A stretch of DNA of 64,000 nucleotides, taken from contig NZ_KQ130452.1 in assembly GCF_001046635.1 (NCBI RefSeq), positions 484,668-548,667 on the forward strand, in the 5' to 3' direction. Of this stretch, positions 1 through 64,000 are shown one piece after another (position 1 is the stretch's first letter; each line of letters starts with the position of its first letter). The position numbers and the translations under genes are program-made. Source of the stretch: Novosphingobium barchaimii LL02 (GTDB lineage Bacteria > Pseudomonadota > Alphaproteobacteria > Sphingomonadales > Sphingomonadaceae). The notes under the pieces were generated by a model. That model did not search any database, was not told where the DNA came from, and was given only the letters and a program-made list of their open reading frames with translations.

Positions 1-1
1 C

Positions 2-526
2 GGCGCGGTGTGGCACCAGCTTGGCATCTCTATGGTGCGCACGACCATGTCGTTCACTGCCGGCGTGCTGCTGGCGCGCTTCCCGATCCCGGAATTCCGC
101 CCCGCCGGGTGGATGGGCCTCGCCTGTCTCGCTGCGATCGCGGCGATGCTGATGCTCGATATCGGCGCGGTTCCCGATGCGTATTACGACCTTGCCTGCA
201 GCATCGTCGTCTCGCCGCTGCTGGTCTGGCTCGGCGCGCGCTGTGAGCCGCCCCGCGTCTTGGCGCCGATTGCCTGGTTTTTGGGTGAGGTGTCCTACGC
301 GGTTTACGCGGTCCACTGGGCGCTGATGGAGCCGCTGCGCTACTTCAAGGATGATCTTGGCTACGACCCGGTGCTGATGGGGGTGGTCTACCTTGCGTGC
401 TGCGTGGCGCTGGGCTGGGCTGGGGTGCGCTGGGTCGATGCGCCGATGCGCCGGAAGATCGGCGCCATGCTGCGCGAAAGAGCGAGCCGCGCTCCGTCGC
501 TGAAGGGGAGCGCCGCGACGAACTAA
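2..526 (+). CDS. Acyltransferase 3 family protein, C-terminal part
   Basis: The frame is open from the window edge, so the gene is cut at its 5' end. The visible 174 residues contain several hydrophobic segments and the stretch LGEVSYAVYAVHWALMEPLRY, which fits the last helices of the OafA/YrhL-type membrane acyltransferase 3 family (inner-membrane O-acylation of sugars or lipids). The family is usually about 350 residues, so roughly half is missing. The catalytic N-terminal His/Arg region is outside the window, so the substrate cannot be judged. It ends in a short basic, presumably cytoplasmic tail. Confidence 0.7.
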   Translation, partial: GAVWHQLGISMVRTTMSFTAGVLLARFPIPEFRPAGWMGLACLAAIAAMLMLDIGAVPDAYYDLACSIVVSPLLVWLGARCEPPRVLAPIAWFLGEVSYAVYAVHWALMEPLRYFKDDLGYDPVLMGVVYLACCVALGWAGVRWVDAPMRRKIGAMLRERASRAPSLKGSAATN

Positions 527-614
527 ACCCCCATAAACCCGTGCCGCAGTTGCGAAATAAGGGGTCGCAGCGTAGGCTAGAATTCAAGTGCTGAACAACT
601 CAGGAGGAGAAACC

Positions 615-1526
615 ATGCAGTATTCAGACATGACCGCCAAGATGGCAGACGGCGACGGATTTATCGCCGCGCTTGACCAAAGTGGCGGTTCCACCCCCAA
701 GGCCCTCGCGGGTTACGGGATTCAGGAAGGTGCATGGTCGAACGAGGAGGAGATGTTCGGCCTGATCCACGAAATGCGCGCGCGGATCATTTCATCGCCC
801 GTCTTCACCGGTGAAAAGGTCATCGGTGCCATCCTGTTCGAGCGGACCATGGACGGTCTCGTCGACGGCGTACCGACCCCGCAGGCGCTGCTCGCCAAGG
901 GCATCGTGCCTTTCATCAAGATCGACAAGGGTCTTGAGGACGAAGTTGATGGCTGTCAGCTTATGAAGCCCAACCCCACCCTCGACGGACTGCTTTCGCG
1001 TTCGAAGAAGCTGGGCGTGTTCGGCACCAAGGAGCGTTCGGTCATCAATTCGGCCAATCAGGCTGGTATCGCTGCCGTGGTCAAGCAGCAGTTCGAGATC
1101 GGCCTGCAGGTGCTCAGCCACGAGATGATGCCGATCATCGAGCCGGAAGTGAACATCAAGAGCGACACGCGCGCCGAGTGCGACACGATCCTGCGCGATG
1201 AAATCCTGAAGAACCTGGACGCGCTGCCCGAGGGCAAGACGGTCATGCTCAAGCTCTCGCTGCCGGTGGTGCCGGGCACGTTCGATGCACTGGTCGAGCA
1301 TCCGAAGGTGCTGCGCGTCGTCGCGCTGTCGGGCGGTTTTGCGCGCCCTGAGGCCTGCGTGGAACTGGCGAAGAACAAGGGCATCATCGCCAGCTTCAGC
1401 CGCGCGCTGCTGTCGGACCTGCGCTCGCAGATGAGCGATGCCGAGTTCAACGCTTCGCTTGGTGAAGCCATCGACGCGATCTACGCTGGCTCGACCCAGA
1501 AGGCGCAAGCGGCAGCCGCCGTCTGA
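615..1526 (+). CDS. fda: Fructose-bisphosphate aldolase, class I
   Basis: This 303-residue protein catalyses reversible cleavage of fructose 1,6-bisphosphate to DHAP and glyceraldehyde 3-phosphate in the cytoplasm (glycolysis/gluconeogenesis). The N-terminus carries the class I signature GFIAALDQSGGSTPKAL (about residues 15-31), followed by KIDKGL, LMKPNPTL and IIEPEVNI, typical of the bacterial Schiff-base class I enzymes. The start at 615 is chosen because a near-perfect Shine-Dalgarno, AGGAGGAG, lies at 602-609; an upstream ATG at 588 has none. A strong hairpin follows the stop, so the gene looks monocistronic at its 3' end. Neighbouring thiE is separated by a convergent lipoprotein gene. 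Confidence 0.93.
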   Translation: MQYSDMTAKMADGDGFIAALDQSGGSTPKALAGYGIQEGAWSNEEEMFGLIHEMRARIISSPVFTGEKVIGAILFERTMDGLVDGVPTPQALLAKGIVPFIKIDKGLEDEVDGCQLMKPNPTLDGLLSRSKKLGVFGTKERSVINSANQAGIAAVVKQQFEIGLQVLSHEMMPIIEPEVNIKSDTRAECDTILRDEILKNLDALPEGKTVMLKLSLPVVPGTFDALVEHPKVLRVVALSGGFARPEACVELAKNKGIIASFSRALLSDLRSQMSDAEFNASLGEAIDAIYAGSTQKAQAAAAV

Positions 1527-1549
1527 TCTTCGCATCGGTCTGAAAAAGG

Positions 1550-1584
1550 AAAAGGCGGTGCCGGGGGGCGCCGCCTTTTCTTTG
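1550..1584 (+). terminator. Intrinsic terminator after the aldolase gene
   Basis: A 13-bp stem (AAAAGGCGGTGCC, GGGG loop, GGCGCCGCCTTTT) is followed by CTTT, with a matching A-rich side on the other strand. It can act in both directions and sits between the convergent aldolase gene and the lipoprotein gene at 1589-2149. Confidence 0.85.
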
Positions 1585-1588
1585 GGTT

Positions 1589-2149
1589 TCAGTAACCGCC
1601 CATGAAGCGGAAACCGAAGCGGTAATCGGAAGATCTGATCGCGCCGTTGTTTGCCGCGCCGGCAACCTTGTCTGGCCTTACCTGGACAAGTTCGAGAGTG
1701 CCGTCGGCTATGGTGATCGGCTTGCCCGAAGTGATTTCGATCTCGCCGCCGCGCCCGCTGTCGATCCGCAGGCGCAAGCGAAGCTGTCCGCCCCAGACGC
1801 AGCGCGCGTTCATCGGGCAACGGCTGTCTTCCAGTACAGCCAGTGGAGTCACGCGTGGGCCGTCCACCGTCACAGTCTGGCCTAACGCGGCGAAGGTCAG
1901 CGGGGCGCCGGTTTCGGCAGCCGGCAATTCGGACGGATAGGGCTGCGAGGGCGGTTGAGCCGGGGTTGGCGCCAAAGGCTGGGCCATCGGCACGGGCTCG
2001 GGATAATTGCCTGGCCCGTTTTGGGGATAGCTTGCCGGCGCTGCCTGCGGATAAGCCTTGGGCATCCGCGAGGGGTCGGCGGCGGGGATCACGGTGCAGC
2101 CTGCAAGCGCGATGGCGAAGATGGCAGCGGTGACCACGGAGCGGAGCAT
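1589..2149 (-). CDS. Putative lipoprotein of unknown function
   Basis: The start at 2149 gives a clear lipoprotein signal, MLRSVVTAAIFAIALAGC, with lipobox LAGC, so the mature protein should be membrane-anchored in the envelope. Residues about 20-85 form a Pro/Gln/Tyr-rich spacer. The C-terminal 100 residues are compact and contain two cysteines in CPMNARCVWGG, which could form a disulfide. The longer open frame upstream has no hydrophobic N-terminus, which supports the internal start. I recognise the type as a sphingomonad envelope lipoprotein but cannot name a function. Confidence 0.75.
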   Translation of the reverse strand: MLRSVVTAAIFAIALAGCTVIPAADPSRMPKAYPQAAPASYPQNGPGNYPEPVPMAQPLAPTPAQPPSQPYPSELPAAETGAPLTFAALGQTVTVDGPRVTPLAVLEDSRCPMNARCVWGGQLRLRLRIDSGRGGEIEITSGKPITIADGTLELVQVRPDKVAGAANNGAIRSSDYRFGFRFMGGY

Positions 2150-2333
2150 GGCCGGAGACTTCAGACGCGCCGGAAAGTTACCTGACCGGGAAGAGCGAAA
2201 GTTCGGGGCGCGGGTTTTCATGGCGGCCAAGCAACACGATCGCGCCTGAATGGTTCCCGAACACGTATGGTTGCCAAGTGGCGATGTCGCCAGAACGCTT
2301 GGCGCAGGGGCTATGCAACGCTAGAGCGCGCAG

Positions 2334-2972
2334 ATGACCGATGAAATCCCTCGCGAACCTACGCAGCTTTACCTGATCTCGCCGCTCGATGTCGGCGGGG
2401 CCTTTGCCGACCGGCTTGCCCGCGCGCTCGATGCCGGGCCGGTCGCGGCATTCCAGTTTCGCGTCAAGAACGTGGACCAGCACGAAGCCGCGCGTCTGGG
2501 CGAGCCGCTGCGCCGCATCTGCGCCGACCGCGACGTGGCCTTCATCGCCAACGATTCGGTCGCTCTTGCCAAGCGACTTGGCGCTGATGGGGTGCATCTA
2601 GGCCAGGACGACGATTCGATCGAGGAAGCTCGGGGCGCACTGGGGCGCGATGCGCAGATCGGTGTGACCTGCCACGACAGCCGCCACTTCGCTATGGAAG
2701 CCGGTGATGCCGGGGCCGACTACGTGGCATTTGGGGCATTCTACCCGACCACGACAAAGGAAACCAAACATACCGCCGGGCTGGATCTGCTGGAATGGTG
2801 GCAGGGCATCTTCGAGATTCCCTGCGTTGCCATCGGTGGGATCACGCCTGAAAACTGCGTGCCGCTGGTGCGTGCGGGCGCGGATTTTCTCGCCGTGTCA
2901 GGCGCGGTGTGGAACGGCGACGAAGAAGCCTCCGTGCGCGCCTTCAACGCAGCGATCGCGGGCGAGTTCTGA
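2334..2972 (+). CDS. thiE: Thiamine phosphate synthase
   Basis: The 212-residue protein joins the hydroxymethylpyrimidine and thiazole moieties to make thiamine phosphate. It shows the TIM-barrel phosphate-binding and pyrophosphate-binding features of the family: ANDSVALAKRLGADGVHLGQDD (about 76-97), GVTCHDS, the FYPTTTKETK loop and the late CVAIGGITPENC strand. Length is normal. Association with a class I aldolase gene is a familiar sphingomonad order. The ATG at 2334 is the first plausible start; upstream sequence has only a weak ribosome site. Confidence 0.9.
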   Translation: MTDEIPREPTQLYLISPLDVGGAFADRLARALDAGPVAAFQFRVKNVDQHEAARLGEPLRRICADRDVAFIANDSVALAKRLGADGVHLGQDDDSIEEARGALGRDAQIGVTCHDSRHFAMEAGDAGADYVAFGAFYPTTTKETKHTAGLDLLEWWQGIFEIPCVAIGGITPENCVPLVRAGADFLAVSGAVWNGDEEASVRAFNAAIAGEF

Positions 2973-3247
2973 GTTTCGGGGCTCGGTGACGGCTCCATCC
3001 CGAACTGGCGCGGCAGATCACCGGTTCCGGATCGCGGTCCTAACCCGGCCTGTATTCACCGAAGACGTCAAGGAGGCGATGACCCTGGGCGGCACTTCGC
3101 GGCCTGCTTTGGCGCAGTGTCCGTCCTTATTGGCGCCGGCAGTCGGAATGGCCTCGCCGCCTTCGAGCTTGGGGGTGCGGGCGGTATCAGTGACCGCCTT
3201 TGCCATGAAGAAGGGATGCCAGGTCCCGTTCTCGGCATCCGCCAGCC
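2973..3247. other. Gap with possible remnant of an F420-related (LLM-type) gene
   Basis: No intact gene is seen. On the minus strand, directly behind the cofC stop, a frame reads ADAENGTWHPFFMAKAV followed by a T.R pattern (about 3165-3235). This resembles the conserved segment of luciferase-like F420-dependent oxidoreductases, where an aromatic/Pro motif precedes an A..T.R...GTAI strand. Homology is then lost and the frame ends at 3018. The resemblance is by eye and weak; it could also be chance coding potential in GC-rich DNA. Confidence 0.3.
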
Positions 3248-3856
3248 TCAGGTCATGAAGCTGAATAAATGCGCAGCGTCAGCGAGATCAAATGGCTCGT
3301 CTATGTCTTTCGCAAGGCCATCAGTGATGATCGTCACTGCGCTGAGGCCCAGCGATTGCGCGGCATTACGGTGTAGTGAGGCGCTGTCGGTGCCGTAATG
3401 GAAGCGGAAGCCTGCCGCCTGGGGCAAGGGGAGCGAAAGCGCATTGGTGCCGCTTCCGTGCCGGTCGGGGGCGATGCCGACGATGCCAAGTGGAAGCTCT
3501 GCGAGCCGCGCGATGTCATTTGGCGTGATGCAGGGCAGGTCGGCGGCGATCACGATCAACCGTGAGGGCGCATCGGGCTTTCGCGCTATAACCGTTAGGG
3601 CGTGACCCAGTGCTGCATTCAGCCCGCCGCCCGGCTCCTCGATCCGATCGAGGTTTACGCTCACGCCCGAACGCTGCGGCCCTACGACTACAGTGCGCTC
3701 GACCGTCTCATTCGCTACCTGCACCACATGTTCGAACATCGCCTCGACCAGCTTGTCGCGTTGCTCCGCGCACAACTGACCTGCGAGGCGAGTCTTGCCT
3801 TGTCCTCGCGCCTTGACAGGGATCAGTGCCCAGATTGTGGCTGACAAGGCGTTCAC
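3248..3856 (-). CDS. cofC: CofC/FbiD-type phospholactate (or 3-phosphoglycerate/PEP) guanylyltransferase
   Basis: The 202-residue enzyme activates a three-carbon phosphoacid with GTP, an early step of coenzyme F420 assembly. Visible motifs are the nucleotide-binding IPVKARGQGKTRLA (12-25), the metal/NTP-binding AADLP (104-108), the substrate loop PDRHGSGTNAL (130-140), FHYGTDS and DIDEPFDL (184-191), all characteristic of CofC. The substrate (phospholactate, PEP or 3-phosphoglycerate) cannot be decided by eye; proteobacterial relatives are known to use 3-phosphoglycerate. Translation starts with GTG overlapping the TGA of the upstream npdG remnant (GTGA), which implies coupling. It is divergent from cofE-cofD. 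Confidence 0.9.
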   Translation of the reverse strand: MNALSATIWALIPVKARGQGKTRLAGQLCAEQRDKLVEAMFEHVVQVANETVERTVVVGPQRSGVSVNLDRIEEPGGGLNAALGHALTVIARKPDAPSRLIVIAADLPCITPNDIARLAELPLGIVGIAPDRHGSGTNALSLPLPQAAGFRFHYGTDSASLHRNAAQSLGLSAVTIITDGLAKDIDEPFDLADAAHLFSFMT

Positions 3857-4110
3857 GAGGTCGCGGATGCCTCGGTAAGACTGATGAAGCGGATGTCGGC
3901 GCTGTCGGCCTCGTTCATATTGATGAGGATAGAGGCCAGTGCCTCAGCCGCCACCACATCGTCCGGTGCGGAGCCATGGTGAAACGCCGTAACCTGCGTC
4001 TTCTTGGCCAAGCGGGAGCCGATAGTAATGTCGTGTCCGGCGGTTACCAGGCTTCCGGGGAGGCCCCTGCCGAGTGCGCCTGCGCCGTCGATCATTGCGA
4101 TTGTTGCCAT
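3853..4110 (-). pseudogene. npdG: Internally deleted NADPH-dependent F420 reductase remnant
   Basis: The frame encodes 85 residues, whereas NpdG/Fno proteins are about 210-230. Residues 1-33, MATIAMIDGAGALGRGL onward to IGSR, are a good N-terminal NADPH-binding Rossmann unit of the family. This is followed at once by VTAFHHGSA, like the mid-protein V.SA.H..PA motif. Then comes AEALASILINMN and ADIRFI, matching the extreme C-terminus (ESLTPLILNI...GIKF in Archaeoglobus Fno, recalled from memory). Two in-frame deletions therefore best explain it. The start at 4110 is supported by GGGGGAG 9 bases upstream. The product is unlikely to bind F420, but its translation may still feed into cofC through the 4-base overlap. 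Confidence 0.72.
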
Positions 4111-4193
4111 GTCGACTATCTCCCCCGCGAATTTTCGAACCCTGTGATTGTCGTTGCCAGCGGCGGACGTAAGGTGCGGTTTAGGAGAACACG

Positions 4194-4979
4194 ATGAATA
4201 CCGCAATTCCAGAACTTACCGTGCGGCCGCTGGCCGGATTACCCATGTTCGCTGCTGGGCAGTCCATTGCGCAAGCTATTTGCAGTGCTCTGTCGGCATC
4301 GGGGGACGGCTTGCGCAGCGGCGATATTTGCGTGATTGCGCAGAAGATCGTCTCCAAGAGCGAAGGGCGCACCGTAAATCTTGCCGCTTTGGCACTGGGC
4401 TCGGCGGCGCGGGATCTAGCCGCGCGTACCGGGCGGGAGGCGGCCATGGCGCAGGCGATCCTGGATGAGAGCGCCGAGATCATGCGTCCGCACCCCGCCG
4501 CGATCATCGCGCGGCACAAAACGGGGCATGTCCTCGCCAATGCCGGGATCGACGCCAGCAATGTCGAAGGAGGAGACGCCGGGACGGTGCTGCTCTGGCC
4601 GGTCGATCCCGATGCCTCGGCGCGGGCGATCCGCTGCGAATTGCAGGAAGCCACCGGCGTGCAGGTGGCCGTCGTCATCGCGGATTCCATGGGCCGGGCA
4701 TGGCGGATCGGCACGGTGGGTACCGCGATCGGCTGCGCGGGGCTTACCGTGCTGGAGGACCGGCGGGGTAGAGCGGTGGACCTCTATGGCCGCGCCTTGC
4801 AGGCGACGGTGATCGCGGTGGCTGACTCGGTTGCCGCAATGGCGGCGCTGGCGATGGGCGAGGGCGATGAAGGCACCCCCGTCGCTCTGGTGCGCGGAGC
4901 GGCGCGGTGGACCTGCGAGGAAGACGGGCCCGGCGCGGCCTCGGGGCTGCGGCCGATCGAACAGGATATGTTTCGATGA
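4194..4979 (+). CDS. cofE: Coenzyme F420-0:L-glutamate ligase
   Basis: The 261-residue enzyme adds gamma-linked glutamates to F420-0 using GTP. It is the single-domain CofE form, lacking the nitroreductase-like C-terminal domain of mycobacterial FbiB. Motifs seen: GDICVIAQKIVSKSEGRTVNL (43-63), AGIDASN (117-123), and ADSMGRAWRIGTVGTAIGCAG (163-183). The last differs from the common DTFGRPWR.G.T[DN]VAIG consensus: Thr to Ser, Phe to Met, and the T[DN] position is altered, so activity or specificity may be shifted. AGGAG at 4183-4187 sets the start. The stop overlaps the cofD start (ATGA). Confidence 0.9.
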   Translation: MNTAIPELTVRPLAGLPMFAAGQSIAQAICSALSASGDGLRSGDICVIAQKIVSKSEGRTVNLAALALGSAARDLAARTGREAAMAQAILDESAEIMRPHPAAIIARHKTGHVLANAGIDASNVEGGDAGTVLLWPVDPDASARAIRCELQEATGVQVAVVIADSMGRAWRIGTVGTAIGCAGLTVLEDRRGRAVDLYGRALQATVIAVADSVAAMAALAMGEGDEGTPVALVRGAARWTCEEDGPGAASGLRPIEQDMFR

Positions 4980-5929
4980 ATAAAAAGCACGTTCTGGCGC
5001 TTTCGGGCGGGGTTGGGGGCGCCAAGCTGGCAGCAGGTCTCGCGGCGGTGCTCAGCCCCGAAGACCTCACGATTGTGGTCAACACCGGCGATGATTTCGA
5101 GCATCTGGGTCTGACGATCTGTCCGGACATCGATTCTGTCACTTATGCGCTTGCGGGTCTCAACGACACCGTGCGCGGCTGGGGCGTACAGGATGAAACG
5201 TGGCAGACGATGGCCATGCTGCGCGGCCTTGGCGAGGCGGACTGGTTCAACCTTGGCGACCGCGACATGGGTATGCACATCGCCCGTTCATGGCGGCTGC
5301 GCGAGGGCGAAACGCTTTCGCAGGTTACGGCCCGTCTGACGCGCAACCTCGGTATCACGCAAGCGGTAGTTCCCATGAGCGACGCGCCTTTGCGCACGCA
5401 GGTCGGCACCGCCGAAGGGTGGCTCGACTTCCAACGCTACTTCGTGGCCGAGCAGTGCCGACCGGTCGCCACAGGGGTGCGTTTCGTCGGCGCGCCGGGG
5501 GCGGCGCCGTCTCCCGCCTTTGCAGAAGCGCTGGCGCGCGAAGACCTTGGCGCGATCATTATTTGCCCCTCGAATCCGTACCTCAGCGTCGATCCGATCC
5601 TTAGCGTGGACGGAGTGCGAGTGGCTTTGGCGCAGCGGCGGGTGCCGCTGGTCGCAGTGTCGCCACTGGTCGGTGGAACCTCGCTCAAGGGGCCGCTTGC
5701 CAAGCTGCTGGGAGAGCTTGGCAAGCCGGTCAGCAATGCTTCAATCGCCGATCACTACGGTGATCTTCTCGACCATCTGGTGATCGATGCGGGCGACGGC
5801 GCCGATGAGGGAGGCTTGCGAGCGCGGGGCCTTTGCGTCACCGTGACGCCAACAATCATGCGCGGGGCCGAGGATCGGGAGCGGCTTGCGCGCGTAGCAC
5901 TGACCGCAGCCCGTATAAAAACAGGATAG
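4976..5929 (+). CDS. cofD: 2-phospho-L-lactate (or related) transferase CofD
   Basis: The 317-residue enzyme transfers the GDP-activated phosphoacid to Fo, forming F420-0 or dehydro-F420-0. The N-terminus has SGGVGGAKLAAGL (10-22) and NTGDDFEHLGLTICPDIDSV (36-55), the hallmark CofD motifs. IICPSNPYLSVDPIL and SPLVGGTSLKGP follow in the expected order, and length is normal. ATG at 4976 overlaps the cofE stop by four bases, so cofE and cofD are one translationally coupled unit. No Fo synthase (fbiC or cofG/cofH) lies in this window, so the chromophore must be made elsewhere or imported. Confidence 0.92.
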   Translation: MNKKHVLALSGGVGGAKLAAGLAAVLSPEDLTIVVNTGDDFEHLGLTICPDIDSVTYALAGLNDTVRGWGVQDETWQTMAMLRGLGEADWFNLGDRDMGMHIARSWRLREGETLSQVTARLTRNLGITQAVVPMSDAPLRTQVGTAEGWLDFQRYFVAEQCRPVATGVRFVGAPGAAPSPAFAEALAREDLGAIIICPSNPYLSVDPILSVDGVRVALAQRRVPLVAVSPLVGGTSLKGPLAKLLGELGKPVSNASIADHYGDLLDHLVIDAGDGADEGGLRARGLCVTVTPTIMRGAEDRERLARVALTAARIKTG

Positions 5930-6214
5930 CCATCCCACGGCTTGAGGCGCCCTACACCGAGGAGGAGGTGCTGATATTGCGCCCGCGTGGGAATGCCGCT
6001 TGTCGAGCGGCCGACGGTCTACCCGCGCTTCATCGCCCAAGACGGCTGGCTGCCCCCTCCGCGATTCGCCGCGCCGTGCTGCGGGGGGGGGGGGCTTTTC
6101 GCATGGCCAATTGGCGGAAATGCGCAGCAAAGCGTGGGCAGCAACCTGTGGCAGAGGACAACGCTTTGCAAAGATGTGGTTGCAGAAGATGGGCTTATTT
6201 TCGGGTATATCCCG
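5930..6214. other. Intergenic gap with 12-G tract
   Basis: No gene is recognised. A short plus frame beginning IPRLEAPYTEEEVLILRPRG (about 5930-5985) has good local coding texture but no family I can name and no follow-through. An uninterrupted run of 12 G lies at 6083-6094. The gap separates cofD from the convergent VOC gene and lacks an obvious terminator. Confidence 0.5.
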
Positions 6215-6691
6215 TCACATCGCACGGATATTCTGCCACATCGGTTCGGGCATCCAGGTATATTCGATGTAGTGCCCGAACACCTTGCGGGCATCGAGGT
6301 ACAGGAACTTCAGCCCGCCCTCCGGCTCTCGGGTAACGTCGCGCTCCATCGCTATGGGGAAATCCTGGGCATCGACGCGGGAGCGGAATTCCTCCCAGTC
6401 GGGGACGCGGAAGCAGATGTGATGGAAGCGCAAGGGGCCGCCGTTGGAGAGGCAGTTGGCGTAGATGCCCACTTCGTCGATCTCGTTTTCGATCAGTTCG
6501 TACTGCAGTTCGCCGATCCAGATGAAGCAGATCCGGCCCTTCTGCCGCTTCGGGCCGGAAGCAGTCAGCACCGTCTGGTCGACGGGGATGATCACCGGCT
6601 CCTTCGTCATGCCGCGGCCCCGCAGCAGGTCTATCCCCGCCTCGATATTGTCGCAAATGTAGGCGTTCTGGTAATGGATGCCTTCGAGCAT
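6215..6691 (-). CDS. VOC (glyoxalase/dioxygenase fold) family protein
   Basis: The 158-residue protein has the paired beta-alpha-beta-beta-beta pattern of the vicinal oxygen chelate fold. HHICFRVPDWEEF (about 94-106) supplies the typical paired His at the start of the second module, and an acidic residue follows in GHYIEYTWM (about 139-147). It resembles sphingomonad proteins annotated as Glyoxalase_4, often near aromatic, steroid or terpenoid catabolism genes. The ATG directly abuts the stop of the sulfotransferase, so the two are co-transcribed. The reaction cannot be inferred. Confidence 0.8.
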   Translation of the reverse strand: MLEGIHYQNAYICDNIEAGIDLLRGRGMTKEPVIIPVDQTVLTASGPKRQKGRICFIWIGELQYELIENEIDEVGIYANCLSNGGPLRFHHICFRVPDWEEFRSRVDAQDFPIAMERDVTREPEGGLKFLYLDARKVFGHYIEYTWMPEPMWQNIRAM

Positions 6692-7870
6692 TCAGCCCTC
6701 CCGCGCGATGTCGTAGCGGGAGAGGTAGCGCTCGAACATCGGTTCCAGCTCCGCCTTGGTCAGGCCGTACTGGGCCAGCTTGTATTCGTGGCGGCCGAAC
6801 TTGTCCTGCGGATTGTCGTCCACCCACTTCTGCACCCCGGCTTCGGCGCCTGCGGTCCATTCGTCGCCCAGCCGGGCATAGACCTTCTTCGTCGCGCCTA
6901 CCGGGTCTGCCACGAGATCGGAGTAGTGGACGTCGATGATCTTGTCCTCGCCGAACTTGTCGCGGAAATCCATGATGCGGTTGGCGTGTTCGGCTGCCTG
7001 CCAGGGGTAGTCCGCCTTGAGCCATTCGGCGTCGATGCGGCCCATGTGCGCCTGATGGCTCAGCGAGATGATCGAGCACAGCGAGCCGGTGGCGGTGAAG
7101 GGATCGCGGTGGGTCCAGATCACACGGGCGTCGGGATAGACCTTGAAGATGGTCTCAAGCCACAGCGCATGGCTGGGTTTCTTGACGTTCCAGACGCCGC
7201 CGGTGTGGTGTTGCAACACCTGCAGGAATTTCTTGTGGTAGTCATAGGCGCTGGTCATGTCGCACGAGAAGAGGAAGTCCTTGTAGGCGGGCAGCTTGCC
7301 CTTGGACTCGATCATCAGCGTCTTGAAATCGTGGGCCATGAAGAACACGCATTCGTTGGGATAGACGGCCGAGCCGCGATAATACTTGGCCATCCCGGGA
7401 TTGGCTTCCAGCGCGGCCTTCTCCTGCGCCAGGCGGTCCACTGCGCGCGGATCGGTGGTAAGCAGCGCGTCGGAGGCGACCGGCGGCACGGGATCGTCGA
7501 TCTCCCACGTCAGCGGCGAGCGGCGCGCAGGGTCGGCGGCCAGCAGGTTCGACATCAGCGTGGTGCCTGTGCGCGGCACGCCCATGACGAAGACGGGCCG
7601 CTCAACCGGGCGGTTCAGCACTTCGGGATTGTCGCGAAGGTACTGCGATACCTTCAGGCGGCCGCGCAGGTAGTGGAGCGTGTCGTTTCGCGCGCGGGCG
7701 ATGCCGCCTTCGCTCATCCAGCCTTTGGCGATGCCTTCGTTGAAAGAGGCGGTGAAGGCGTCCAGCCCCTCGCGATAGGTATCGCTGTCGAAGGCGTCGA
7801 TGCCGGTTTCGGCCATCGCCTGTTCGATGAGCGCATCGGCCACGAGTTGCTCGGTTACGGTGCTTGCCAT
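6692..7870 (-). CDS. Sulfotransferase family protein
   Basis: The 392-residue protein carries the PAPS 5'-phosphosulfate-binding loop MGVPRTGTTL (96-105) and the 3'-phosphate-binding region YPDARVIWTHRDPFTATGS (about 257-275). This places it in the bacterial Sulfotransfer_3-like family that transfers sulfo groups to small hydroxylated acceptors. The start at 7870 is chosen because GGAAGAGGACAACC precedes it; the open frame continues upstream without an RBS. It is first gene of a two-gene unit with the VOC protein. Many proteobacterial relatives lie in catabolic clusters and are untested, so true PAPS use is inference. Confidence 0.85.
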   Translation of the reverse strand: MASTVTEQLVADALIEQAMAETGIDAFDSDTYREGLDAFTASFNEGIAKGWMSEGGIARARNDTLHYLRGRLKVSQYLRDNPEVLNRPVERPVFVMGVPRTGTTLMSNLLAADPARRSPLTWEIDDPVPPVASDALLTTDPRAVDRLAQEKAALEANPGMAKYYRGSAVYPNECVFFMAHDFKTLMIESKGKLPAYKDFLFSCDMTSAYDYHKKFLQVLQHHTGGVWNVKKPSHALWLETIFKVYPDARVIWTHRDPFTATGSLCSIISLSHQAHMGRIDAEWLKADYPWQAAEHANRIMDFRDKFGEDKIIDVHYSDLVADPVGATKKVYARLGDEWTAGAEAGVQKWVDDNPQDKFGRHEYKLAQYGLTKAELEPMFERYLSRYDIAREG

Positions 7871-8009
7871 GTGGTTGTCCTCTTCCCGGCGCGGCCGCTT
7901 GGGCAGCCGTTCATGGGCCAAGGATAGCGCGCCGGAGCCAAGGCTTGGCAATGCACATGGCCCGCCAGATCGGGACGTTATGTAGAGTTCGGGTCAAGAC
8001 CCGACGCCA

Positions 8010-8882
8010 TCACGCCAGCACCCGCCCTTGCCGCTGGCGAAAGCTGCTGGGGCTGGCCCCTACCGAGCGGCGAAACGCGAAAGTGAAGCTGGAGGGTGAG
8101 GCGAAGCCCATCGAAAAGGCGATGGTTTTCACGCTTTCGCCTTGCATCAGCAGGCGCTTGGCGGCTTCCATGCGGCGCTGTTCGACATAGTCGCCGATCG
8201 AGCAGGCGCGGCTGACCCTGAAACCCCGCGTCAACTGGCGGACGGACAGCGCGCAGAGCGCCGCCAGTTCCTCCAGCCCCGGCGCGCTGACATCGTCGGC
8301 AAGGCGCTCGTCGATCAGCCGCAGGCGCCAGCCGGAAAGGCCGCCCGTCACCGGTCGCTCCGCCACTTCGATGCAGTGACGGCCAAGTTCGATGGCCAGT
8401 TCGCACCCCAGGAATCCCAGCATCCTGTGTGCCGCAAGGCCGGGGTGGCGCACTTCGGCGGTGATGCGAAACAGCAGCGCCCGCATTTGCGCGCTGGAGA
8501 TATCGAGCGCGGCGGCAAGGTGCGGATCGTCCCAGGTCAGTTCGCGCCCGACCAGTTCGTGAACCAGTCCGGCACCAATGGTGCAGATCAGCGAGGCCTG
8601 CCGTCCGCTGCCGCCCTTGACGAACAGTTCCTCACCAGGGGGCAGCACGAAGATGTCGCCCAGCCGTTCCAGCCGGTGCGGGCCCCAGCGGCGGCGATAG
8701 CCTCCGCGCGATTGGAGCGGGCGGGGGGTGAGGCACATGTTGACGTGGTAGCCCTTGCCCACGGCATGGCGGCTGTCGGTCGGTTCGGGGATGTCGAAGC
8801 GCACGATCTCGGCGCGCACGCCCTCCGTTTCGAGATGCGCGTCGATACACATCGTCGGGCGCACAGCCTCTGTTGCGATCAT
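8010..8882 (-). CDS. AraC family transcriptional regulator
   Basis: The 290-residue protein has a C-terminal AraC/XylS DNA-binding domain (about 190-285), with two helix-turn-helix units and the signature SVKTIAFSMGFASPSSFTFAFRRSVGASPSSFR. The N-terminal 170 residues are an unassigned effector or dimerisation region containing a YRRRWGPHRLERLGDIFVLPPGE segment, similar to AraC proteins that sense hydrophobic or aromatic ligands. It is divergent from the SDR gene at 9048, with 165 bases between, and is the obvious local regulator of the flanking catabolic genes (inference). Confidence 0.88.
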   Translation of the reverse strand: MIATEAVRPTMCIDAHLETEGVRAEIVRFDIPEPTDSRHAVGKGYHVNMCLTPRPLQSRGGYRRRWGPHRLERLGDIFVLPPGEELFVKGGSGRQASLICTIGAGLVHELVGRELTWDDPHLAAALDISSAQMRALLFRITAEVRHPGLAAHRMLGFLGCELAIELGRHCIEVAERPVTGGLSGWRLRLIDERLADDVSAPGLEELAALCALSVRQLTRGFRVSRACSIGDYVEQRRMEAAKRLLMQGESVKTIAFSMGFASPSSFTFAFRRSVGASPSSFRQRQGRVLA

Positions 8883-9047
8883 GCCTCCAGCCTCCCTCGG
8901 CGCGCGCCCGGTGAATGTGTCCCGGACGCCATCTTAGGGCCGGAACTCTATGCCCCCCGCGCTTGCCGGACAAGCTGCCGACGCGGAACATCGCGGCCAC
9001 GAAAGCCCGGCGACAAAGCCGCGCGACTGGGATCGAGGGATAATTTG

Positions 9048-9839
9048 ATGGCGACAGGCCTTTTCGACTGCACGGGCAAAGTGACGGTAGTGACCGGAGG
9101 CAATGGCGGCATCGGCTTCGGGTTTGCCATGGGCGTCGCCAAAATGGGCGGCGACGTGGCGATCTGGGCTCGCAACGCCGAGAAAAGCGCGAATGCGAAG
9201 GCGGAGCTTGAAGCTGCGGGCGCGGGGCGGGTGATCGCCTATCAGGTGGACGTTTCCGAGGAAGCGAACATCGTGGCGGGCTTCGTTCAGGTCATCGCGG
9301 ATTTTGGCCGGGTAGACTGCGTTTTCGCCAATTCGGGGGCGTCTCCGCGCTACAACTCGGTTTTCGATATGCCGACGGAGCATTGGTACGAATTTCAGAA
9401 GACGGCGCTGCACGGCGCGTTCTTCACCCTGCGCGAAGGCGCTCGGCTGATGAAGGAGCGCGTGGAAGCGGGCGACCAAACCGGCGGCTCGCTTGTCGCC
9501 TGCGGTTCGCTCTCGCTGTTCCAGGGACTGCCGGGGAAGATGGAGTATGCCTCGTCCAAGGCGGCGGTGGCGGCGGCGATCCGCTGTTTGGCGGTCGAAC
9601 TCGCGCCGCTGGGCATCCGCGCGAACGTGGTCGCCCCGGGGCTGGTCATGACGCCGATGATGGGCCAGGGGCCCCGCGCCGATGCCGTGGCCCAGCACTT
9701 CGCGCCGACGATCCCGATGAAGCGCACCGGCCGCCCGGCCGATTTCGAGGGCATCGGTGCCTACCTGTGCTCGGACGCCAGCAGTTTCATGACGGGCGAA
9801 ACGATTGCGATCGACGGTGGCTACATGGTGCGGCCGTAA
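9048..9839 (+). CDS. SDR family oxidoreductase
   Basis: The 263-residue classical short-chain dehydrogenase has a cofactor loop TGGNGGIG (16-23), NSGAS in place of the usual NNAG (95-99), and the catalytic YASSK (Y167, K171). The C-terminal TGETIAIDGGYMV is typical. The start is set at ATG 9048 because the fold begins immediately after it; no longer start fits. It heads a rightward series with the zinc-type dehydrogenase and the metallo-beta-lactamase-fold gene. The substrate is probably a secondary alcohol or ketone in the cluster pathway (inference). Confidence 0.9.
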   Translation: MATGLFDCTGKVTVVTGGNGGIGFGFAMGVAKMGGDVAIWARNAEKSANAKAELEAAGAGRVIAYQVDVSEEANIVAGFVQVIADFGRVDCVFANSGASPRYNSVFDMPTEHWYEFQKTALHGAFFTLREGARLMKERVEAGDQTGGSLVACGSLSLFQGLPGKMEYASSKAAVAAAIRCLAVELAPLGIRANVVAPGLVMTPMMGQGPRADAVAQHFAPTIPMKRTGRPADFEGIGAYLCSDASSFMTGETIAIDGGYMVRP

Positions 9840-9876
9840 TCGCCCCGATTGACCAGAACGTGAGAGGAGAGAAGCG

Positions 9877-10890
9877 ATGAAGCGGCTGAACATTCACGGT
9901 GTCGGCGACGTCCGCCTCGATACATATGAACGGCCCGAGGCAGGTCCCAACGACGTGGTCGTGCGCATGAAGTCGGTCGGCATCTGCGGCAGCGACCTGT
10001 CCTATATCAAGATGGGCGGAATGCCCGCCGAGCCGGGCGGGCAGACCGCGCTGGGCCATGAAGGCGCGGGCGAAGTGCTTCAGGTCGGCTCTGGCGTCAG
10101 CGGCATTGCCGTGGGCGATGCGGTGATCGTCAATCCGATGATGACGCCCAGCAACATCGGCTCGGGCGGGCCGGAAGGCGCCTTTACCGAGGAACTGCTG
10201 GTGCGCGAGGCGCAGCTTGGCACATCAATCCTGCCGATCCCGGAAGGCGTCGATTTCGACGTAGCGGCGATGTGCGAGCCGCTGGCCGTCGCCATGCACG
10301 GCGTCAACCGCGCAGAAGTAAAGCCGGGCGACAAGGTGGTGGTGTTCGGCTGCGGTCCGATCGGCCTTGGCATGTTGCTTTGGCTGAAGGACCGCGGCGT
10401 GGACGAGGTGGTGGCGCTGGACCTCTCGGAGGAGCGGCTGGAACGTGCCCGCGCCATCGGCGTCCAGGCCGCGCTGGACCCGAGCAAGGTGGACCTGCGC
10501 GCGGAACTGGCGAGGCTGCACGGGGAAGTGCCCAGCTTCAACCGCGTGGGCGTGGGCACCGACGCCTTCATCGATGCGGCAGGCGCGCCGCACATCCTGG
10601 CGCAGGTCATCATGATGGCCAAGTTCCACGCCCGGCTGGTGATAACGGCGGCCTACATGAAGCCCATCGAATTTCCGGTCGGCCGCATGCTGACCAGCGA
10701 GATGACCATCACCACGGCGGTCGGCTATCCCACCGAAATGCCCGAGGTGATCGCTGCGATGCCGCGCCTCAAGGACCAGATCGCGGCCATGATAAGCCAC
10801 AAGCTGCCATTCGGCGAAGTGCTGCACGGGCTGGAAATCGCCGCCACGCCGCAGTCGGCGAAAGTCATGATACAGTTCGAGGAAGCCTGA
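9877..10890 (+). CDS. Zinc-type alcohol dehydrogenase (MDR superfamily)
   Basis: The 337-residue medium-chain dehydrogenase has catalytic zinc ligands Cys37 (GICGSD) and His61-Glu62 (GHEGAGEV) and the Rossmann loop FGCGPIGLG (about 154-162). The four-cysteine structural zinc loop is absent, as in several sorbitol/threonine-dehydrogenase-like subgroups. GAGAGG just upstream of ATG 9877 is a good ribosome site. It lies 37 bases after the SDR and 1 base before the next gene, so all three are co-transcribed. It probably oxidises a diol or hydroxy intermediate with NAD(P)+. Confidence 0.9.
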   Translation: MKRLNIHGVGDVRLDTYERPEAGPNDVVVRMKSVGICGSDLSYIKMGGMPAEPGGQTALGHEGAGEVLQVGSGVSGIAVGDAVIVNPMMTPSNIGSGGPEGAFTEELLVREAQLGTSILPIPEGVDFDVAAMCEPLAVAMHGVNRAEVKPGDKVVVFGCGPIGLGMLLWLKDRGVDEVVALDLSEERLERARAIGVQAALDPSKVDLRAELARLHGEVPSFNRVGVGTDAFIDAAGAPHILAQVIMMAKFHARLVITAAYMKPIEFPVGRMLTSEMTITTAVGYPTEMPEVIAAMPRLKDQIAAMISHKLPFGEVLHGLEIAATPQSAKVMIQFEEA

Positions 10891-10891
10891 C

Positions 10892-12139
10892 ATGAACGCA
10901 ACCAGGGAATCCGCCCCGAAGCTGGCCGACCTCGTCCGTTCGGGAGACGAGCAGGCGGAGGCTATTGCCGTCACCGATTTCATCTTCCAGGCCAACGACA
11001 TCTCCAACGCCTATCTCGTCACCACCGGCGAGGGCGACGTGATGATCAACACCGGCTTCATGGATAACGCCGAGCGTACACGGCGACTGCTGGCCCCGCA
11101 CCGCAAGGGGCCGCTGGCCTTCGTGATAATCACGCAAAGCCACGCCGATCATTACGGCGGCCTGCCCGAATTCGTGGAAGAGGGCACGCAGGTCATCGGC
11201 GGTCCCGGCTTCAACGAAGCGCTGGCGGACATGAACGGGCTGCAATCGTTCTTCGGGCCCAGGAGCAGGAAGCTCTGGGGTTCCACCCTGAAGCGCGGCT
11301 CCGCGCCCAAGGCGCCGCCGCATGTCGAGCCGGATATCCTCGTCGAGCGCCGCCTGACGGTGGAGGTGGGGGATCGTACCTTCGAGCTGATCTCCACCCC
11401 TGAAGGCGAAACGGTCGATGCGCTTACCGTGTGGATGCCGAAGGAGAAAATCGCCTTTACCGGCAATGTCTTCGGGCCGGTGTGGCTTTCGATGCCGTTT
11501 CTCAACACCCTGCGCGGCGACAAGCCGCGACTGGTGCGCAATTACCTGAAGTCGCTGGAGATGGTGCGTGCGCTCGGAGCCGAGATCGTCGTTACCGGCC
11601 ACGGCGAGGCGATCCGGGGCAAGGAGCGCATCCGCGCCGACCTCGACAAGCTGCACGCCGCCGTCAGCCATGTGCGCGACTTTACGCTGGAAGGCATGAA
11701 GGCGGGCAAGGACGTGCACACCCTGATGCGCGAATTCGCGTGGCCGGAAGGGCTGCAGATCGGCGAATTCCACGGCAAGGGCAGCTGGGCGGTCAAGTCC
11801 ATCTGGCGCGAATATGCGGGCTGGCTGCACTACGAGGACGGCACCACGGCGCTTTACGGCGTGCCGCGCAGCAGCGTCGATGCCGACCTCGCCGAGCTGG
11901 CGGGCGGCGCGGCGAAACTGGCCCAGCGCGCGCAGGCAAAGCTGGACGGCGGCGCGGCGCTGGAGGCGGTTCACCTGACCGACATCGCCCTCAATGCGGA
12001 GCCGGACAACGCGGAGGCGCTCAAGGTCCGCAAGGCCGCGCATGAAGCGCTGCTTGCGGCCAGCGGGGGCAAGAACCTCTCGGAGACGATGTGGCTGCGT
12101 TCCGAGATCGCCGCCATGGAGGCAAAGCTGGCGGAATGA
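10892..12139 (+). CDS. Metallo-beta-lactamase-fold protein, alkyl-sulfatase-like
   Basis: The 415-residue protein has an N-terminal MBL domain and a C-terminal region of about 150 residues resembling the alkyl-sulfatase dimerisation/TPR-like domain. The metal motif reads TQSHADHYGG (81-90): His84, Asp86 and His87 are present but the first canonical His (THxHxDH) is Gln82. A later TGHGEAI supplies another His. It starts 1 base after the dehydrogenase stop, so translation is coupled. A hydrolase acting on a sulfate or other ester would complement the nearby sulfotransferase, but the altered ligand makes this uncertain. Confidence 0.8.
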   Translation: MNATRESAPKLADLVRSGDEQAEAIAVTDFIFQANDISNAYLVTTGEGDVMINTGFMDNAERTRRLLAPHRKGPLAFVIITQSHADHYGGLPEFVEEGTQVIGGPGFNEALADMNGLQSFFGPRSRKLWGSTLKRGSAPKAPPHVEPDILVERRLTVEVGDRTFELISTPEGETVDALTVWMPKEKIAFTGNVFGPVWLSMPFLNTLRGDKPRLVRNYLKSLEMVRALGAEIVVTGHGEAIRGKERIRADLDKLHAAVSHVRDFTLEGMKAGKDVHTLMREFAWPEGLQIGEFHGKGSWAVKSIWREYAGWLHYEDGTTALYGVPRSSVDADLAELAGGAAKLAQRAQAKLDGGAALEAVHLTDIALNAEPDNAEALKVRKAAHEALLAASGGKNLSETMWLRSEIAAMEAKLAE

Positions 12140-12257
12140 ATGTGCCCCGCCGCGGACATCGTCTGGGGGATGGTTCGGCAAACAACCCGCTGAGGCTCCC
12201 ATCGGGTTGTGAGTGCCATCTATAGTCGGTGCAACGATACGAATGGGAGCGGATTGA

Positions 12258-13061
12258 ATGAGCACGCCCGATATTCTGGACCTTGGCGGGCAGGTCGCCG
12301 TCGTCACCGGCGCGGGACAGAACGCGGGGCGCGGTATCGCGCTCGAACTGGCGCGGCACAATGCCGGGGGCATTGCCGTCAACGACTTCGTGCCCGAGCG
12401 GGCCGAGGCGGTGGCCGAGGAAATCCGGGCGACTGGCGTTCCCGCGCTGGCGGTGCCGTTCGACGTGGGCGATCTCGATGCGATCAAGGCGGCGAACGCG
12501 GCGATCACGGACAAGCTGGGGGCCGCGACGATCCTGGTGAACAACGCGGGCATGGCCGGGCCGGGCGGTTCGCTGCGTCGGGCGCTGAACTTCTGGGAAG
12601 AAGATCCGGCCGCCTGGGACCGTTACCTGCGCACCAATCTATACGGCGTCTACAATGCCTGCTTCGCCTTGATCCCGAACATGGTCGCGGCCAGGCGCGG
12701 GCGGATCGTCACCATCGTGTCGGATTCCGGCCGCGTGGGCGAGCCGAAGCTGGCGGTCTACGCCTCGGCCAAGGCGGGCGCGCAGGGCTTTGTGCGCTCG
12801 ATCGCCAAGGAATTGGGGCGCTATAATGTAACCTCGAACGCGGTGTCGCTGTCCTCGCTGATGCCTGACATGCCCGAGGAGAAGCTGGCCGAAGTGATGG
12901 CCAGCGATCACGCCAAGGCGCAGTTGGCGCATTATACCATTCGCCGTTACGGCAAGTCCGCCGATGTCGCTGGACTGGTGGCTTTCCTGTGCTCGGACGC
13001 GGCGGGATGGATCACGGGGCAGACCTATCCGCTCAACGGCGGCTATGCGCCTTCGATGTAA
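12258..13061 (+). CDS. SDR family oxidoreductase
   Basis: The 267-residue classical SDR contains TGAGQNAGRG (17-26), NNAG (95-98) and YASAK (Y168, K172). VNDF after the second strand (acidic Asp43) favours NAD(H) over NADP(H). The C-terminal TGQTYPLNGGYAPSM is standard. The start at 12258 follows GGGAGCGGATTG. It sits 118 bases after the MBL-fold gene, so it may have its own promoter. Function is presumably one redox step of the same pathway, but the substrate is unknown. Confidence 0.9.
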   Translation: MSTPDILDLGGQVAVVTGAGQNAGRGIALELARHNAGGIAVNDFVPERAEAVAEEIRATGVPALAVPFDVGDLDAIKAANAAITDKLGAATILVNNAGMAGPGGSLRRALNFWEEDPAAWDRYLRTNLYGVYNACFALIPNMVAARRGRIVTIVSDSGRVGEPKLAVYASAKAGAQGFVRSIAKELGRYNVTSNAVSLSSLMPDMPEEKLAEVMASDHAKAQLAHYTIRRYGKSADVAGLVAFLCSDAAGWITGQTYPLNGGYAPSM

Positions 13062-13112
13062 GGATAGCGCTGTTCTGGCACTCGATCCGGCACGGCGCCA
13101 TGATCAGAATAC

Positions 13113-14180
13113 TCAGGCCGTCACTTCGCGCGTCTCGCCGTCCAGCCACTGGCGCACCACGAGATAGCGCCCATGCAGCGCCCCGCGATCCTGAATGCCG
13201 AAGCCGAGCAGGGTGCCTTCGCAGCCTTCGGCGGCGGGGAGCCACTTCACTTGTTCCAGACCGATGCGCACACCTTCGCGCGACAGGTCGGTAGCGCGGG
13301 CGAGCCCCTCGGCGACGAGGCGGCCAAGGTCATGGCCTTTGGCGACGGCAAGTGCCTGCTGGCGCGGTGCGCCAAGCTGAGACATCTGCGCCTGCAGGGT
13401 GGTGTTCGTGTCCGAATGCATGTCGATGTAGAACCAGCCGTCGCAGTCGTGCGCGAACGTACCGTGATACCCGCGCAGGCCAGCGGTATTCATGATGTTC
13501 GGCCCTGGCCAAGCACAGGCCGAGAGCGCCTTTGCCACCGCCGGCGCGGAGACGCCAAGGCCGAGGTAGACCACGCCGTCCGGCGCGCCTTCCAGCAGAG
13601 CGTCGACCAGCGCGGCGGCATCGTCGGCCAGGGGGGACATGCCCTCCTTCGCGACGATCTCTATGCCGAGAATGCGCGCTTCGCTTTCGAGATACTTGAG
13701 GTGCCGCGTGCCGATCGGCGAGATGTCGTAGGCTATCGCGAGACGGCGGCAGCCCAGCATCGCCATGTGCCGCGCGATGACCAGTGATTCGTCTTCATGG
13801 CTGCCGACCTGATGATGGAACATGTAGCGGCCCCGCGCACGCTCGGCCCCGGCCCAGTTGATGGTGGGGATGCGCAACTGTTCGGCCAGCGGCGTAGCCA
13901 CAAGGGCATTGTCGCCGATGGCCGGCCCCACAATCAGGCTGACGCCCGCGTCGGCCAGCTGGCGATAGGCGGTCTCCACCGCCTCCGCCGTGCCCGAGGG
14001 TAGGCCCAGGCCATAGGCGTGGATGAACTCCACTTCGGCGGGGAAGCGCCCCGCATCGCGCAGGACCGCGATTTCGCGCTCCAGCCAGCCGGTGACATCG
14101 CCCGGAATCGGGGTATTATCGTCCAGATCGGAGAAGTCGGCCATATCGTTGAGAACGCCGACTTTTACGCTTTCTGGCAT
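13113..14180 (-). CDS. ABC-type branched-chain-amino-acid-like substrate-binding protein without signal peptide
   Basis: The 355-residue protein has the two-lobed Peripla_BP_6/LivJ-like fold: an N-terminal KVGVLNDMADFSD strand, VSLIVGPAIGDNALVATPLAEQLRIPTINWAG in the first lobe, and ILGIEIVAKEGMSP followed by GAPDGVVYLGLGVSAPAVAKAL in the second. The start at 14180 has a good GGAGG site. Neither this start nor the upstream frame encodes a Sec, Tat or lipoprotein signal, so a cytoplasmic ligand sensor is possible. No ABC permease or ATPase gene lies nearby. It converges on the second SDR gene. Confidence 0.82.
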   Translation of the reverse strand: MPESVKVGVLNDMADFSDLDDNTPIPGDVTGWLEREIAVLRDAGRFPAEVEFIHAYGLGLPSGTAEAVETAYRQLADAGVSLIVGPAIGDNALVATPLAEQLRIPTINWAGAERARGRYMFHHQVGSHEDESLVIARHMAMLGCRRLAIAYDISPIGTRHLKYLESEARILGIEIVAKEGMSPLADDAAALVDALLEGAPDGVVYLGLGVSAPAVAKALSACAWPGPNIMNTAGLRGYHGTFAHDCDGWFYIDMHSDTNTTLQAQMSQLGAPRQQALAVAKGHDLGRLVAEGLARATDLSREGVRIGLEQVKWLPAAEGCEGTLLGFGIQDRGALHGRYLVVRQWLDGETREVTA

Positions 14181-14303
14181 GAATGTCCTCCGGGCGGCCT
14201 CCGGCGCGCACGATTGCCGCCGCATACCGCGCCCGCGCCTAGCAATGAGCCAGCAGGCAAAAGGATGCACGGCGGCTGCGTGAAACGCGCCGGGCGATGG
14301 AGG

Positions 14304-14831
14304 TCAGCCGCGCGGCCCCCTGGCGAACAGCGTCTGCGTGCAAAGTGCATAGCTGGGATCACGTTCGCCAAGGCCCAGCAGGCCGCCACCTTCGAACGGG
14401 CGGCGCAGTTTGAAGTCGTATGTCACGACGCGTTTGGAAAACCGCCAGCGGCTATCCGGGCATCGGCGGTAATTGTCGATGTAGCGCACCGCCATGAAGT
14501 CTTCCTCGCCAGGGCCGTCGCGCGCGGGGATGAGGTGGTAGGCAAGCCCATAGACCTCGCCGCTGGCCTCGTTGCCGTCCACCGCGATCAGGTGGTTGCA
14601 TACGTGGTGTCCCGAGTAGGGGATGTACGGAAATGCCCGCGCGATGAAGTCGCAGTATTCCGGCGCCGGCCCATCGAAGCTGTCGCCGTGGCTGTCGGTC
14701 GCGTCCTCGGTGTACAGGTCGCGCAGCAGGGCAATGTCCTGCCGGTCGATCGCGCGGGAATAGAGCAGTACCAGCTCGCGGATCGCATCCTTGTCGATCA
14801 GTGCCTGAAGGGCCGGTTCGGAGATGGCCAT
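14304..14831 (-). CDS. SnoaL-like (NTF2 fold) protein
   Basis: The 175-residue protein shows the SnoaL_4/NTF2-like pattern: an N-terminal helix IDKDAIRELVLLYSRAIDRQD, DLYTEDATDSHG, and later beta strands including VYGLAYHLIPA and WRFSKRVVTYDF. Members are isomerases, hydratases or small ring-hydroxylating partners acting on hydrophobic ligands in the cone-shaped cavity. It lies downstream of a tiny SDR remnant on the same strand. The exact reaction cannot be assigned. Confidence 0.8.
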   Translation of the reverse strand: MAISEPALQALIDKDAIRELVLLYSRAIDRQDIALLRDLYTEDATDSHGDSFDGPAPEYCDFIARAFPYIPYSGHHVCNHLIAVDGNEASGEVYGLAYHLIPARDGPGEEDFMAVRYIDNYRRCPDSRWRFSKRVVTYDFKLRRPFEGGGLLGLGERDPSYALCTQTLFARGPRG

Positions 14832-14847
14832 TCTCGTGGTTCTTTCC

Positions 14848-14958
14848 CTATGCTCGGAGCCGCGCGCCGCCGCCGAAGGGGTACACCCGCTCCCCAGTCA
14901 GCGCAGTGGCGGAGCCGCTGGTGACGATCGCAACATTGCCGCCCAGTTGAAAATTCAA
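14848..14958 (-). pseudogene. Tiny short-chain dehydrogenase remnant
   Basis: A 36-codon frame (TTG start) reads an SDR-like beginning, FQLGGNVAIVTSGSA, fused directly to an SDR-like ending, TGERVYPFGGGA. In intact SDRs these segments are about 200 residues apart, so an internal deletion is the simplest explanation. The stop lies 17 bases before the SnoaL-like start, where an SDR gene often sits. The match is short and judged by eye. Confidence 0.45.
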
Positions 14959-15037
14959 GGCATGGTCCGGCCTTATGTCCAGCCGTTGACCTATGTCACG
15001 GCGCGTGCGGGGGCAAACCGCCCCCGCGATCAGCGCG

Positions 15038-15448
15038 TCAGTTGTGCGCGGAAAGGACGCAGCGCATCTCGCCGTCCCTACCGTCGTCCTTCACCTGGCG
15101 TAGGAAGTTGGAGGAAATGCGGTGCAGCTTCAGGCCCTTGTGCTTGCCGCCGGTCATCGTCACCCGATCGCCGACGAAGAGGTAGCTGCCGCGAATGCCG
15201 CCGGCCTTGTAGCTGGAGGAATTGACGATGCGGAATTCATATTCCGGTACCAGCTTGCCCGGGGCGCCGCCGGCGTCCCCCGGCAGTTCGCAGGTGTACG
15301 TGCCGATCGGCAGGGTCGAGATCGGGCCGCCCGGAACCGGCGGCGGCGGCGGCGCACTGGCGGCGCATCCGCTGCTCGCAAGCAGCAGCGCTGCGGCGAC
15401 GAGACCTGAGGGAAGGGCGAGCGGAGTCCGGCTGGCGATGCGCATCAT
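15038..15448 (-). CDS. Small putative lipoprotein
   Basis: The 136-residue protein begins with a lipoprotein signal ending in LLASSGC, so it should be lipid-anchored in the envelope. The mature part starts with a Pro-rich linker ([10 protein letters not shown]), then a compact domain containing two further Cys (YTCEL near residue 52 and MRCVL near 130) that could pair. No family recognised. It is divergent from efp. Confidence 0.75.
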
Positions 15449-15588
15449 GGCGATTGGCTAGCATCGGCGCGAAGCAATTGCCATGCTTCGCTGCCTCGTC
15501 TAAGGGCGCAGGCTTTCCAAGGGACGTATCGTCGTCGTCAACGGCAGCGGCCCGTCCCTCAAGCTCTTTCGCATCGAAGGCACGAACC

Positions 15589-16152
15589 ATGAAGATCAGC
15601 GGCGTCGATATCCGTCCCGGCAACATCCTTGAATACGAAAAGGGCATCTGGAAGGTCGCGAAGACGCAGCACACCCAGCCCGGCAAGGGCGGTGCCTTCA
15701 TGCAGGTCGAGATGAAGAACCTGATCGATGGCCGCAAGACCAACGTGCGCTTCCGCAGCGCCGACACGGTCGAGCGCGTGCGCCTCGACACCAAGGACTT
15801 CCAGTTCCTCTACGCTGAGGGCGAGGACCTGGTGTTCATGGACACTGAGAACTACGACCAGATCTCGCTCCCCGCAGACCTTCTGGGCGAGGCTGCCGCC
15901 TTCCTCCAGGACGGTATGCAGGTGAATCTCGAAATGTGGGAAGAGCGCCCGATCTCGGTGCAGCTGCCTGAGCAGGTCGAGGCCACTATCGTCGAGGCCG
16001 ACGCCGTGGTGAAGGGCCAGACCGCCTCTTCCAGCTTCAAGCCGGCGATTCTCGACAATGGCGTTCGAGTGATGGTCCCGCCGCACATCGGCAGCGGAAC
16101 GCGCATCATCGTCGACGTCTACGAGAAGTCCTACGTGAAGAAGGCTGACTGA
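15589..16152 (+). CDS. efp: Translation elongation factor P
   Basis: The 187-residue protein relieves ribosome stalling at polyproline. The KOW-like N-terminal domain carries the tip loop [11 protein letters not shown], with Lys33 in the position modified in other bacteria, followed by two OB-type domains ending in [21 protein letters not shown] 15589 matches the family N-terminus [12 protein letters not shown]; the longer upstream frame does not. The modification enzyme genes (epmA/epmB) are not in this window. The stop overlaps the next gene. Confidence 0.95.
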
Positions 16153-16556
16153 TGCGCGCACTTTTCCTTGCCCTTGCCGCGACCGGACTGGTTGCCGGCG
16201 GTGTTCCTGCCCTTGCCGCACCCGCCAAGAAGGCGGCTCCTGCTAATAAGTCTGCTGCTCCGGCCGCAGGCGCGCAGGCTGCCCAGTCCGAGCACGCGGT
16301 CCTTTACCTCAAGGTACTGATCAGCGCTCTGCAGTCCGATCAGGTCAAGGAAGAGGCGAAGTCCGCACTTGTCGGCTGCCTTTACGAAAACTCGCTGGGC
16401 AAGATCAGCGAAGGCGTGGACAAGGTCATCGCCGAGAACGCCGACAAGGTTCAGCGCGACAAGCCGGCGGAGGTCTTCGCGGTCCTCACGGCGGTCTGCG
16501 GCTACAAGGGTGATCCCACCCAGCCGTCTCCGGCCAGCCCGACCACCGGTCGATAA
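16152..16556 (+). CDS. Exported protein of unknown function
   Basis: The 134-residue protein has a Sec signal, [22 protein letters not shown], then a Lys/Ala/Pro-rich linker, a helical domain (SEHAVLYLKVLISALQSDQVKEEAKSALVGCLYENSLGKISEGV) and a Pro/Ser tail. Its ATG overlaps the efp stop (TGATG), so it is coupled to efp. Two Cys in the helical domain (about 77 and 116) may pair in the periplasm. It belongs to the conserved sphingomonad efp-suhB neighbourhood; its role is unknown. Confidence 0.8.
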   Translation: MRALFLALAATGLVAGGVPALAAPAKKAAPANKSAAPAAGAQAAQSEHAVLYLKVLISALQSDQVKEEAKSALVGCLYENSLGKISEGVDKVIAENADKVQRDKPAEVFAVLTAVCGYKGDPTQPSPASPTTGR

Positions 16557-16607
16557 TAACAGATAGGCCGGCGCCAGCGGCGCCGGACATAGGAGCGAAG
16601 TACAGTC

Positions 16608-17426
16608 ATGGCCGCCATTTCCGGTCTCATCCGCGTCATCGAGAAGGCCGCCCGCAAGGCCGGCAGCCGTCTGCGCCGCGATTTCGGCGAAATCGAGCAC
16701 TTGCAGGTCAGCCGCAAGGGCCCTGCGGACTTCGTTTCAAAGGCCGACCAGGCTTCCGAGCGCACGATCTGGGACGAACTGCGCGCCGCGCGGCCCGACT
16801 GGGGTTATCTGTTCGAGGAAGCCGGCGAGATCGAGGGCGATCCGCGTATGCCGCGCTTCATCGTCGACCCGCTCGACGGCACCACGAACTTCCTTCACGG
16901 CATCCCGCACTTCGCGATCTCGATCGCGGTGCAGGAGCCGCGGCTCGACGGTAACGGCTGGGGCGAAGTGACGGCGGGGCTGATCTACAACCCGGTCACC
17001 GACGAGAGCTACTGGGCCGAAAAAGCCCGCGGCGCCTGGCTCCAGGACCGCAGGCTGCGCGTATCCTCGCGCCGTCACCTCGACGAAAGCGTGATCGCCA
17101 CCGGCATTCCCTTCGCCGGTCACGGCGACCCGGGCCAGTGGACCAAGATCTACCATGCGCTTGCCCCGCAGGTCGCCGGTATCCGCCGCTTCGGCTCGGC
17201 CGCACTGGATCTCGCCTGGGTGGCCTCGGGCCGCTACGAAGGGTTCTGGGAAGCCGATCTCAAGCCTTGGGACACGGCCGCAGGATGCCTGCTGGTACGT
17301 GAGGCCGGCGGCTTCGTATCCGACTGGAAGGGCCGCAGCGGACCTTACCACGACACCGAAATCCTCGCCGGCAACGACGTGCTGCATTCACGCCTGCACA
17401 AGCTGGTGGTGAACGCTCTCAAATAA
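16608..17426 (+). CDS. suhB: Inositol-1-monophosphatase family protein
   Basis: The 272-residue phosphatase contains DPLDGTTNFLHGIPHFAISIA (about 87-107), the Mg2+-binding signature, preceded by FEEAGEIEGD and followed by AALDLAWVASGRYEGFWE and KPWDTAAGCLLVREAGG, the second metal site. Substrate could be inositol phosphate or a related sugar phosphate; in E. coli SuhB also affects rRNA antitermination. It follows the exported protein by 51 bases and closes the efp operon at a large hairpin. Confidence 0.92.
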   Translation: MAAISGLIRVIEKAARKAGSRLRRDFGEIEHLQVSRKGPADFVSKADQASERTIWDELRAARPDWGYLFEEAGEIEGDPRMPRFIVDPLDGTTNFLHGIPHFAISIAVQEPRLDGNGWGEVTAGLIYNPVTDESYWAEKARGAWLQDRRLRVSSRRHLDESVIATGIPFAGHGDPGQWTKIYHALAPQVAGIRRFGSAALDLAWVASGRYEGFWEADLKPWDTAAGCLLVREAGGFVSDWKGRSGPYHDTEILAGNDVLHSRLHKLVVNALK

Positions 17427-17438
17427 TGCGGGGCCTGA

Positions 17439-17513
17439 GCCGCCCGGGTTTGTCCGGACGGCCAACTCGGATTTCCAAAACGCCGTCCAGGACAAAGTCC
17501 CGGGCGGCGTTTT
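17439..17513 (+). terminator. Branched hairpin terminator after suhB
   Basis: Outer arms GCCGCCCGGG..TTTGTCC and GGACAAAGTCCCGGGCGGC pair with a 2-base bulge; inside them GGACGGC pairs with GCCGTCC. The structure is followed by GTTTTC. The nested stems make an unusually large terminator at the end of the efp-suhB unit. Confidence 0.75.
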
Positions 17514-17620
17514 CAATTCGGCGTGCGATGAACTCGCTTCATCGCACCGGGAACGCCAGTCTCTGAACTGAAACGCAACCGACGCGGTAGTTTCCGCAAG
17601 CGATGCGATGACGCTGGTCC

Positions 17621-17956
17621 ATGGAACGCCTTGACCTCCGTCACCGTGCCCCTTGTCGATGCGCCTTGGCGCTCGCCTGTGCCGCGATGCCGGTGCCCGC
17701 TATGGCAGAGCCCCCGGCAGAAGGCGGTTTCGACCTTCGCGCTGTGAGTGGAAAATCCCTGCCCGCAGCCCGGCAAACGATTCGCTCACACGCTTTAGGC
17801 GTCAATTCCGCGCCGGCCAGGCCCGAGAAAGTGAAGCTGCGGCTGACCTATCAGCCCGACGAAGACGGACCGCGCTTCGAGATCGGAACTTTGGGTTCAC
17901 GCAAGGGCGTGATGAAGTCCCGTTTGCTGCATATTGCGATGGACTGGGCTTTTTGA
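17621..17956 (+). CDS. Small hypothetical exported protein
   Basis: The 111-residue frame has a possible signal region, CALALACAAMPVPAMA, following a charged n-region, with cleavage after AMA. The mature part contains VKLRLTYQPDEDGPRFEIGTLGSRKGVMKSRLLHIAMDWAF, which looks like a genuine compact domain. There is no clear ribosome site, and the gene sits between the suhB terminator and tRNA-Leu. No family recognised. Confidence 0.5.
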   Translation: MERLDLRHRAPCRCALALACAAMPVPAMAEPPAEGGFDLRAVSGKSLPAARQTIRSHALGVNSAPARPEKVKLRLTYQPDEDGPRFEIGTLGSRKGVMKSRLLHIAMDWAF

Positions 17957-18012
17957 CACGGACGGGCTTGAACCGCATCGCAGGCACGTCTAAGCGTCCC
18001 CGGCTTGTCCGT

Positions 18013-18096
18013 GCCCCTGTGGCGGAATGGTAGACGCGAACGACTCAAAATCGTTTGTCGAAAGGCGTGCCCGTTCGAGTCGGGCCAGGGGCACCA
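18013..18096 (+). tRNA. tRNA-Leu (anticodon CAA)
   Basis: The acceptor arms GCCCCTG and CAGGGGC pair perfectly, and the anticodon stem AACGA/TCGTT closes a loop with CAA. A long variable arm and the T-arm GTTCGAGTC are present, and CCA is encoded (18094-18096). The long variable arm and CAA identify tRNA-Leu reading UUG. Confidence 0.95.
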
Positions 18097-18109
18097 CTTT
18101 CTTCGCCGG

Positions 18110-18418
18110 CTAAGGCGCTTGGAAGATCGAGACGACGTACGATGCCAGCAAGGTTCCTACTGCGATGGCGGCAAGCCATTGCACGGCCGGATAGGCAGCG
18201 ATGGTCCTGACCATTGCCCATGCGATGACACCGGCAAGAACGCTTCCCAGCAGCACCCCTGCGATCAGCCCCCAGGCGGAAATCGCCCATACCAGCACCA
18301 GCGCGAACACGGCGACGGGGAAGAAACCGGCAAGCGCGGCGCGCAGGCCTCTAATGACTGCTGCAAAAGAGTGTTTGCCGGCGCGCTTTGGTAGCTGAGT
18401 CGAATATCCTTCGGCCAT
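18110..18418 (-). CDS. Small multi-span membrane protein
   Basis: The 102-residue protein has a short polar N-terminus (MAEGYSTQLPKRAGKHS) and three to four hydrophobic segments covering about residues 28-98. The pattern resembles small holin-like or phage-holin superfamily III membrane proteins annotated in sphingomonads, but no motif proves function. It converges on tRNA-Leu. Confidence 0.6.
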   Translation of the reverse strand: MAEGYSTQLPKRAGKHSFAAVIRGLRAALAGFFPVAVFALVLVWAISAWGLIAGVLLGSVLAGVIAWAMVRTIAAYPAVQWLAAIAVGTLLASYVVSIFQAP

Positions 18419-18594
18419 TCATGCCTCGCGTTATCGAACGGTCAGCAAGCTAGATCGGCGTTGCGAAAAAGGCCAGCCGCTGCCGCCGAAGCGGCCTTGG
18501 AGCAGGGCCTGCCGAAACAGGCGCCGACGACGGAGTGTGCCGGGCGCCGATGCCGTTTCGCCCGATCTAGTTAGGATAAGGATGGCGTGGCCGC

Positions 18595-19293
18595 TCAGTT
18601 CAGCGCGGACAGCCAATCCGCGATCATTGCGCGGCCAGCCGCCACGGCGCCAGGGCCGAGCTTGTCGTGGGCATCGCGCAGTGCGTTCGGACAGCCGCCC
18701 GCTTCTATCACGGCTTCGGGCCACTGATCCATCCAGGCATCGAAGCGCGGGTCTTCCCCCATCTCGGCGTGGAACTGGAGGGCCAGCAGATTTGCGCCGC
18801 GCCGGAACGCCTGGTGTTCGTATAGCGTGCTCGATGCCAGCAGTTCCACGCCCTCGGGCCGGGTGAAAGTGTCGCCGTGCCAGTGCAGCACGGGCACGTC
18901 GCGGACATGGCGAAGGGGCCCGTCGGCGGCGTGTCTGTGCACTTCGACTGGGTGGAAACCCACTTCCTTGGCCTGGCCGGGATAGACCTTTGCGCCTAGA
19001 GCGCTTGCCATCATCTGGGCGCCGAAACAGACGCCCAGCGTCGGCCGGTCCGCCTCGAGCCGCAGGGCAAGGCGGCGCAGCTGGCAGGTGATCCAGGGAT
19101 GCCGATCCTGTTCGTAGACGCCCATCGGCCCACCCATCATGATGAGCAGGTCAGGTTGGCGCAGATCGAGCATCGCGAATTCGGGGTCGGTCACGTCGAT
19201 GCGCGATACAGCGTATCCCGCATCCTCGATGGGCTGGCGATAACCGGCGACCCCTTCATGGGGAACGTGGCGGATGATGAGAGCTGTCTTCAC
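18595..19293 (-). CDS. Class I glutamine amidotransferase-like protein
   Basis: The 232-residue protein has the GATase nucleophile elbow GVCFGAQ (Cys about 87), the catalytic His in LQFHAEM (about 171) and the oxyanion-type strand IMMGGPMGVYEQ (about 49-60). It resembles stand-alone GMP-synthase-like amidotransferases that hydrolyse gamma-glutamyl compounds or have unknown substrates. The GTG at 19293 is chosen because the fold begins at KTALIIRHV; upstream residues are non-homologous and basic. A possible small peptide gene lies upstream on the same strand. Confidence 0.85.
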   Translation of the reverse strand: MKTALIIRHVPHEGVAGYRQPIEDAGYAVSRIDVTDPEFAMLDLRQPDLLIMMGGPMGVYEQDRHPWITCQLRRLALRLEADRPTLGVCFGAQMMASALGAKVYPGQAKEVGFHPVEVHRHAADGPLRHVRDVPVLHWHGDTFTRPEGVELLASSTLYEHQAFRRGANLLALQFHAEMGEDPRFDAWMDQWPEAVIEAGGCPNALRDAHDKLGPGAVAAGRAMIADWLSALN

Positions 19294-19325
19294 GTAAAGA
19301 CCAGTCTGACACAAGTTTGCTGAAC

Positions 19326-19363
19326 GGGCGACATCGAGCCGGGAAGGGCGCCCGATGTCGCCC
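19326..19363 (-). terminator. Hairpin between small peptide gene and amidotransferase gene
   Basis: A perfect 11-bp stem (GGGCGACATCG / CGATGTCGCCC) lies 7 bases after the stop of the 54-residue frame. There is no T-run on the minus side, so it may be an attenuating or RNA-stabilising hairpin and not a full terminator. Confidence 0.5.
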
Positions 19364-19370
19364 AGAGCCG

Positions 19371-19538
19371 TTACAGGCCGAGCCGCGACCAGAAGTCGCC
19401 GGCGTTGCGGATCGCCGCGCCTCCGCCGCCGGAGGCAGGCTCGAGGCTGCCGCGCCACGAGGGATGCGTGAAGCGCGGGGTTGCCGCAGGCCGCGCACGC
19501 AGGACGGTCGAAGTGGTGCGAGGAAGGGTATCGAGCAT
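19371..19538 (-). CDS. Candidate small peptide (55 codons)
   Basis: A start at 19538 has a near-ideal ribosome site, AAGGAGATACGAA-ATG. The product is basic at the N-terminus (MLDTLPRTTSTVLRARPAA), Gly-rich in the middle (ASGGGGAA) and ends AGDFWSRLGL. Composition, strong initiation signal and the hairpin just downstream suggest a real small gene. No family is recognised. No peptide-maturation or export gene is adjacent, so a RiPP role is not supported. Confidence 0.5.
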   Translation of the reverse strand: MLDTLPRTTSTVLRARPAATPRFTHPSWRGSLEPASGGGGAAIRNAGDFWSRLGL

Positions 19539-19810
19539 TTCGTATCTCCTTACGGGAGGCACGAAGCCGGCGTTGTCGCCTTGGTTTCGTGCGCTTTAGC
19601 GGTTGATGACGCGGAGCAAGCTGACAGTATCAAATGCCGCGGAAACGAAAGGCGGACCCTCCGTTCAAGAAACAATCTATGCATTTGGTAGAGAATGTCC
19701 ATTCAGGCGATTCTATCGACCCTGCGAGAAAAACTTGCCCGCCTGCTTTGCTCGCGCCTTACCCGCCTTCTGTGATTGCCGGGTGGGGATGCTTGACGTA
19801 GCCTGCGGTC

Positions 19811-21130
19811 ATGCGTGTCCCTTTGCTCACTCTCGCCAGCGCCGTGATTGGCCTTTCGCTACCCGCTCGGGCGCAGAGCGTCGCTGACAGCGTTTCGCGC
19901 GACATGCCGGGGCTGATGGAGATCTACCGCGATTTCCACGCCAACCCGGAACTCAGTTTCCAGGAAGTGCGCAGCCCCGGGATCATGGCTGATGCCGCGC
20001 GCAAGGCCGGTTTCACGGTGACCGAAAAAGTTGGCAAGACCGGCATCGTCGCTGTGTTGAAGAACGGGGCAGGGCCGACCGTCCTGATCCGTGCCGACAT
20101 GGACGGCCTGCCGGTAACCGAACAGACCGGCTTGCCCTTCGCGTCCACCAAGCGCGGCATATCGCTCGCCGGGGTCGAGAGCGGAATTATGCACGCCTGC
20201 GGCCACGATACACACATGACCAGCTGGATCGAGACCGCGCGCCTGCTGGCCGCGCGCAAGGGTGAATGGTCCGGCACGCTGGTGATGATCGGCCAGCCCG
20301 CCGAGGAAGCGGGCTCGGGCGCGTTGGCGATGCTGGAGGACGGCCTGTATACCCGCTTCCCCAAGCCCGACTACACGCTGGCGTTTCATGATACGCCCGA
20401 ACTGCCTGCGGGCGTCGTCGGCGCGTCGAAGGGCTGGGCGCTCGCCAATGTCGACAGCGTCGACATCGTCGTGAAGGGCGTGGGCGGACACGGCGCTTAT
20501 CCGCACACCACGCGCGATCCGATCGTGCTGGGCAGCGCCATCGTCATGAAGCTGCAGACGCTGGTGAGCCGTGAGACGAACCCGGTCGACCCCGTGGTGG
20601 TCACGGTCGGCTCGTTCCATTCCGGCACCCGGCACAATATCATCTCTGACGAGGCGCGCCTGCAACTTACCGTGCGCAGTTACTCGGACGAGACGCGCGA
20701 GCGGCTGCTGGACGGTATTCGGCGGGTTGCGCGCGGCGAAGCGATCGCGTCCGGTATTGCCGAAAACCAGATGCCGGTGGTGACCGTGAAGGAACCCCAC
20801 ACCCGCGCCACCTGGAACACGCCCGAGTTCACTGAAGAGGCCGTAGCGGATCTCAAGGTGCAGTTAGGGGGCGATAAGGTCGTGTTCACGCCGTCGGTCA
20901 TGGGAGGCGAGGATTTCGGCGAATTTCGCCGCGCGGACGAGGCGCATATCAAGTCGTTGATCCTGTGGGTGGGCGGCGCGGACCCGGCGAAGCTGGCGGC
21001 GGCGAAGGCGGGCGGAGCGCCGATGCCCTCTCTTCACAGCCCGCTCTGGGCTCCGGTAGCGGACAAGGTGATCGGATCGGCCTCGCAGGCATTGACGCTG
21101 ACGGCGCTGCGGCTCATGCCAAAACGGTAA
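19811..21130 (+). CDS. M20 family amidohydrolase, exported
   Basis: The 439-residue protein begins with a signal peptide MRVPLLTLASAVIGLSLPARA, so it should act in the periplasm. Metal-binding and catalytic motifs are RADMDGLPV (about 95-103), HACGHDTHM (about 128-136), PAEEAGSGA (about 161-169) and AFHDTPELPAG; MGGEDFGEF near the C-terminus supplies the last ligand. This is the aminoacylase/IAA-amino-acid hydrolase-like M20D group with an internal dimerisation domain. It likely cleaves N-acyl amino acids or peptides. No linked transporter is seen. Confidence 0.9.
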   Translation: MRVPLLTLASAVIGLSLPARAQSVADSVSRDMPGLMEIYRDFHANPELSFQEVRSPGIMADAARKAGFTVTEKVGKTGIVAVLKNGAGPTVLIRADMDGLPVTEQTGLPFASTKRGISLAGVESGIMHACGHDTHMTSWIETARLLAARKGEWSGTLVMIGQPAEEAGSGALAMLEDGLYTRFPKPDYTLAFHDTPELPAGVVGASKGWALANVDSVDIVVKGVGGHGAYPHTTRDPIVLGSAIVMKLQTLVSRETNPVDPVVVTVGSFHSGTRHNIISDEARLQLTVRSYSDETRERLLDGIRRVARGEAIASGIAENQMPVVTVKEPHTRATWNTPEFTEEAVADLKVQLGGDKVVFTPSVMGGEDFGEFRRADEAHIKSLILWVGGADPAKLAAAKAGGAPMPSLHSPLWAPVADKVIGSASQALTLTALRLMPKR

Positions 21131-21299
21131 GGGCGAGTGTAAGGGGCTCCGACATCGCTTCCCGTGAGCGCCCTGTCGATAGAGGGCTGGCGTTGCGAGA
21201 GTATGCTATTGCGCTGTCAAGGTAACCGACAGTTAAAGCCTTTGCACTAGGCCGTCATGCAAGGCCGGTATTCGGCCGCGAAGGATGGCGTAAGCGACG

Positions 21300-22685
21300 A
21301 TGATTCGTCTGTTCAAACATTACATTCCGCACGCGGTCGTCCTGCTCTGGCTGGTCGACGTGCTGCTGCTGGCGATTGCCAACGAGACATCGTGGCGCCT
21401 GCGCTCCGACCAGATCGGCATCGACCCCGGCGCCCTTGTCGACAGACTGGGAGCGCATGCGGCCTTCGCGGCGGTGATCTCGCTGTCGATGATCTCGGTC
21501 GGCGTTTACGGCGGGGAGGCCTTACGCTCCAAGCGGTTCGCCGCCGCGCGCCTGCTGGTGGCGATATCGCTGGGCGTGATCGCGCTGTCCTTTGCGGATT
21601 TCCTTGTCGGCGGGCAGAACTTCTGGCGCTCTACCCTGGCCTATTCGATGGCCTTCGCGATCGTGATGCTGATCTTCAACCGCCTGATCCTGGGCGCTTT
21701 TCTGGGAACCAGTTCATTCCGCCGCCGAGTCCTTGTGCTGGGTGCCGGGGAGCGGGCACAGCGCCTGCGGGTGCTGGGCGAACGCCCCGAGAGCGGCTTT
21801 GCCATCGTCGGCTACATCACCATGAGCGAGAGCCAGCCGGTAGTCGAAGAGGCGATTTCGCGAGGGGCGATCCACAACCTCACCCGCTACGTTGAGAACC
21901 TGGGGGTCAGCGAAGTGGTGCTTGCGCTGGAAGAGCGCCGCAACGCATTGCCGCTCAAAGACCTGCTGCGGATCAAGACCGCAGGTGTCCACGTCAACGA
22001 ATTCTCCAGCTTCCTCGAGCGTGAGACCGGCCGCGTCGATCTTGATACCGTCAATCCCAGCTGGCTGATCTTCTCCGACGGTTTTTCCTCCGGCCGGGCG
22101 ATTTCCAGCGCCTCCAAGCGAGTCTTCGACATCGCCGTGAGCGCGCTGCTGCTGGTCGTCACCGCGCCGGTGATCCTGCTGTTCGCGCTGCTGGTGAAGA
22201 TCGATAGCAAGGGCCCCGCTTTCTACCGCCAGCCGCGCGTCGGCCTGTTTGGTGAATGCTTCGACGTCGTCAAACTGCGCTCCATGCGCACTGACGCCGA
22301 AGTGGCAGGGGCGCAGTGGGCGTCCAAGGACGACCCACGCGTGACCCGCATCGGCAGGTTCATCCGCAAGGTCCGCATCGACGAACTGCCCCAGGCCTGG
22401 ACAGTCCTGAAGGGCGAGATGAGCTTCGTTGGCCCGCGCCCCGAGCGCCCGGAATTCGTCGCCGATCTGGAAGAACAGCTGCGCTACTATGCGGAGCGGC
22501 ACATGGTGAAGCCGGGCATCACCGGCTGGGCGCAGATCAACTATCCCTACGGCGCCTCGATCGAGGATTCGCGGCACAAGCTCGAATACGACCTATATTA
22601 CGCCAAGAACTACACGCCGTTCCTCGACCTGCTCATCATCCTGCAGACGCTGCGCGTGGTGCTGTGGAGCGAGGGCGCGCGCTGA
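21300..22685 (+). CDS. PEP-CTERM-associated polyprenyl-phosphate sugar transferase
   Basis: The 461-residue inner-membrane enzyme starts with about four membrane segments, then a CoA-binding-like Rossmann region (RRRVLVLGAGERAQRLRVLG). The C-terminal bacterial sugar transferase domain contains KRVFDIAVSALLLVVTAP, the KLRSMRTDAE motif and DELPQAWTVLKGEMSFVGPRP. It loads the first sugar phosphate onto undecaprenyl phosphate for exopolysaccharide. The order with the next two genes matches the XrtA/PEP-CTERM set described by Haft and colleagues. Its stop overlaps the histidine kinase start (TGATG). Confidence 0.9.
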   Translation: MIRLFKHYIPHAVVLLWLVDVLLLAIANETSWRLRSDQIGIDPGALVDRLGAHAAFAAVISLSMISVGVYGGEALRSKRFAAARLLVAISLGVIALSFADFLVGGQNFWRSTLAYSMAFAIVMLIFNRLILGAFLGTSSFRRRVLVLGAGERAQRLRVLGERPESGFAIVGYITMSESQPVVEEAISRGAIHNLTRYVENLGVSEVVLALEERRNALPLKDLLRIKTAGVHVNEFSSFLERETGRVDLDTVNPSWLIFSDGFSSGRAISSASKRVFDIAVSALLLVVTAPVILLFALLVKIDSKGPAFYRQPRVGLFGECFDVVKLRSMRTDAEVAGAQWASKDDPRVTRIGRFIRKVRIDELPQAWTVLKGEMSFVGPRPERPEFVADLEEQLRYYAERHMVKPGITGWAQINYPYGASIEDSRHKLEYDLYYAKNYTPFLDLLIILQTLRVVLWSEGAR

Positions 22686-24826
22686 TGATCGCAGGGCCTT
22701 CAGCTGTGTGGACGACCATCGGAGTAGCTTTCGACCTGACCGGCGCGATCGCGCTGGCCAGCGTGGCGATCTGGCTGGCGACCCGCCGCGACCGGTTCGG
22801 CCGCGCGGGTACGGCCGTGGTTATCGCGCTGTTCCTTACCGCCCTGTGGAGCCTTGCAAGCGCTGCGGCGACGGCCTCGCCCGCGGTGGTTTTCGCGCCG
22901 TCGCTGGTTGAAAGCGCGCGCAACCTCGCCTGGCTGCTGGTCATCTACCGGCTTTTCGCCAGCGATGGGCGCCATGCCACCCTGGCGCCCATCCGCCCGG
23001 TGATCTTCGCCCTGGCCTTCGTCGAGATACTGCATCTGGCAGTTGACTACGGCCTGTCGCGGCTGGCGATCGACAGCGACGTCCTGCGCGTGGCGTTCGA
23101 TTTCAATGTGATGTTCCGCCTGCTGGTGACGGTGGGCGGGCTGGTGCTGGTTCACAACCTCTACGCAGGCGCCCCGCGCGAATCGCGCGCGGCCCTGCGC
23201 TGGCCGGCGGTGGGACTTGCCGCGCTATGGGCTTTCGACCTCAACCTTTACACGATCGCCTACCTCGCGGGCAGCTGGCCTTACGAGATCGCTGCGCTGC
23301 GCGGTATCGCCACCGGCGCACTGGCGGCCTGCATCGCCATTGCCGCCGCTGGAAACCGTGACGATCTGCGCCTTCGCCCCTCGCGCGCGGTGACGTTTCA
23401 GACGTTTTCGCTGCTTGTCATTGGCGTATACCTTGTCGGCATGGTCGCGGTGGCGCAGTGGCTGTCCTACGCGGGCGGGAACTTCGCGCGCCTGATCGAG
23501 CTGGCCTTCCTGACGCTGGCAAGCGCGCTGGCGCTGGTGGTATTGCCCTCGCGCCGGGTTCGCGGCTGGCTGAAGGTCACGCTCGCCAAGCATTTCTTCC
23601 AGCACCGCTACGACTACCGCGAGGAGTGGCTGCGCTTCACCCGCACCATCGGCAGCGGCGGCGAAGAATCCCTGCCACTGGGTGAGCGCGTGGTGCAGTC
23701 CATCGCCGACGTGTTCGAAAGCCCCGCAGGCCTGCTTCTGACCCCCGGCGACCAAGGCGAACTGACCCTTGCCGCCCGCTGGAACTGGGCGGAGATCGAG
23801 GTTCCCTCAGTCGCCATCCCGCTGCGCGGTCTCGGCCATTTCGAGCGTACCGGCTACATCTGCGATTTGGACGAAGTACGCGGCAGCGCCGCGGGCGACA
23901 GCTCCGGCAGCGAATGGGAAAACGACGTCCCGCGCTGGCTGATCGACCATCCGCGTGCCTGGGCGATGATTCCGCTGGTTCATTACGAGCGCCTTGTGGG
24001 CATGGTGGTGCTGGCCCGCCCGCAGCTGGCGCGCAAGTTCGACTGGGAGGATTTCGACCTCCTGCGCGTCATTGGCCAGCAGGTGGCGAGCTACCTGGCG
24101 GAAAATTCAAGCCAGGTGGCCTTGGCTGAATCGGCCCGTTTCGATGACTTCCACCGCCGCATCGCCTTCGTGATGCATGACATCAAGAACCTCGCCAGTC
24201 AGTTCAGCCTGCTGGCCCGCAATGCCGAGCTCCACGCCGAAAAGCCGGCCTTCCGCGCCGACATGCTGGTGACACTGCGCAATTCCTCGGACAAGCTCAA
24301 CGCGCTTCTGGCGCGCCTTTCGCGCTATGGCTCGGGCGGGGTCGACAAGCTTGAGCCGGTGCCGGCGGGGGAGGTGCTTGCGGTGGTGATGGAGCGTTTT
24401 CGCGGCACGCCGCAGGTGGTGCTGGCCGAAACGCGCGTCGCCGTCATCACCGCCAACCGCCATTCGCTGGAACAGGTGCTGATGCATCTGGTCCAGAACG
24501 CCATCGATGCCAGTCGGCCGGACAGCCCGGTTTTCGTCTCGCTGTCGATAGACGGGCTCAATGCGCGTTTCGAAGTGCTGGATTCCGGTAGCGGCATGAG
24601 CGCCGACTTCGTGCGCAACCGACTGTTCAAACCCTTCGTTTCGACCAAGACCGGCGGCTTCGGCATCGGCGCTTTCGAGGCGCGTGAACTGGTAAGGGCG
24701 ATGCGCGGGCGGCTCGATGTCGAATCGCGTGAAGGGCTGGGCTCGCGCTTCGTGGTCCGCCTGCCGCTCGCCGCTGCCAGCGACATCTACCAGACTCTTG
24801 CCTCCCACGACCAGAAGGTAGCGTGA
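22685..24826 (+). CDS. prsK: XrtA/PEP-CTERM system sensor histidine kinase PrsK
   Basis: The 713-residue protein begins with a long membrane domain of about ten helices (residues 1-290), then a GAF-like region (about 320-475). The kinase core has the unusual H-box VMHDIKNLASQFSLL with His498, followed by N-box QNAIDAS, GSGMS and TGGFGIGAFEARELV. HDIKNLASQ is the PrsK hallmark. The start at 22685 overlaps the upstream stop; the frame also runs further upstream inside the transferase gene but that is shadow. Its partner is the adjacent sigma-54 response regulator. Confidence 0.88.
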   Translation: MIAGPSAVWTTIGVAFDLTGAIALASVAIWLATRRDRFGRAGTAVVIALFLTALWSLASAAATASPAVVFAPSLVESARNLAWLLVIYRLFASDGRHATLAPIRPVIFALAFVEILHLAVDYGLSRLAIDSDVLRVAFDFNVMFRLLVTVGGLVLVHNLYAGAPRESRAALRWPAVGLAALWAFDLNLYTIAYLAGSWPYEIAALRGIATGALAACIAIAAAGNRDDLRLRPSRAVTFQTFSLLVIGVYLVGMVAVAQWLSYAGGNFARLIELAFLTLASALALVVLPSRRVRGWLKVTLAKHFFQHRYDYREEWLRFTRTIGSGGEESLPLGERVVQSIADVFESPAGLLLTPGDQGELTLAARWNWAEIEVPSVAIPLRGLGHFERTGYICDLDEVRGSAAGDSSGSEWENDVPRWLIDHPRAWAMIPLVHYERLVGMVVLARPQLARKFDWEDFDLLRVIGQQVASYLAENSSQVALAESARFDDFHRRIAFVMHDIKNLASQFSLLARNAELHAEKPAFRADMLVTLRNSSDKLNALLARLSRYGSGGVDKLEPVPAGEVLAVVMERFRGTPQVVLAETRVAVITANRHSLEQVLMHLVQNAIDASRPDSPVFVSLSIDGLNARFEVLDSGSGMSADFVRNRLFKPFVSTKTGGFGIGAFEARELVRAMRGRLDVESREGLGSRFVVRLPLAAASDIYQTLASHDQKVA

Positions 24827-26199
24827 TGACCGATACCGCCGCCCGCCTGCCCAAGCTGCTTATCGTCGAGGATGACGCGGGCCTTCAGGCGCAGCTCAAG
24901 TGGGCCTACGAGGATTTCGAGGTATTCGTCGCCGGGGACCGAGCCAGCGCCATCGCCCTGCTGCGTTCGGAAATGCCCGACGTGGTGACGCTCGACCTCG
25001 GCCTGCCGCCAGACCCGGACGGCACCACCGAGGGTTTCGCCGTCCTTGACGAGATCATGGCGCTCAAGCCCGATACCAAGGTTGTCGTCGCATCCGGCCA
25101 CGGCGCGCGGGAAAGCGCGCTGCAAGCCATCGCGCACGGCGCCTATGACTTCTACCAGAAGCCTGTCGACATCGACACCTTGGGTCTCATCGTACGCCGC
25201 GCGCTGCAGCTGCATCGGCTCGAGGAGGAAAATCGCCGCCTCGCCGGAAAGGTGGAGAAGGACGAGAAGGTCCTCGGCCGTATGATTACCGCCGCGCCCG
25301 AGATGATCCGCGTCGCCCGCACGATTGAGCGGGTGGCAAACACCAATGTTTCGGTCATGTTGCTGGGCGCCAGCGGTACCGGCAAGGAACTTCTTGCGCG
25401 GGGCCTGCATGACGCCAGCGGCCGCGCCAAGCGGGAATTCGTGGCAATCAACTGCGCCGCGATTCCCGAAAATTTGCTTGAAAGCGAACTGTTCGGCCAT
25501 GAGAAGGGCGCTTTCACCGGCGCGGTGAAGACTACGCAGGGCAAGATCGAGCAGGCGGCAGGCGGCACCCTGTTTCTCGATGAAGTGGGCGACATTCCGC
25601 TCCAGCTTCAGGTCAAGCTGCTGCGCTTCCTGCAGGAGCGCGTGATCGAGCGCGTGGGCAGCCGAGAATCGATTCCTGTCGACACCCGGATCGTCTGCGC
25701 GACCCACCAGGATCTGGAGGTCATGATCTCCGAAGGACGGTTCCGCGAGGACCTCTATTACCGCCTGGCCGAAATCGTCGTGCGTATTCCCAGCCTTGCC
25801 GAGCGGCCGGGTGACCCCACCTTGCTCGCGAAGGCTTTCCTCAACCGCTACGCCAAGGAAATGAACCCGCGCGTGCGCGGCTTCGCCGCCGACGGCCTGG
25901 CCGCGATCGACGCCTGGGGCTGGCCCGGCAACGTGCGCGAACTGGAAAACCGGGTGAAGCGCGCGGTGATCATGGCCGATGAAAAACTGGTCAGCGCCGC
26001 CGATCTCGACCTTGCCGAACCCGACGAACAGGTGGTCAACGCGCTTAACCTCAAGACCGCGCGCGAACAGTCGGACCGTAAGGTCATCCGTCATGCCCTG
26101 GCGCGGAGCGAAGGCAACATCTCCAGCACCGCCAAGATGCTGGGGATCAGCCGCCCCACGCTTTATGACCTGCTCAAGCAGTACGATCTCCAGTCCTGA
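24826..26199 (+). CDS. prsR: PEP-CTERM-box response regulator, sigma-54 activator PrsR
   Basis: The 457-residue NtrC-type regulator has a receiver domain (phospho-acceptor Asp57 in TLDLGLPP), an AAA+ domain with Walker A GASGTGKE (181-188), GAFTGA sigma-54 contact loop (228-233) and LFLDEVGDIP, plus a Fis-type HTH at the end (HALARSEGNISSTAKMLGISRPTLYDLLK). It is expected to drive RpoN-dependent transcription of PEP-CTERM/exopolysaccharide genes. ATG 24826 overlaps the prsK stop. No GG-N10-GC promoter was found just upstream of this operon by eye. Confidence 0.92.
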   Translation: MTDTAARLPKLLIVEDDAGLQAQLKWAYEDFEVFVAGDRASAIALLRSEMPDVVTLDLGLPPDPDGTTEGFAVLDEIMALKPDTKVVVASGHGARESALQAIAHGAYDFYQKPVDIDTLGLIVRRALQLHRLEEENRRLAGKVEKDEKVLGRMITAAPEMIRVARTIERVANTNVSVMLLGASGTGKELLARGLHDASGRAKREFVAINCAAIPENLLESELFGHEKGAFTGAVKTTQGKIEQAAGGTLFLDEVGDIPLQLQVKLLRFLQERVIERVGSRESIPVDTRIVCATHQDLEVMISEGRFREDLYYRLAEIVVRIPSLAERPGDPTLLAKAFLNRYAKEMNPRVRGFAADGLAAIDAWGWPGNVRELENRVKRAVIMADEKLVSAADLDLAEPDEQVVNALNLKTAREQSDRKVIRHALARSEGNISSTAKMLGISRPTLYDLLKQYDLQS

Positions 26200-28012
26200 A
26201 CCCGCGAGGCGCGAGGGGCGCAGGGTAGCCGGGTGGCTGGGTGTTTCAGCGCTCGTCCCTTTGCTGTGCCTTCTGGCCTTGTTTACTGGCCTGAGCGCGC
26301 AGCCCGCGCACGGCGAGCGGCCCCAGCGCGACGTGCTGGTCGAGCAGGCGGGAAAAGCCTTGGCACGCGGTGACGGCATCGACGCCGAGGCAAAGCTGAA
26401 GGCTGCGCTGGTACACGGAGCGACCGGCCCCGACATCAGCGCAATGATGGGGCAGGCGCTGATGGCGCAAGGGCGACGCGACCGCGCCCGGCCATGGCTG
26501 GCGCCGGGCCGCTTCTCGCCCGCTACCGCTGCTATCGGCTGGCGGACGCTGGGCCTGCTGGAGCGGCTGGACGGCAACCTGCCGGCGTCTGGCCGCGCCT
26601 ATGACAAGGCGCTGGCGATCATCCCTAAGGACGCTTCGCTCTGGGTGGAGATCGGGCATCTGCGTTATGCGGGCGGCGAGCACCGCTTGGCTATCGATGC
26701 GGCGGAACATGCCCTCGCGCTCGATCCCGGCTCCGTGCGGGCGCTGGAATTTCGCGGGCAACTGGTGCGTGACCGCTATGGGTTGCTGGCCGCGATCCCG
26801 TGGTTCGAGCAGGCGATCATGCGCGATCCCAAGGACGTGCCGGTCCTGCTGGAATACGCCGCGACACTGGGTGAACTGGGCCATGCCACCGAATGTTTGA
26901 CGGTGACGCGCAGGGTCTTGCAACTCAGCCCGAAGAACCCGCGCGCTTATTATCTTCAGGCCGCGCTGGCGGCTCGCGCCGGGGATTACGATCTGGCACG
27001 GCGTCTGCTGGTGCGCACCAAGGGCAAGCTGGATAGCCAGCCCGGCGTGCAGATGCTGCGCGGCGTGGTGGAAATCGCGGCGGGCAACTTTTCCGCCGCT
27101 GCCGAGGCGCTTGAGGCGGTGTTACAGGCACGGCCTGACAACCGACATGCGCGCGATCTGCTGGCGCGCGCCATCGGCATGGGCCGCCAGTATCGCTACG
27201 CCACTCTGAGGTTTGCCGACGATATCGCCAATGGAGAGGCATCACCTTACGTCCTGACGATGGTCGCAAGGGCCTGGGAAGCGCTTGGAGACCGGCAGCG
27301 CGCGGGCGAACTGCTCGACCGGGCTGCCCGCCCTTCAGTGGCTGCATTGCACATCCTTGGTAATGCAGGGCGCATCGGTGAAATGCTAGAGCTTGGCCAG
27401 ACCGGCGCGGCGCAAGGCGCGGCCGAAGCGGCGCGCAAATCCGACCCCGGCTTTTACGACGCACAGGCGATTGCCGGCGATGTCCAGCTGGCGCTCGGCC
27501 ACGGCGCCGAGGCTCAGGCGCGGTATGTCGCCGCGACTGAGATCCGCATGTCCGAAAGCCTGTTCCAGCGCCGCTTCGCCGCCTACGCCATGGCGCACGA
27601 TTCGCGCGGCGGGCGCGAGCTGGTCGAGGGATACCTGCGGCAGAATCCCACCAGCCGGCCCGCGCTGCGAGCCGCCGCGCAGATGTCCATCGGGGAGGGC
27701 GATCTTGGCCGCGCCCGGGCCATTCTTTCCTGGCTGCGCGACAATGGCGGGGAAGGTGACGTGGAACTGCTCTCCGACCTGGCGATGGCGCAGGCGCAGA
27801 CCGGAGATCTGGAAGCCGCACGCGGCAGCGCGCTTGCGGCGTACAGGCTGCAACGCTCCAGTCCGTTAGCGACCCAGGCTCTGGGATACAGCTATGCCAT
27901 GCTGGGCAGCCAGCCCGACGAGGCGCGCGCCTTGCTGGACAAGGCGCAGGCGATTGCCGGTGATACGCCGCTGATCGCGGATGCGCGCAAGCGGTTGCGG
28001 GTAAAGGGCTGA
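26165..28012 (+). CDS. Exported TPR-repeat protein of the PEP-CTERM/exopolysaccharide locus
   Basis: The 615-residue protein contains many TPR-like helical pairs from residue 50 to the end, e.g. GRAYDKALAIIPKDASLWVEIGHLRYAGGEHRLAIDAAEHALALDPGS. ATG 26165 overlaps prsR by 35 bases and leaves a charged n-region followed by a signal/anchor LGVSALVPLLCLLALFTGLSA (about 24-44), so the TPR part faces the periplasm. Position and architecture match the PEP-CTERM system TPR proteins, thought to help polymer assembly or export. The exosortase gene itself is not in the window. Confidence 0.82.
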   Translation: MTCSSSTISSPEPARREGRRVAGWLGVSALVPLLCLLALFTGLSAQPAHGERPQRDVLVEQAGKALARGDGIDAEAKLKAALVHGATGPDISAMMGQALMAQGRRDRARPWLAPGRFSPATAAIGWRTLGLLERLDGNLPASGRAYDKALAIIPKDASLWVEIGHLRYAGGEHRLAIDAAEHALALDPGSVRALEFRGQLVRDRYGLLAAIPWFEQAIMRDPKDVPVLLEYAATLGELGHATECLTVTRRVLQLSPKNPRAYYLQAALAARAGDYDLARRLLVRTKGKLDSQPGVQMLRGVVEIAAGNFSAAAEALEAVLQARPDNRHARDLLARAIGMGRQYRYATLRFADDIANGEASPYVLTMVARAWEALGDRQRAGELLDRAARPSVAALHILGNAGRIGEMLELGQTGAAQGAAEAARKSDPGFYDAQAIAGDVQLALGHGAEAQARYVAATEIRMSESLFQRRFAAYAMAHDSRGGRELVEGYLRQNPTSRPALRAAAQMSIGEGDLGRARAILSWLRDNGGEGDVELLSDLAMAQAQTGDLEAARGSALAAYRLQRSSPLATQALGYSYAMLGSQPDEARALLDKAQAIAGDTPLIADARKRLRVKG

Positions 28013-28020
28013 CCGGCCTC

Positions 28021-28055
28021 GCCGGCGGTCCCGGATCACGTCCGGGACCGCCGGC
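28021..28055. terminator. Bidirectional terminator between the TPR gene and panB
   Basis: A perfect 15-bp stem (GCCGGCGGTCCCGGA, loop TCACG, TCCGGGACCGCCGGC) followed by ATTTATTT lies between the two convergent genes. Confidence 0.8.
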
Positions 28056-28057
28056 AT

Positions 28058-28927
28058 TTATTTGGGCTGGTAGGTCTGTTCGATGCCGGGGAAGCTGCGG
28101 TCGCGCACTTCGGCGGCATAGTTCGCCGCCGCTTGCGAAACGAGCGATGCCATGTCGGCATAGCGCTTAACGAACCGGGGGACGCGCTCGAACATGCCCA
28201 GCATGTCTTCGGTAACCAGCACTTGCCCGTCGCACTGCGCCGAACCGCCAATGCCGATGCTGGGGCAGGCAATAGCCTGCGTTGCCGCAATGGCGATGGG
28301 CTCGACCACGCCTTCGATGACGATGGAGAACGCGCCCGCATCGTCGAGCGCCTTGGCATCGGCGACGATCTTCGCCGCCTCGGCATCGCTGCGGCCGCGC
28401 GCGTTGTAGCCGCCCAGCACGTTCACCGCCTGCGGGGTGAGGCCGATATGGCCCATCACCGGGATCCCGCGCTCATTGAGGAAGCGCACGGTTTCCGCCA
28501 TCGCTACGCCGCCTTCGAGCTTCACGCCCGCGCAGCCGGTTTCCTTGAGCAGCCGGGCGGCGTTCTCGAATGCCTGCTGCGGCGACTGTTCATAAGTGCC
28601 GAAAGGCATATCGACGATCACCGCCGCATGATAGCTGCCGCGCACGACCGCGGCGCCGTGGGCGATCATCATTTCCAGCGTTACCGGCACGCTGGAGGGT
28701 AGCCCGTAGATCACCTGGCCCAGGCTATCGCCCACCAGCAGCAGGTCGCAGTGTTCGTCCAGAAGCTGCGCCTGCCGCGCGGTATAAGCCGTGAGCATGA
28801 CGATGGGATCGGCGGTGACGCCGTCCTTCTTGCGCCGGCGGATCGCCGGGACCGTCAGGCGCTTCATCGGCGCGGGCGTGGGATTGGCGCGGCTGGTCGC
28901 GGTGTCGAGTTGGAAAGTCGTGGACAT
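28058..28927 (-). CDS. panB: 3-methyl-2-oxobutanoate hydroxymethyltransferase
   Basis: The 289-residue enzyme makes ketopantoate in pantothenate/CoA synthesis. Motifs: [27 protein letters not shown] (about 44-70, Mg2+/substrate-binding Asp), [29 protein letters not shown] and [23 protein letters not shown] with conserved Glu residues. The N-terminal 20 residues are variable and the start at 28927 is the best ATG. panC is not adjacent. Confidence 0.95.
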
Positions 28928-29096
28928 GCCCGGCTTGTAGCCTCGGCCTGCGTGCCGGGCAAACCCTCATAGAGTGAACATTCCGGTCCAACCGAGGCAA
29001 TATTGTTGCGAAGCTGGGGAATCTCCGGCGGTTGGCTCTTGCCAAGCGCCTGCTTGTCGTTAGCCTCCCTCCATTCGCAAATTCGGGGGTCCACGA

Positions 29097-30605
29097 ATGT
29101 TCGGACGCGTTAAGCCGCTCGACGCCATTTTGGCGACGGCTGAAAAGAAATCACTTCACCGGTCCCTGGGCGCGTTCCAGTTGACCATGCTTGGCATTGG
29201 CGCCGTCATCGGCACCGGCATCTTCGTTCTTACCGCCGAAGCCGCGCAGAAGGCGGGGCCGGGCATGATGTTGTCCTTCGTCATCGCCGGCTTCGTATGC
29301 GCTGTGGCAGCGCTCTGTTACGCCGAGATGGCGGCCATGGTTCCGGTCTCCGGTTCCGCCTACACCTACAGCTATGCCGTGATGGGCGAAACGGTCGCCT
29401 GGATGGTAGGCTGGGCTTTGATCCTGGAATACGCCATTGCCGCAGGCGCAGTCTCGGTCGGCTGGTCGGGCTATTTCATCGGCTGGCTCAATTCGAGTTT
29501 CAATATCGACATACCGCTTGAACTGGTGCGCGGGCCGTTCGACGGCGGCATCATCAACCTCCCCGCGATGCTCATCGCAGCCTGCGTCACCGCCCTGCTG
29601 ATCAAGGGCACCAAGGAAAGCGCCACGGTCAACGCGGTGCTGGTGGGCATCAAGATTCTCGCGCTCACCTTCTTCGTCTTCCTGACGATCCCGGTGATCA
29701 AGAGCGGCCAGTTCACGCCGTTCGCGCCGCTTGGCTTTGCCGGCATATCCGGCGCCGCTGCCTCTATCTTCTTCGCCTATGTCGGCTTCGACGCGGTCTC
29801 TACCGCTGCCGAAGAGACCAAGAACCCGCAGCGTAACATGCCGATTGGCCTGATCGGCAGCCTTGCCATCTGCACGATCTTCTACATGCTGGTAGCAGCT
29901 GGCGTGATCGGTACGGTGGGCGCGCAGCCCGTCTACGGACCCGGCGGAGAAGTGCTTTCGCCCGGAACGCCGGCGCTGGCGCAGGCTTGCTCTGCGATTC
30001 ATGACAATGCAGTCGTCTGCTCCAAGGAAGCGCTGGCGTGGACGCTGCGGCAGATCGACTACCCGTTCGTGGGATGGCTGGTCGGCGCGGCGGCGATCAT
30101 CGCGCTGCCTTCGGTCATCCTGATGATGATGTTCGGCCAGACCCGCATCTTCTTCGTGATGAGCCGTGACGGGTTGCTGCCGGAGTTCTTCTCCAAGGTT
30201 CATCCCCGCTTCCACACCCCGCACGTCATAACGCTGCTGACCGGCGTGTTCGTGGCGATTTTCGCGGCGTTCTTCCCGGTGGGCCTGCTTGCCGACGTGT
30301 CCAACTCGGGCACGCTGTTCGCCTTCGCCGCCGTGTCGATCGCGGTGATGGTGCTGCGCCGCACCGATCCCACGCGCAAGCGTCCGTTCCGCACACCTGC
30401 GGTAATGTTCACGGCGCCGCTGGCGATCGTCGGCTGTATCTACCTTTTCTTCAGCCTTTCGTTCCACACGATCGCGCTGTTCGTGGGTTGGGCGATCCTG
30501 GGCCTCATCGTCTACTATGCCTACAGCCGTAGCCGCAGCCATGTCGGTCGCGGCCTCGTCGAAGTGCACGAGGTCGACACCGACGTGCCGCCGCCGGCCC
30601 TTTGA
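29097..30605 (+). CDS. APC superfamily amino-acid permease (cationic/YfnA-like)
   Basis: The 502-residue transporter has about 12 membrane helices. The first, LGAFQLTMLGIGAVIGTGIFVLTAEAA (about 24-50), carries the conserved GIG-IGTGIF substrate/sodium-binding break, and FAYVGFDAVSTAAEETKNPQRNMP is the helix-6/loop signature of CAT-type APC proteins. A loop with two Cys (about 299 and 307) lies between later helices, as in other CAT-like members. The start ATG 29097 lacks a strong SD but matches family N-termini (KPLDAILATAEKKSLHRSLG). Confidence 0.9.
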   Translation: MFGRVKPLDAILATAEKKSLHRSLGAFQLTMLGIGAVIGTGIFVLTAEAAQKAGPGMMLSFVIAGFVCAVAALCYAEMAAMVPVSGSAYTYSYAVMGETVAWMVGWALILEYAIAAGAVSVGWSGYFIGWLNSSFNIDIPLELVRGPFDGGIINLPAMLIAACVTALLIKGTKESATVNAVLVGIKILALTFFVFLTIPVIKSGQFTPFAPLGFAGISGAAASIFFAYVGFDAVSTAAEETKNPQRNMPIGLIGSLAICTIFYMLVAAGVIGTVGAQPVYGPGGEVLSPGTPALAQACSAIHDNAVVCSKEALAWTLRQIDYPFVGWLVGAAAIIALPSVILMMMFGQTRIFFVMSRDGLLPEFFSKVHPRFHTPHVITLLTGVFVAIFAAFFPVGLLADVSNSGTLFAFAAVSIAVMVLRRTDPTRKRPFRTPAVMFTAPLAIVGCIYLFFSLSFHTIALFVGWAILGLIVYYAYSRSRSHVGRGLVEVHEVDTDVPPPAL

Positions 30606-30630
30606 CATCGCCGGGAAGCCCGGAAAGGAA

Positions 30631-30661
30631 GGGGGAGCGCCGATGCGCTCCCCCTTTTTTT
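30631..30661 (+). terminator. Intrinsic terminator after the permease gene
   Basis: A 10-bp GC-rich stem, GGGGGAGCGC-CGAT-GCGCTCCCCC, is followed by seven T. It is the clearest rho-independent terminator in the window. Confidence 0.92.
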
Positions 30662-30793
30662 GTCCGCAGGATATGCCGGCCTTATCCACAGGCTTAGCGG
30701 CGCTGCCGTCAGAGCGAACCGCATGATGCGACGCTAACCGACGCTTAACTCCATGGTGAGACACTCCAGAAGAATCTACCGAGGTACAATGCC

Positions 30794-30994
30794 ATGGCTT
30801 TCGTGAAGGCCCTGATACCGGGAGCGCTGCTGACCTGGATCGTTTCGGGCGTATTGGGTTCCAACGGATCGCGCGGCGGAATGCTGGCGATCGAGCATGT
30901 CAGTTTGCAGGGACACGGGTTCCATTGGTCCTGGTCGCTGTTCCTGGCCGCAACCGGTCTGGCCTGGGCAATTTTTGCGATGCTGGATTCCTGA
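30794..30994 (+). CDS. Small membrane protein
   Basis: The 66-residue protein has two hydrophobic stretches (ALIPGALLTWIVSGVLG and WSWSLFLAATGLAWAIFAML) separated by a short polar loop with two His. CCGAGG precedes the ATG. The hairpin topology suggests an inner-membrane helical pair. Similar small proteins occur in sphingomonads; no function is known to me. It lies 31 bases before the extensin-like gene. Confidence 0.65.
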   Translation: MAFVKALIPGALLTWIVSGVLGSNGSRGGMLAIEHVSLQGHGFHWSWSLFLAATGLAWAIFAMLDS

Positions 30995-31025
30995 AACGAA
31001 TTCCGGTGCCGCGGCTTGTTCTTGC

Positions 31026-31760
31026 ATGGCCTTTCCCCCGCTTGACCGCATCGTCCTCACAATTCTGCTTGCGGGGTGCCTGTTTGTCGCTGGCCGGGCA
31101 TGGCTGCGCGACCATCCCCAATACGACCCCTGGACGCCCCTGACGCTTGATGCCGCTCCGGGCTGGGCCACGGAGCGCAAGCTGGCCGCGCTACGCGGTG
31201 ACAGGGCGCAGTGCCGCGCTTTCCTGCAACGGAGCGGTATCGAGGCCTTGGCGCTGGCTCCAACGGGCGAGGGGGCGTGCCGCAGGGATGATCGCAAGGC
31301 TCTTGCTGCTCCGGCCCACCTTGACGTCGCACTGCGACCAACGGGCGCTCAGGCGACTTGCAGTATCGATGCGGGACTGGCGTGGTGGCTGCGCCAGGGC
31401 GTCCAGCCAGCCGCGCAGGAAATCTTCGGACAGGCGGTGGTGCGGATCGAGCATCTGGGCACAGCCAACTGCCGCCGGATCGGCGGCGGCGACGAAGGCA
31501 ACTGGAGCGAACATGCGCGCGGGAATGCGATCGACATATCCGCTTTCGTGCTGGCCGACGGGCAGCGGGTGACGGTGTTGCGCGACTGGAAAGCCTCAGG
31601 AGCTTCGGGCGAAGAAGCGGCCGCTTTCCTTCACATGGTGCGTGACAGTGCCTGCACGAGCTTTTCGACGGTGTTATCGCCCGATTACAACGCAGCGCAC
31701 GCGGATCATCTGCATCTGGATCAGGCACGCCGTACAGGTGGCTGGAGCGCCTGCAGATAA
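31026..31760 (+). CDS. Extensin-like C-terminal domain protein
   Basis: The 244-residue protein has an N-terminal signal/anchor (IVLTILLAGCLFVAGRAWL) and a C-terminal extensin-like domain. Conserved pieces are the metal-type motif WSEHARGNAIDISAFVLADG (about 159-178) and HADHLHLD near the end, with several Cys for disulfides. The fold is related to D-Ala-D-Ala carboxypeptidase/VanY-type zinc peptidases, so a cell-wall role in the periplasm is likely (inference). The start was moved to 31026, where the hydrophobic N-terminus begins. Confidence 0.82.
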   Translation: MAFPPLDRIVLTILLAGCLFVAGRAWLRDHPQYDPWTPLTLDAAPGWATERKLAALRGDRAQCRAFLQRSGIEALALAPTGEGACRRDDRKALAAPAHLDVALRPTGAQATCSIDAGLAWWLRQGVQPAAQEIFGQAVVRIEHLGTANCRRIGGGDEGNWSEHARGNAIDISAFVLADGQRVTVLRDWKASGASGEEAAAFLHMVRDSACTSFSTVLSPDYNAAHADHLHLDQARRTGGWSACR

Positions 31761-31804
31761 ATGTTGTGTTGAAGAATTTGCGACGGCAAATAACGAGGTG
31801 AAAA

Positions 31805-31879
31805 TGGTGACCCCTACGAGAATCGAACTCGTGCTTCAGCCGTGAGAGGGCCGCGTCCTAACCGCTAGACGAAGGGGCC
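31805..31879 (-). tRNA. tRNA-Glu (anticodon CUC)
   Basis: On the minus strand GGCCCCT pairs with AGGGGTC plus discriminator A and encoded CCA. The anticodon arm CGGCC-CUCUCAC-GGCUG places CUC at 34-36. D-arm and T-arm (GTTCGATTC) are normal. It reads GAG. Confidence 0.93.
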
Positions 31880-31916
31880 ATGAGCCATTTTCGGTTTACC
31901 ACACCATCCATAAGAA

Positions 31917-31991
31917 TGGTGACCCCTACGGGAATCGAACCCGTGCTTCAGCCGTGAAAGGGCCGCGTCCTAACCGCTAGACGAAGGGGCC
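31917..31991 (-). tRNA. tRNA-Glu (anticodon UUC)
   Basis: Nearly identical to the neighbouring tRNA-Glu, but the anticodon loop CUUUCAC gives UUC, and a T-arm pair differs. CCA is encoded. The two genes are 37 bases apart on the minus strand and look like a tandem duplication with anticodon change. Confidence 0.94.
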
Positions 31992-32083
31992 ATACCGGGT
32001 TGCGCCGGAGGCAGGACCGGCCCTCTACCGGGGGTCGGTAGAGTGGTCAATCCCTAGTTTGAGAAAAAATTCACATCGTCTTT

Positions 32084-33871
32084 TCAATCGCAGAAAGCAG
32101 CGTCGTCGAGGTGCAACTCCGCCTGAGGGCGGCTCCCCCAATCGTCGATCTTGGCGCGGCCTGCCAGCCACAGACGGCGCCCTTGTGACGCATGGAGGAG
32201 GGCCTGGCCCATCTCGCTTTCGGCCGAGCGGAACGCCATGGCCTTGAAACGGCCACCGTCCGGGCCGGAGACGATCAGCCGCAAGTGGTCAGCCCCCACC
32301 ACATCGGCTTTCACGATGCGCACAGGGCCCACCGCAACGCGCGGGCCGGGCCAACCCATGCCGTAAGGGCCGGCGCTTTCCAGCGTTTCGATGAGCGACG
32401 GGGTCAGCCCGCCGGGATTGAGCGCAAGGTCAAGCAGCATAGACTGGCTGGTACTGGCGCGCGAGACATCTGCGGCCAGCCGCTCGTCCAGCCAGTCCGA
32501 GAGGGCATCGAGCTTGCCGGGAGCGATCGTCAGACCGGCGGCCATGGCGTGGCCGCCGCCGGCGATGAGCAGGCCCATCTCGCGCGCGGCGATGATAGCG
32601 GCGCCCAGGTCCACGCCCGAGATCGAGCGGCCCGATCCCTTGCCGTTGCCGGCCTCGTCCGCGCCCATCGCGATGACGAGCGTGGGCTTGCCGGTCTTTT
32701 CCTTGATGCGGCCCGCGACGATGCCGATCACGCCCGGATGCCAGCCTTCGCCGGCCACGACGATCACCGATCGGTTGTGCTGGCGGTCCAGCTGCATCTC
32801 GGCCATTTCCTGCACCGCCTGCTCGATGCCCCGGCGTTCGTCATTGAGGCGGGAGAGTTGAGCGGCGATGTCCTTGGCCTCGTCGGCGTCGGTGGAGGTC
32901 AGCAGACGCACGCCAAGCGTCGATTCGCCCACGCGCCCGCCCGCATTGATACGTGGGCCCAGCGCAAAGCCCAGATCGCTGCACGAAGGCGCACGGCCAA
33001 GGCGGCTGGCATCGATCAGGGCTGACATGCCGATGTTGTCGCGCTTGGCCATGACCTTGAGGCCCTGCGCCACGAACGCGCGGTTGAGGCCGTGCAGCGC
33101 GGCGACGTCCGCGACCGTGCCCAGCGCCACGAGGTCGAGCAGGGCGAACAGGTCCGGCTCGCGGCGGTTTGCGAAGAAGCCGCGCCCGCGCAAGGTGCGC
33201 ACGGTCGCCACCGCGAGAAGGAAGGCGACACCGACCGCCGCGAGGTGGCCGTGGGATGCCGCCAGCTCGTCCTCGTCGAGACGGTTGGGATTGACCAGCG
33301 CGGCGGCGCGGGGGAGCTGGGGCGAGCACTTGTGATGGTCGACCACGATCACATCGACGCCGGCCTGGTGAGCCATTTCCAGTGCCTCGAACGCCATCGC
33401 ACCGCAGTCCACCGTGACGATGAGGCTTGACCCTTCGCCCGCGATACGCACCAGCGCCTCGCCTGAGGGACCGTAGCCTTCGAGGAGGCGGTCGGGGATG
33501 TAGTAGCGCCCCTCCTGCCCCAGATCGCGCAGGAGCAGCAGGAGCAGGGCGGCGCTGGTGGCCCCGTCGACATCGTAGTCGCCGTAGACGGTGACCGTCT
33601 CACCGGCCATCACCGCCTGGGTAAGGCGGTCGGCGGCGGCGTCCATGTCGCGAAAAGCGGACGGGTTGGGCAGGAAGGCGCGCAAGGAGGGATTGCGATG
33701 ACGCGCCAGATCGTCACGCGCGACGCCGCGGGAAAGCAGGAGCTGGGTGACGATATCGTCCTCCAACCCGCCGGGACCGTCACTCAGGTCCATGTTGCCA
33801 CCGCGCCAGCGCCAGGCCTTGCCTGTCAGCGAGCGATCGATTCCGAAAACGGAAGCAGATCGTGATTCCAT
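32084..33871 (-). CDS. recJ: Single-stranded-DNA-specific exonuclease RecJ
   Basis: The 595-residue 5'-3' ssDNA exonuclease shows the DHH phosphoesterase motifs: VYGDYDVDGATSAALL (about 93-108), VTVDCGAMAFE, VIVVDHHKC (about 173-181), LVALGTVADVAALHGLNR and the DHHA1-type region RSISGVDLGAAI with GGGHAMAAGLT. A C-terminal OB-type region follows. It acts in recombination and mismatch repair. Start and length agree with the family. Confidence 0.94.
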   Translation of the reverse strand: MESRSASVFGIDRSLTGKAWRWRGGNMDLSDGPGGLEDDIVTQLLLSRGVARDDLARHRNPSLRAFLPNPSAFRDMDAAADRLTQAVMAGETVTVYGDYDVDGATSAALLLLLLRDLGQEGRYYIPDRLLEGYGPSGEALVRIAGEGSSLIVTVDCGAMAFEALEMAHQAGVDVIVVDHHKCSPQLPRAAALVNPNRLDEDELAASHGHLAAVGVAFLLAVATVRTLRGRGFFANRREPDLFALLDLVALGTVADVAALHGLNRAFVAQGLKVMAKRDNIGMSALIDASRLGRAPSCSDLGFALGPRINAGGRVGESTLGVRLLTSTDADEAKDIAAQLSRLNDERRGIEQAVQEMAEMQLDRQHNRSVIVVAGEGWHPGVIGIVAGRIKEKTGKPTLVIAMGADEAGNGKGSGRSISGVDLGAAIIAAREMGLLIAGGGHAMAAGLTIAPGKLDALSDWLDERLAADVSRASTSQSMLLDLALNPGGLTPSLIETLESAGPYGMGWPGPRVAVGPVRIVKADVVGADHLRLIVSGPDGGRFKAMAFRSAESEMGQALLHASQGRRLWLAGRAKIDDWGSRPQAELHLDDAAFCD

Positions 33872-34030
33872 GGCCCGCGTTACTCTACGTGGCCCCCCGC
33901 GTGAAGGGCCGTAGCCGGCGCGCTCCCCGCATTTCGCAGCCGATCCAGAGCTGATTTCATGTCGGCCAAGGTGGCATGCCGGGTGCTATCGGTGGCATGA
34001 TGGGCGCAGACAACAAGGACTGCTGATTCT

Positions 34031-34504
34031 TTGCTCGCGATTCTCTGGCACAGCCGTACCGGCGCCGCGCGCGCCATGGCCGAGGCGATCCACGCCGGAG
34101 CGGGCGATCACGCGCGGCTGATCGCGGCAGACCACGTCGTACCTGACGATCTGCTGGCGGCTGGCGGCTATGTCTTCGTCTGCCCGGAGAATCTTGGCTC
34201 GATGACCGGCATGATGAAAGAGATGTTCGACCAGTGTTATTATCCGCTGCTTGGCCGCATCGAAGGACGTCCTTATGCGACGGCCATTGCCGCGGGATCG
34301 GACGGGCGCGGCGCGCAGGCCCAGATCGACCGGATCGTTACTGGCTGGCGGCTGCGACGCGTGACGGAACCGCTTATCGTCAATCTGGGCGCGCAGGAGC
34401 CCGCCGCGATACTGGCGCAAAAACACGTCTCGCAAGAAAAGCTGCAGGACTGCATGGACATGGGTGCGGGGCTGGCAGAGGGGCTTGCGCTCGGCATATT
34501 CTGA
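34031..34504 (+). CDS. Flavodoxin-like NAD(P)H-dependent oxidoreductase
   Basis: The 157-residue protein has the FMN-binding start ILWHSRTGAARAMAEAI (about 4-20), GYVFVCPENLGSMTGMMKEMFDQCYY (about 46-71) and ATAIAAGSDGRGAQAQIDRIV, the short flavodoxin fold of NADPH-dependent FMN reductase/flavodoxin-like proteins. It begins with TTG (34031), as no ATG or GTG precedes the motif in frame, so expression may be low. The gene lies just upstream of an unrelated hypothetical gene. Confidence 0.78.
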   Translation: MLAILWHSRTGAARAMAEAIHAGAGDHARLIAADHVVPDDLLAAGGYVFVCPENLGSMTGMMKEMFDQCYYPLLGRIEGRPYATAIAAGSDGRGAQAQIDRIVTGWRLRRVTEPLIVNLGAQEPAAILAQKHVSQEKLQDCMDMGAGLAEGLALGIF

Positions 34505-34517
34505 CGGGCAAGTCTCA

Positions 34518-35381
34518 GTGGTAAAGGGACTCGACGCCGCGCCGCGAATGGTGCCTATTCGGGCGCAAGAGACACTAAAGCTGGAGCATACGGCGTTGCC
34601 CAATACCTTTCAGCAGAGCGGCGCTGGGCAACTGGCCGATGCCGGAGGCGAAGGCCTGTCGCTGCTGTTCCGAGCCGGGACAAGGCCCGGAGCGCAAGAC
34701 ATTGCGCGGGTCATCGAATCCTCGCAGGCAGCAGGGGCGTTGGCCCGGGTCAGCCATATGCCCGAGTCTGATGAGGGCTGGCTGGAACTTCTGGCCAACG
34801 GCCTGACGTTCGACGTGCGCGGCCTTGCCCCAGCGAGTCCGGTGCCAATTACCGCGCCCGGCTACACGTTCGGCTTTGAGTTTGAGGACGCCACGCAAGG
34901 CCTATTCGAGGCCGTCGAACTCCTGCCTTCCGGCCACATCGCCGCAGGGGGCAGGCTGCAGCCGGTACTGCGCACCATGATGGGGCTGGCGGCTGACCTT
35001 GGTCTCCATTTGCCTGTGACCGGTGTCGCGTGGGGGCCCGCACAGACCTTGATGGAGCCTCGTTACTTCTCGCGCATGGTTCTGGGCTGGCTATCGGGCG
35101 GCACTTTTCCAGCGCTTGGCTTGACCGCGCTGGTGCGCGGGACCGACGGCAGCATCGCCAGCCAGGGCCTTGCCCATTTCACCGGGCAGGAAATGCAGAT
35201 CGAGGGCAGGGCAGGGGAAAGCCCCGCCGATACCGTGAAGCTTGCGATCAGGGTGGTGGACCATCTGGTGCGGCAGGGACGCATCGCGGAGCCTATGCGG
35301 ATCGGGACCGGTCCCGGTGCGCTCCTGCTCGAGCCGTCGCAAGTAGGCAAGCTCGTGCTGGTCTGGAGAGAGTCTCTGTAG
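34518..35381 (+). CDS. Conserved hypothetical protein
   Basis: The 287-residue protein starts at GTG 34518 (an alternative ATG lies at 34548). No signal or membrane segment is seen. The middle has APGYTFGFEFEDATQGLFEAVELLPSG and the C-terminal part repeats hydrophobic strands (LVRGTDGSIASQGLAHFTGQEMQIEG). I do not recognise a family. It follows the flavodoxin-like gene by 13 bases, so they probably share a transcript. Confidence 0.7.
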   Translation: MVKGLDAAPRMVPIRAQETLKLEHTALPNTFQQSGAGQLADAGGEGLSLLFRAGTRPGAQDIARVIESSQAAGALARVSHMPESDEGWLELLANGLTFDVRGLAPASPVPITAPGYTFGFEFEDATQGLFEAVELLPSGHIAAGGRLQPVLRTMMGLAADLGLHLPVTGVAWGPAQTLMEPRYFSRMVLGWLSGGTFPALGLTALVRGTDGSIASQGLAHFTGQEMQIEGRAGESPADTVKLAIRVVDHLVRQGRIAEPMRIGTGPGALLLEPSQVGKLVLVWRESL

Positions 35382-35667
35382 GTTTCCCGGGGAATTAGGG
35401 GCTGAGGTCCCACTTTTCCTCGCGCGCCGTCAATCGCAATGACCAGCCGGGCTAAGACTCCGGATGGCAACCCCAGCACGTGCAGCGACGTCAATTGCTC
35501 GGCAATGGTGCTTTTTCGCGCATGTTCTCGTGCATAGGCACTTCCCATGGGCCGGCCGCTACACCGGCGCTATCTGCTCGGCTGGCGTCGACTTCACTGA
35601 ACGCGGTGCGATGGTGGCTACCAGCGGGGCGCGAGCCGTGCGTTGATGGCGCCAGGCGCCCCCTGCT
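35382..35667. other. Intergenic region, nothing recognised
   Basis: Convergent gap between the hypothetical gene and the nitronate-monooxygenase-like gene. Short frames on both strands have no recognisable domain, ribosome site or signal peptide. No clear terminator is visible. Confidence 0.5.
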
Positions 35668-36630
35668 TCAGCCTACGGCCGCGCTTATGCCCGTGCGGGC
35701 GCGCAGTTCGTCCTTCGCCGACTGATATTGCGCAGCCATCGTCGCCACCCGATCCGCTACCGGCTCTACAGCGTGAACTGCGGCTATTCCCTGTCCGGCG
35801 CCCCAGATGTCCTTCCACGCCTTGGCGTCCATGTTGCCGCCGGATGCGAAGCTCATCTGGCTCTTGTCGCCGTTTGGAAGGTTGTCGGGGTCCATACCGG
35901 CCGCGACGATCGAGGGGCGCAGGTAATTGCCATGGACCCCGGTGAAGAGGTTGGAGTTGACGATGTCGGCTGCGCCTCCCTCGACGATGGCCTGCTTGTA
36001 GGCATCGACGGCATTGGCTTCCGGCGTGGCGATCCAGGGCGTGCCGATGTAGGCGAAGTCCGCCCCCATCGCCTGCGCCGCCAGGATCGACCGGCCGCAG
36101 GCGATCGCACCCGACAGGGCCACCGGGCCATCGAACCAGGCGCGGATTTCCTGCATCAGCGCGAAGGGCGATTGCGACCCGGCATGGCCGCCAGCTCCGG
36201 CGGCGACGGCGATGAGGCCGTCAGCGCCCTTGGCAATGGCCTTGCGGGCAAAAGTATCGTCGATGACATCGTGCAATACCTTGCCGCCCCAGCCGTGGAC
36301 CGCAGCGTTTACATCCTCACGCGCGCCCAGCGAAGTGATCACCAGCGGCACCTTCCACTTTTCCAGCAGCGCAAGGTCTTCCTCCAGCCGGTTGTTGGTA
36401 CGGTGGACGATCAGGTTGACGGCGAAGGGCGCGCTGCATCCCTGCGTCGCTTCAGTGATCTGGTGCAGCCATTCGTCGAGCTGGCTTGCCGGCCGGGCGT
36501 TGAGCGCGGGGAAGCTTCCGACCACACCGGCGCGAACCTGCGCGATCACCAGATCCGGGTTCGATACGATGAACATGGGGGCCGCGATCACGGGAAGGCG
36601 CAGCGACTGGAACAGCGCGGGCAGGGGCAT
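35668..36630 (-). CDS. Nitronate monooxygenase / 2-nitropropane dioxygenase-like flavoprotein
   Basis: The 320-residue TIM-barrel flavoprotein has the N-terminal LPVIAAPMFIVSNPDLV, VAAGAGGHAG (about 183-192, catalytic/flavin His), ALSGAIACGRSILAAQAMGADFAYIGTPWIATPEA. It fits the NMO/NPD family that oxidises nitronates or reduces enoyl substrates. The start at 36630 has GGAGACG upstream; the longer frame overlaps the divergent promoter and is rejected. A perfect 18-bp palindrome lies 10 bases before the start. It is divergent from the MaoC-like gene. Confidence 0.86.
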   Translation of the reverse strand: MPLPALFQSLRLPVIAAPMFIVSNPDLVIAQVRAGVVGSFPALNARPASQLDEWLHQITEATQGCSAPFAVNLIVHRTNNRLEEDLALLEKWKVPLVITSLGAREDVNAAVHGWGGKVLHDVIDDTFARKAIAKGADGLIAVAAGAGGHAGSQSPFALMQEIRAWFDGPVALSGAIACGRSILAAQAMGADFAYIGTPWIATPEANAVDAYKQAIVEGGAADIVNSNLFTGVHGNYLRPSIVAAGMDPDNLPNGDKSQMSFASGGNMDAKAWKDIWGAGQGIAAVHAVEPVADRVATMAAQYQSAKDELRARTGISAAVG

Positions 36631-36640
36631 CTCGTCTCCG

Positions 36641-36658
36641 TTTAATCGTTCGATTAAA
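36641..36658. promoter_or_regulatory. Operator-like palindrome TTTAATCG-TT-CGATTAAA
   Basis: A perfect 8-bp dyad with a TT centre lies in the 5' leader of the nitronate-monooxygenase-like gene. The AT-rich half-site in GC-rich DNA is typical for TetR/FadR-type operators. No regulator gene is adjacent. Confidence 0.6.
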
Positions 36659-36767
36659 TCGGGGCATAATCGCGTGGGCGGCGCCTGTCGAGAGAAAGCC
36701 GGCATACCGCCACGGCGTTGAGGTGGGCCGTCAGCGCAAATGGGGGTGACCTCACCGGATCGCTGAA

Positions 36768-36793
36768 ATAGACACCACTGTCTATTAGTGGTG
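36768..36793. promoter_or_regulatory. Overlapping dyads in the divergent promoter region
   Basis: ATAGACA-CCAC-TGTCTAT (36768-36785) is a perfect 7-bp dyad. It overlaps a second dyad, CACCACT/AGTGGTG (36773-36793). A third, GGTGA-CC-TCACC, lies at 36745-36756. They sit 44-92 bases before the MaoC-like gene, where operators are expected. Confidence 0.55.
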
Positions 36794-36836
36794 ACCGCAC
36801 CGATGCGGCACCGTATCGGAAAGAGGATCATCCACC

Positions 36837-38012
36837 ATGTCACAAGTGGCGCAGCAGGAGTTCGATTGCTCGGACATCGACCAGTACCTCGGTAAAGTGA
36901 TCGACAGTTCCCCGATCCGCGAGCCGCTGGGCAACAACGACATCCGCCGCTGGGTACAGGCGATGCACTACCCCAACCTCGCGCACTTCGACCCGGCCTA
37001 TGCGGCTGCCAGCCGCTGGGGCAAGCTGGTCGCGCCGCAGAGTTTCCCGATCGTGATGGACGACAGCCACGGCACCTCGTCCTCGTGCATGGGCCGCATC
37101 GCCGAATCGCACCTCCTTTTCGGCGGGGACGAGTTCTGGCACTACGGCCCGCGCGTGTTCGGCGGCGACGTGATCAGCAACGAGCGGATTCCTTATGACT
37201 ATGCCGTGAAGCAGACCGGTTTTGGCCCCACGTGCTTCCAGCGCGGAGATAACTATTACCGGAACCAGAACGGCGAACTGATCGCCAAGCAGCGTTCGAC
37301 CGCGATCCGGTACCGCGCGGCGGCGGGCGGCGATACCGTCAACACCGCCGAGTTCGACGAACCGGAATGGACCGATGCCGAACTGGCCCAGCTGGAGGAG
37401 CGCAAGTTTGCCTGGGTGCAGATGTTGCACGATCTGGGCCACGGTGAGCGCTGGTGGGACGACGTTAAGGTAGGCGACCATCTGCCGGAGCGCGTGTTCG
37501 GTCCGCATACCGTTGCCAGCTTCGCCACCGAATGGCGTTCGTACCTGTTTACCGTCTGGGGCACGCTCGACCGGCGCCAGATCGATCTTGAGGCGCTTGG
37601 TTTCACCAAGGAAATGGCGGGGCATGAGAACGATCCAGTGATGGAGCGGATCAATCCGGCCATCACTGACGGCGCTTATTACGGCCCTTCACGAGGACAT
37701 CTGTTCCCCAAGTACGCCCGCAAGATCGGTATGCCGCGCGCTTATGGTTATGGCGCCTCGATGGGGGCCTGGGTTACCGATTACCTTGCCGGCTGGGCGG
37801 GAGAGTGGGGCATGGTGGTCCACTCCACCGCCAATTACCGCGGCCCTGCGCTTTCGGGCGATGTTACGATCCAGACCGCCGAAGTGGTCGACAAGATGAT
37901 CGACGATGAAGGGCGACATCTCATTCAGGTCAAGCACCTCATGCAGAATCAGAAGGGCGTGAAGATGTGCCTGGGTCTAGCTGAGATAGAGCTCCCCAAG
38001 AAGCCGGGATGA
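36837..38012 (+). CDS. MaoC/FAS1-like dehydratase domain protein
   Basis: The 391-residue protein has an N-terminal FAS1-like dehydratase hot-dog domain (REPLGNNDIRRWVQAMHYPNLAHFDPAYA, about 28-56) and a C-terminal MaoC-like hot-dog (DGAYYGPSRGHLFPKYARKIGMP and HSTANYRGPALSGDVTIQTAEV). Such double hot-dog proteins hydrate or dehydrate CoA esters in fatty acid, steroid or aromatic catabolism. The start at 36837 has AGAGGATC upstream. It is divergent from the nitronate-monooxygenase-like gene across a palindrome-rich region, and ends in a strong terminator. Confidence 0.82.
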   Translation: MSQVAQQEFDCSDIDQYLGKVIDSSPIREPLGNNDIRRWVQAMHYPNLAHFDPAYAAASRWGKLVAPQSFPIVMDDSHGTSSSCMGRIAESHLLFGGDEFWHYGPRVFGGDVISNERIPYDYAVKQTGFGPTCFQRGDNYYRNQNGELIAKQRSTAIRYRAAAGGDTVNTAEFDEPEWTDAELAQLEERKFAWVQMLHDLGHGERWWDDVKVGDHLPERVFGPHTVASFATEWRSYLFTVWGTLDRRQIDLEALGFTKEMAGHENDPVMERINPAITDGAYYGPSRGHLFPKYARKIGMPRAYGYGASMGAWVTDYLAGWAGEWGMVVHSTANYRGPALSGDVTIQTAEVVDKMIDDEGRHLIQVKHLMQNQKGVKMCLGLAEIELPKKPG

Positions 38013-38036
38013 TCACGGAGCGGGTTGCATGAAAGC

Positions 38037-38066
38037 AAAAAAGGGCGCTGCGAGGTGCCCTTTTTT
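38037..38066. terminator. Bidirectional terminator
   Basis: AAAAAAGGGC, a 10-base loop and GCCCTTTTTT form a stem with T-runs on both strands, between the convergent MaoC-like and PAP2-like genes. Confidence 0.88.
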
Positions 38067-38084
38067 ACGCGGAAACCCTGCGGA

Positions 38085-39098
38085 TCAGGCGTGGTAACGA
38101 GCGATCACCTTGCGTTCGTACAGGCGAATCAAAGCCAGCGCGGCCAAGGCCACCATCACGCCCAGGATCATGTCGATCAGGTAATGCGTGCCTTCGACCG
38201 GGGTGGATAGCAGCATCGCAGCGTTCATCACTACTACCGGCCAGCGCAGCGAAGGGCAGCGCCAGCCCGCCACGATGTAGAGCACGGCTGCTGCCGTATG
38301 AAAGCTGGGCGCCGATACGATGCCGCGCAGATGCCCAAGGTCGACGATATGGACGGTATGCGCCCGCAGCGCCGGGATCAGCCCGGACTGCCAAAGCTCG
38401 CTTTCGGGCATATAATGAATCTGCTCATGCCAGAGATGCGAAAAGGGCCCGACCGCTGGCATAAGGGTGAAGGTGGCAAGGGTGATGATCGAAGCTACCC
38501 AGAACCCGGCGATAAACCGGTAGGCGCGCCCATGCTGCCCGGACCGGGCGGCGGACCACAGAAGCAGTATCGGGGTCAGGTAGATGCTGCGATAGGCGAT
38601 CGTACCCAGCGCCTGTAACACGGGATGGTCGGCGACGAGGCGGTACCAGTCAAGCCATTTAAACCCAAGCGCTTCGTCGATGGCCTGCAGGGTAACGTCC
38701 GCATAGCCGTGCGTCAGCGCTGCTACGGGGTAGCTTGCAGATGCGCCCATCAGGGTGACGATCGTGAAGATCCCGAGGTATTCGCTTAGATAAGATACCT
38801 GCGCGGCATGGCGCCATGTCGTGCGCGGCAATCCGAAGCGCAGCGCCAGCGCAACAAGGCCGGCTGCGTAGAACGGCACGTTGCCTGGCGCCAGTGGATC
38901 GATGTGCAATTGCGCAAGATGGAGCAGCGTGGACAGCAGTACCAGATTGAGCAGCAGGGCGACCAGCAGGTGGCGCCGGATCGCTGGGCCAGATTGGCGT
39001 ACGGCGACCAGGGCTGGCGTCAGAATTTCAGGGTGAGTTGCCTGTCCGGCAACCACGACCGTAGCTGTCGTGGCCCATGACGGCCGCATCGATGGCAT
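38085..39098 (-). CDS. PAP2-superfamily integral membrane phosphatase/transferase
   Basis: The 337-residue protein has about six to seven membrane helices. Near the C-terminus it carries PSFHTAAAVLYI and GTHYLIDMILG, matching the second and third PAP2 phosphatase motifs (catalytic His residues) of the inositol-phosphorylceramide-synthase-like branch. A lipid phosphate or phosphosphingolipid transferase in the inner membrane is likely; sphingomonads make sphingolipids, but that link is inference. The start at 39098 was chosen just before the first hydrophobic part; upstream in-frame codons are Arg-rich and atypical. Confidence 0.72.
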   Translation of the reverse strand: MPSMRPSWATTATVVVAGQATHPEILTPALVAVRQSGPAIRRHLLVALLLNLVLLSTLLHLAQLHIDPLAPGNVPFYAAGLVALALRFGLPRTTWRHAAQVSYLSEYLGIFTIVTLMGASASYPVAALTHGYADVTLQAIDEALGFKWLDWYRLVADHPVLQALGTIAYRSIYLTPILLLWSAARSGQHGRAYRFIAGFWVASIITLATFTLMPAVGPFSHLWHEQIHYMPESELWQSGLIPALRAHTVHIVDLGHLRGIVSAPSFHTAAAVLYIVAGWRCPSLRWPVVVMNAAMLLSTPVEGTHYLIDMILGVMVALAALALIRLYERKVIARYHA

Positions 39099-39297
39099 TG
39101 CGTGATATCCAGAACGGTGTGTTAGACGCCGATGCGGCAGGAAAGACGACGTAGAGCCCGAATCCCGGTTAAGCGGGGATGAACGCGATAGCGGGAGGCG
39201 GGGTATCTTGTCACGCATTCCGCGCGTGCCATGATAGAGGTGTGATCGGGATCGCCGCCGTGGTCCAAAATCGGCGATTGCCGCTCGCCTGAGCATG

Positions 39298-39335
39298 AAA
39301 AAGGGCCCGGCTTTAAAAGGCCGAACCCTTGTTTC
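39298..39335 (-). terminator. Terminator downstream of leuA
   Basis: On the minus strand AAGGGTTCGGCC-TTTTAAA-GCCGGGCCCTT followed by TTTC forms an interrupted stem with a short T-run, 22 bases after the leuA stop. Confidence 0.72.
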
Positions 39336-39356
39336 GATACAATTTCTTGAAGCGCG

Positions 39357-41024
39357 TCAGGCCGCGTTGGCGGCGCTCAGCACGGCGCGGACGCTGGCAG
39401 TGGCGACGTCCTCGTCGATGCCCACGCCCCATACCGTACGGCCGTCCGGCAGCACGCATTCGACGTAAGCGGCAGCCCGCGCATCGGTGCTCTTGCCCAT
39501 CGAGTGCTCGGCGTAGTCACGCACGTCGAGGTGCACGTCAAAGCTCTCGGCAATCGTCGCCGTCACGGACGAGATCAACCCGTTGCCCTTCCCGGAAACC
39601 GACTGCTCCTTGCCGTCGACACCGATCTTGCCGGCGAAGACGCGCGAGCCGTCGGGACTGCGGCCTTCATCCCAGTCATTCAGCTGGAAACGCTGGCCAT
39701 CTTCGAGGCGGTAGGCTTTCTGGAACACGTTCCAGATATCGGCGGCCTGCAGTTCGCGGCCCAGTTCGTCGGCAAGTTCCTGGACGTGCTTGGAGAAGTG
39801 CGCCTGCATCCGCTTGGGCAGCTTCAGGCCTTGATCCTGCTCGATCACCCAGGCGAACCCACCCTTGCCCGACTGCGAGTTGACGCGAATCACCGCCTCG
39901 TAGTCACGGCCCAGGTCTGCCGGGTCGATGGGCAGGTAGGGCACGGCCCACATTTCGTCGTTGCGCGTTTCCTGCGCAGCGAAGCCCTTCTTGATCGCGT
40001 CTTGGTGCGAGCCGGAGAACGCGGTGAAGACCAGTTCGCCGCCGTAAGGATGACGCTCTGCCACCTTGAGCTGGTTGCAGTATTCGACCGTCTGGATGAC
40101 TTCGTCGATGTTCGAGAAGTCCAGCTCGGGATCGACGCCCTGCGTGTACATGTTCAGCGCCACGGTGACGAGGCAGCAGTTGCCGGTCCGCTCGCCGTTG
40201 CCGAACAGGCACCCTTCGACCCGGTCGGCACCCGCCATCAGGCCCAGTTCCGCTGCCGCCACGCCGGTGCCCCGGTCGTTGTGGGTGTGCAGCGAGATCA
40301 CCGCGCTTTCACGGTTGGGCAGGTTGCGGCAGAAATACTCGATCTGGTCGGCGTAGATGTTGGGTGTGGCCGCTTCGACCGTAGCGGGCAGGTTGAGTAT
40401 GATCGGGTTCTCCGGCGTGGGCTGAAGAATGTTCATCACCGCCTCGCAGCACTCGATCGAGAAATCGAGTTCGGCGGTAGAGAAGGTCTCGGGAGAATAT
40501 TCGAAGTGCCACTTGGTCTGCGGATACCGGGCCGCCTGATCACGCATGGCCTTGGCGCCGTTCTCCGCGATCGCGCGGATTTCGTGCTGTTCCATGCCGA
40601 ACACGACCGTGCGCCACAGCGGCGAAACCGCGTTGTAGAGATGGACGATCGCGGCGTGGACACCGGCCAGGCTGTCGAACGAGCGCTCGATCAGATCGGC
40701 ACGCGACTGCGTCAGGACCTGGACCAGTACGTCCTCTGGAATGCGGTTATTGTCCACGAGGCCGCGGATGAAATCGAATTCGGTGGCGCCTGCACTGGGG
40801 AAACCGACTTCGATTTCCTTGAGGCCGACATTGACCAGCAGGTCGAAGAAGCGGGTTTTCTTCTCTGCGCCCATCGGGTCGATCAGGGCCTGGTTGCCGT
40901 CGCGCAGGTCAGTCGAGAGCCAGCGCGGCGCCTTCGTGATGACCTGCGAGGGCCACTGGCGGTTTTCCAGCTGGATCTGCGGGAAAGGGCGATACTTGAC
41001 CGAAGGGTCTTTCAGCATAGTCAT
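39357..41024 (-). CDS. leuA: 2-isopropylmalate synthase
   Basis: The 555-residue enzyme makes the first committed intermediate of leucine synthesis. Motifs: STDLRDGNQALIDPM (about 37-51), KEIEVGFPSAGATEFDF, the HTHNDRGTGVAAAELGLMAGADRVEGCLFGNGERTGN segment with metal His and catalytic region, and a C-terminal allosteric domain (HLDVRDYAEHSMG...AAAYVEC) for leucine feedback. This is the long-form LeuA. A Leu-rich leader peptide lies upstream and suggests attenuation. The ATG at 41024 has only a weak ribosome site. Confidence 0.95.
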   Translation of the reverse strand: MTMLKDPSVKYRPFPQIQLENRQWPSQVITKAPRWLSTDLRDGNQALIDPMGAEKKTRFFDLLVNVGLKEIEVGFPSAGATEFDFIRGLVDNNRIPEDVLVQVLTQSRADLIERSFDSLAGVHAAIVHLYNAVSPLWRTVVFGMEQHEIRAIAENGAKAMRDQAARYPQTKWHFEYSPETFSTAELDFSIECCEAVMNILQPTPENPIILNLPATVEAATPNIYADQIEYFCRNLPNRESAVISLHTHNDRGTGVAAAELGLMAGADRVEGCLFGNGERTGNCCLVTVALNMYTQGVDPELDFSNIDEVIQTVEYCNQLKVAERHPYGGELVFTAFSGSHQDAIKKGFAAQETRNDEMWAVPYLPIDPADLGRDYEAVIRVNSQSGKGGFAWVIEQDQGLKLPKRMQAHFSKHVQELADELGRELQAADIWNVFQKAYRLEDGQRFQLNDWDEGRSPDGSRVFAGKIGVDGKEQSVSGKGNGLISSVTATIAESFDVHLDVRDYAEHSMGKSTDARAAAYVECVLPDGRTVWGVGIDEDVATASVRAVLSAANAA

Positions 41025-41061
41025 GGATTTAACTCGCTCGGATAATTCGTCTGCTATTTCA

Positions 41062-41129
41062 GGTGAGGTCGTCAGGTCCCTTGAGCGCCGAGCGCGTCGC
41101 AGGTCGACGCGTCACCTCACGCCCAAGGG
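41062..41129 (-). promoter_or_regulatory. Competing RNA stems between leader peptide and leuA
   Basis: Three pairings can form in the leader RNA: 41120-41129 with 41078-41087 (10 bp with one G-U), 41114-41120 with 41063-41069 (7 bp), and 41094-41099 with 41105-41110 (6 bp, nested). The first uses the end of the leader peptide coding region and excludes the second. No T-run follows, so the effect may be partly translational. Confidence 0.5.
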
Positions 41130-41167
41130 CGGATAAGTCGCAGGGTAAGGCCGAGACGGAGAGTCAT
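41117..41167 (-). CDS. leuL: leuA leader peptide (Leu-rich)
   Basis: A 16-codon frame reads MTLRLGLTLRLIRPWA then TGA. Five of 16 codons are leucine (CTC, CTC, CTT, CTG, CTT) and one isoleucine, as expected for a peptide that senses charged tRNA-Leu. It lies 92 bases before leuA on the same strand and its end overlaps an RNA stem. Leucine attenuation upstream of leuA is known in alphaproteobacteria. The ribosome site is weak and partly inside a palindrome. Confidence 0.7.
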   Translation of the reverse strand: MTLRLGLTLRLIRPWA

Positions 41168-41168
41168 G

Positions 41169-41194
41169 CCGTTGCCTATGGGCATAGGCAACGG
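41169..41194. repeat. Perfect 26-base palindrome before the leu leader peptide
   Basis: CCGTTGCCTATG and CATAGGCAACGG form a 12-bp dyad with a GG centre. It ends one base before the leader ATG, so it could be an operator or an RNA hairpin masking leader initiation. Confidence 0.7.
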
Positions 41195-41225
41195 TCATGT
41201 AAAGGGGGTTTGAGGCCAGACCCGC

Positions 41226-41546
41226 TCAAGTGCAGCGCAGGCCCGTGATGATGCCTTTCGCATCGACGTCGATATTCAGCCGGTCCGGGCGATAGTCCAT
41301 CGTCACCATCGAATCGGGCTGCAGGACGCGGACGGGCTTGTCGCCGCGCGATGCAGTGATCGCGGCGATGACGTCGTCGCTGGCCTTTCGCCCGATGTAG
41401 CCGCCTAGCTGGTCTGCGCCGCAGCTTGGCTCCATGGCGGCGGTGGGCGGAGTTGCGTTTTCGACAGGGGGCGTTTGCGCGCTGCAGGCGGCAAGAGTGC
41501 CAGCGAGCACGGCGGGCGCGATAAAGGACTTCGCAGTTCGTGACAT
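41226..41546 (-). CDS. I78 family peptidase inhibitor lipoprotein
   Basis: The 106-residue protein begins MSRTAKSFIAPAVLAGTLAAC with lipobox LAAC, so the mature part is envelope-anchored. After a short Pro-rich linker comes CGADQLGGYIGRKAS, ending DYRPDRLNIDVDAKGIITGLRC, which is the I78 inhibitor pattern with the two terminal Cys. It may protect the periplasm against serine proteases. AAGGAGAG precedes the ATG. Confidence 0.85.
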   Translation of the reverse strand: MSRTAKSFIAPAVLAGTLAACSAQTPPVENATPPTAAMEPSCGADQLGGYIGRKASDDVIAAITASRGDKPVRVLQPDSMVTMDYRPDRLNIDVDAKGIITGLRCT

Positions 41547-41605
41547 GGGTCTCTCCTTGGCGGTCCCGTCTAAACTAGCGAAGCTGAACGCCGGTGCAAT
41601 GCGGC

Positions 41606-43093
41606 CTACTGCGCGCAACCGCTGTAGACCGTATGTGCCTGTTCGCCATTGTGGTCGTAGATGGTGAACAGGTGAGCCTTCCGGCAATACGCAGTGTAAG
41701 CGTCCACCATGCGGACCGTGGTCTCGTTGAGAGGGGAGGACGGCAGCGGTGTCTGTGCGACTACCGTTTCCGGCCGCGCGGCGAGGATGCGCCGCACCTC
41801 ACGCGCTTCGTTCAGCCCGGTCCACTCACGCCCTTCGTAGATATGCGGTGCGAAGGCGAGGGGGCTGGCCGGTTCGGCGCCGACCTTGGTGTAGAGATAG
41901 CTGAGCGCTCCCCAGACGAAAAGGCGTTTGCCGGGCGTGACTTCGCGAACGTAATCGGCCAGCGCCTGGGCGGCGGGCCGCGCGCGCCAGCGGTCGCCGA
42001 GATGGAAAGTTCCGGCCAGAACGAGGCTAAGTCCGATGATCGCGGCAATGCCGGGCCACACGGGGCGCCGATACTCGAAGTACCCGGCGCGCAGGATGGC
42101 CAGCGGAGCCAGCGCGGACTGTGCGTAGTGAACGTAAATATTCGGAAACGAGAAGATCAGCGTCAGCGCCGCCAGTGCCCAAAGCACAACGAGGCCTACC
42201 ACTGCTTTCTGCTCCGTCGACCCGCTGCGCATTGCGTGGAGCCCGATGCCCGCAAAGACGAGGGGGATGCCCAGCATTCCCGCCATCGTGAAGATGCGCT
42301 TCACCCGGATTGCCGGGTCAGCATAGCCGCGCGCGAAGTTGGAGGTGACCATTGCGTTCCACAACTCGTGGAAATGGCCGTTGGTCCAATAGAACAGGCC
42401 CGTTACGAGCATGGGGAGGGCACCGGCGAGTACCAGAAGACCTGCTTTCCAGCCGACGTCGAGCGGGCCGCACCCAGCCCGCCAAAGCATCACGATCACC
42501 ATAATCCCGAACAGCGCACCTTCTAGCGCGGCGGTCTGCTTGATGGCGATGGCAAGCCCGGCGCAGAAGAATCCGAGTACCAATGCAGCATCGATCCTGC
42601 CTTTGCGAAGCAGCGCGAAACGCGAGACGAGTAGCCAGGCGCTTGCGATTAGCAGCGTGTTGAAAAACACACCGGCTTCCTAGTTGTCGCCTTCGAAGCG
42701 GCTGAGCAATGCAAGATAGACAAGGCCTGCCAGCAGCGCGCTGCCCGGAGCCGCGATCAGGCCGGCGATGCGATTCGCGCCGTAGGCCCCCAGCGCGGCG
42801 CAAAGCGTCGCGGCCAGTTGATAGGCCAGCATGTTCGGCCAGAGCAGCCCGATGCCGGCGAAGATCAGATAGAGGAGCGGGCCCTTGCGGTCCCAGATGT
42901 CGACGTAGAGCAGTTCGCCATGCCGCAGCTGGTCTCCGACGAGAGCGTAGAACTGGTCGTCGATCCCGAAATTCCACTCTCCATAGGCAGGGCAACGGAT
43001 GAGCGCGGCGAAGCCAAGCAAGCATGTGAACTGGGCAAGGCGGCTGATCCCGGCGCCGGGTAAGCGTTCAACCACCGATGCTCGGCCCGTCAT
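41606..43093 (-). pseudogene. Membrane glycosyltransferase (GT39/ArnT-like) interrupted by amber codon
   Basis: One continuous frame of about 495 codons is broken only by TAG at 42680-42682. Upstream: GIDDQFYALVGDQLRHGELLYVDIWDRKGPLLYLIFAGIGLLWP, typical of the catalytic loop of dolichyl-phosphate-mannose-like transferases. Downstream: about nine membrane segments and a periplasmic tail. The join reads LLSRFEGDN-stop-EAGVFFNTLL, where relatives carry a residue in an N.E.FFN-like motif; CAG to TAG is a one-base change. The downstream part could restart at GTG 42670, but it would lack the catalytic loop. Confidence 0.75.
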
Positions 43094-43239
43094 GCATGGA
43101 TCCCCAAAAACTGCGCCAGTCCATAGTCAAGGAAGTCTTACCAAATGGGAAATTGCCCGGCGCGGGTGTGGTGGAGGGGGCGCTGTACTTTATCCTAAAG
43201 CGATACGAAACTGCGCCGAACGCGGGGGAAAGAACGATC

Positions 43240-43590
43240 ATGAGTGGAGCCTTGGCATTTGCGGCGGGGCTGGCCGCTGCGACCGCCAGCGGTGCGCAGC
43301 ATCCCTATCCGGAGCTGCCCGATTGGCTGGCCGGGTGCTGGCAGAGCGAGGGCTAGGAAGAATGGACCTCGGAGTGCTGGACCCGCGCACGCAGCGGGAT
43401 CATGCTCGGCACCAACCGCAGTGGCAACCGCAGGCAGGGCGATGGAACCGCTGGATGGGAAATGATGCAGATCGGCCCGGTGAGGCCGGACGCCGCACCG
43501 GCCGCGAGTGGGCTCGCCAAGCCGAAGTCGGGCTGGCGGACGCGAATCAGCCGATCCGCTGGACGTTCCAACGCCAGCAGCGCTGATACG
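43240..43590 (+). pseudogene. DUF6265-like gene with amber codon
   Basis: The frame starts with a signal-like MSGALAFAAGLAAATASGA and reads LPDWLAGCWQSEG, stop TAG at 43354-43356, then EEWTSECWTRTRSGIMLGTNRSG and WEMMQIG in the same frame. LAGCW...W.E.W....GG.MLG.SR is the DUF6265 pattern as I recall it. Beyond about 43470 the match fades, suggesting a further frameshift or deletion. GGGGGAAAGAAC precedes the ATG. Confidence 0.6.
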
Positions 43591-43592
43591 CG

Positions 43593-43624
43593 AAGGGCGC
43601 CGCCGGTTTCCCGGCGACGCCCTT
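43593..43624 (-). terminator. Hairpin downstream of the atp operon
   Basis: AAGGGCG-C-CGCCGG, loop TTTC, CCGGCG-A-CGCCCTT forms a 13-bp stem with one mismatch, 21 bases after the atpC stop. No long T-run on the minus strand. Confidence 0.65.
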
Positions 43625-43644
43625 ATTAATATCGAGAAGCCAGT

Positions 43645-43902
43645 TTAACCCTCGACGTGCTCGGCAAGCACGGTCAGGCCCGCATCGCCCACTTCGGCGA
43701 AACCGCCGGTGATGCGGATCTCTTCAGGCGCGCCGTTTTCGGTCTTGTAGACCTTGAGCGCGCCGTCGGCGATCGTCGACATGAAGGGCGCATGGCCCGC
43801 GAGCACGCCGAACTCGCCTTCCGTACCGGGGACGACCACCATGTGGACCTCCTCGGAACGAACCAGCTTCGCAGGCGTGACGAGTTCGAAGTGCAGGGGC
43901 AT
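43645..43902 (-). CDS. atpC: ATP synthase F1 epsilon subunit
   Basis: The 85-residue protein begins [18 protein letters not shown] and contains [23 protein letters not shown], the beta-sandwich signature of the epsilon subunit. It lacks the long C-terminal helical hairpin found in E. coli, as in many alphaproteobacteria. It lies 4 bases after atpD. The start is placed at 43902; a longer frame overlaps atpD. Confidence 0.93.
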
Positions 43903-43906
43903 CAGA

Positions 43907-45388
<1,482 letters not shown>

Positions 45389-45423
45389 TTAGAGCGCTTC
45401 CGCGCCCGCGGATTGGTGGTTGC

Positions 45424-46299
45424 TTACAGCGCTTCCGCGCCAGCAATGATTTCGACGAGTTCGGTGGTGATCGCAGCCTGACGGGTGCGGTTGTATACGA
45501 TGGTCAGCTTCTTGATCAGGTCACCCGCATTGCGAGTGGCGTTGTCCATGGCCGTCATCGATGCACCCTGTTCGGATGCCGCGTTCTCCAGCAGCGCGCC
45601 GAAGAGCTGGGTCTTCAGGTAGCGCGGCAGCAGCGCGGCGAGGATTTCCTCCTCGTCGGGCTCGTATTCGGTGACGGCATCAGATGTCACCGCGACCGCC
45701 TTGGGAGCGGGCACCGGGATGATCTGCTGATCCGTGGGTTCCTGCACGAGGGCCGAGCGGAACTTCGCGTAGAACAGGTGCGCCACGTCGAACTTGCCGG
45801 CTTCGTACATCGCGACCAGTTCGTCGGCGACGCGCTCGGCTTCGTTGAAGCCAGGGTAGCGCACGTCCGAGGTGTCGAACATGTGGGCGATCTGGTCGGG
45901 GTATTCGCGCCGGATCACCGGGCGACCCTTGCGGCCGACGAGGTAGAACAGGACGGTCTTGCCCTGTGCTTCCAGTTCCTGCGCCTTGACGCGGGCTGCC
46001 TTGACGATGTTGGCGTTGAACGCGCCGCACAGGCCCTTGTCGGAGTTTGCGACGACGAGCAGGTGCACCTTGTCGCTGCCGGTTCCGGCGAGCAACTTGG
46101 GGCTGTTCTCGGAGACCGTGATCTTCGAGGCGAGCGAGGCCATCACCTGCGCCAGACGCGTCGCATAAGGGCGTGCGTCCTCGGCGGCAGCCTGTGCCTT
46201 ACGCAGCTTGGCCGCGGCGACCATCTGCTTGGCCTTGGTGATCTTCTGGGTCGACTTGACCGAGTTGATGCGGCCCTTGAGTTCCTTGAGCGAAGCCAC
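45424..46299 (-). CDS. atpG: ATP synthase F1 gamma subunit
   Basis: The 291-residue rotor subunit has the N-terminal coiled coil [46 protein letters not shown] and the C-terminal helix [43 protein letters not shown] (first residue Thr in this sequence), matching the gamma family. It lies between atpA and atpD in the usual order. Confidence 0.97.
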
Positions 46300-46319
46300 T
46301 CGTTGTTCCCCGATTACCG

Positions 46320-46348
46320 CCCCGGCCGTCCTGTCGGACAGGCCGGGG
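46320..46348 (-). terminator. Intercistronic hairpin between atpA and atpG
   Basis: CCCCGGCC and GGCCGGGG flank a 13-base loop in the 62-base atpA-atpG gap. No T-run, so it is more likely an mRNA processing or stability element than a full terminator. Confidence 0.5.
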
Positions 46349-46361
46349 TATGGTTATTTAC

Positions 46362-48459
<2,098 letters not shown>

Positions 48460-48688
48460 GCGCGTCCTATCCTTACATCGAGTGGGCGGGCCACTTGGGG
48501 CGCATAGCAACAGCGTGCTCCCCCAGCCCGCAGACGGGGCGCGCATAGCGACGATACTGTCATGATGCAAGGTGCCCCTTGGTCTCTGGGGACAAACGGC
48601 AGGTGTCTTGTTTAAAAGCAACAGGCGGGAAGGCTCTGGAATCCGGGCGGTGCAATGAGCGTCGTGAATTCGCAGAGGAGATTTTCCG

Positions 48689-49168
48689 ATGGCCTATCGA
48701 ATCGCCGGCCTGCCGCGCGGCGCCTTCGTGAAGTATTACGGCAAGACCGCAGAAGAACTTGGGCGTATGAACGCGAGACGGGTGTTCGCCGACGCTGATC
48801 GCGGCTTTCCCTGCCGGGTCAGCCTGGAGGATGCGAGGGCGGGCGAGAGCCTGATCCTGCTGAATTTCACCAGCCACGATGTCGCCAATCCGTACCGCAG
48901 CGCCCATGCGATATATGTCCGGGAGGACACGGAGCAGGCGCAGGCTTTCGTCGATTGCCTGCCGCCGGTCTTCTCGGGGCGGGCATTGTCGCTGCGCGGG
49001 TTCGATGCGCAAGGCATGCTGCACGCGGCGAGCCTTGCTGCACCGGATGAGGCGGACGTTGCCATACGGGCCTTGCTGGCGATACCCCAGGTAGCTTGCA
49101 TACACGCGCACAATGCGGCCTATGGATGCTTCGCGGCGCGCATCGAGCGCCATGGAGACGGACTGTGA
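48689..49168 (+). CDS. DUF1203 family protein
   Basis: The 159-residue protein contains [60 protein letters not shown] and [12 protein letters not shown], the conserved blocks of DUF1203. GAGGAGATTTT gives a strong ribosome site. Its stop overlaps the GTG start of the ada-like gene (GTGA), so the two are coupled. Function unknown; linkage to a DNA alkylation response gene is suggestive only. Confidence 0.85.
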
Positions 49169-50220
49169 AGCCCGAACCTATCGAGGTTGGTGAAAGCGTA
49201 AGCGACGAGCGGGCGTGGCAGGCCGTGCTTGCACGCGATCGCGCCTTCGATGGTCGCTTCGTCACCGGTGTGCTGTCGACGGGCATATATTGCCGCCCGT
49301 CCTGTTCGGCCCGCCATCCCCGGCGTGAGAACGTGCGCTTCTTTCATGATCCGGAGCAGGCGGAAGTAGCAGGGCTGCGCGCCTGTCTGCGTTGCCGGCC
49401 GGGCGACCTCGCGCGCGACGAGGAAGCGGTGAAGCGCGCGCTTGGCGCTCTTGCCGATGTCGAGCAAGTGCCGTCCCTGGCGCGGTTGGCGGATGAAGTA
49501 GGGTATAGCCCCGCCCATTTTCAACGCGTGTTCAAGCGCGCGGTCGGAATTTCGCCCGCCGAATACCTGCGCGCCCGCCGGGCCGAGCGGGCAGGGGAAG
49601 CGCTCAGCCAAGGCACCAGTGTTACCGAAGCGATCTACGAGGCAGGTTACGGTGCGCCCTCGCGTTTCTACGAAGCGAGCCGCGCGAGGATGGGCATGAC
49701 ACCGTCCGCATGGCGTGACGGCGGCAGCGGCGTGACGATCCGCTGGGCGGTCGTGCCCACCAGCCTTGGCGAAATGCTGGTCGCCGCTACGGACAAGGGC
49801 GTATGCCGGCTGTCCTTCGGGGAACGGTATCAGGACCTGGCCACGCGCTTTCCGAAGGCTGAACTGGTTGAGGGTGGGAAGGATTTTGCGGCCCTGTTAG
49901 CGGATGTCGTCGGTGCGGTGGAGAAACCGGGCACTTCCCGAATCATCCCGCTCGATGTGCAGGGCACGGCTTTTCAGGAAGCGGTGTGGCGTGAATTGCA
50001 GCGTATTCCCTCGGGCGAAACACGCAACTACGCGCAGATCGCCGCTGCCATTGGCAAGCCCGGCGCAGTACGCGCGGCAGGCTCGGCCAACGGCGCGAAT
50101 AACGTGGCGGTGCTGATCCCCTGCCACCGCGTCATCCGTTCCGACGGCACCGTCGGCGGCTATGCATACGGCGAGGCGATCAAGCGCGAATTGCTGCGGC
50201 GCGAGCGAGCAGGGGAATGA
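49165..50220 (+). CDS. ada: Ada: methylphosphotriester sensor/AraC regulator/O6-methylguanine methyltransferase
   Basis: The 351-residue protein has all three parts. The N-terminal zinc site has Cys43, Cys47, Cys74 and Cys77, with IYCRPSC equivalent to the methyl-accepting Cys38 region of E. coli. An AraC-type HTH occupies about residues 95-185. The C-terminal alkyltransferase has active-site IPCHRV (Cys320). It removes methyl groups from DNA phosphotriesters and O6-methylguanine and turns on repair genes. The GTG start overlaps the DUF1203 stop; its own stop overlaps the next ATG. Confidence 0.92.
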   Translation: MKPEPIEVGESVSDERAWQAVLARDRAFDGRFVTGVLSTGIYCRPSCSARHPRRENVRFFHDPEQAEVAGLRACLRCRPGDLARDEEAVKRALGALADVEQVPSLARLADEVGYSPAHFQRVFKRAVGISPAEYLRARRAERAGEALSQGTSVTEAIYEAGYGAPSRFYEASRARMGMTPSAWRDGGSGVTIRWAVVPTSLGEMLVAATDKGVCRLSFGERYQDLATRFPKAELVEGGKDFAALLADVVGAVEKPGTSRIIPLDVQGTAFQEAVWRELQRIPSGETRNYAQIAAAIGKPGAVRAAGSANGANNVAVLIPCHRVIRSDGTVGGYAYGEAIKRELLRRERAGE

Positions 50221-51119
50221 CGACAAACGGGGCCAGCCCGCTGCCTGCACCGGAGAAGGCGCGGCCGGGACGCCTGCGGCGGTTCACGGCGCATCCTTTG
50301 ACGTTGTTGCCGCTGGGTGCCCTCCTCGTGATCCTGGGAGCAACTCTGCCTGCCATTATTCTCAAGCTGCTTCTGCCGGGCGGTGCATCCATATTTGCGG
50401 CACTGACCGGGGTGGTGACCGGCGCTTGCAGCCTCCTTGCTTACTTTGCCTTTCGTCGCTGGGTGGAGCGAGCGCCGCGCGAGCCTGCCCGGCGTATGCG
50501 CGCCGTGCACGAAATGGCCGCAGGTGCATTGGGAGGGGCGGCCCTGTTCACCCTGATAACCGGCATAGTCGCGCTGCTTGGCGGGTTTTCGGTGACGGGC
50601 CTGCGGGGTATGGGTGAATTATGGATATGGCTTGGCATCGCGTTTTCTAGCGGGATGATCGAGGAAACACTGTTTCGCGGTGTCATTCAGCGCCAGCTCG
50701 AAGCGATGTTCGGGACATGGGTGGCGCTGGCGGCGACATCGGCGTTCTTTGGACTGGCGCATCTGACGAATCCTGGCGCGACCCTGTTTGCCGCATTCGC
50801 CATCGCCTGCGAAGCAGGCATCCTGCTGGGTTCGGCCTATCTGGTGACGCGCAGGTTATGGGCGCCAATCGGGCTGCACATGGCCTGGAATTTCACCCAA
50901 GGGTGGGTCTTTTCGATCCCGGTATCTGGCGGCAAGCCTCCCGTCGGCCTGCTCGAGACGCGGTTGATGGGCCCGCAATGGCTTACCGGCGGCGCCTTCG
51001 GGTTGGAGGCTTCGGCCGTGGCGCTGGTCGCGGCGAGCAGCGCGGGCGTCGTCTTGCTGATCTACGCCCATCGCCAGGGCCGGTTCCTGCCGCCGCGCTG
51101 GAAGCGAACCGCGGCCTAG
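50217..51119 (+). CDS. CPBP family intramembrane metalloprotease
   Basis: The 300-residue membrane protein has about eight helices. The CPBP motifs are EETLFRG (Glu149-Glu150, Arg154), FFGLAH (His182) and HMAWNF. These intramembrane proteases (Rce1/Abi relatives) cleave prenylated or membrane proteins, or act in bacteriocin immunity. ATG overlaps the ada stop by four bases, so it is part of the DUF1203-ada unit. Its stop overlaps the priA stop region on the opposite strand. Confidence 0.85.
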   Translation: MTTNGASPLPAPEKARPGRLRRFTAHPLTLLPLGALLVILGATLPAIILKLLLPGGASIFAALTGVVTGACSLLAYFAFRRWVERAPREPARRMRAVHEMAAGALGGAALFTLITGIVALLGGFSVTGLRGMGELWIWLGIAFSSGMIEETLFRGVIQRQLEAMFGTWVALAATSAFFGLAHLTNPGATLFAAFAIACEAGILLGSAYLVTRRLWAPIGLHMAWNFTQGWVFSIPVSGGKPPVGLLETRLMGPQWLTGGAFGLEASAVALVAASSAGVVLLIYAHRQGRFLPPRWKRTAA

Positions 51120-53281
51120 ACGAACGAATAAGGGTCGATGTCGATGTTCACCCGCACCCCGCGCGGGAATTCGAGTGGGTCGAGCCATTCGCGCAAGGTC
51201 TTCTGCAATTCGGCCGAACGCCGCGCGTTGATGAGCAGGCGGAAGCGGTGGCGTCCGCGCAGCAGGGACAGGGGCGCGGGGGCCGGGCCCAGCACCAGCA
51301 TGTCCGGAAGGTTCGGCGCGGTTCCGCCGATGGCGCGGGCGGCGGACAAGGCTTCCGCCTGATCCTCGGAACTGATGATGATCGCCGCCCAGCGGCCGAA
51401 TGGGGGAGCGCCGGCATCGCGGCGGGCCTCGGTTTCGGCGGCATAAAAGGCGTCGCGGTCGCCATTGGCGAGGGCCTGGATCACCGAGGCGGCGGGGTGG
51501 CGGGTCTGGATCAGCACTTCGCCCGGTTTTGCCCCGCGCCCGGCGCGTCCGGCGACCTGTGCGACCTGCTGATAGGTGCGCTCCGCCGCACGCAAGTCTC
51601 CGCCTTCGAGGCCGAGATCGGCATCGACTACGCCCACCAGCGTCAGTTCGGGGAAGTGGTAGCCCTTGGTGACGAGCTGTGTGCCGATGATGATGTCGAT
51701 CGCGCGCCCTTCCGCCATCGCGACGAAATCGCCGATCGCCTCGGGCGTGTTCATCGTGTCCGAGGTGACCAGCGCGGTACGGGCTTCGGGCAGGATTTCC
51801 GCCACTTCGTCAGCGATGCGCTCCACGCCGGGGCCGCACGCGACGAGGCAGTCACCGGTGCCGCATTCGGGGCAGGCCTCGGGCACGGGCACTTCATGAC
51901 CGCAGTGGTGGCAGGCCAGCCGCTTGGAAAAGCGGTGCTCCACCAGCCAGGCGGTGCAGTTGGGGCACTGGAATCGAAAGCCGCAGTGGCGGCATAGCGT
52001 CAGCGGCGCATAGCCGCGCCGGTTGAGGAACAGCAGCGACTGTTCGCCCTTGGCCAGCCGGTCCTTCATCGCCTCTACCAGCCGGGGCGCCAGCCAGCGG
52101 CCGCGTTCGGGCACTTCACTGCGCAGATCCAAAATCTGGATGTCAGGCAGCTGTGCGCCGCCATACCGCCCGACGAGATCGATCTTGCGGTAGACGCCTG
52201 CCTCGGCAAGCTGCATCGATTCGAGCGCGGGAGTGGCGCTGGCGAGGACGACCGGAACCTTCTCGAACTTGGCGCGCATCACCGCCACGTCGCGGGCGTT
52301 GTAACGCACCCCGTCGTCCTGCTTGAATGAGATTTCATGCGCCTCGTCCACCACGATCAGGCCCAGATTCGCATAAGGCAGGAACAGCGCCGAGCGGGCA
52401 CCTACGACGACCTGAGCGCTGCCGAGCACGACCGCGCGCCACGCCCGGCGCCGCTCGCTGGACTTGAGGGAGGAGTGCCAGAGCACCGGCTGCACGCCGA
52501 ATCGGTGTTCGAAGCGGCGCAGGAAGTTTTCGGTCAGCGCGATCTCGGGCAGCAGCACCAGCACCTGGCGGCCTTCGCGGATCGCCTCGGCCACGCCTTC
52601 GAAATAGCACTCGGTCTTGCCGGAGCCGGTGACGCCGTCGAGCAGGAAGGGGGCGAATTTGCGCTCGGTAACGGCGCCGACGAAAATGTCCGCCGCCGCG
52701 CGCTGTTCGTCGTTGAGCTGAGGCACGGCGAATGCCGGCCGGGCAGCGGGGTAGGGCCGGTCGAGGTCGACCACCACCGGTTCGAGCAGCCCCGCGCCGA
52801 CCATCCCGCGCAGCACGCCTTCGGAGACGCTGGCCAGCTCCGCCAGTTCGCGGATCGAGCCTTGCTCGTGCTGCAGGGCGTCGAGCGCGGCGGCGCGCTG
52901 GGGCGTGAGGCGCGCCGGTTCGGTGCCGGTCAGCCGGTATTCCGTCGTGGTGCCGCCGCCGCGCAGCGCCGCCATGCTGCCCAGCGCCATGCGGGCCACA
53001 GAGGACAGCGGCGCGCAGTAGTAATCAGCCGTCCACTCGATCAACCGCCGCAGCCGTTCGGGGATGGGCGGGGCGGGCATCACTTCCAACAAAGGTCGTA
53101 GTTTCGATTCAGGCACTTCCTTGCCGCTGAGGCGTTCAGGCTCCCAGACGATGCCTAGTACCTGCCGCGGTCCGAGCGGCGCGACGACGATCGATCCGAA
53201 TTCTATCGTCATCCCTTCCGGTACGCGATAGTCGAGGACGCCGAGGGCAGCGTTGAAGACAAGGAGTCGGACACGTTTCAT
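51116..53281 (-). CDS. priA: Primosomal protein N' (replication restart helicase)
   Basis: The 721-residue helicase has the N-terminal DNA-binding region, Walker A LLDGVTGSGKTECYF, DEAH box VVDEAHE, and the zinc-binding insertion with CRHCGFRFQCPNC and CHHCGHEVPVPEACPECG, then GTQLVTKGYHFPELTLVGVVDAD. It reloads replisomes at stalled forks. The start at 53281 (MKRVRLLVF) fits the family better than the ATG 18 bases upstream. Divergent from the DUF4197 gene. Confidence 0.94.
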   Translation of the reverse strand: MKRVRLLVFNAALGVLDYRVPEGMTIEFGSIVVAPLGPRQVLGIVWEPERLSGKEVPESKLRPLLEVMPAPPIPERLRRLIEWTADYYCAPLSSVARMALGSMAALRGGGTTTEYRLTGTEPARLTPQRAAALDALQHEQGSIRELAELASVSEGVLRGMVGAGLLEPVVVDLDRPYPAARPAFAVPQLNDEQRAAADIFVGAVTERKFAPFLLDGVTGSGKTECYFEGVAEAIREGRQVLVLLPEIALTENFLRRFEHRFGVQPVLWHSSLKSSERRRAWRAVVLGSAQVVVGARSALFLPYANLGLIVVDEAHEISFKQDDGVRYNARDVAVMRAKFEKVPVVLASATPALESMQLAEAGVYRKIDLVGRYGGAQLPDIQILDLRSEVPERGRWLAPRLVEAMKDRLAKGEQSLLFLNRRGYAPLTLCRHCGFRFQCPNCTAWLVEHRFSKRLACHHCGHEVPVPEACPECGTGDCLVACGPGVERIADEVAEILPEARTALVTSDTMNTPEAIGDFVAMAEGRAIDIIIGTQLVTKGYHFPELTLVGVVDADLGLEGGDLRAAERTYQQVAQVAGRAGRGAKPGEVLIQTRHPAASVIQALANGDRDAFYAAETEARRDAGAPPFGRWAAIIISSEDQAEALSAARAIGGTAPNLPDMLVLGPAPAPLSLLRGRHRFRLLINARRSAELQKTLREWLDPLEFPRGVRVNIDIDPYSFV

Positions 53282-53313
53282 CTGGTGCCATATAGGCACT
53301 GGCGGATTGGCTC

Positions 53314-54078
53314 GTGAAGGAGTGGAAGATGCGCAATTGGGGATCGGGCGTGGATGGAATGCGGGAAGATGGTTTTATCGAAGGCCTGATGGCCCCCGTC
53401 GGCATGGCGCAGGGCGTCAACCGCAGGTCGGTGGTCGCGGGTATTCTTGCGACGGGTGCGCTGCTGGCGCTGCCCGGCTGCGCGACGATGGGCAAGCCCA
53501 GCACGACGGACGTGATCCAGCGGTTGCTGACCCTTTCCAGCCAGCGTGCCTTCGCAAGGCTAACCCAGCCTGACGGTTTCTGGGACAGCGCAGTGTCCCG
53601 AATCGACATGCCGGTGCTGTTCGGACGCTCGGGTTCGGCGGCCGCGAAAATTCTGAAGTCGCCGCTGTTCCGCGAGAAGTTGCAGCATGAACTCAACAAT
53701 GTCGCCGAAGACGGTGCCCGCGTTGCGGCGCCGCTGGTCAACGACGCGGTGAGCAGGCTGACTGTCAGCGATGCTCTTGCGCTGCTGCGCGGGGGCAGCA
53801 CGGCGGCGACGACTTATCTGCGCCAGTCGATGGGCCCCTCGCTTGTCAACGCGATGATCCCGGAACTGGGCCGGGTGATGAGCGTGGCTGACGATCCGAT
53901 TCTGTCGCAGGCGCTTGCGGCACTGACGGGTGTGAACATCACGGACGCCGCCCATGCTCTCGCTTTGGGCGCTGACAACGCCATCTGGTACGAGATCGGC
54001 GCCCAAGAAGGGGAAATCCGTGCCAACCCGGCTGCAACCAACGATCCGGTACTGATCGCGGCCCTAAGACTGCTGTGA
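53314..54078 (+). CDS. DUF4197 family lipoprotein-like protein
   Basis: The 254-residue protein has a twin-Arg-like NRRSVVAGILATGALLALPGC with lipobox LPGC (Cys56), so it is exported and probably lipidated. The mature part, ATMGKPSTTDVIQRLLTLSSQRAFARLTQPDGFWDS and FREKLQHELNNVAEDGARVAAPLVNDAVSRLTVSDAL, resembles DUF4197 (helical). The exact start is uncertain: ATG 53314, 53329 and 53359 are all possible. Function unknown. Confidence 0.72.
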   Translation: MKEWKMRNWGSGVDGMREDGFIEGLMAPVGMAQGVNRRSVVAGILATGALLALPGCATMGKPSTTDVIQRLLTLSSQRAFARLTQPDGFWDSAVSRIDMPVLFGRSGSAAAKILKSPLFREKLQHELNNVAEDGARVAAPLVNDAVSRLTVSDALALLRGGSTAATTYLRQSMGPSLVNAMIPELGRVMSVADDPILSQALAALTGVNITDAAHALALGADNAIWYEIGAQEGEIRANPAATNDPVLIAALRLL

Positions 54079-54207
54079 GTGATCGCGGGGGCTGCGACAG
54101 GTTCGCTTCCCCCGCGCTGCGGTGCGACGGTACTGGCCCCGTCGCCGGCCTTTCCCTATAGGGCGCGCAAGAATCGCCCCCTTGGCCAGCCTTACAGGAC
54201 CAGCACC

Positions 54208-54858
54208 ATGAAGTTCTTCGTCGACACCGCCGATATCGCCGACATCAAGGAGCTTGCCGACACCGGCCTGCTCGACGGCGTGACCACCAACCCCTCCATC
54301 ATTGCCAAGTCGGGCCGTGATTTCATGGAAGTGACGCGCGAAATCTGCGGCATCGTCGATGGCCCGGTCAGCGCCGAAGTCGTCGCGCTAGACCACGCCG
54401 GCATGATGCGCGAGGCCGAAGTGCTGCGCAAGATCGCCGACAACGTCTGCATCAAGGTGCCGCTCACCATCGACGGCCTGAAGACCTGCAAGGCTCTCAC
54501 CGGCGAAGGCACTATGGTCAACGTGACGCTGTGCTTCTCGGCCAATCAGGCGCTGCTCGCCGCCAAGGCCGGCGCGACGTTCATCTCGCCCTTCATCGGC
54601 CGTCACGACGACAATGGCTTCGATGGCATCGACCTGATCAGCGACATCCGCCTGATCTACGACAACTACGCCTATGAGACGCAGATCCTCGCCGCTTCGA
54701 TCCGCCACGGCGTGCACGTCCTGCAGTGCGCCAAGATCGGGGCCGACGTGATGACCGCGCCGCCGGCCGTCATCAAGGGCCTGTTCAAGCACATCCTGAC
54801 CGACAAGGGCATCGAAGGATTCATGGCCGATTGGGCCAAGACCGGCCAGTCGATCTGA
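54208..54858 (+). CDS. tal: Transaldolase / fructose-6-phosphate aldolase
   Basis: The 216-residue protein is the short transaldolase form. It has [33 protein letters not shown] (about 20-36), the Schiff-base segment [15 protein letters not shown] with catalytic Lys (about 85), and [15 protein letters not shown]. Members are transaldolases or FSA; which one is not decidable here. The long upstream frame is rejected because the family begins exactly at 54208. A GC-rich hairpin follows. Confidence 0.92.
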
Positions 54859-54865
54859 TCCTGAT

Positions 54866-54895
54866 CCGTCGTCCCGGCATGGGCCGGGACGACGG
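54866..54895 (+). terminator. Hairpin after the transaldolase gene
   Basis: CCGTCGTCCCGGC, loop ATGG and GCCGGGACGACGG form a perfect 13-bp stem 7 bases after the stop. It is followed by A and not T, so termination on the plus strand is uncertain; the same CCGTCGTCCCGGC pattern is also a common dispersed palindrome in such genomes. Confidence 0.55.
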
Positions 54896-54958
54896 AAAAT
54901 GGCCTGGGACCTACCCAAAACCTCCGCCGCCATCGCATATCCATGCTCATCACACCCC

Positions 54959-55093
54959 GTCACCCTGAACTTGTTTCAGGGTCCACCGGGCAGCCATAAC
55001 TGGAACGCGGTTTCGCCATCGGCCCTGTCGATTTTCCGATTTCGAGGGGCGGGACGGACGGCGCGATGGACCCCGAAACAAGTTCAGGGTGAC
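54959..55093. repeat. Inverted pair of REP-like elements
   Basis: GTCACCCTGAACTTGTTTCAGGGTCCA (54959-54985) is repeated almost exactly in inverse orientation at 55067-55093, with about 80 bases between. Each copy also has internal dyad symmetry (CACCCTGAA/TTCAGGGT). This is a paired-REP layout (BIME-like). Confidence 0.8.
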
Positions 55094-55154
55094 GGACGTG
55101 GGATGACGAAAGCGGGCAAGTACAACGGTATCGAAACACCGTGATTTCGAAATT

Positions 55155-55180
55155 CCGCTCAGGCTGAGCCTGTCGAAGCC
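55155..55180. repeat. REP-like palindrome of sphingomonad type
   Basis: CCGCTCAGGCTGAGCCTGTCGAAGCC contains the dyad CTCAGGCTGAGCCTG. Reverse strand TTCGACAGGCTCAGCCTGAG is a repeat I recall as frequent in Novosphingobium-type genomes. The gap 54859-55248 holds only this and the pair just upstream; no gene is seen. Confidence 0.7.
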
Positions 55181-55248
55181 CCCCGCTAAACCACCCCCTG
55201 ACACATCGCTCATTTGAGCCGCGCGCCGTCATGCGCTAGCTGGGGTGC

Positions 55249-57063
55249 ATGTCCGACGAATCTCCCGCAGACCGCTTCAAGTCCGTCCTCACCGGCGCCT
55301 CGCGCGCCATCGCGCAGGAGACGGAGGTGGAGGTCAACTGGACGTCCGACGCGCCCAGTTCCACCGGCACCACCTTCCGCGTGCCGATGCCCGGCCGCAG
55401 CCTGCCACGCGCAGCCGCCATGCAGGCCCGTGGCTATGCCGACAGTTTCGCGCTGAAACTGCGCCACCACGACGACAAGCTGCACATGCGCAAGGCTCCT
55501 TCCGAGCCATCGGCGCGCGCTGCCTACGATGCGGTCGAGGCGGTGCGCTACGAGGCGCTGGGCGCCAACGCCTATGCCGGCATGGCCGATAACCTCGACG
55601 CGGCACTGATGGCGCGTATCGCGTCGGACCCGATTTCCCGCGCCGATACGCCTGACGCAGTGCCGATCCCGACCGCACTGGCGCTGCTGCTGCGCGAGAA
55701 GCTGACCGGCCAGCCGATCCCCGAGATTGCCGTCCCCGGTGTCGACATGGTCCGCAAATGGATCGAGCAGAAGGCCGGCAAGGACTTCGATGCGCTGGCC
55801 AGTTCGCTGGAGGACCAGCGCGCTTTCCAGTCGCTTTCGCTCGACATGCTCCAGCACCTGGAATTGACCCGCTCCGAGGAAGTCCCACAGGAACCCAACG
55901 AAGCCGACGATATGGACGGCGACGAGGAGACCGAGGAGCAGGAGGACGGCGGCGAGCAGGGTCAGGACCAGAACCCAGCCGAAATGGCCGCCGAACCCGC
56001 ATCCGGCGAGGATGAAGGCGAAAGCGAATCGGAGGGCGAAACGTCCGACGACATGGAGGAAGGCGAGGAGGGACAGGAAGGGGACGAGGGGATGCTCCCC
56101 GTGCGTCCCAACCGCCCCTGGACCGACATTCCCGACAGTTTCGACTACAAGGTCTTCACCGAGGCCTTCGACGAAGTCGTCGGTGCATCGGACTTGTGCG
56201 ACGAGGAAGAACTCACCCGCCTGCGCGCTTATCTCGATGCGCAGCTCAAGGGGCTGCAGGGCGTGGTGACGCGCCTTGCCAACCGCCTGCAGCGCCGCCT
56301 GATGGCACAGCAGAACCGGTCGTGGGATTTCGACCAGGAAGAAGGCCTGATCGATGCCGCCAGGCTGGCGCGCGTGGTCGTTTCGCCGGGGCAGTCGCTG
56401 TCCTACAAGGTTGAGCGCGATGTCGAGTTCAAGGACACCGTCGTCACCCTGCTGCTCGACAATTCCGGCTCGATGCGCGGACGCCCGATCTCGATCGCCG
56501 CGATCAGCGCCGACGTTCTCGCGCGCACGCTGGAGCGCTGCGGCGTCAAGGTCGAGATCCTGGGCTTCACCACCCGCGCCTGGAAGGGCGGACAGGGCCG
56601 CGAGGCCTGGCTTGCCAGCGGCAAGCCCGCGCATCCTGGCCGCCTCAACGATTTGCGCCACATCGTCTACAAGAAGGCTGACGAGCCGTGGCGCCGGGCC
56701 AAAAAGAACCTCGGCCTGATGATGCGCGAAGGCCTGCTGAAGGAAAACATCGACGGCGAGGCGCTGCTGTGGGCGCATAGCCGGATGCTCGCCCGGCAGG
56801 AGGACCGCCGCATTCTGATGGTCATCTCCGACGGCGCGCCGGTGGACGATTCCACTCTCTCGGTGAATTCCGCCGGTTACCTCGAAGCGCACCTGCGCCG
56901 GGTGATCGAATGGATCGAATCGAAGTCGCCGGTCCAGCTTGTCGCCATCGGCATCGGCCACGACGTAACCCGCTACTACCGCCGCGCCGTGACGATCATG
57001 GACGCCGAACAACTCGGCGGCACGATGATCGAACAACTGGCCGGATTGTTCGAGGAGGAGTGA
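55249..57063 (+). CDS. cobT: Cobaltochelatase subunit CobT
   Basis: The 604-residue protein is the large VWA partner of aerobic cobaltochelatase (with CobN and CobS) that inserts Co2+ into hydrogenobyrinate diamide. An N-terminal domain (1-210) is followed by a strongly acidic Glu/Asp-rich linker (about 210-285) and a C-terminal VWA domain with MIDAS motif [12 protein letters not shown] (about 402-413) and [13 protein letters not shown]. cobS usually lies upstream but is replaced here by REP repeats and tal. The start ATG 55249 agrees with the family. Confidence 0.92.
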
Positions 57064-57113
57064 GCGGCGGCGCGGCTTGACTGCGCCGCTTCGCCGCTTA
57101 TGCGCCTAGGCCT

Positions 57114-58577
57114 ATGACCGACGCATCGAACCTGACGCTGTTCAACAGCCTTACCCGCCAGCTTGAGCCGTTCCGGCCTGTTCATCAGGGCGAAGCGCGC
57201 GTCTATACCTGCGGGCCAACGGTCTACAACTATCCCCACATCGGCAACATGCGCGCCTACGTCTTCGCCGATGTGCTGGGGCGGACACTGAGCCACAAGG
57301 GCTACAAGCTCACCCACGTCATCAACATCACCGACGTCGGCCACCTGACCGACGACGCTGATGCCGGCGAGGACAAGATGGAGAAGATGGCGCGCGTGGC
57401 TGCGCAGTCGATCTGGGACATCGCGGCGCACTACACACAGGCTTACTGGGCCGACATCGCCGCGCTCAATATCCGGCAGCCTGCGAAGTGGTCAATCGCC
57501 ACCGATTACGTGCCGCAGATGATCGAATTTGCCGAGAAGATCGCGCCAAACCACTGCTACGAAATCGAAAGTGGCCTTTACTTCGACGTTTCGACCGTGG
57601 CCGACTACGGCCGCCTCGCCCGCGCGGTGACGGACGAGGGCGAGGGCCGCATCGAGGCCGTCGACGGCAAGCGCAACGCCGCCGACTTCGCGATCTGGCG
57701 CAAGACGCCGCCGGGTGAGAAGCGCCAGATGGAGTGGGATTCGCCTTGGGGTGCGGGCGCTCCCGGCTGGCACCTGGAATGCTCGGTGATGAGCGGCGAC
57801 CTGCTAGGCTTTCCGTTCGACATCCACACCGGCGGCATCGATCACCGCGAAATCCACCACCCCAACGAGATCGCCCAGAACCAGGCATTCTGCTGCACGA
57901 ATGGATTGGATGTTCCCGCAAATTCGGGCGCCAGAGTGTGGATGCACAACAATTTTCTCGTCGAACGCTCCGGCAAGATGAGCAAGTCTTCGGGCGAGTT
58001 CCTGCGCCTGCAACTGCTGATCGACAAGGGCTATCACCCGTTGGGCTACCGCATGATGTGCCTTCAGGCGCATTACCGCAGCGAGCTGGAGTTCAGCTGG
58101 GAAGGCCTTGCCGCCGCGCTCGTGCGCCTCAAGCGCATGATTATCGTGGCCGAGCGCCTCGCCGATGTGGAAGCGGTCGATGGGTCGGCGGCGTTCGGGA
58201 ATCCCAAGCTGGCGCCAATGCTCGAAACGTTCGAGAAGGCGATCGGCGAGGATCTCAACACGGCCATAGCGCTGACTGCGTTGGAGGAGGTGCTTGCCGC
58301 AAAGAAGGTTGATCCTTCGGCCAAGCGCGCGGTTGTCGAGGCGATGGACGCGGTGCTGGGCCTGGACCTGTTCAGCACTTCGCGCGCCGACCTTCGCTTG
58401 CGTCCCAAGACGGCAGCGATCGCTGAAGCGGAGATCGACGACGTGCTGGCCCGCCGCAGGCAGGCCCGTGCCGAGAAGGACTTCGCGACTTCCGATGCCC
58501 TGCGCGATGAACTTGCCGCCAAGGGCGTCGAGGCGATGGACGGCGATCCGCTCGGCTGGGAGTGGAAGCTGGGCTGA
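57114..58577 (+). CDS. cysS: Cysteinyl-tRNA synthetase
   Basis: The 487-residue class I enzyme has YTCGPTVYNYPHIGNMRAYV (zinc Cys and HIGH-like HIGN), GAPGWHLECSVMS, IHTGGIDHREIHHPNEIAQNQAF with zinc ligands, and KMSKSSGEFLRL as the KMSKS loop. A C-terminal anticodon-binding helical region ends AKGVEAMDGDPLGWEWKLG. Canonical length. It follows cobT by 50 bases. Confidence 0.97.
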   Translation: MTDASNLTLFNSLTRQLEPFRPVHQGEARVYTCGPTVYNYPHIGNMRAYVFADVLGRTLSHKGYKLTHVINITDVGHLTDDADAGEDKMEKMARVAAQSIWDIAAHYTQAYWADIAALNIRQPAKWSIATDYVPQMIEFAEKIAPNHCYEIESGLYFDVSTVADYGRLARAVTDEGEGRIEAVDGKRNAADFAIWRKTPPGEKRQMEWDSPWGAGAPGWHLECSVMSGDLLGFPFDIHTGGIDHREIHHPNEIAQNQAFCCTNGLDVPANSGARVWMHNNFLVERSGKMSKSSGEFLRLQLLIDKGYHPLGYRMMCLQAHYRSELEFSWEGLAAALVRLKRMIIVAERLADVEAVDGSAAFGNPKLAPMLETFEKAIGEDLNTAIALTALEEVLAAKKVDPSAKRAVVEAMDAVLGLDLFSTSRADLRLRPKTAAIAEAEIDDVLARRRQARAEKDFATSDALRDELAAKGVEAMDGDPLGWEWKLG

Positions 58578-58687
58578 AAGTTCTCGGCGCTGCGATGCGC
58601 AGGGCGGCAACGCTGATGCAAAACCCGCTCTTGTAACCGCCGGTTACCGCGCCGAGTTTGGGTCTTTGCCGTCCAGCGGAGCTGCCC

Positions 58688-59626
58688 ATGACCGTCGCCG
58701 TTCTCAACGCCCTTTCGCGCCCGTTGCTTGAGGGCAAGCTGCCTGAGGGCGTCGAGCCTTTGTGGTTCAGCGACACCGACGAACTCATGGCGCTGGCGCC
58801 GCGCGCGCAAGTGGCATGGCTGGACATGATAAAACCGCCAGTGGCCGCCGAGGCGATTTCGCTGATGGAAGGCCTGAAGTGGTACAATGCCATGTCCTCG
58901 GGCGTCGACTGGCTGCCGCTGCCTATTTTGCGCGCGCGCGGTGTGGCCCTCACCAACGGCGCGGGCATTCATGCGCAGACGGTTTCCGAATACGCGGTCA
59001 TGGGAATGCTGACGATGGCCAAGGGCTGGCGCGAGGTCGTGCGGGCGCAGGATCGTCACGAATGGTTGATGGAACCTCCTGGCAAGCGTGAATTGCTGGA
59101 TGCCGAAGTGCTGGTGATCGGCGCAGGTGAGATCGGCTCGCGCATTGCCGAAATGCTGCGGGTTTTCGGGGCCAAGGTCACCAGCGCGCGCCGCCGTCCC
59201 GGTCCCGGCGACCTTGGCCAGAACGAGTGGCAGGGCGCTCTGGGCAGGTTCGACTGGGTGATCCTGATAGTGCCCTCCACGCCGGAAACCACCGGCATGT
59301 TCGGCGCGGACCAGTTCGCCGCGATGAAGCCGGGTGCGAGCCTGCTCAACTTCGCGCGCGGCACCGTCCTCGATCAGGATGCGCTGCTGGCGGCGATCGA
59401 TTCGGGACATCTGGGCGGCGCGTTCCTCGACGTCACCACGCCTGAGCCGTTGCCGTCCGACCATCCGTTGTGGTCGCGCCAGAATGTGCATATCTCGATG
59501 CACCTGTCGGGCCGCGCGCAGGATGCGCTGCTGGCGCGGGGCACGGCGCGGTTCCTCGGTAACCTCGAACGCTATTGCCGGGGTGAAGCGCTCGAACATC
59601 AAGTCGACCTTTCGCAAGGTTACTGA
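58688..59626 (+). CDS. D-isomer-specific 2-hydroxyacid dehydrogenase
   Basis: The 312-residue protein has the NAD-binding VLVIGAGEIGSRIAEMLRVFGAKV (about 140-163, GxGxxG), catalytic Arg in LNFARGTVLDQDAL, Glu in DVTTPEPLPSDHPLW and His in HISMHLSG. It is like GhrA/SerA-type reductases. Start ATG 58688 with AGCGGAG upstream. It sits 178 bases before a TPP enzyme, which may act on a related 2-oxo acid (inference). Confidence 0.88.
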   Translation: MTVAVLNALSRPLLEGKLPEGVEPLWFSDTDELMALAPRAQVAWLDMIKPPVAAEAISLMEGLKWYNAMSSGVDWLPLPILRARGVALTNGAGIHAQTVSEYAVMGMLTMAKGWREVVRAQDRHEWLMEPPGKRELLDAEVLVIGAGEIGSRIAEMLRVFGAKVTSARRRPGPGDLGQNEWQGALGRFDWVILIVPSTPETTGMFGADQFAAMKPGASLLNFARGTVLDQDALLAAIDSGHLGGAFLDVTTPEPLPSDHPLWSRQNVHISMHLSGRAQDALLARGTARFLGNLERYCRGEALEHQVDLSQGY

Positions 59627-59804
59627 TGCGACAATGCTGATCCCATCCGTCATTCTTCGGGTGTACGCGCGCGCCTGTTCCTATTAGTTTTGCCAGGAGG
59701 CTATCGAATTCATCAGGGAGATGCCCGAGGCAAATCGCGTATCAGCCTCGGGAGCAACCGGCCGCACGGTACAAGCCGGCAACGAAATGTGGGGAAAGCG
59801 GATT

Positions 59805-61478
59805 ATGGCTGAAAGCGACAAGCGCAAGGCATCGGACTTGTTCATAGAATGTCTGGAGCAGGAAGGTGTCGAGTACATCTTCGGCGTTCCGGGAGAGGAA
59901 AACCTCGATTTTCTCGATTCGCTTTCCCGCTCCAAGCAGATCAAGCTGATCCTCACCCGGCATGAGCAGGGTGCCGGATTCATGGCTGCGACCTATGGGC
60001 GGCATACCGGCAAGGCGGGCGTGTGCCTTTCCACCCTGGGTCCGGGCGCGACGAACTTCGTGACGGCGGCCGCCTATGCGACGCTGGGCGGTATGCCGAT
60101 GCTGATGATCACGGGCCAGAAGCCGATCAAGAAGTCCAAGCAGGGCCGTTTTCAGATCCTCGACGTGGTTTCGATGATGCAGCCGATCACGAAGTACGCG
60201 CACCAGATGGCGTCCTCGGATAACATCCCCAGCCGCGTGCGTGAGGCGTTCCGCATTGCGGAGGAAGAAAAGCCGGGCGCCACTCATATTGAACTGCCCG
60301 AGGATATCGCAGACGAACACACCGACTCGCGCCCTGTGCCGCGCTCGATCGTGCGCCGACCCACGGCGGACGTGAAGTCGATCGTTCAGGCGGTCGACGC
60401 GCTGCAGAAGGCGAAGCGGCCCGTGCTGGTCATCGGCGCCGGCGCCAACCGGAAGATGACCAGCAAGATGCTCGGCGAATTTGTCGAGAAGACCGGCATC
60501 CCGTTCCTCACCACACAGCTGGGGAAGGGCGTGATCGATGAGCGTCACCCCAAATTCCTCGGCTGCGCCGCGCTGTCGGCCGGCGATTTCGTGCACCGCG
60601 CGATCGAGGATGCCGACTGCATCGTCAATATCGGGCATGATGTGATCGAGAAGCCGCCTTTCTTCATGACCAACGACGGCACCCGCGACGACCGGACCGT
60701 CATCCACGTCTCGACCAAGACGGCCGAGGTCGATCCCGTCTACTTCCCGCATATCGAAGTGATCGGCGATATCGCCAATGCCATGTGGCAGATCAAGGAA
60801 GCCATCACCCCGTCCGAAAAGTGGAGCTTCGACGCGATGCTGCGCTACCGCCAGGCCGAGGTGGAGCACACTGCAAAGCTGGCCGCCGACGAGCGTTTCC
60901 CGATCTTCCCGCCGCATGCGGTCCAGCAGGTGCGCGATGCGCTGCCCGACGATGCGATCATCTGCCTAGACAACGGGATCTACAAGATCTGGTTCGCGCG
61001 CGGCTACAGCGCGCGCGGCCCGAACACGGTGCTGCTCGACAATGCGCTGGCGACGATGGGAGCCGGGCTGCCCTCGGCCATGGCAAGCGCGATGGTCTAT
61101 CCGGGGCGCAAGGTGCTGGCGGTGTGCGGTGATGGCGGCTTCATGATGAACAGCCAGGAAGTGGAGACGGCGGTTCGCCTCGGTCTCGACCTGACGGTGT
61201 TGATCCTGAACGACAATGCCTATGGCATGATCCGCTGGAAGCAGGCGAACATGGGATTTGCCGACTTCGGCCTGTCCTACGGCAATCCCGATTTTGTGAA
61301 GTACGCCGAGGCTTACGGCGCCAACGGGTACCGCGTGGAAAGCTCGGGGCACCTGCAGGAACTGCTCGTCCATTGCCGCGATACGCCGGGCGTGCACATC
61401 ATCGACTGCCCGGTCGATTATTCCGAGAACGACAGCATCCTCAATACCGAGATCAAGGAAATGTCCCGGGCCCTCTGA
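59805..61478 (+). CDS. Acetolactate-synthase-like TPP-dependent enzyme
   Basis: The 557-residue protein has the three TPP-enzyme domains. The PYR domain has RHEQGAGFMA with catalytic Glu54. The middle domain follows, and the PP domain has GDGGFMMNSQEVETAVRLGLDLTVLILNDNAYG (GDG...N Mg/TPP motif). It resembles IlvB/AlsS-type large subunits but no small regulatory subunit gene (ilvN/ilvH) is adjacent, so a catabolic acetolactate synthase or other 2-oxo-acid carboligase is possible. ATG 59805 is chosen because MAESDKRKASDLFIECLEQEG begins the fold. A strong terminator follows. Confidence 0.85.
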   Translation: MAESDKRKASDLFIECLEQEGVEYIFGVPGEENLDFLDSLSRSKQIKLILTRHEQGAGFMAATYGRHTGKAGVCLSTLGPGATNFVTAAAYATLGGMPMLMITGQKPIKKSKQGRFQILDVVSMMQPITKYAHQMASSDNIPSRVREAFRIAEEEKPGATHIELPEDIADEHTDSRPVPRSIVRRPTADVKSIVQAVDALQKAKRPVLVIGAGANRKMTSKMLGEFVEKTGIPFLTTQLGKGVIDERHPKFLGCAALSAGDFVHRAIEDADCIVNIGHDVIEKPPFFMTNDGTRDDRTVIHVSTKTAEVDPVYFPHIEVIGDIANAMWQIKEAITPSEKWSFDAMLRYRQAEVEHTAKLAADERFPIFPPHAVQQVRDALPDDAIICLDNGIYKIWFARGYSARGPNTVLLDNALATMGAGLPSAMASAMVYPGRKVLAVCGDGGFMMNSQEVETAVRLGLDLTVLILNDNAYGMIRWKQANMGFADFGLSYGNPDFVKYAEAYGANGYRVESSGHLQELLVHCRDTPGVHIIDCPVDYSENDSILNTEIKEMSRAL

Positions 61479-61501
61479 GAATTTGCATCGCTTGTAGAAA
61501 C

Positions 61502-61539
61502 AAGGCCCGTCATCTGTTTGGGGATGACGGGCCTTTTTT
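61502..61539 (+). terminator. Intrinsic terminator after the TPP enzyme gene
   Basis: AAGGCCCGTCATC and GATGACGGGCCTT form a perfect 13-bp stem with an 8-base loop, followed by TTTT. Confidence 0.9.
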
Positions 61540-61566
61540 CGTACTCGCGCCCTGATCGGCGTTTTT

Positions 61567-61962
61567 TCAGCAGTCTTCCAGAAGTAGCAACTGCGCCTCC
61601 ACCGTCATGCGCGGTTGCGGAGAGACGTGGTGTTCCACCGCGATCACTGAGGCGTCGGCCACAATCTGGCCGGCTATGGTGAACTCATGCTCGGGCAGGG
61701 CGGCAACATAGTCCTCGCCCTGCACTATCCCATCGACGCCATGGAATTCGAGCACCACGACGTGGCGTGATCCGGTGAAGGTCGCGCTCGACCACGCTTT
61801 TTCGGTGTGGAGCAGGAACTGCGCGGACCCACCGGCCAACTGCAGCATTTCCGCCAATAGCCGCAGCCATGGGCCGCGCTGGGAGCGGGCAGGTGCGGCG
61901 GGCGTTTCGTCGCCTTGGCGCAGGTCGTGGGAAGCGGGGGTGGGAAGGGCATCACAGGGCAT
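61567..61962 (-). CDS. Hypothetical protein
   Basis: The 131-residue protein has no signal or membrane segment. Residues 40-130 contain beta-like segments (QFLLHTEKAWSSATFTGSRHVVVLEF, PEHEFTIAGQIVADASVIAVEHH, RMTVEAQLLLLEDC), which look like a compact domain conserved in sphingomonads. Its start overlaps the end of the small HTH-like gene by 11 bases. Function unknown. Confidence 0.65.
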   Translation of the reverse strand: MPCDALPTPASHDLRQGDETPAAPARSQRGPWLRLLAEMLQLAGGSAQFLLHTEKAWSSATFTGSRHVVVLEFHGVDGIVQGEDYVAALPEHEFTIAGQIVADASVIAVEHHVSPQPRMTVEAQLLLLEDC

Positions 61963-62152
61963 GGCGGTCCTCGATCGATCGGGTTTGATAGGTGTTCATG
62001 AACTGCTCGACGCGGGCGGCTGTCTGGTCGCGAGGCAGGCGGCCATTGCGCAGATCGGCCACAAAACGCGGGTCTTGGGCGGCCAGGCGACCGAACTTGG
62101 TCCAGGGCATCTTGGTTTCGCGCAGGAAGCGCTCGATCTTGCGCAGGAGCAT
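61952..62152 (-). CDS. Small HTH-like protein
   Basis: The 66-residue product, starting MLLRKIERFLRETKMPWTKF, continues GRLAAQDPRFVADLRNGRLPRDQTAARVEQFMNTY. The F..LA..DPRFV..LRNGR pattern looks like a Cro/XRE-type helix-turn-helix where the recognition helix is DPRFVADLRNG. A longer frame could start at 62194. It is divergent from the S24 repressor gene, with a perfect dyad between, like a small phage-type switch. Overlap with the following gene suggests co-transcription. Confidence 0.6.
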   Translation of the reverse strand: MLLRKIERFLRETKMPWTKFGRLAAQDPRFVADLRNGRLPRDQTAARVEQFMNTYQTRSIEDRHAL

Positions 62153-62221
62153 CCTGGCAGGTCCTTTCTGTGGGATTCGTCTTTCTGTTCCCATTATGTT
62201 CCATTCGAAATCCTACTTGTC

Positions 62222-62235
62222 TAGGAAATTTCCTA
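62222..62235. promoter_or_regulatory. Palindrome TAGGAAATTTCCTA in divergent promoter region
   Basis: A perfect 14-base dyad, with an extra TCCTA half-site at 62211-62215, lies 17 bases before the S24 repressor start and 70 before the divergent small HTH gene. Position fits autoregulation by either protein. Confidence 0.6.
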
Positions 62236-62251
62236 CGAGTATGGTTACAAG

Positions 62252-62902
62252 ATGGAAATTGATCCTGCCCGCCGCCGCTTGCTGGAACTGGCTGACGAAC
62301 GCCGGGTCAGCTTGACGCGGCTTTCGCAAATGCTCGGGAAAAACCCGAGCTATCTTCAACAATTTGTACGCAAGGGCAGTCCCCGGCGGTTGGAAGAGCA
62401 GGATCGTGGAATGCTCGCCCGGTTCTTCGGGGTCGGCGAAGACGAACTGGGCCGGATGAGGGATAATTCCTACGCCATTGCCGACACGTCGAGGAAATCG
62501 GACTGGATCGATGTGCCGCGCCTGGCCATCGGTGCCTCGGCTGGGCCAGGCTCTCTCGCGGAAGGGGAAGCGGCTTTCGATACCATCCGTTTCTCGAGTC
62601 GCTGGCTGCGCACGATGGGGCTCCAGCCGGGCCATCTGTCGACCATCGTCGTGAGCGGCGATTCGATGGAGCCGACCTTGCGCGACGGCGACGAGATCTT
62701 AGTGGATCGTGCGCTACGGCCTCGGCGTGACGGGATTCACGTCGTGCGTTTAGGGGAAAGTTTGCTGGTCAAGCGGCTCGACACTGCCCGTTCCGGCGTG
62801 ATCGTGTTGATCAGCGACAACGCTGCTTATCCACCGGTCGAATGTGCGCCGCAGGATGTGGAGGTCATCGGCCGGGTCGTGTGGAAGGGCGGAAGAATTT
62901 AG
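62252..62902 (+). CDS. S24/LexA-like transcriptional repressor
   Basis: The 216-residue protein has an N-terminal HTH (SLTRLSQMLGKNPSYLQQFVRKG, about 20-42) and a C-terminal S24 peptidase-like domain. The catalytic pair is Ser138 (VVSGDSMEPTLRDGDE) and Lys174 (SLLVKRLDT). An Ala-Gly candidate cleavage site lies in GASAGPG (Ala97-Gly98). It is like the C2/CI-type repressors that cleave themselves on DNA damage. No prophage genes surround it, so it probably controls chromosomal targets. Confidence 0.85.
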   Translation: MEIDPARRRLLELADERRVSLTRLSQMLGKNPSYLQQFVRKGSPRRLEEQDRGMLARFFGVGEDELGRMRDNSYAIADTSRKSDWIDVPRLAIGASAGPGSLAEGEAAFDTIRFSSRWLRTMGLQPGHLSTIVVSGDSMEPTLRDGDEILVDRALRPRRDGIHVVRLGESLLVKRLDTARSGVIVLISDNAAYPPVECAPQDVEVIGRVVWKGGRI

Positions 62903-62943
62903 CGTGGTTGCAATCGTGCGGAGGTACGGCCATTTTTGCCGGC

Positions 62944-63666
62944 ATGACCCAAAACACCGATACGGCCGTCCAGCAGGCCCCCGTCCAGCAAGCCATGCGC
63001 GTGGGCATTATTCCCGTGACCCCGCTCCAGCAGAACTGCTCGCTTTTGTGGTGCACGGCTACCATGCGCGGCGCGCTTGTCGATCCGGGGGGCGATCTGC
63101 CGAAGCTGAAGCAGGCTATCGAGAAGACAGGCGTCACAATCGAGAAGATTCTCGTCACGCATGGTCATCTCGATCACTGCGGCCAGGCGGGAGTGCTCGC
63201 CAAGGAACTCGGCGTCCCGATCGAAGGGCCGCACGAGGAAGACCGATTCTGGATCGCCCAGCTGACCGATGACGGCCCCCGCTGGAATATGGAGGCGCAT
63301 ACTTTCGAGCCCGACCGTTGGCTGGAAGACGGCGACAAGGTGACCGTTGGCGAACTGGAACTCGACGTCGTCCACTGCCCGGGTCATACGCCGGGGCACG
63401 TCGTATTCCACCATGCGCCAAGCCGTTTCGCGATGGTCGGCGATGTCTTGTTTCGGGGCGGCATCGGCCGCTGGGATTTTCCGCGCGGGAATCTGGAAGA
63501 CCTAGTCGATTCGATTACGCAGAAGCTCTGGCCGCTGGGCGATGATGTGACCTTCGTGCCCGGGCATGGCCCCGTCAGTACCTTCGGGCAGGAACGCCGG
63601 ACGAATCCCTATGTCAGCGATGATGCGCTCGATGGCCGCCGACCGGGACAGGGCCTTTACGGATGA
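62944..63666 (+). CDS. Glyoxalase-II-like MBL-fold hydrolase (YcbL type)
   Basis: The 240-residue protein has VTHGHLDHCGQ (metal motif HxHxDH, about 75-85), CPGHTPGHVVFHH and FVPGHGP, all in the order of the type II glyoxalase/YcbL family. It likely hydrolyses S-lactoylglutathione or a similar thioester. The start ATG 62944 follows the family N-terminus; the longer frame overlaps the repressor gene. The preceding gene ends 41 bases upstream. Confidence 0.88.
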   Translation: MTQNTDTAVQQAPVQQAMRVGIIPVTPLQQNCSLLWCTATMRGALVDPGGDLPKLKQAIEKTGVTIEKILVTHGHLDHCGQAGVLAKELGVPIEGPHEEDRFWIAQLTDDGPRWNMEAHTFEPDRWLEDGDKVTVGELELDVVHCPGHTPGHVVFHHAPSRFAMVGDVLFRGGIGRWDFPRGNLEDLVDSITQKLWPLGDDVTFVPGHGPVSTFGQERRTNPYVSDDALDGRRPGQGLYG

Positions 63667-63679
63667 CGTTTACCGGACT

Positions 63680-64000
63680 TCAGAAGTGCCCCAGCGCGAT
63701 CAGCACGGCTATTGCCGACAGGCCGAGCAGTACCAGCACGGTAGTGATGAAGCCGATTGCGCGCAGCGGCGATTGCTCGGCCTTGTCCATCCCGAAGGCA
63801 TGGGCGATGCGCGCGAGCATATAGAGCGAGCCGACGACCTCGAGCCAGGTGCCGCCTTTGCCCGTCATTTCGATCGCGGCGACAAGAATCAGCACGAAAG
63901 GCGTATTCTCCACGTAGTTCGAATGTGCGCGCATGCGCTGCAGGAGAATCGGGTTACCGCCATCGCCGTGCCATACTTTGCTGCCAATGCGGACCTTGCC
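63680..64000 (-). CDS. MAPEG family membrane protein, 5' end cut
   Basis: The frame is open to the window edge, so the N-terminal part is missing. KVWHGDGGNPILLQRMRAHSNYVENTPFVLILVAAIEM contains the MAPEG motif R.RAH.N..E..P. Two further hydrophobic segments follow. MAPEG proteins include microsomal glutathione transferase-like enzymes, but the bacterial members are mostly untested. It converges on the glyoxalase-II-like gene. Confidence 0.85.
   Translation of the reverse strand, partial: GKVRIGSKVWHGDGGNPILLQRMRAHSNYVENTPFVLILVAAIEMTGKGGTWLEVVGSLYMLARIAHAFGMDKAEQSPLRAIGFITTVLVLLGLSAIAVLIALGHF

Follow-up and report, generated by a model that had tools for sequence, protein, structure and literature searches.

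Intact cofC, cofE and cofD beside a fragmentary FO synthase gene in a Novosphingobium F420 locus

Can a bacterium that keeps enzymes for turning FO into coenzyme F420, and only debris of the FO synthase gene beside them, still make the coenzyme, and where would its FO come from? The question is raised by a locus near one end of the window, by which we mean the whole 64 kb stretch of Novosphingobium DNA that was analysed. The locus comprises the following features, in which G069 and G165 denote the genomes of the two nearest relatives.

3049..3223, minus strand: fragment of an LLM-class F420-dependent oxidoreductase, covering roughly residues 204-261 out of 311 and matching the N. indicum LLM (tblastn E 7e-16)
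3248..3856, minus strand: cofC, guanylyltransferase (TIGR03552 score 126.9, cut-off 105; phmmer to 7p97 E 1.7e-16)
3853..4110, minus strand: stub of NPD (NADPH:F420 reductase), residues 1-48 joined to about 174-214 with the centre deleted (from tblastn pieces)
4111..4193, no strand: intergenic region separating the divergent NPD and cofE, 88% identical to G069, a value equal to that for G069 against G165
4194..4979, plus strand: cofE, stand-alone F420-0:L-glutamate ligase (TIGR01916 score 253.9, cut-off 180.65; phmmer to 2phn E 5e-49)
4976..5929, plus strand: cofD, transferase joining the CofC product to FO (TIGR01819 score 274.5, cut-off 257.45; phmmer to 3c3d E 3e-59)
5940..6202, plus strand: remains of fbiC (FO synthase) in three pieces, around residues 71-97 (a weak match), 333-361 and 754-772 out of 782

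The initial annotation, made from the letters of the DNA, had described intact cofC, cofE and cofD here, and this description holds: the 2.3 kb of their reading frames is unbroken, and all three proteins exceed their cut-offs, which are the NCBIfam equivalog thresholds. The 4-base overlaps that it reported in both divergent units are likewise present, between CofE and CofD at 4976-4979 and between the NPD stub and CofC at 3853-3856, and the cofE promoter is presumed to lie within 4111..4193. It was also right to call the local NPD reductase a remnant: the stub is 384 bp net shorter than its G069 counterpart and lacks a full-length npdG domain (23.1 bits, the cut-off being 149.8), whereas the proteins of G069, G165 and a third relative, G068, score over that cut-off. 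Its statement that FO synthase is missing requires qualification. Neither an intact FbiC nor CofG plus CofH is encoded at the cof locus, and no second FbiC occurs elsewhere within the 64 kb, but fragments of fbiC persist at about 5940-6202, 3' of cofD. Both these and the LLM fragment at 3049-3223 had been overlooked. In tblastn searches with the N. indicum FbiC, pieces 71-97, 333-361 and 754-772 matched with E values of 0.37, 4e-5 and 1.4, respectively; at the DNA level, positions 5978-6083 and 6112-6202 matched G069 with E values of 2e-25 and 3e-10, and the first fragment with E 5e-4. Two stretches of N. indicum FbiC, CTDVCHYC (from 56) and CTHACSFC (from 472), which we take to be its radical-SAM cysteine motifs, both fall outside the fragments left in the window. 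The fbiC remnant also contains a run of 12 G residues at 6083-6094, the sole G or C run of at least nine in the window. The LLM fragment is 80.6% identical in nucleotides to G069, and the N. indicum LLM scores above the TIGR03619 cut-off.

A collection scan with the window CofD as query confirmed 400 loci, and among the best 80 of these, which were kept, the closest named ones belong to Novosphingobium (N. indicum, 83%); the gene neighbours of the cof locus are syntenic with the Novosphingobium loci. A megablast of window positions 1-25000 against PLSDB gave a single match, of 550 bases at efp, and a plasmid origin was accordingly set aside. By CofD the nearest relatives are G069 (95%), G165 (94%) and G068 (89%). 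In G069 and G165, LLM, SDR, cofC and NPD face cofE-cofD-fbiC and all are intact; G068 has an equivalent locus with FbiC split over two contigs. The N. indicum NPD belongs to npdG, and its FbiC reaches 1114 bits with the bifunctional CofGH model, above the cut-off of 1018. Comparison with G069 covered window positions 1-14000, and the alignment extends over roughly the initial 13 kb. Both flanks are collinear, with 90% (1-2999) and 93% (6212-13024) identity, and between them, inside 2999-6212, lie six gaps of net 228, 1482, 384, 944, 1108 and 123 bp, the stretch being 4283 bp shorter overall than in G069. The SDR gene falls in the 1482-bp gap (6252-7103 of the G069 locus L111). Deletions in the window lineage have thus taken the whole SDR gene and the greater part of LLM, NPD and fbiC. 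Past the F420 locus, positions 6215-13061 carry genes for a VOC-like protein, a sulfotransferase, an AraC regulator, an SDR, an ADH-like protein (named by eye), an alkylsulfatase-like metallo-beta-lactamase and a further SDR; much of this run is also present in several other Novosphingobium loci (L001-L005, L008).

The initial annotation had left room for a 3-phosphoglycerate type of F420. A Ser or Thr at position 162 of the Mycetohabitans CofC marks use of 3-phosphoglycerate (PMC8764529). In an alignment with 7p97, in which S162 was located by the S162/S165 spacing, the window CofC has Gly155 at that position, and Gly is found there in all eight aligned kin as well. With Gly in place of the diagnostic Ser/Thr, the 3-phosphoglycerate variant finds no support; judging by Gly155, the enzyme would be of the 2-phospholactate/phosphoenolpyruvate type.

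We compared selection on the intact and the fragmentary genes with codon models (our own script, GY94-type, F3x4) on a fixed five-taxon tree, with the window and G069 as sisters and L113, L114 and L115 as outgroups; other fetched kin were left out. The fragment set consisted of four fragments with 153 codons, 5 having been dropped for gaps, and the third fbiC fragment was used for distances only. Pooled over these 153 codons, the fragments have a dN/dS of 0.31 on the window branch versus 0.032 elsewhere (2dlnL 37), values that are rough because the alignments are short and the fitted window branch (1.43) is twice that of the cof genes (0.72). A value of 1 is rejected (2dlnL 10.6), and the fragments were therefore constrained for part of the branch. 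Within the limits of the models, the LLM fragment (0.34 versus 0.025, 2dlnL 19) and the NPD fragment (0.34 versus 0.028, 2dlnL 17) have evolved under relaxed constraint on the window branch. For the fbiC fragment alone, with only 26 codons, relaxation is not significant (0.159 versus 0.046, 2dlnL 1.7), and its window-branch distance of 0.119 is shorter than those of the LLM or NPD pieces; loss of fbiC may therefore have come later than that of NPD and LLM, although the third fbiC piece has a longer distance, 0.262.

CofE (0.057 versus 0.084) and CofD (0.078 versus 0.072) are under purifying selection on the same branch according to the codon model; pooled, they give 0.069 versus 0.080, and the fragments' value of 0.31 is rejected for them (2dlnL 35). 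For CofC (0.241 versus 0.191) a value of 1 is rejected (2dlnL 18.2), but both 0.31 and 0.40 fit (2dlnL 0.66 and 2.62), and its GC3 of 0.70 is below the 0.76-0.81 of its kin. None of the three genes individually has a window-branch shift of more than 3.84 in 2dlnL, nor does any of eight flanking control genes, the largest value there being 3.22. We read this as probable retention of function for CofD and CofE, and as data compatible also with relaxed constraint for CofC. The five fragments have a window-branch distance of 0.200 substitutions per site (0.164-0.246), plus small indels; this is similar to the four-fold sites of cofC, cofE and cofD (0.181; 0.135-0.234) and above those of the eight flanking genes (0.110; 0.088-0.134).

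How often CofD occurs without FO synthase was assessed in the genus and in a sample of the class. CofD matches, some of them partial, are found in 80 of 195 genus genomes, and FbiC matches (E 1e-20, at most five candidates scored per genome) in the identical 80, partial matches to either protein occurring for instance in G112, G118, G156 and G159; not one of the 80 has CofD without FbiC. In the class sample, CofD is over its cut-off in 58 of 385 genomes and CofH also in 57 of these 58. The sole exception, G398, may be an incomplete assembly, and three other genomes have CofH over the cut-off and no CofD that passes. Given 80/80 and 57/58, CofD is hardly ever found in a genome that lacks an FO synthase. 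FbiC lies within 6 kb of CofD in 74 of the 80 genus genomes; in the other six it is farther away or on another contig, in one (G112) only through contig ends, and in five the two are truly apart.

Some Novosphingobium genomes carry an unlinked FbiC of a divergent kind. In G001, G024, G059, G060 and G185 this divergent FbiC (56-58%) occurs in addition to a local one. Four of the five genomes with the two genes apart (G182, G173, G136, G189) have the divergent FbiC only, together with a CofD that is of the same kind as the window's (at least 60%). The divergent gene stands beside a second NPD in G001, G059, G060, G189 and G052 and beside a CofC-like gene in G001, G059, G060, G173 and G136; none of the 10 fetched stretches around unlinked FbiC genes, 6 to 18 kb each, contains CofD. 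In a tree built by a quick method from the 63 FbiC rows, out of 106 loci, that span more than 650 query residues, the local and the unlinked rows fall into separate starred clades, one holding 20 of the 21 local rows and the other 9 of the 10 unlinked ones. The exceptions are the unlinked L124, on a long branch outside its clade, and the local L015 from Sphingomonas, which groups with two Caulobacteraceae rows. At the CofD loci of G182, G173, G136 and G189, searches for FbiC traces (tblastn, E up to 1) yielded nothing significant, the best match, E 0.020, lying inside the CofD stretch of L126; the window is the sole case with readable fbiC fragments among the five loci examined in this way.

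An unlinked unit of this kind can provide what the window has lost or holds in doubtful form (FbiC, NPD, LLM and perhaps CofC), and in G001, G059 and G060 it lacks CofD and CofE, the two that the window has clearly kept; this correspondence is suggestive, not proof. LLM matches were counted in five kin genomes, and many of these proteins need not use F420. NPD, for its part, probably need not be replaced, because G136 has CofD and FbiC without any npdG match over the cut-off in the genome. G136 (L123-L125) carries two divergent FbiC copies, and neither CofC, NPD nor CofE stands beside its CofD. A second cofE-cofD pair, with CofD at 81%, occurs in G060 (L131, G060:C3:274000-290000), where the fetched 16 kb gave no match to FbiC or CofC; the same genome also has a full F420 locus and an unlinked FbiC-NPD-CofC unit.

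On balance we favour, with modest confidence, the reading that the cell obtains its FO in trans, probably through an unlinked FbiC module, and still makes F420. CofC would activate 2-phospholactate or phosphoenolpyruvate with GTP, CofD would transfer the activated product to FO, and CofE would add glutamates, roles suggested by their families. CofE and CofD seem to have remained under purifying selection of normal strength during the drift of the LLM and NPD fragments, and because they are unrelaxed despite the decay of NPD and LLM (and, less clearly timed, of fbiC) on the same branch, the end product is probably still made and used, the cell most likely still converting FO to F420. Since the local fbiC was deleted while CofE and CofD stayed selected, the FO most likely comes from outside the locus, from an FbiC elsewhere in the genome that, by analogy with other species, is probably of the unlinked kind. 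The proposal in the initial annotation that F420 is still made, and used by enzymes outside the region, thus gains from the codon models, and the case for an fbiC elsewhere draws on other species only. Several points count against this reading: the 64 kb contain no second FbiC; the three nearest kin have a local FbiC only, with no spare copy among all candidates scored; the fragments were constrained for part of the branch; the fbiC fragment taken alone shows no significant relaxation; and CofC, with its lower GC3, is compatible with relaxed constraint.

Some of these points favour a pathway dying in progress, in which the ability to make FO has gone permanently, perhaps of late, and decay has yet to reach the relic genes cofC, cofE and cofD. 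Reduction of LLM, NPD and FbiC to fragments agrees with this, as does the absence of a spare FbiC in the nearest kin; a late loss of fbiC is allowed by its non-significant relaxation, and CofC may be under relaxed constraint. We nevertheless regard it as rather unlikely: the three frames are intact while the fragments have gathered substitutions and indels, and CofE and CofD reject the fragments' dN/dS. Recent loss with neutral cof genes is made less likely for these two by the codon models and is still compatible with CofC. If FO synthesis is gone, the strain might instead take up FO from its neighbours and finish it with CofC, CofD and CofE. The enzymes retained are indeed those for the steps from FO to F420, and the window holds no FbiC, yet such scavenging appears improbable: CofD without FbiC has no precedent among the 80 genus genomes and one candidate, G398, among the 58 of the class sample; F420 or deazaflavin auxotrophy or cross-feeding did not surface in the titles and opening lines of abstracts consulted; and the terms excret-, uptake and supernatant are absent from the review PMC8498797. 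That the three enzymes now make something other than F420 has nothing direct in its favour beyond the local loss of their partner FO synthase, and is very hard to square with three proteins that score as F420 equivalogs and have window-branch dN/dS values like those of their kin. Equally far-fetched is the idea that parts of a normal locus went missing through mis-assembly. The 12-G run within the fbiC remnant might invite it; such an error would not be expected to give the fragments private substitutions, at about 0.2 per site, together with small indels.

A review records the detection of F420 in Alphaproteobacteria, at trace level in two species, and portrays the genes for it as widespread, with a history of horizontal transfer (PMC8498797). 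Rarity in proteobacteria, to which the initial annotation had appealed, is consequently a weak argument, the more so with CofD in 80 of 195 genus and 58 of 385 class-sample genomes. A 2026 description of two Novosphingobium species mentions F420 genes among six compared strains (PMC13318209). Split F420 modules or loss of FbiC in Novosphingobium or Sphingomonadales did not appear in the titles and abstract openings covered, which is not proof of their absence from the literature. The cof family members are ordinary; their arrangement is an unusual variant. The locus seems to have been caught at a stage when decay had overtaken its FO synthase and local F420 enzymes, with at least CofD and CofE still under selection. 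This points to a possible modular organisation of F420 production in Novosphingobium, FO coming from one unlinked unit and being finished by another, and annotation of a single locus could wrongly class such strains as non-producers. Were FO scavenged, this would amount to vitamin-like cross-feeding for a deazaflavin, and if the genome had no FbiC, FO cross-feeding would be directly testable.

Compared with the bacterial F420 pathway (FbiC, CofC/FbiD, CofD/FbiA, CofE), the window shares the last three enzyme families and has no intact FO synthase. It shares the CofC family with the 3PG-F420 pathway of Mycetohabitans (PMC8764529), 7p97 being the best PDB match of its CofC, and differs in the Gly155 described above. 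The Novosphingobium F420 locus (G069, G165 and N. indicum CGMCC 1.6784; CofD 95%, 94% and 83%) has the same gene order, divergent layout and flanks; unlike it, the window has no SDR, and its fbiC, NPD and LLM genes are fragmentary. N. indicum carries extra genes between ThiE and LLM and also after FbiC, and its locus includes a TIM-barrel gene, two MFS genes and a LuxR gene that the window lacks; we do not count these as losses, because G069 likewise has no MFS or LuxR genes and only a fragment of the TIM-barrel gene. A parallel in arrangement comes from the Novosphingobium genomes with FbiC apart (G182, G173, G136, G189, G052), in which, as in the window, no FbiC stands beside CofD. They differ from it in that their FbiC is seen elsewhere in the genome, where in the window strain we infer it, and in that the CofD loci of G182, G173, G136 and G189 are free of significant FbiC traces, whereas the window still carries fragments.
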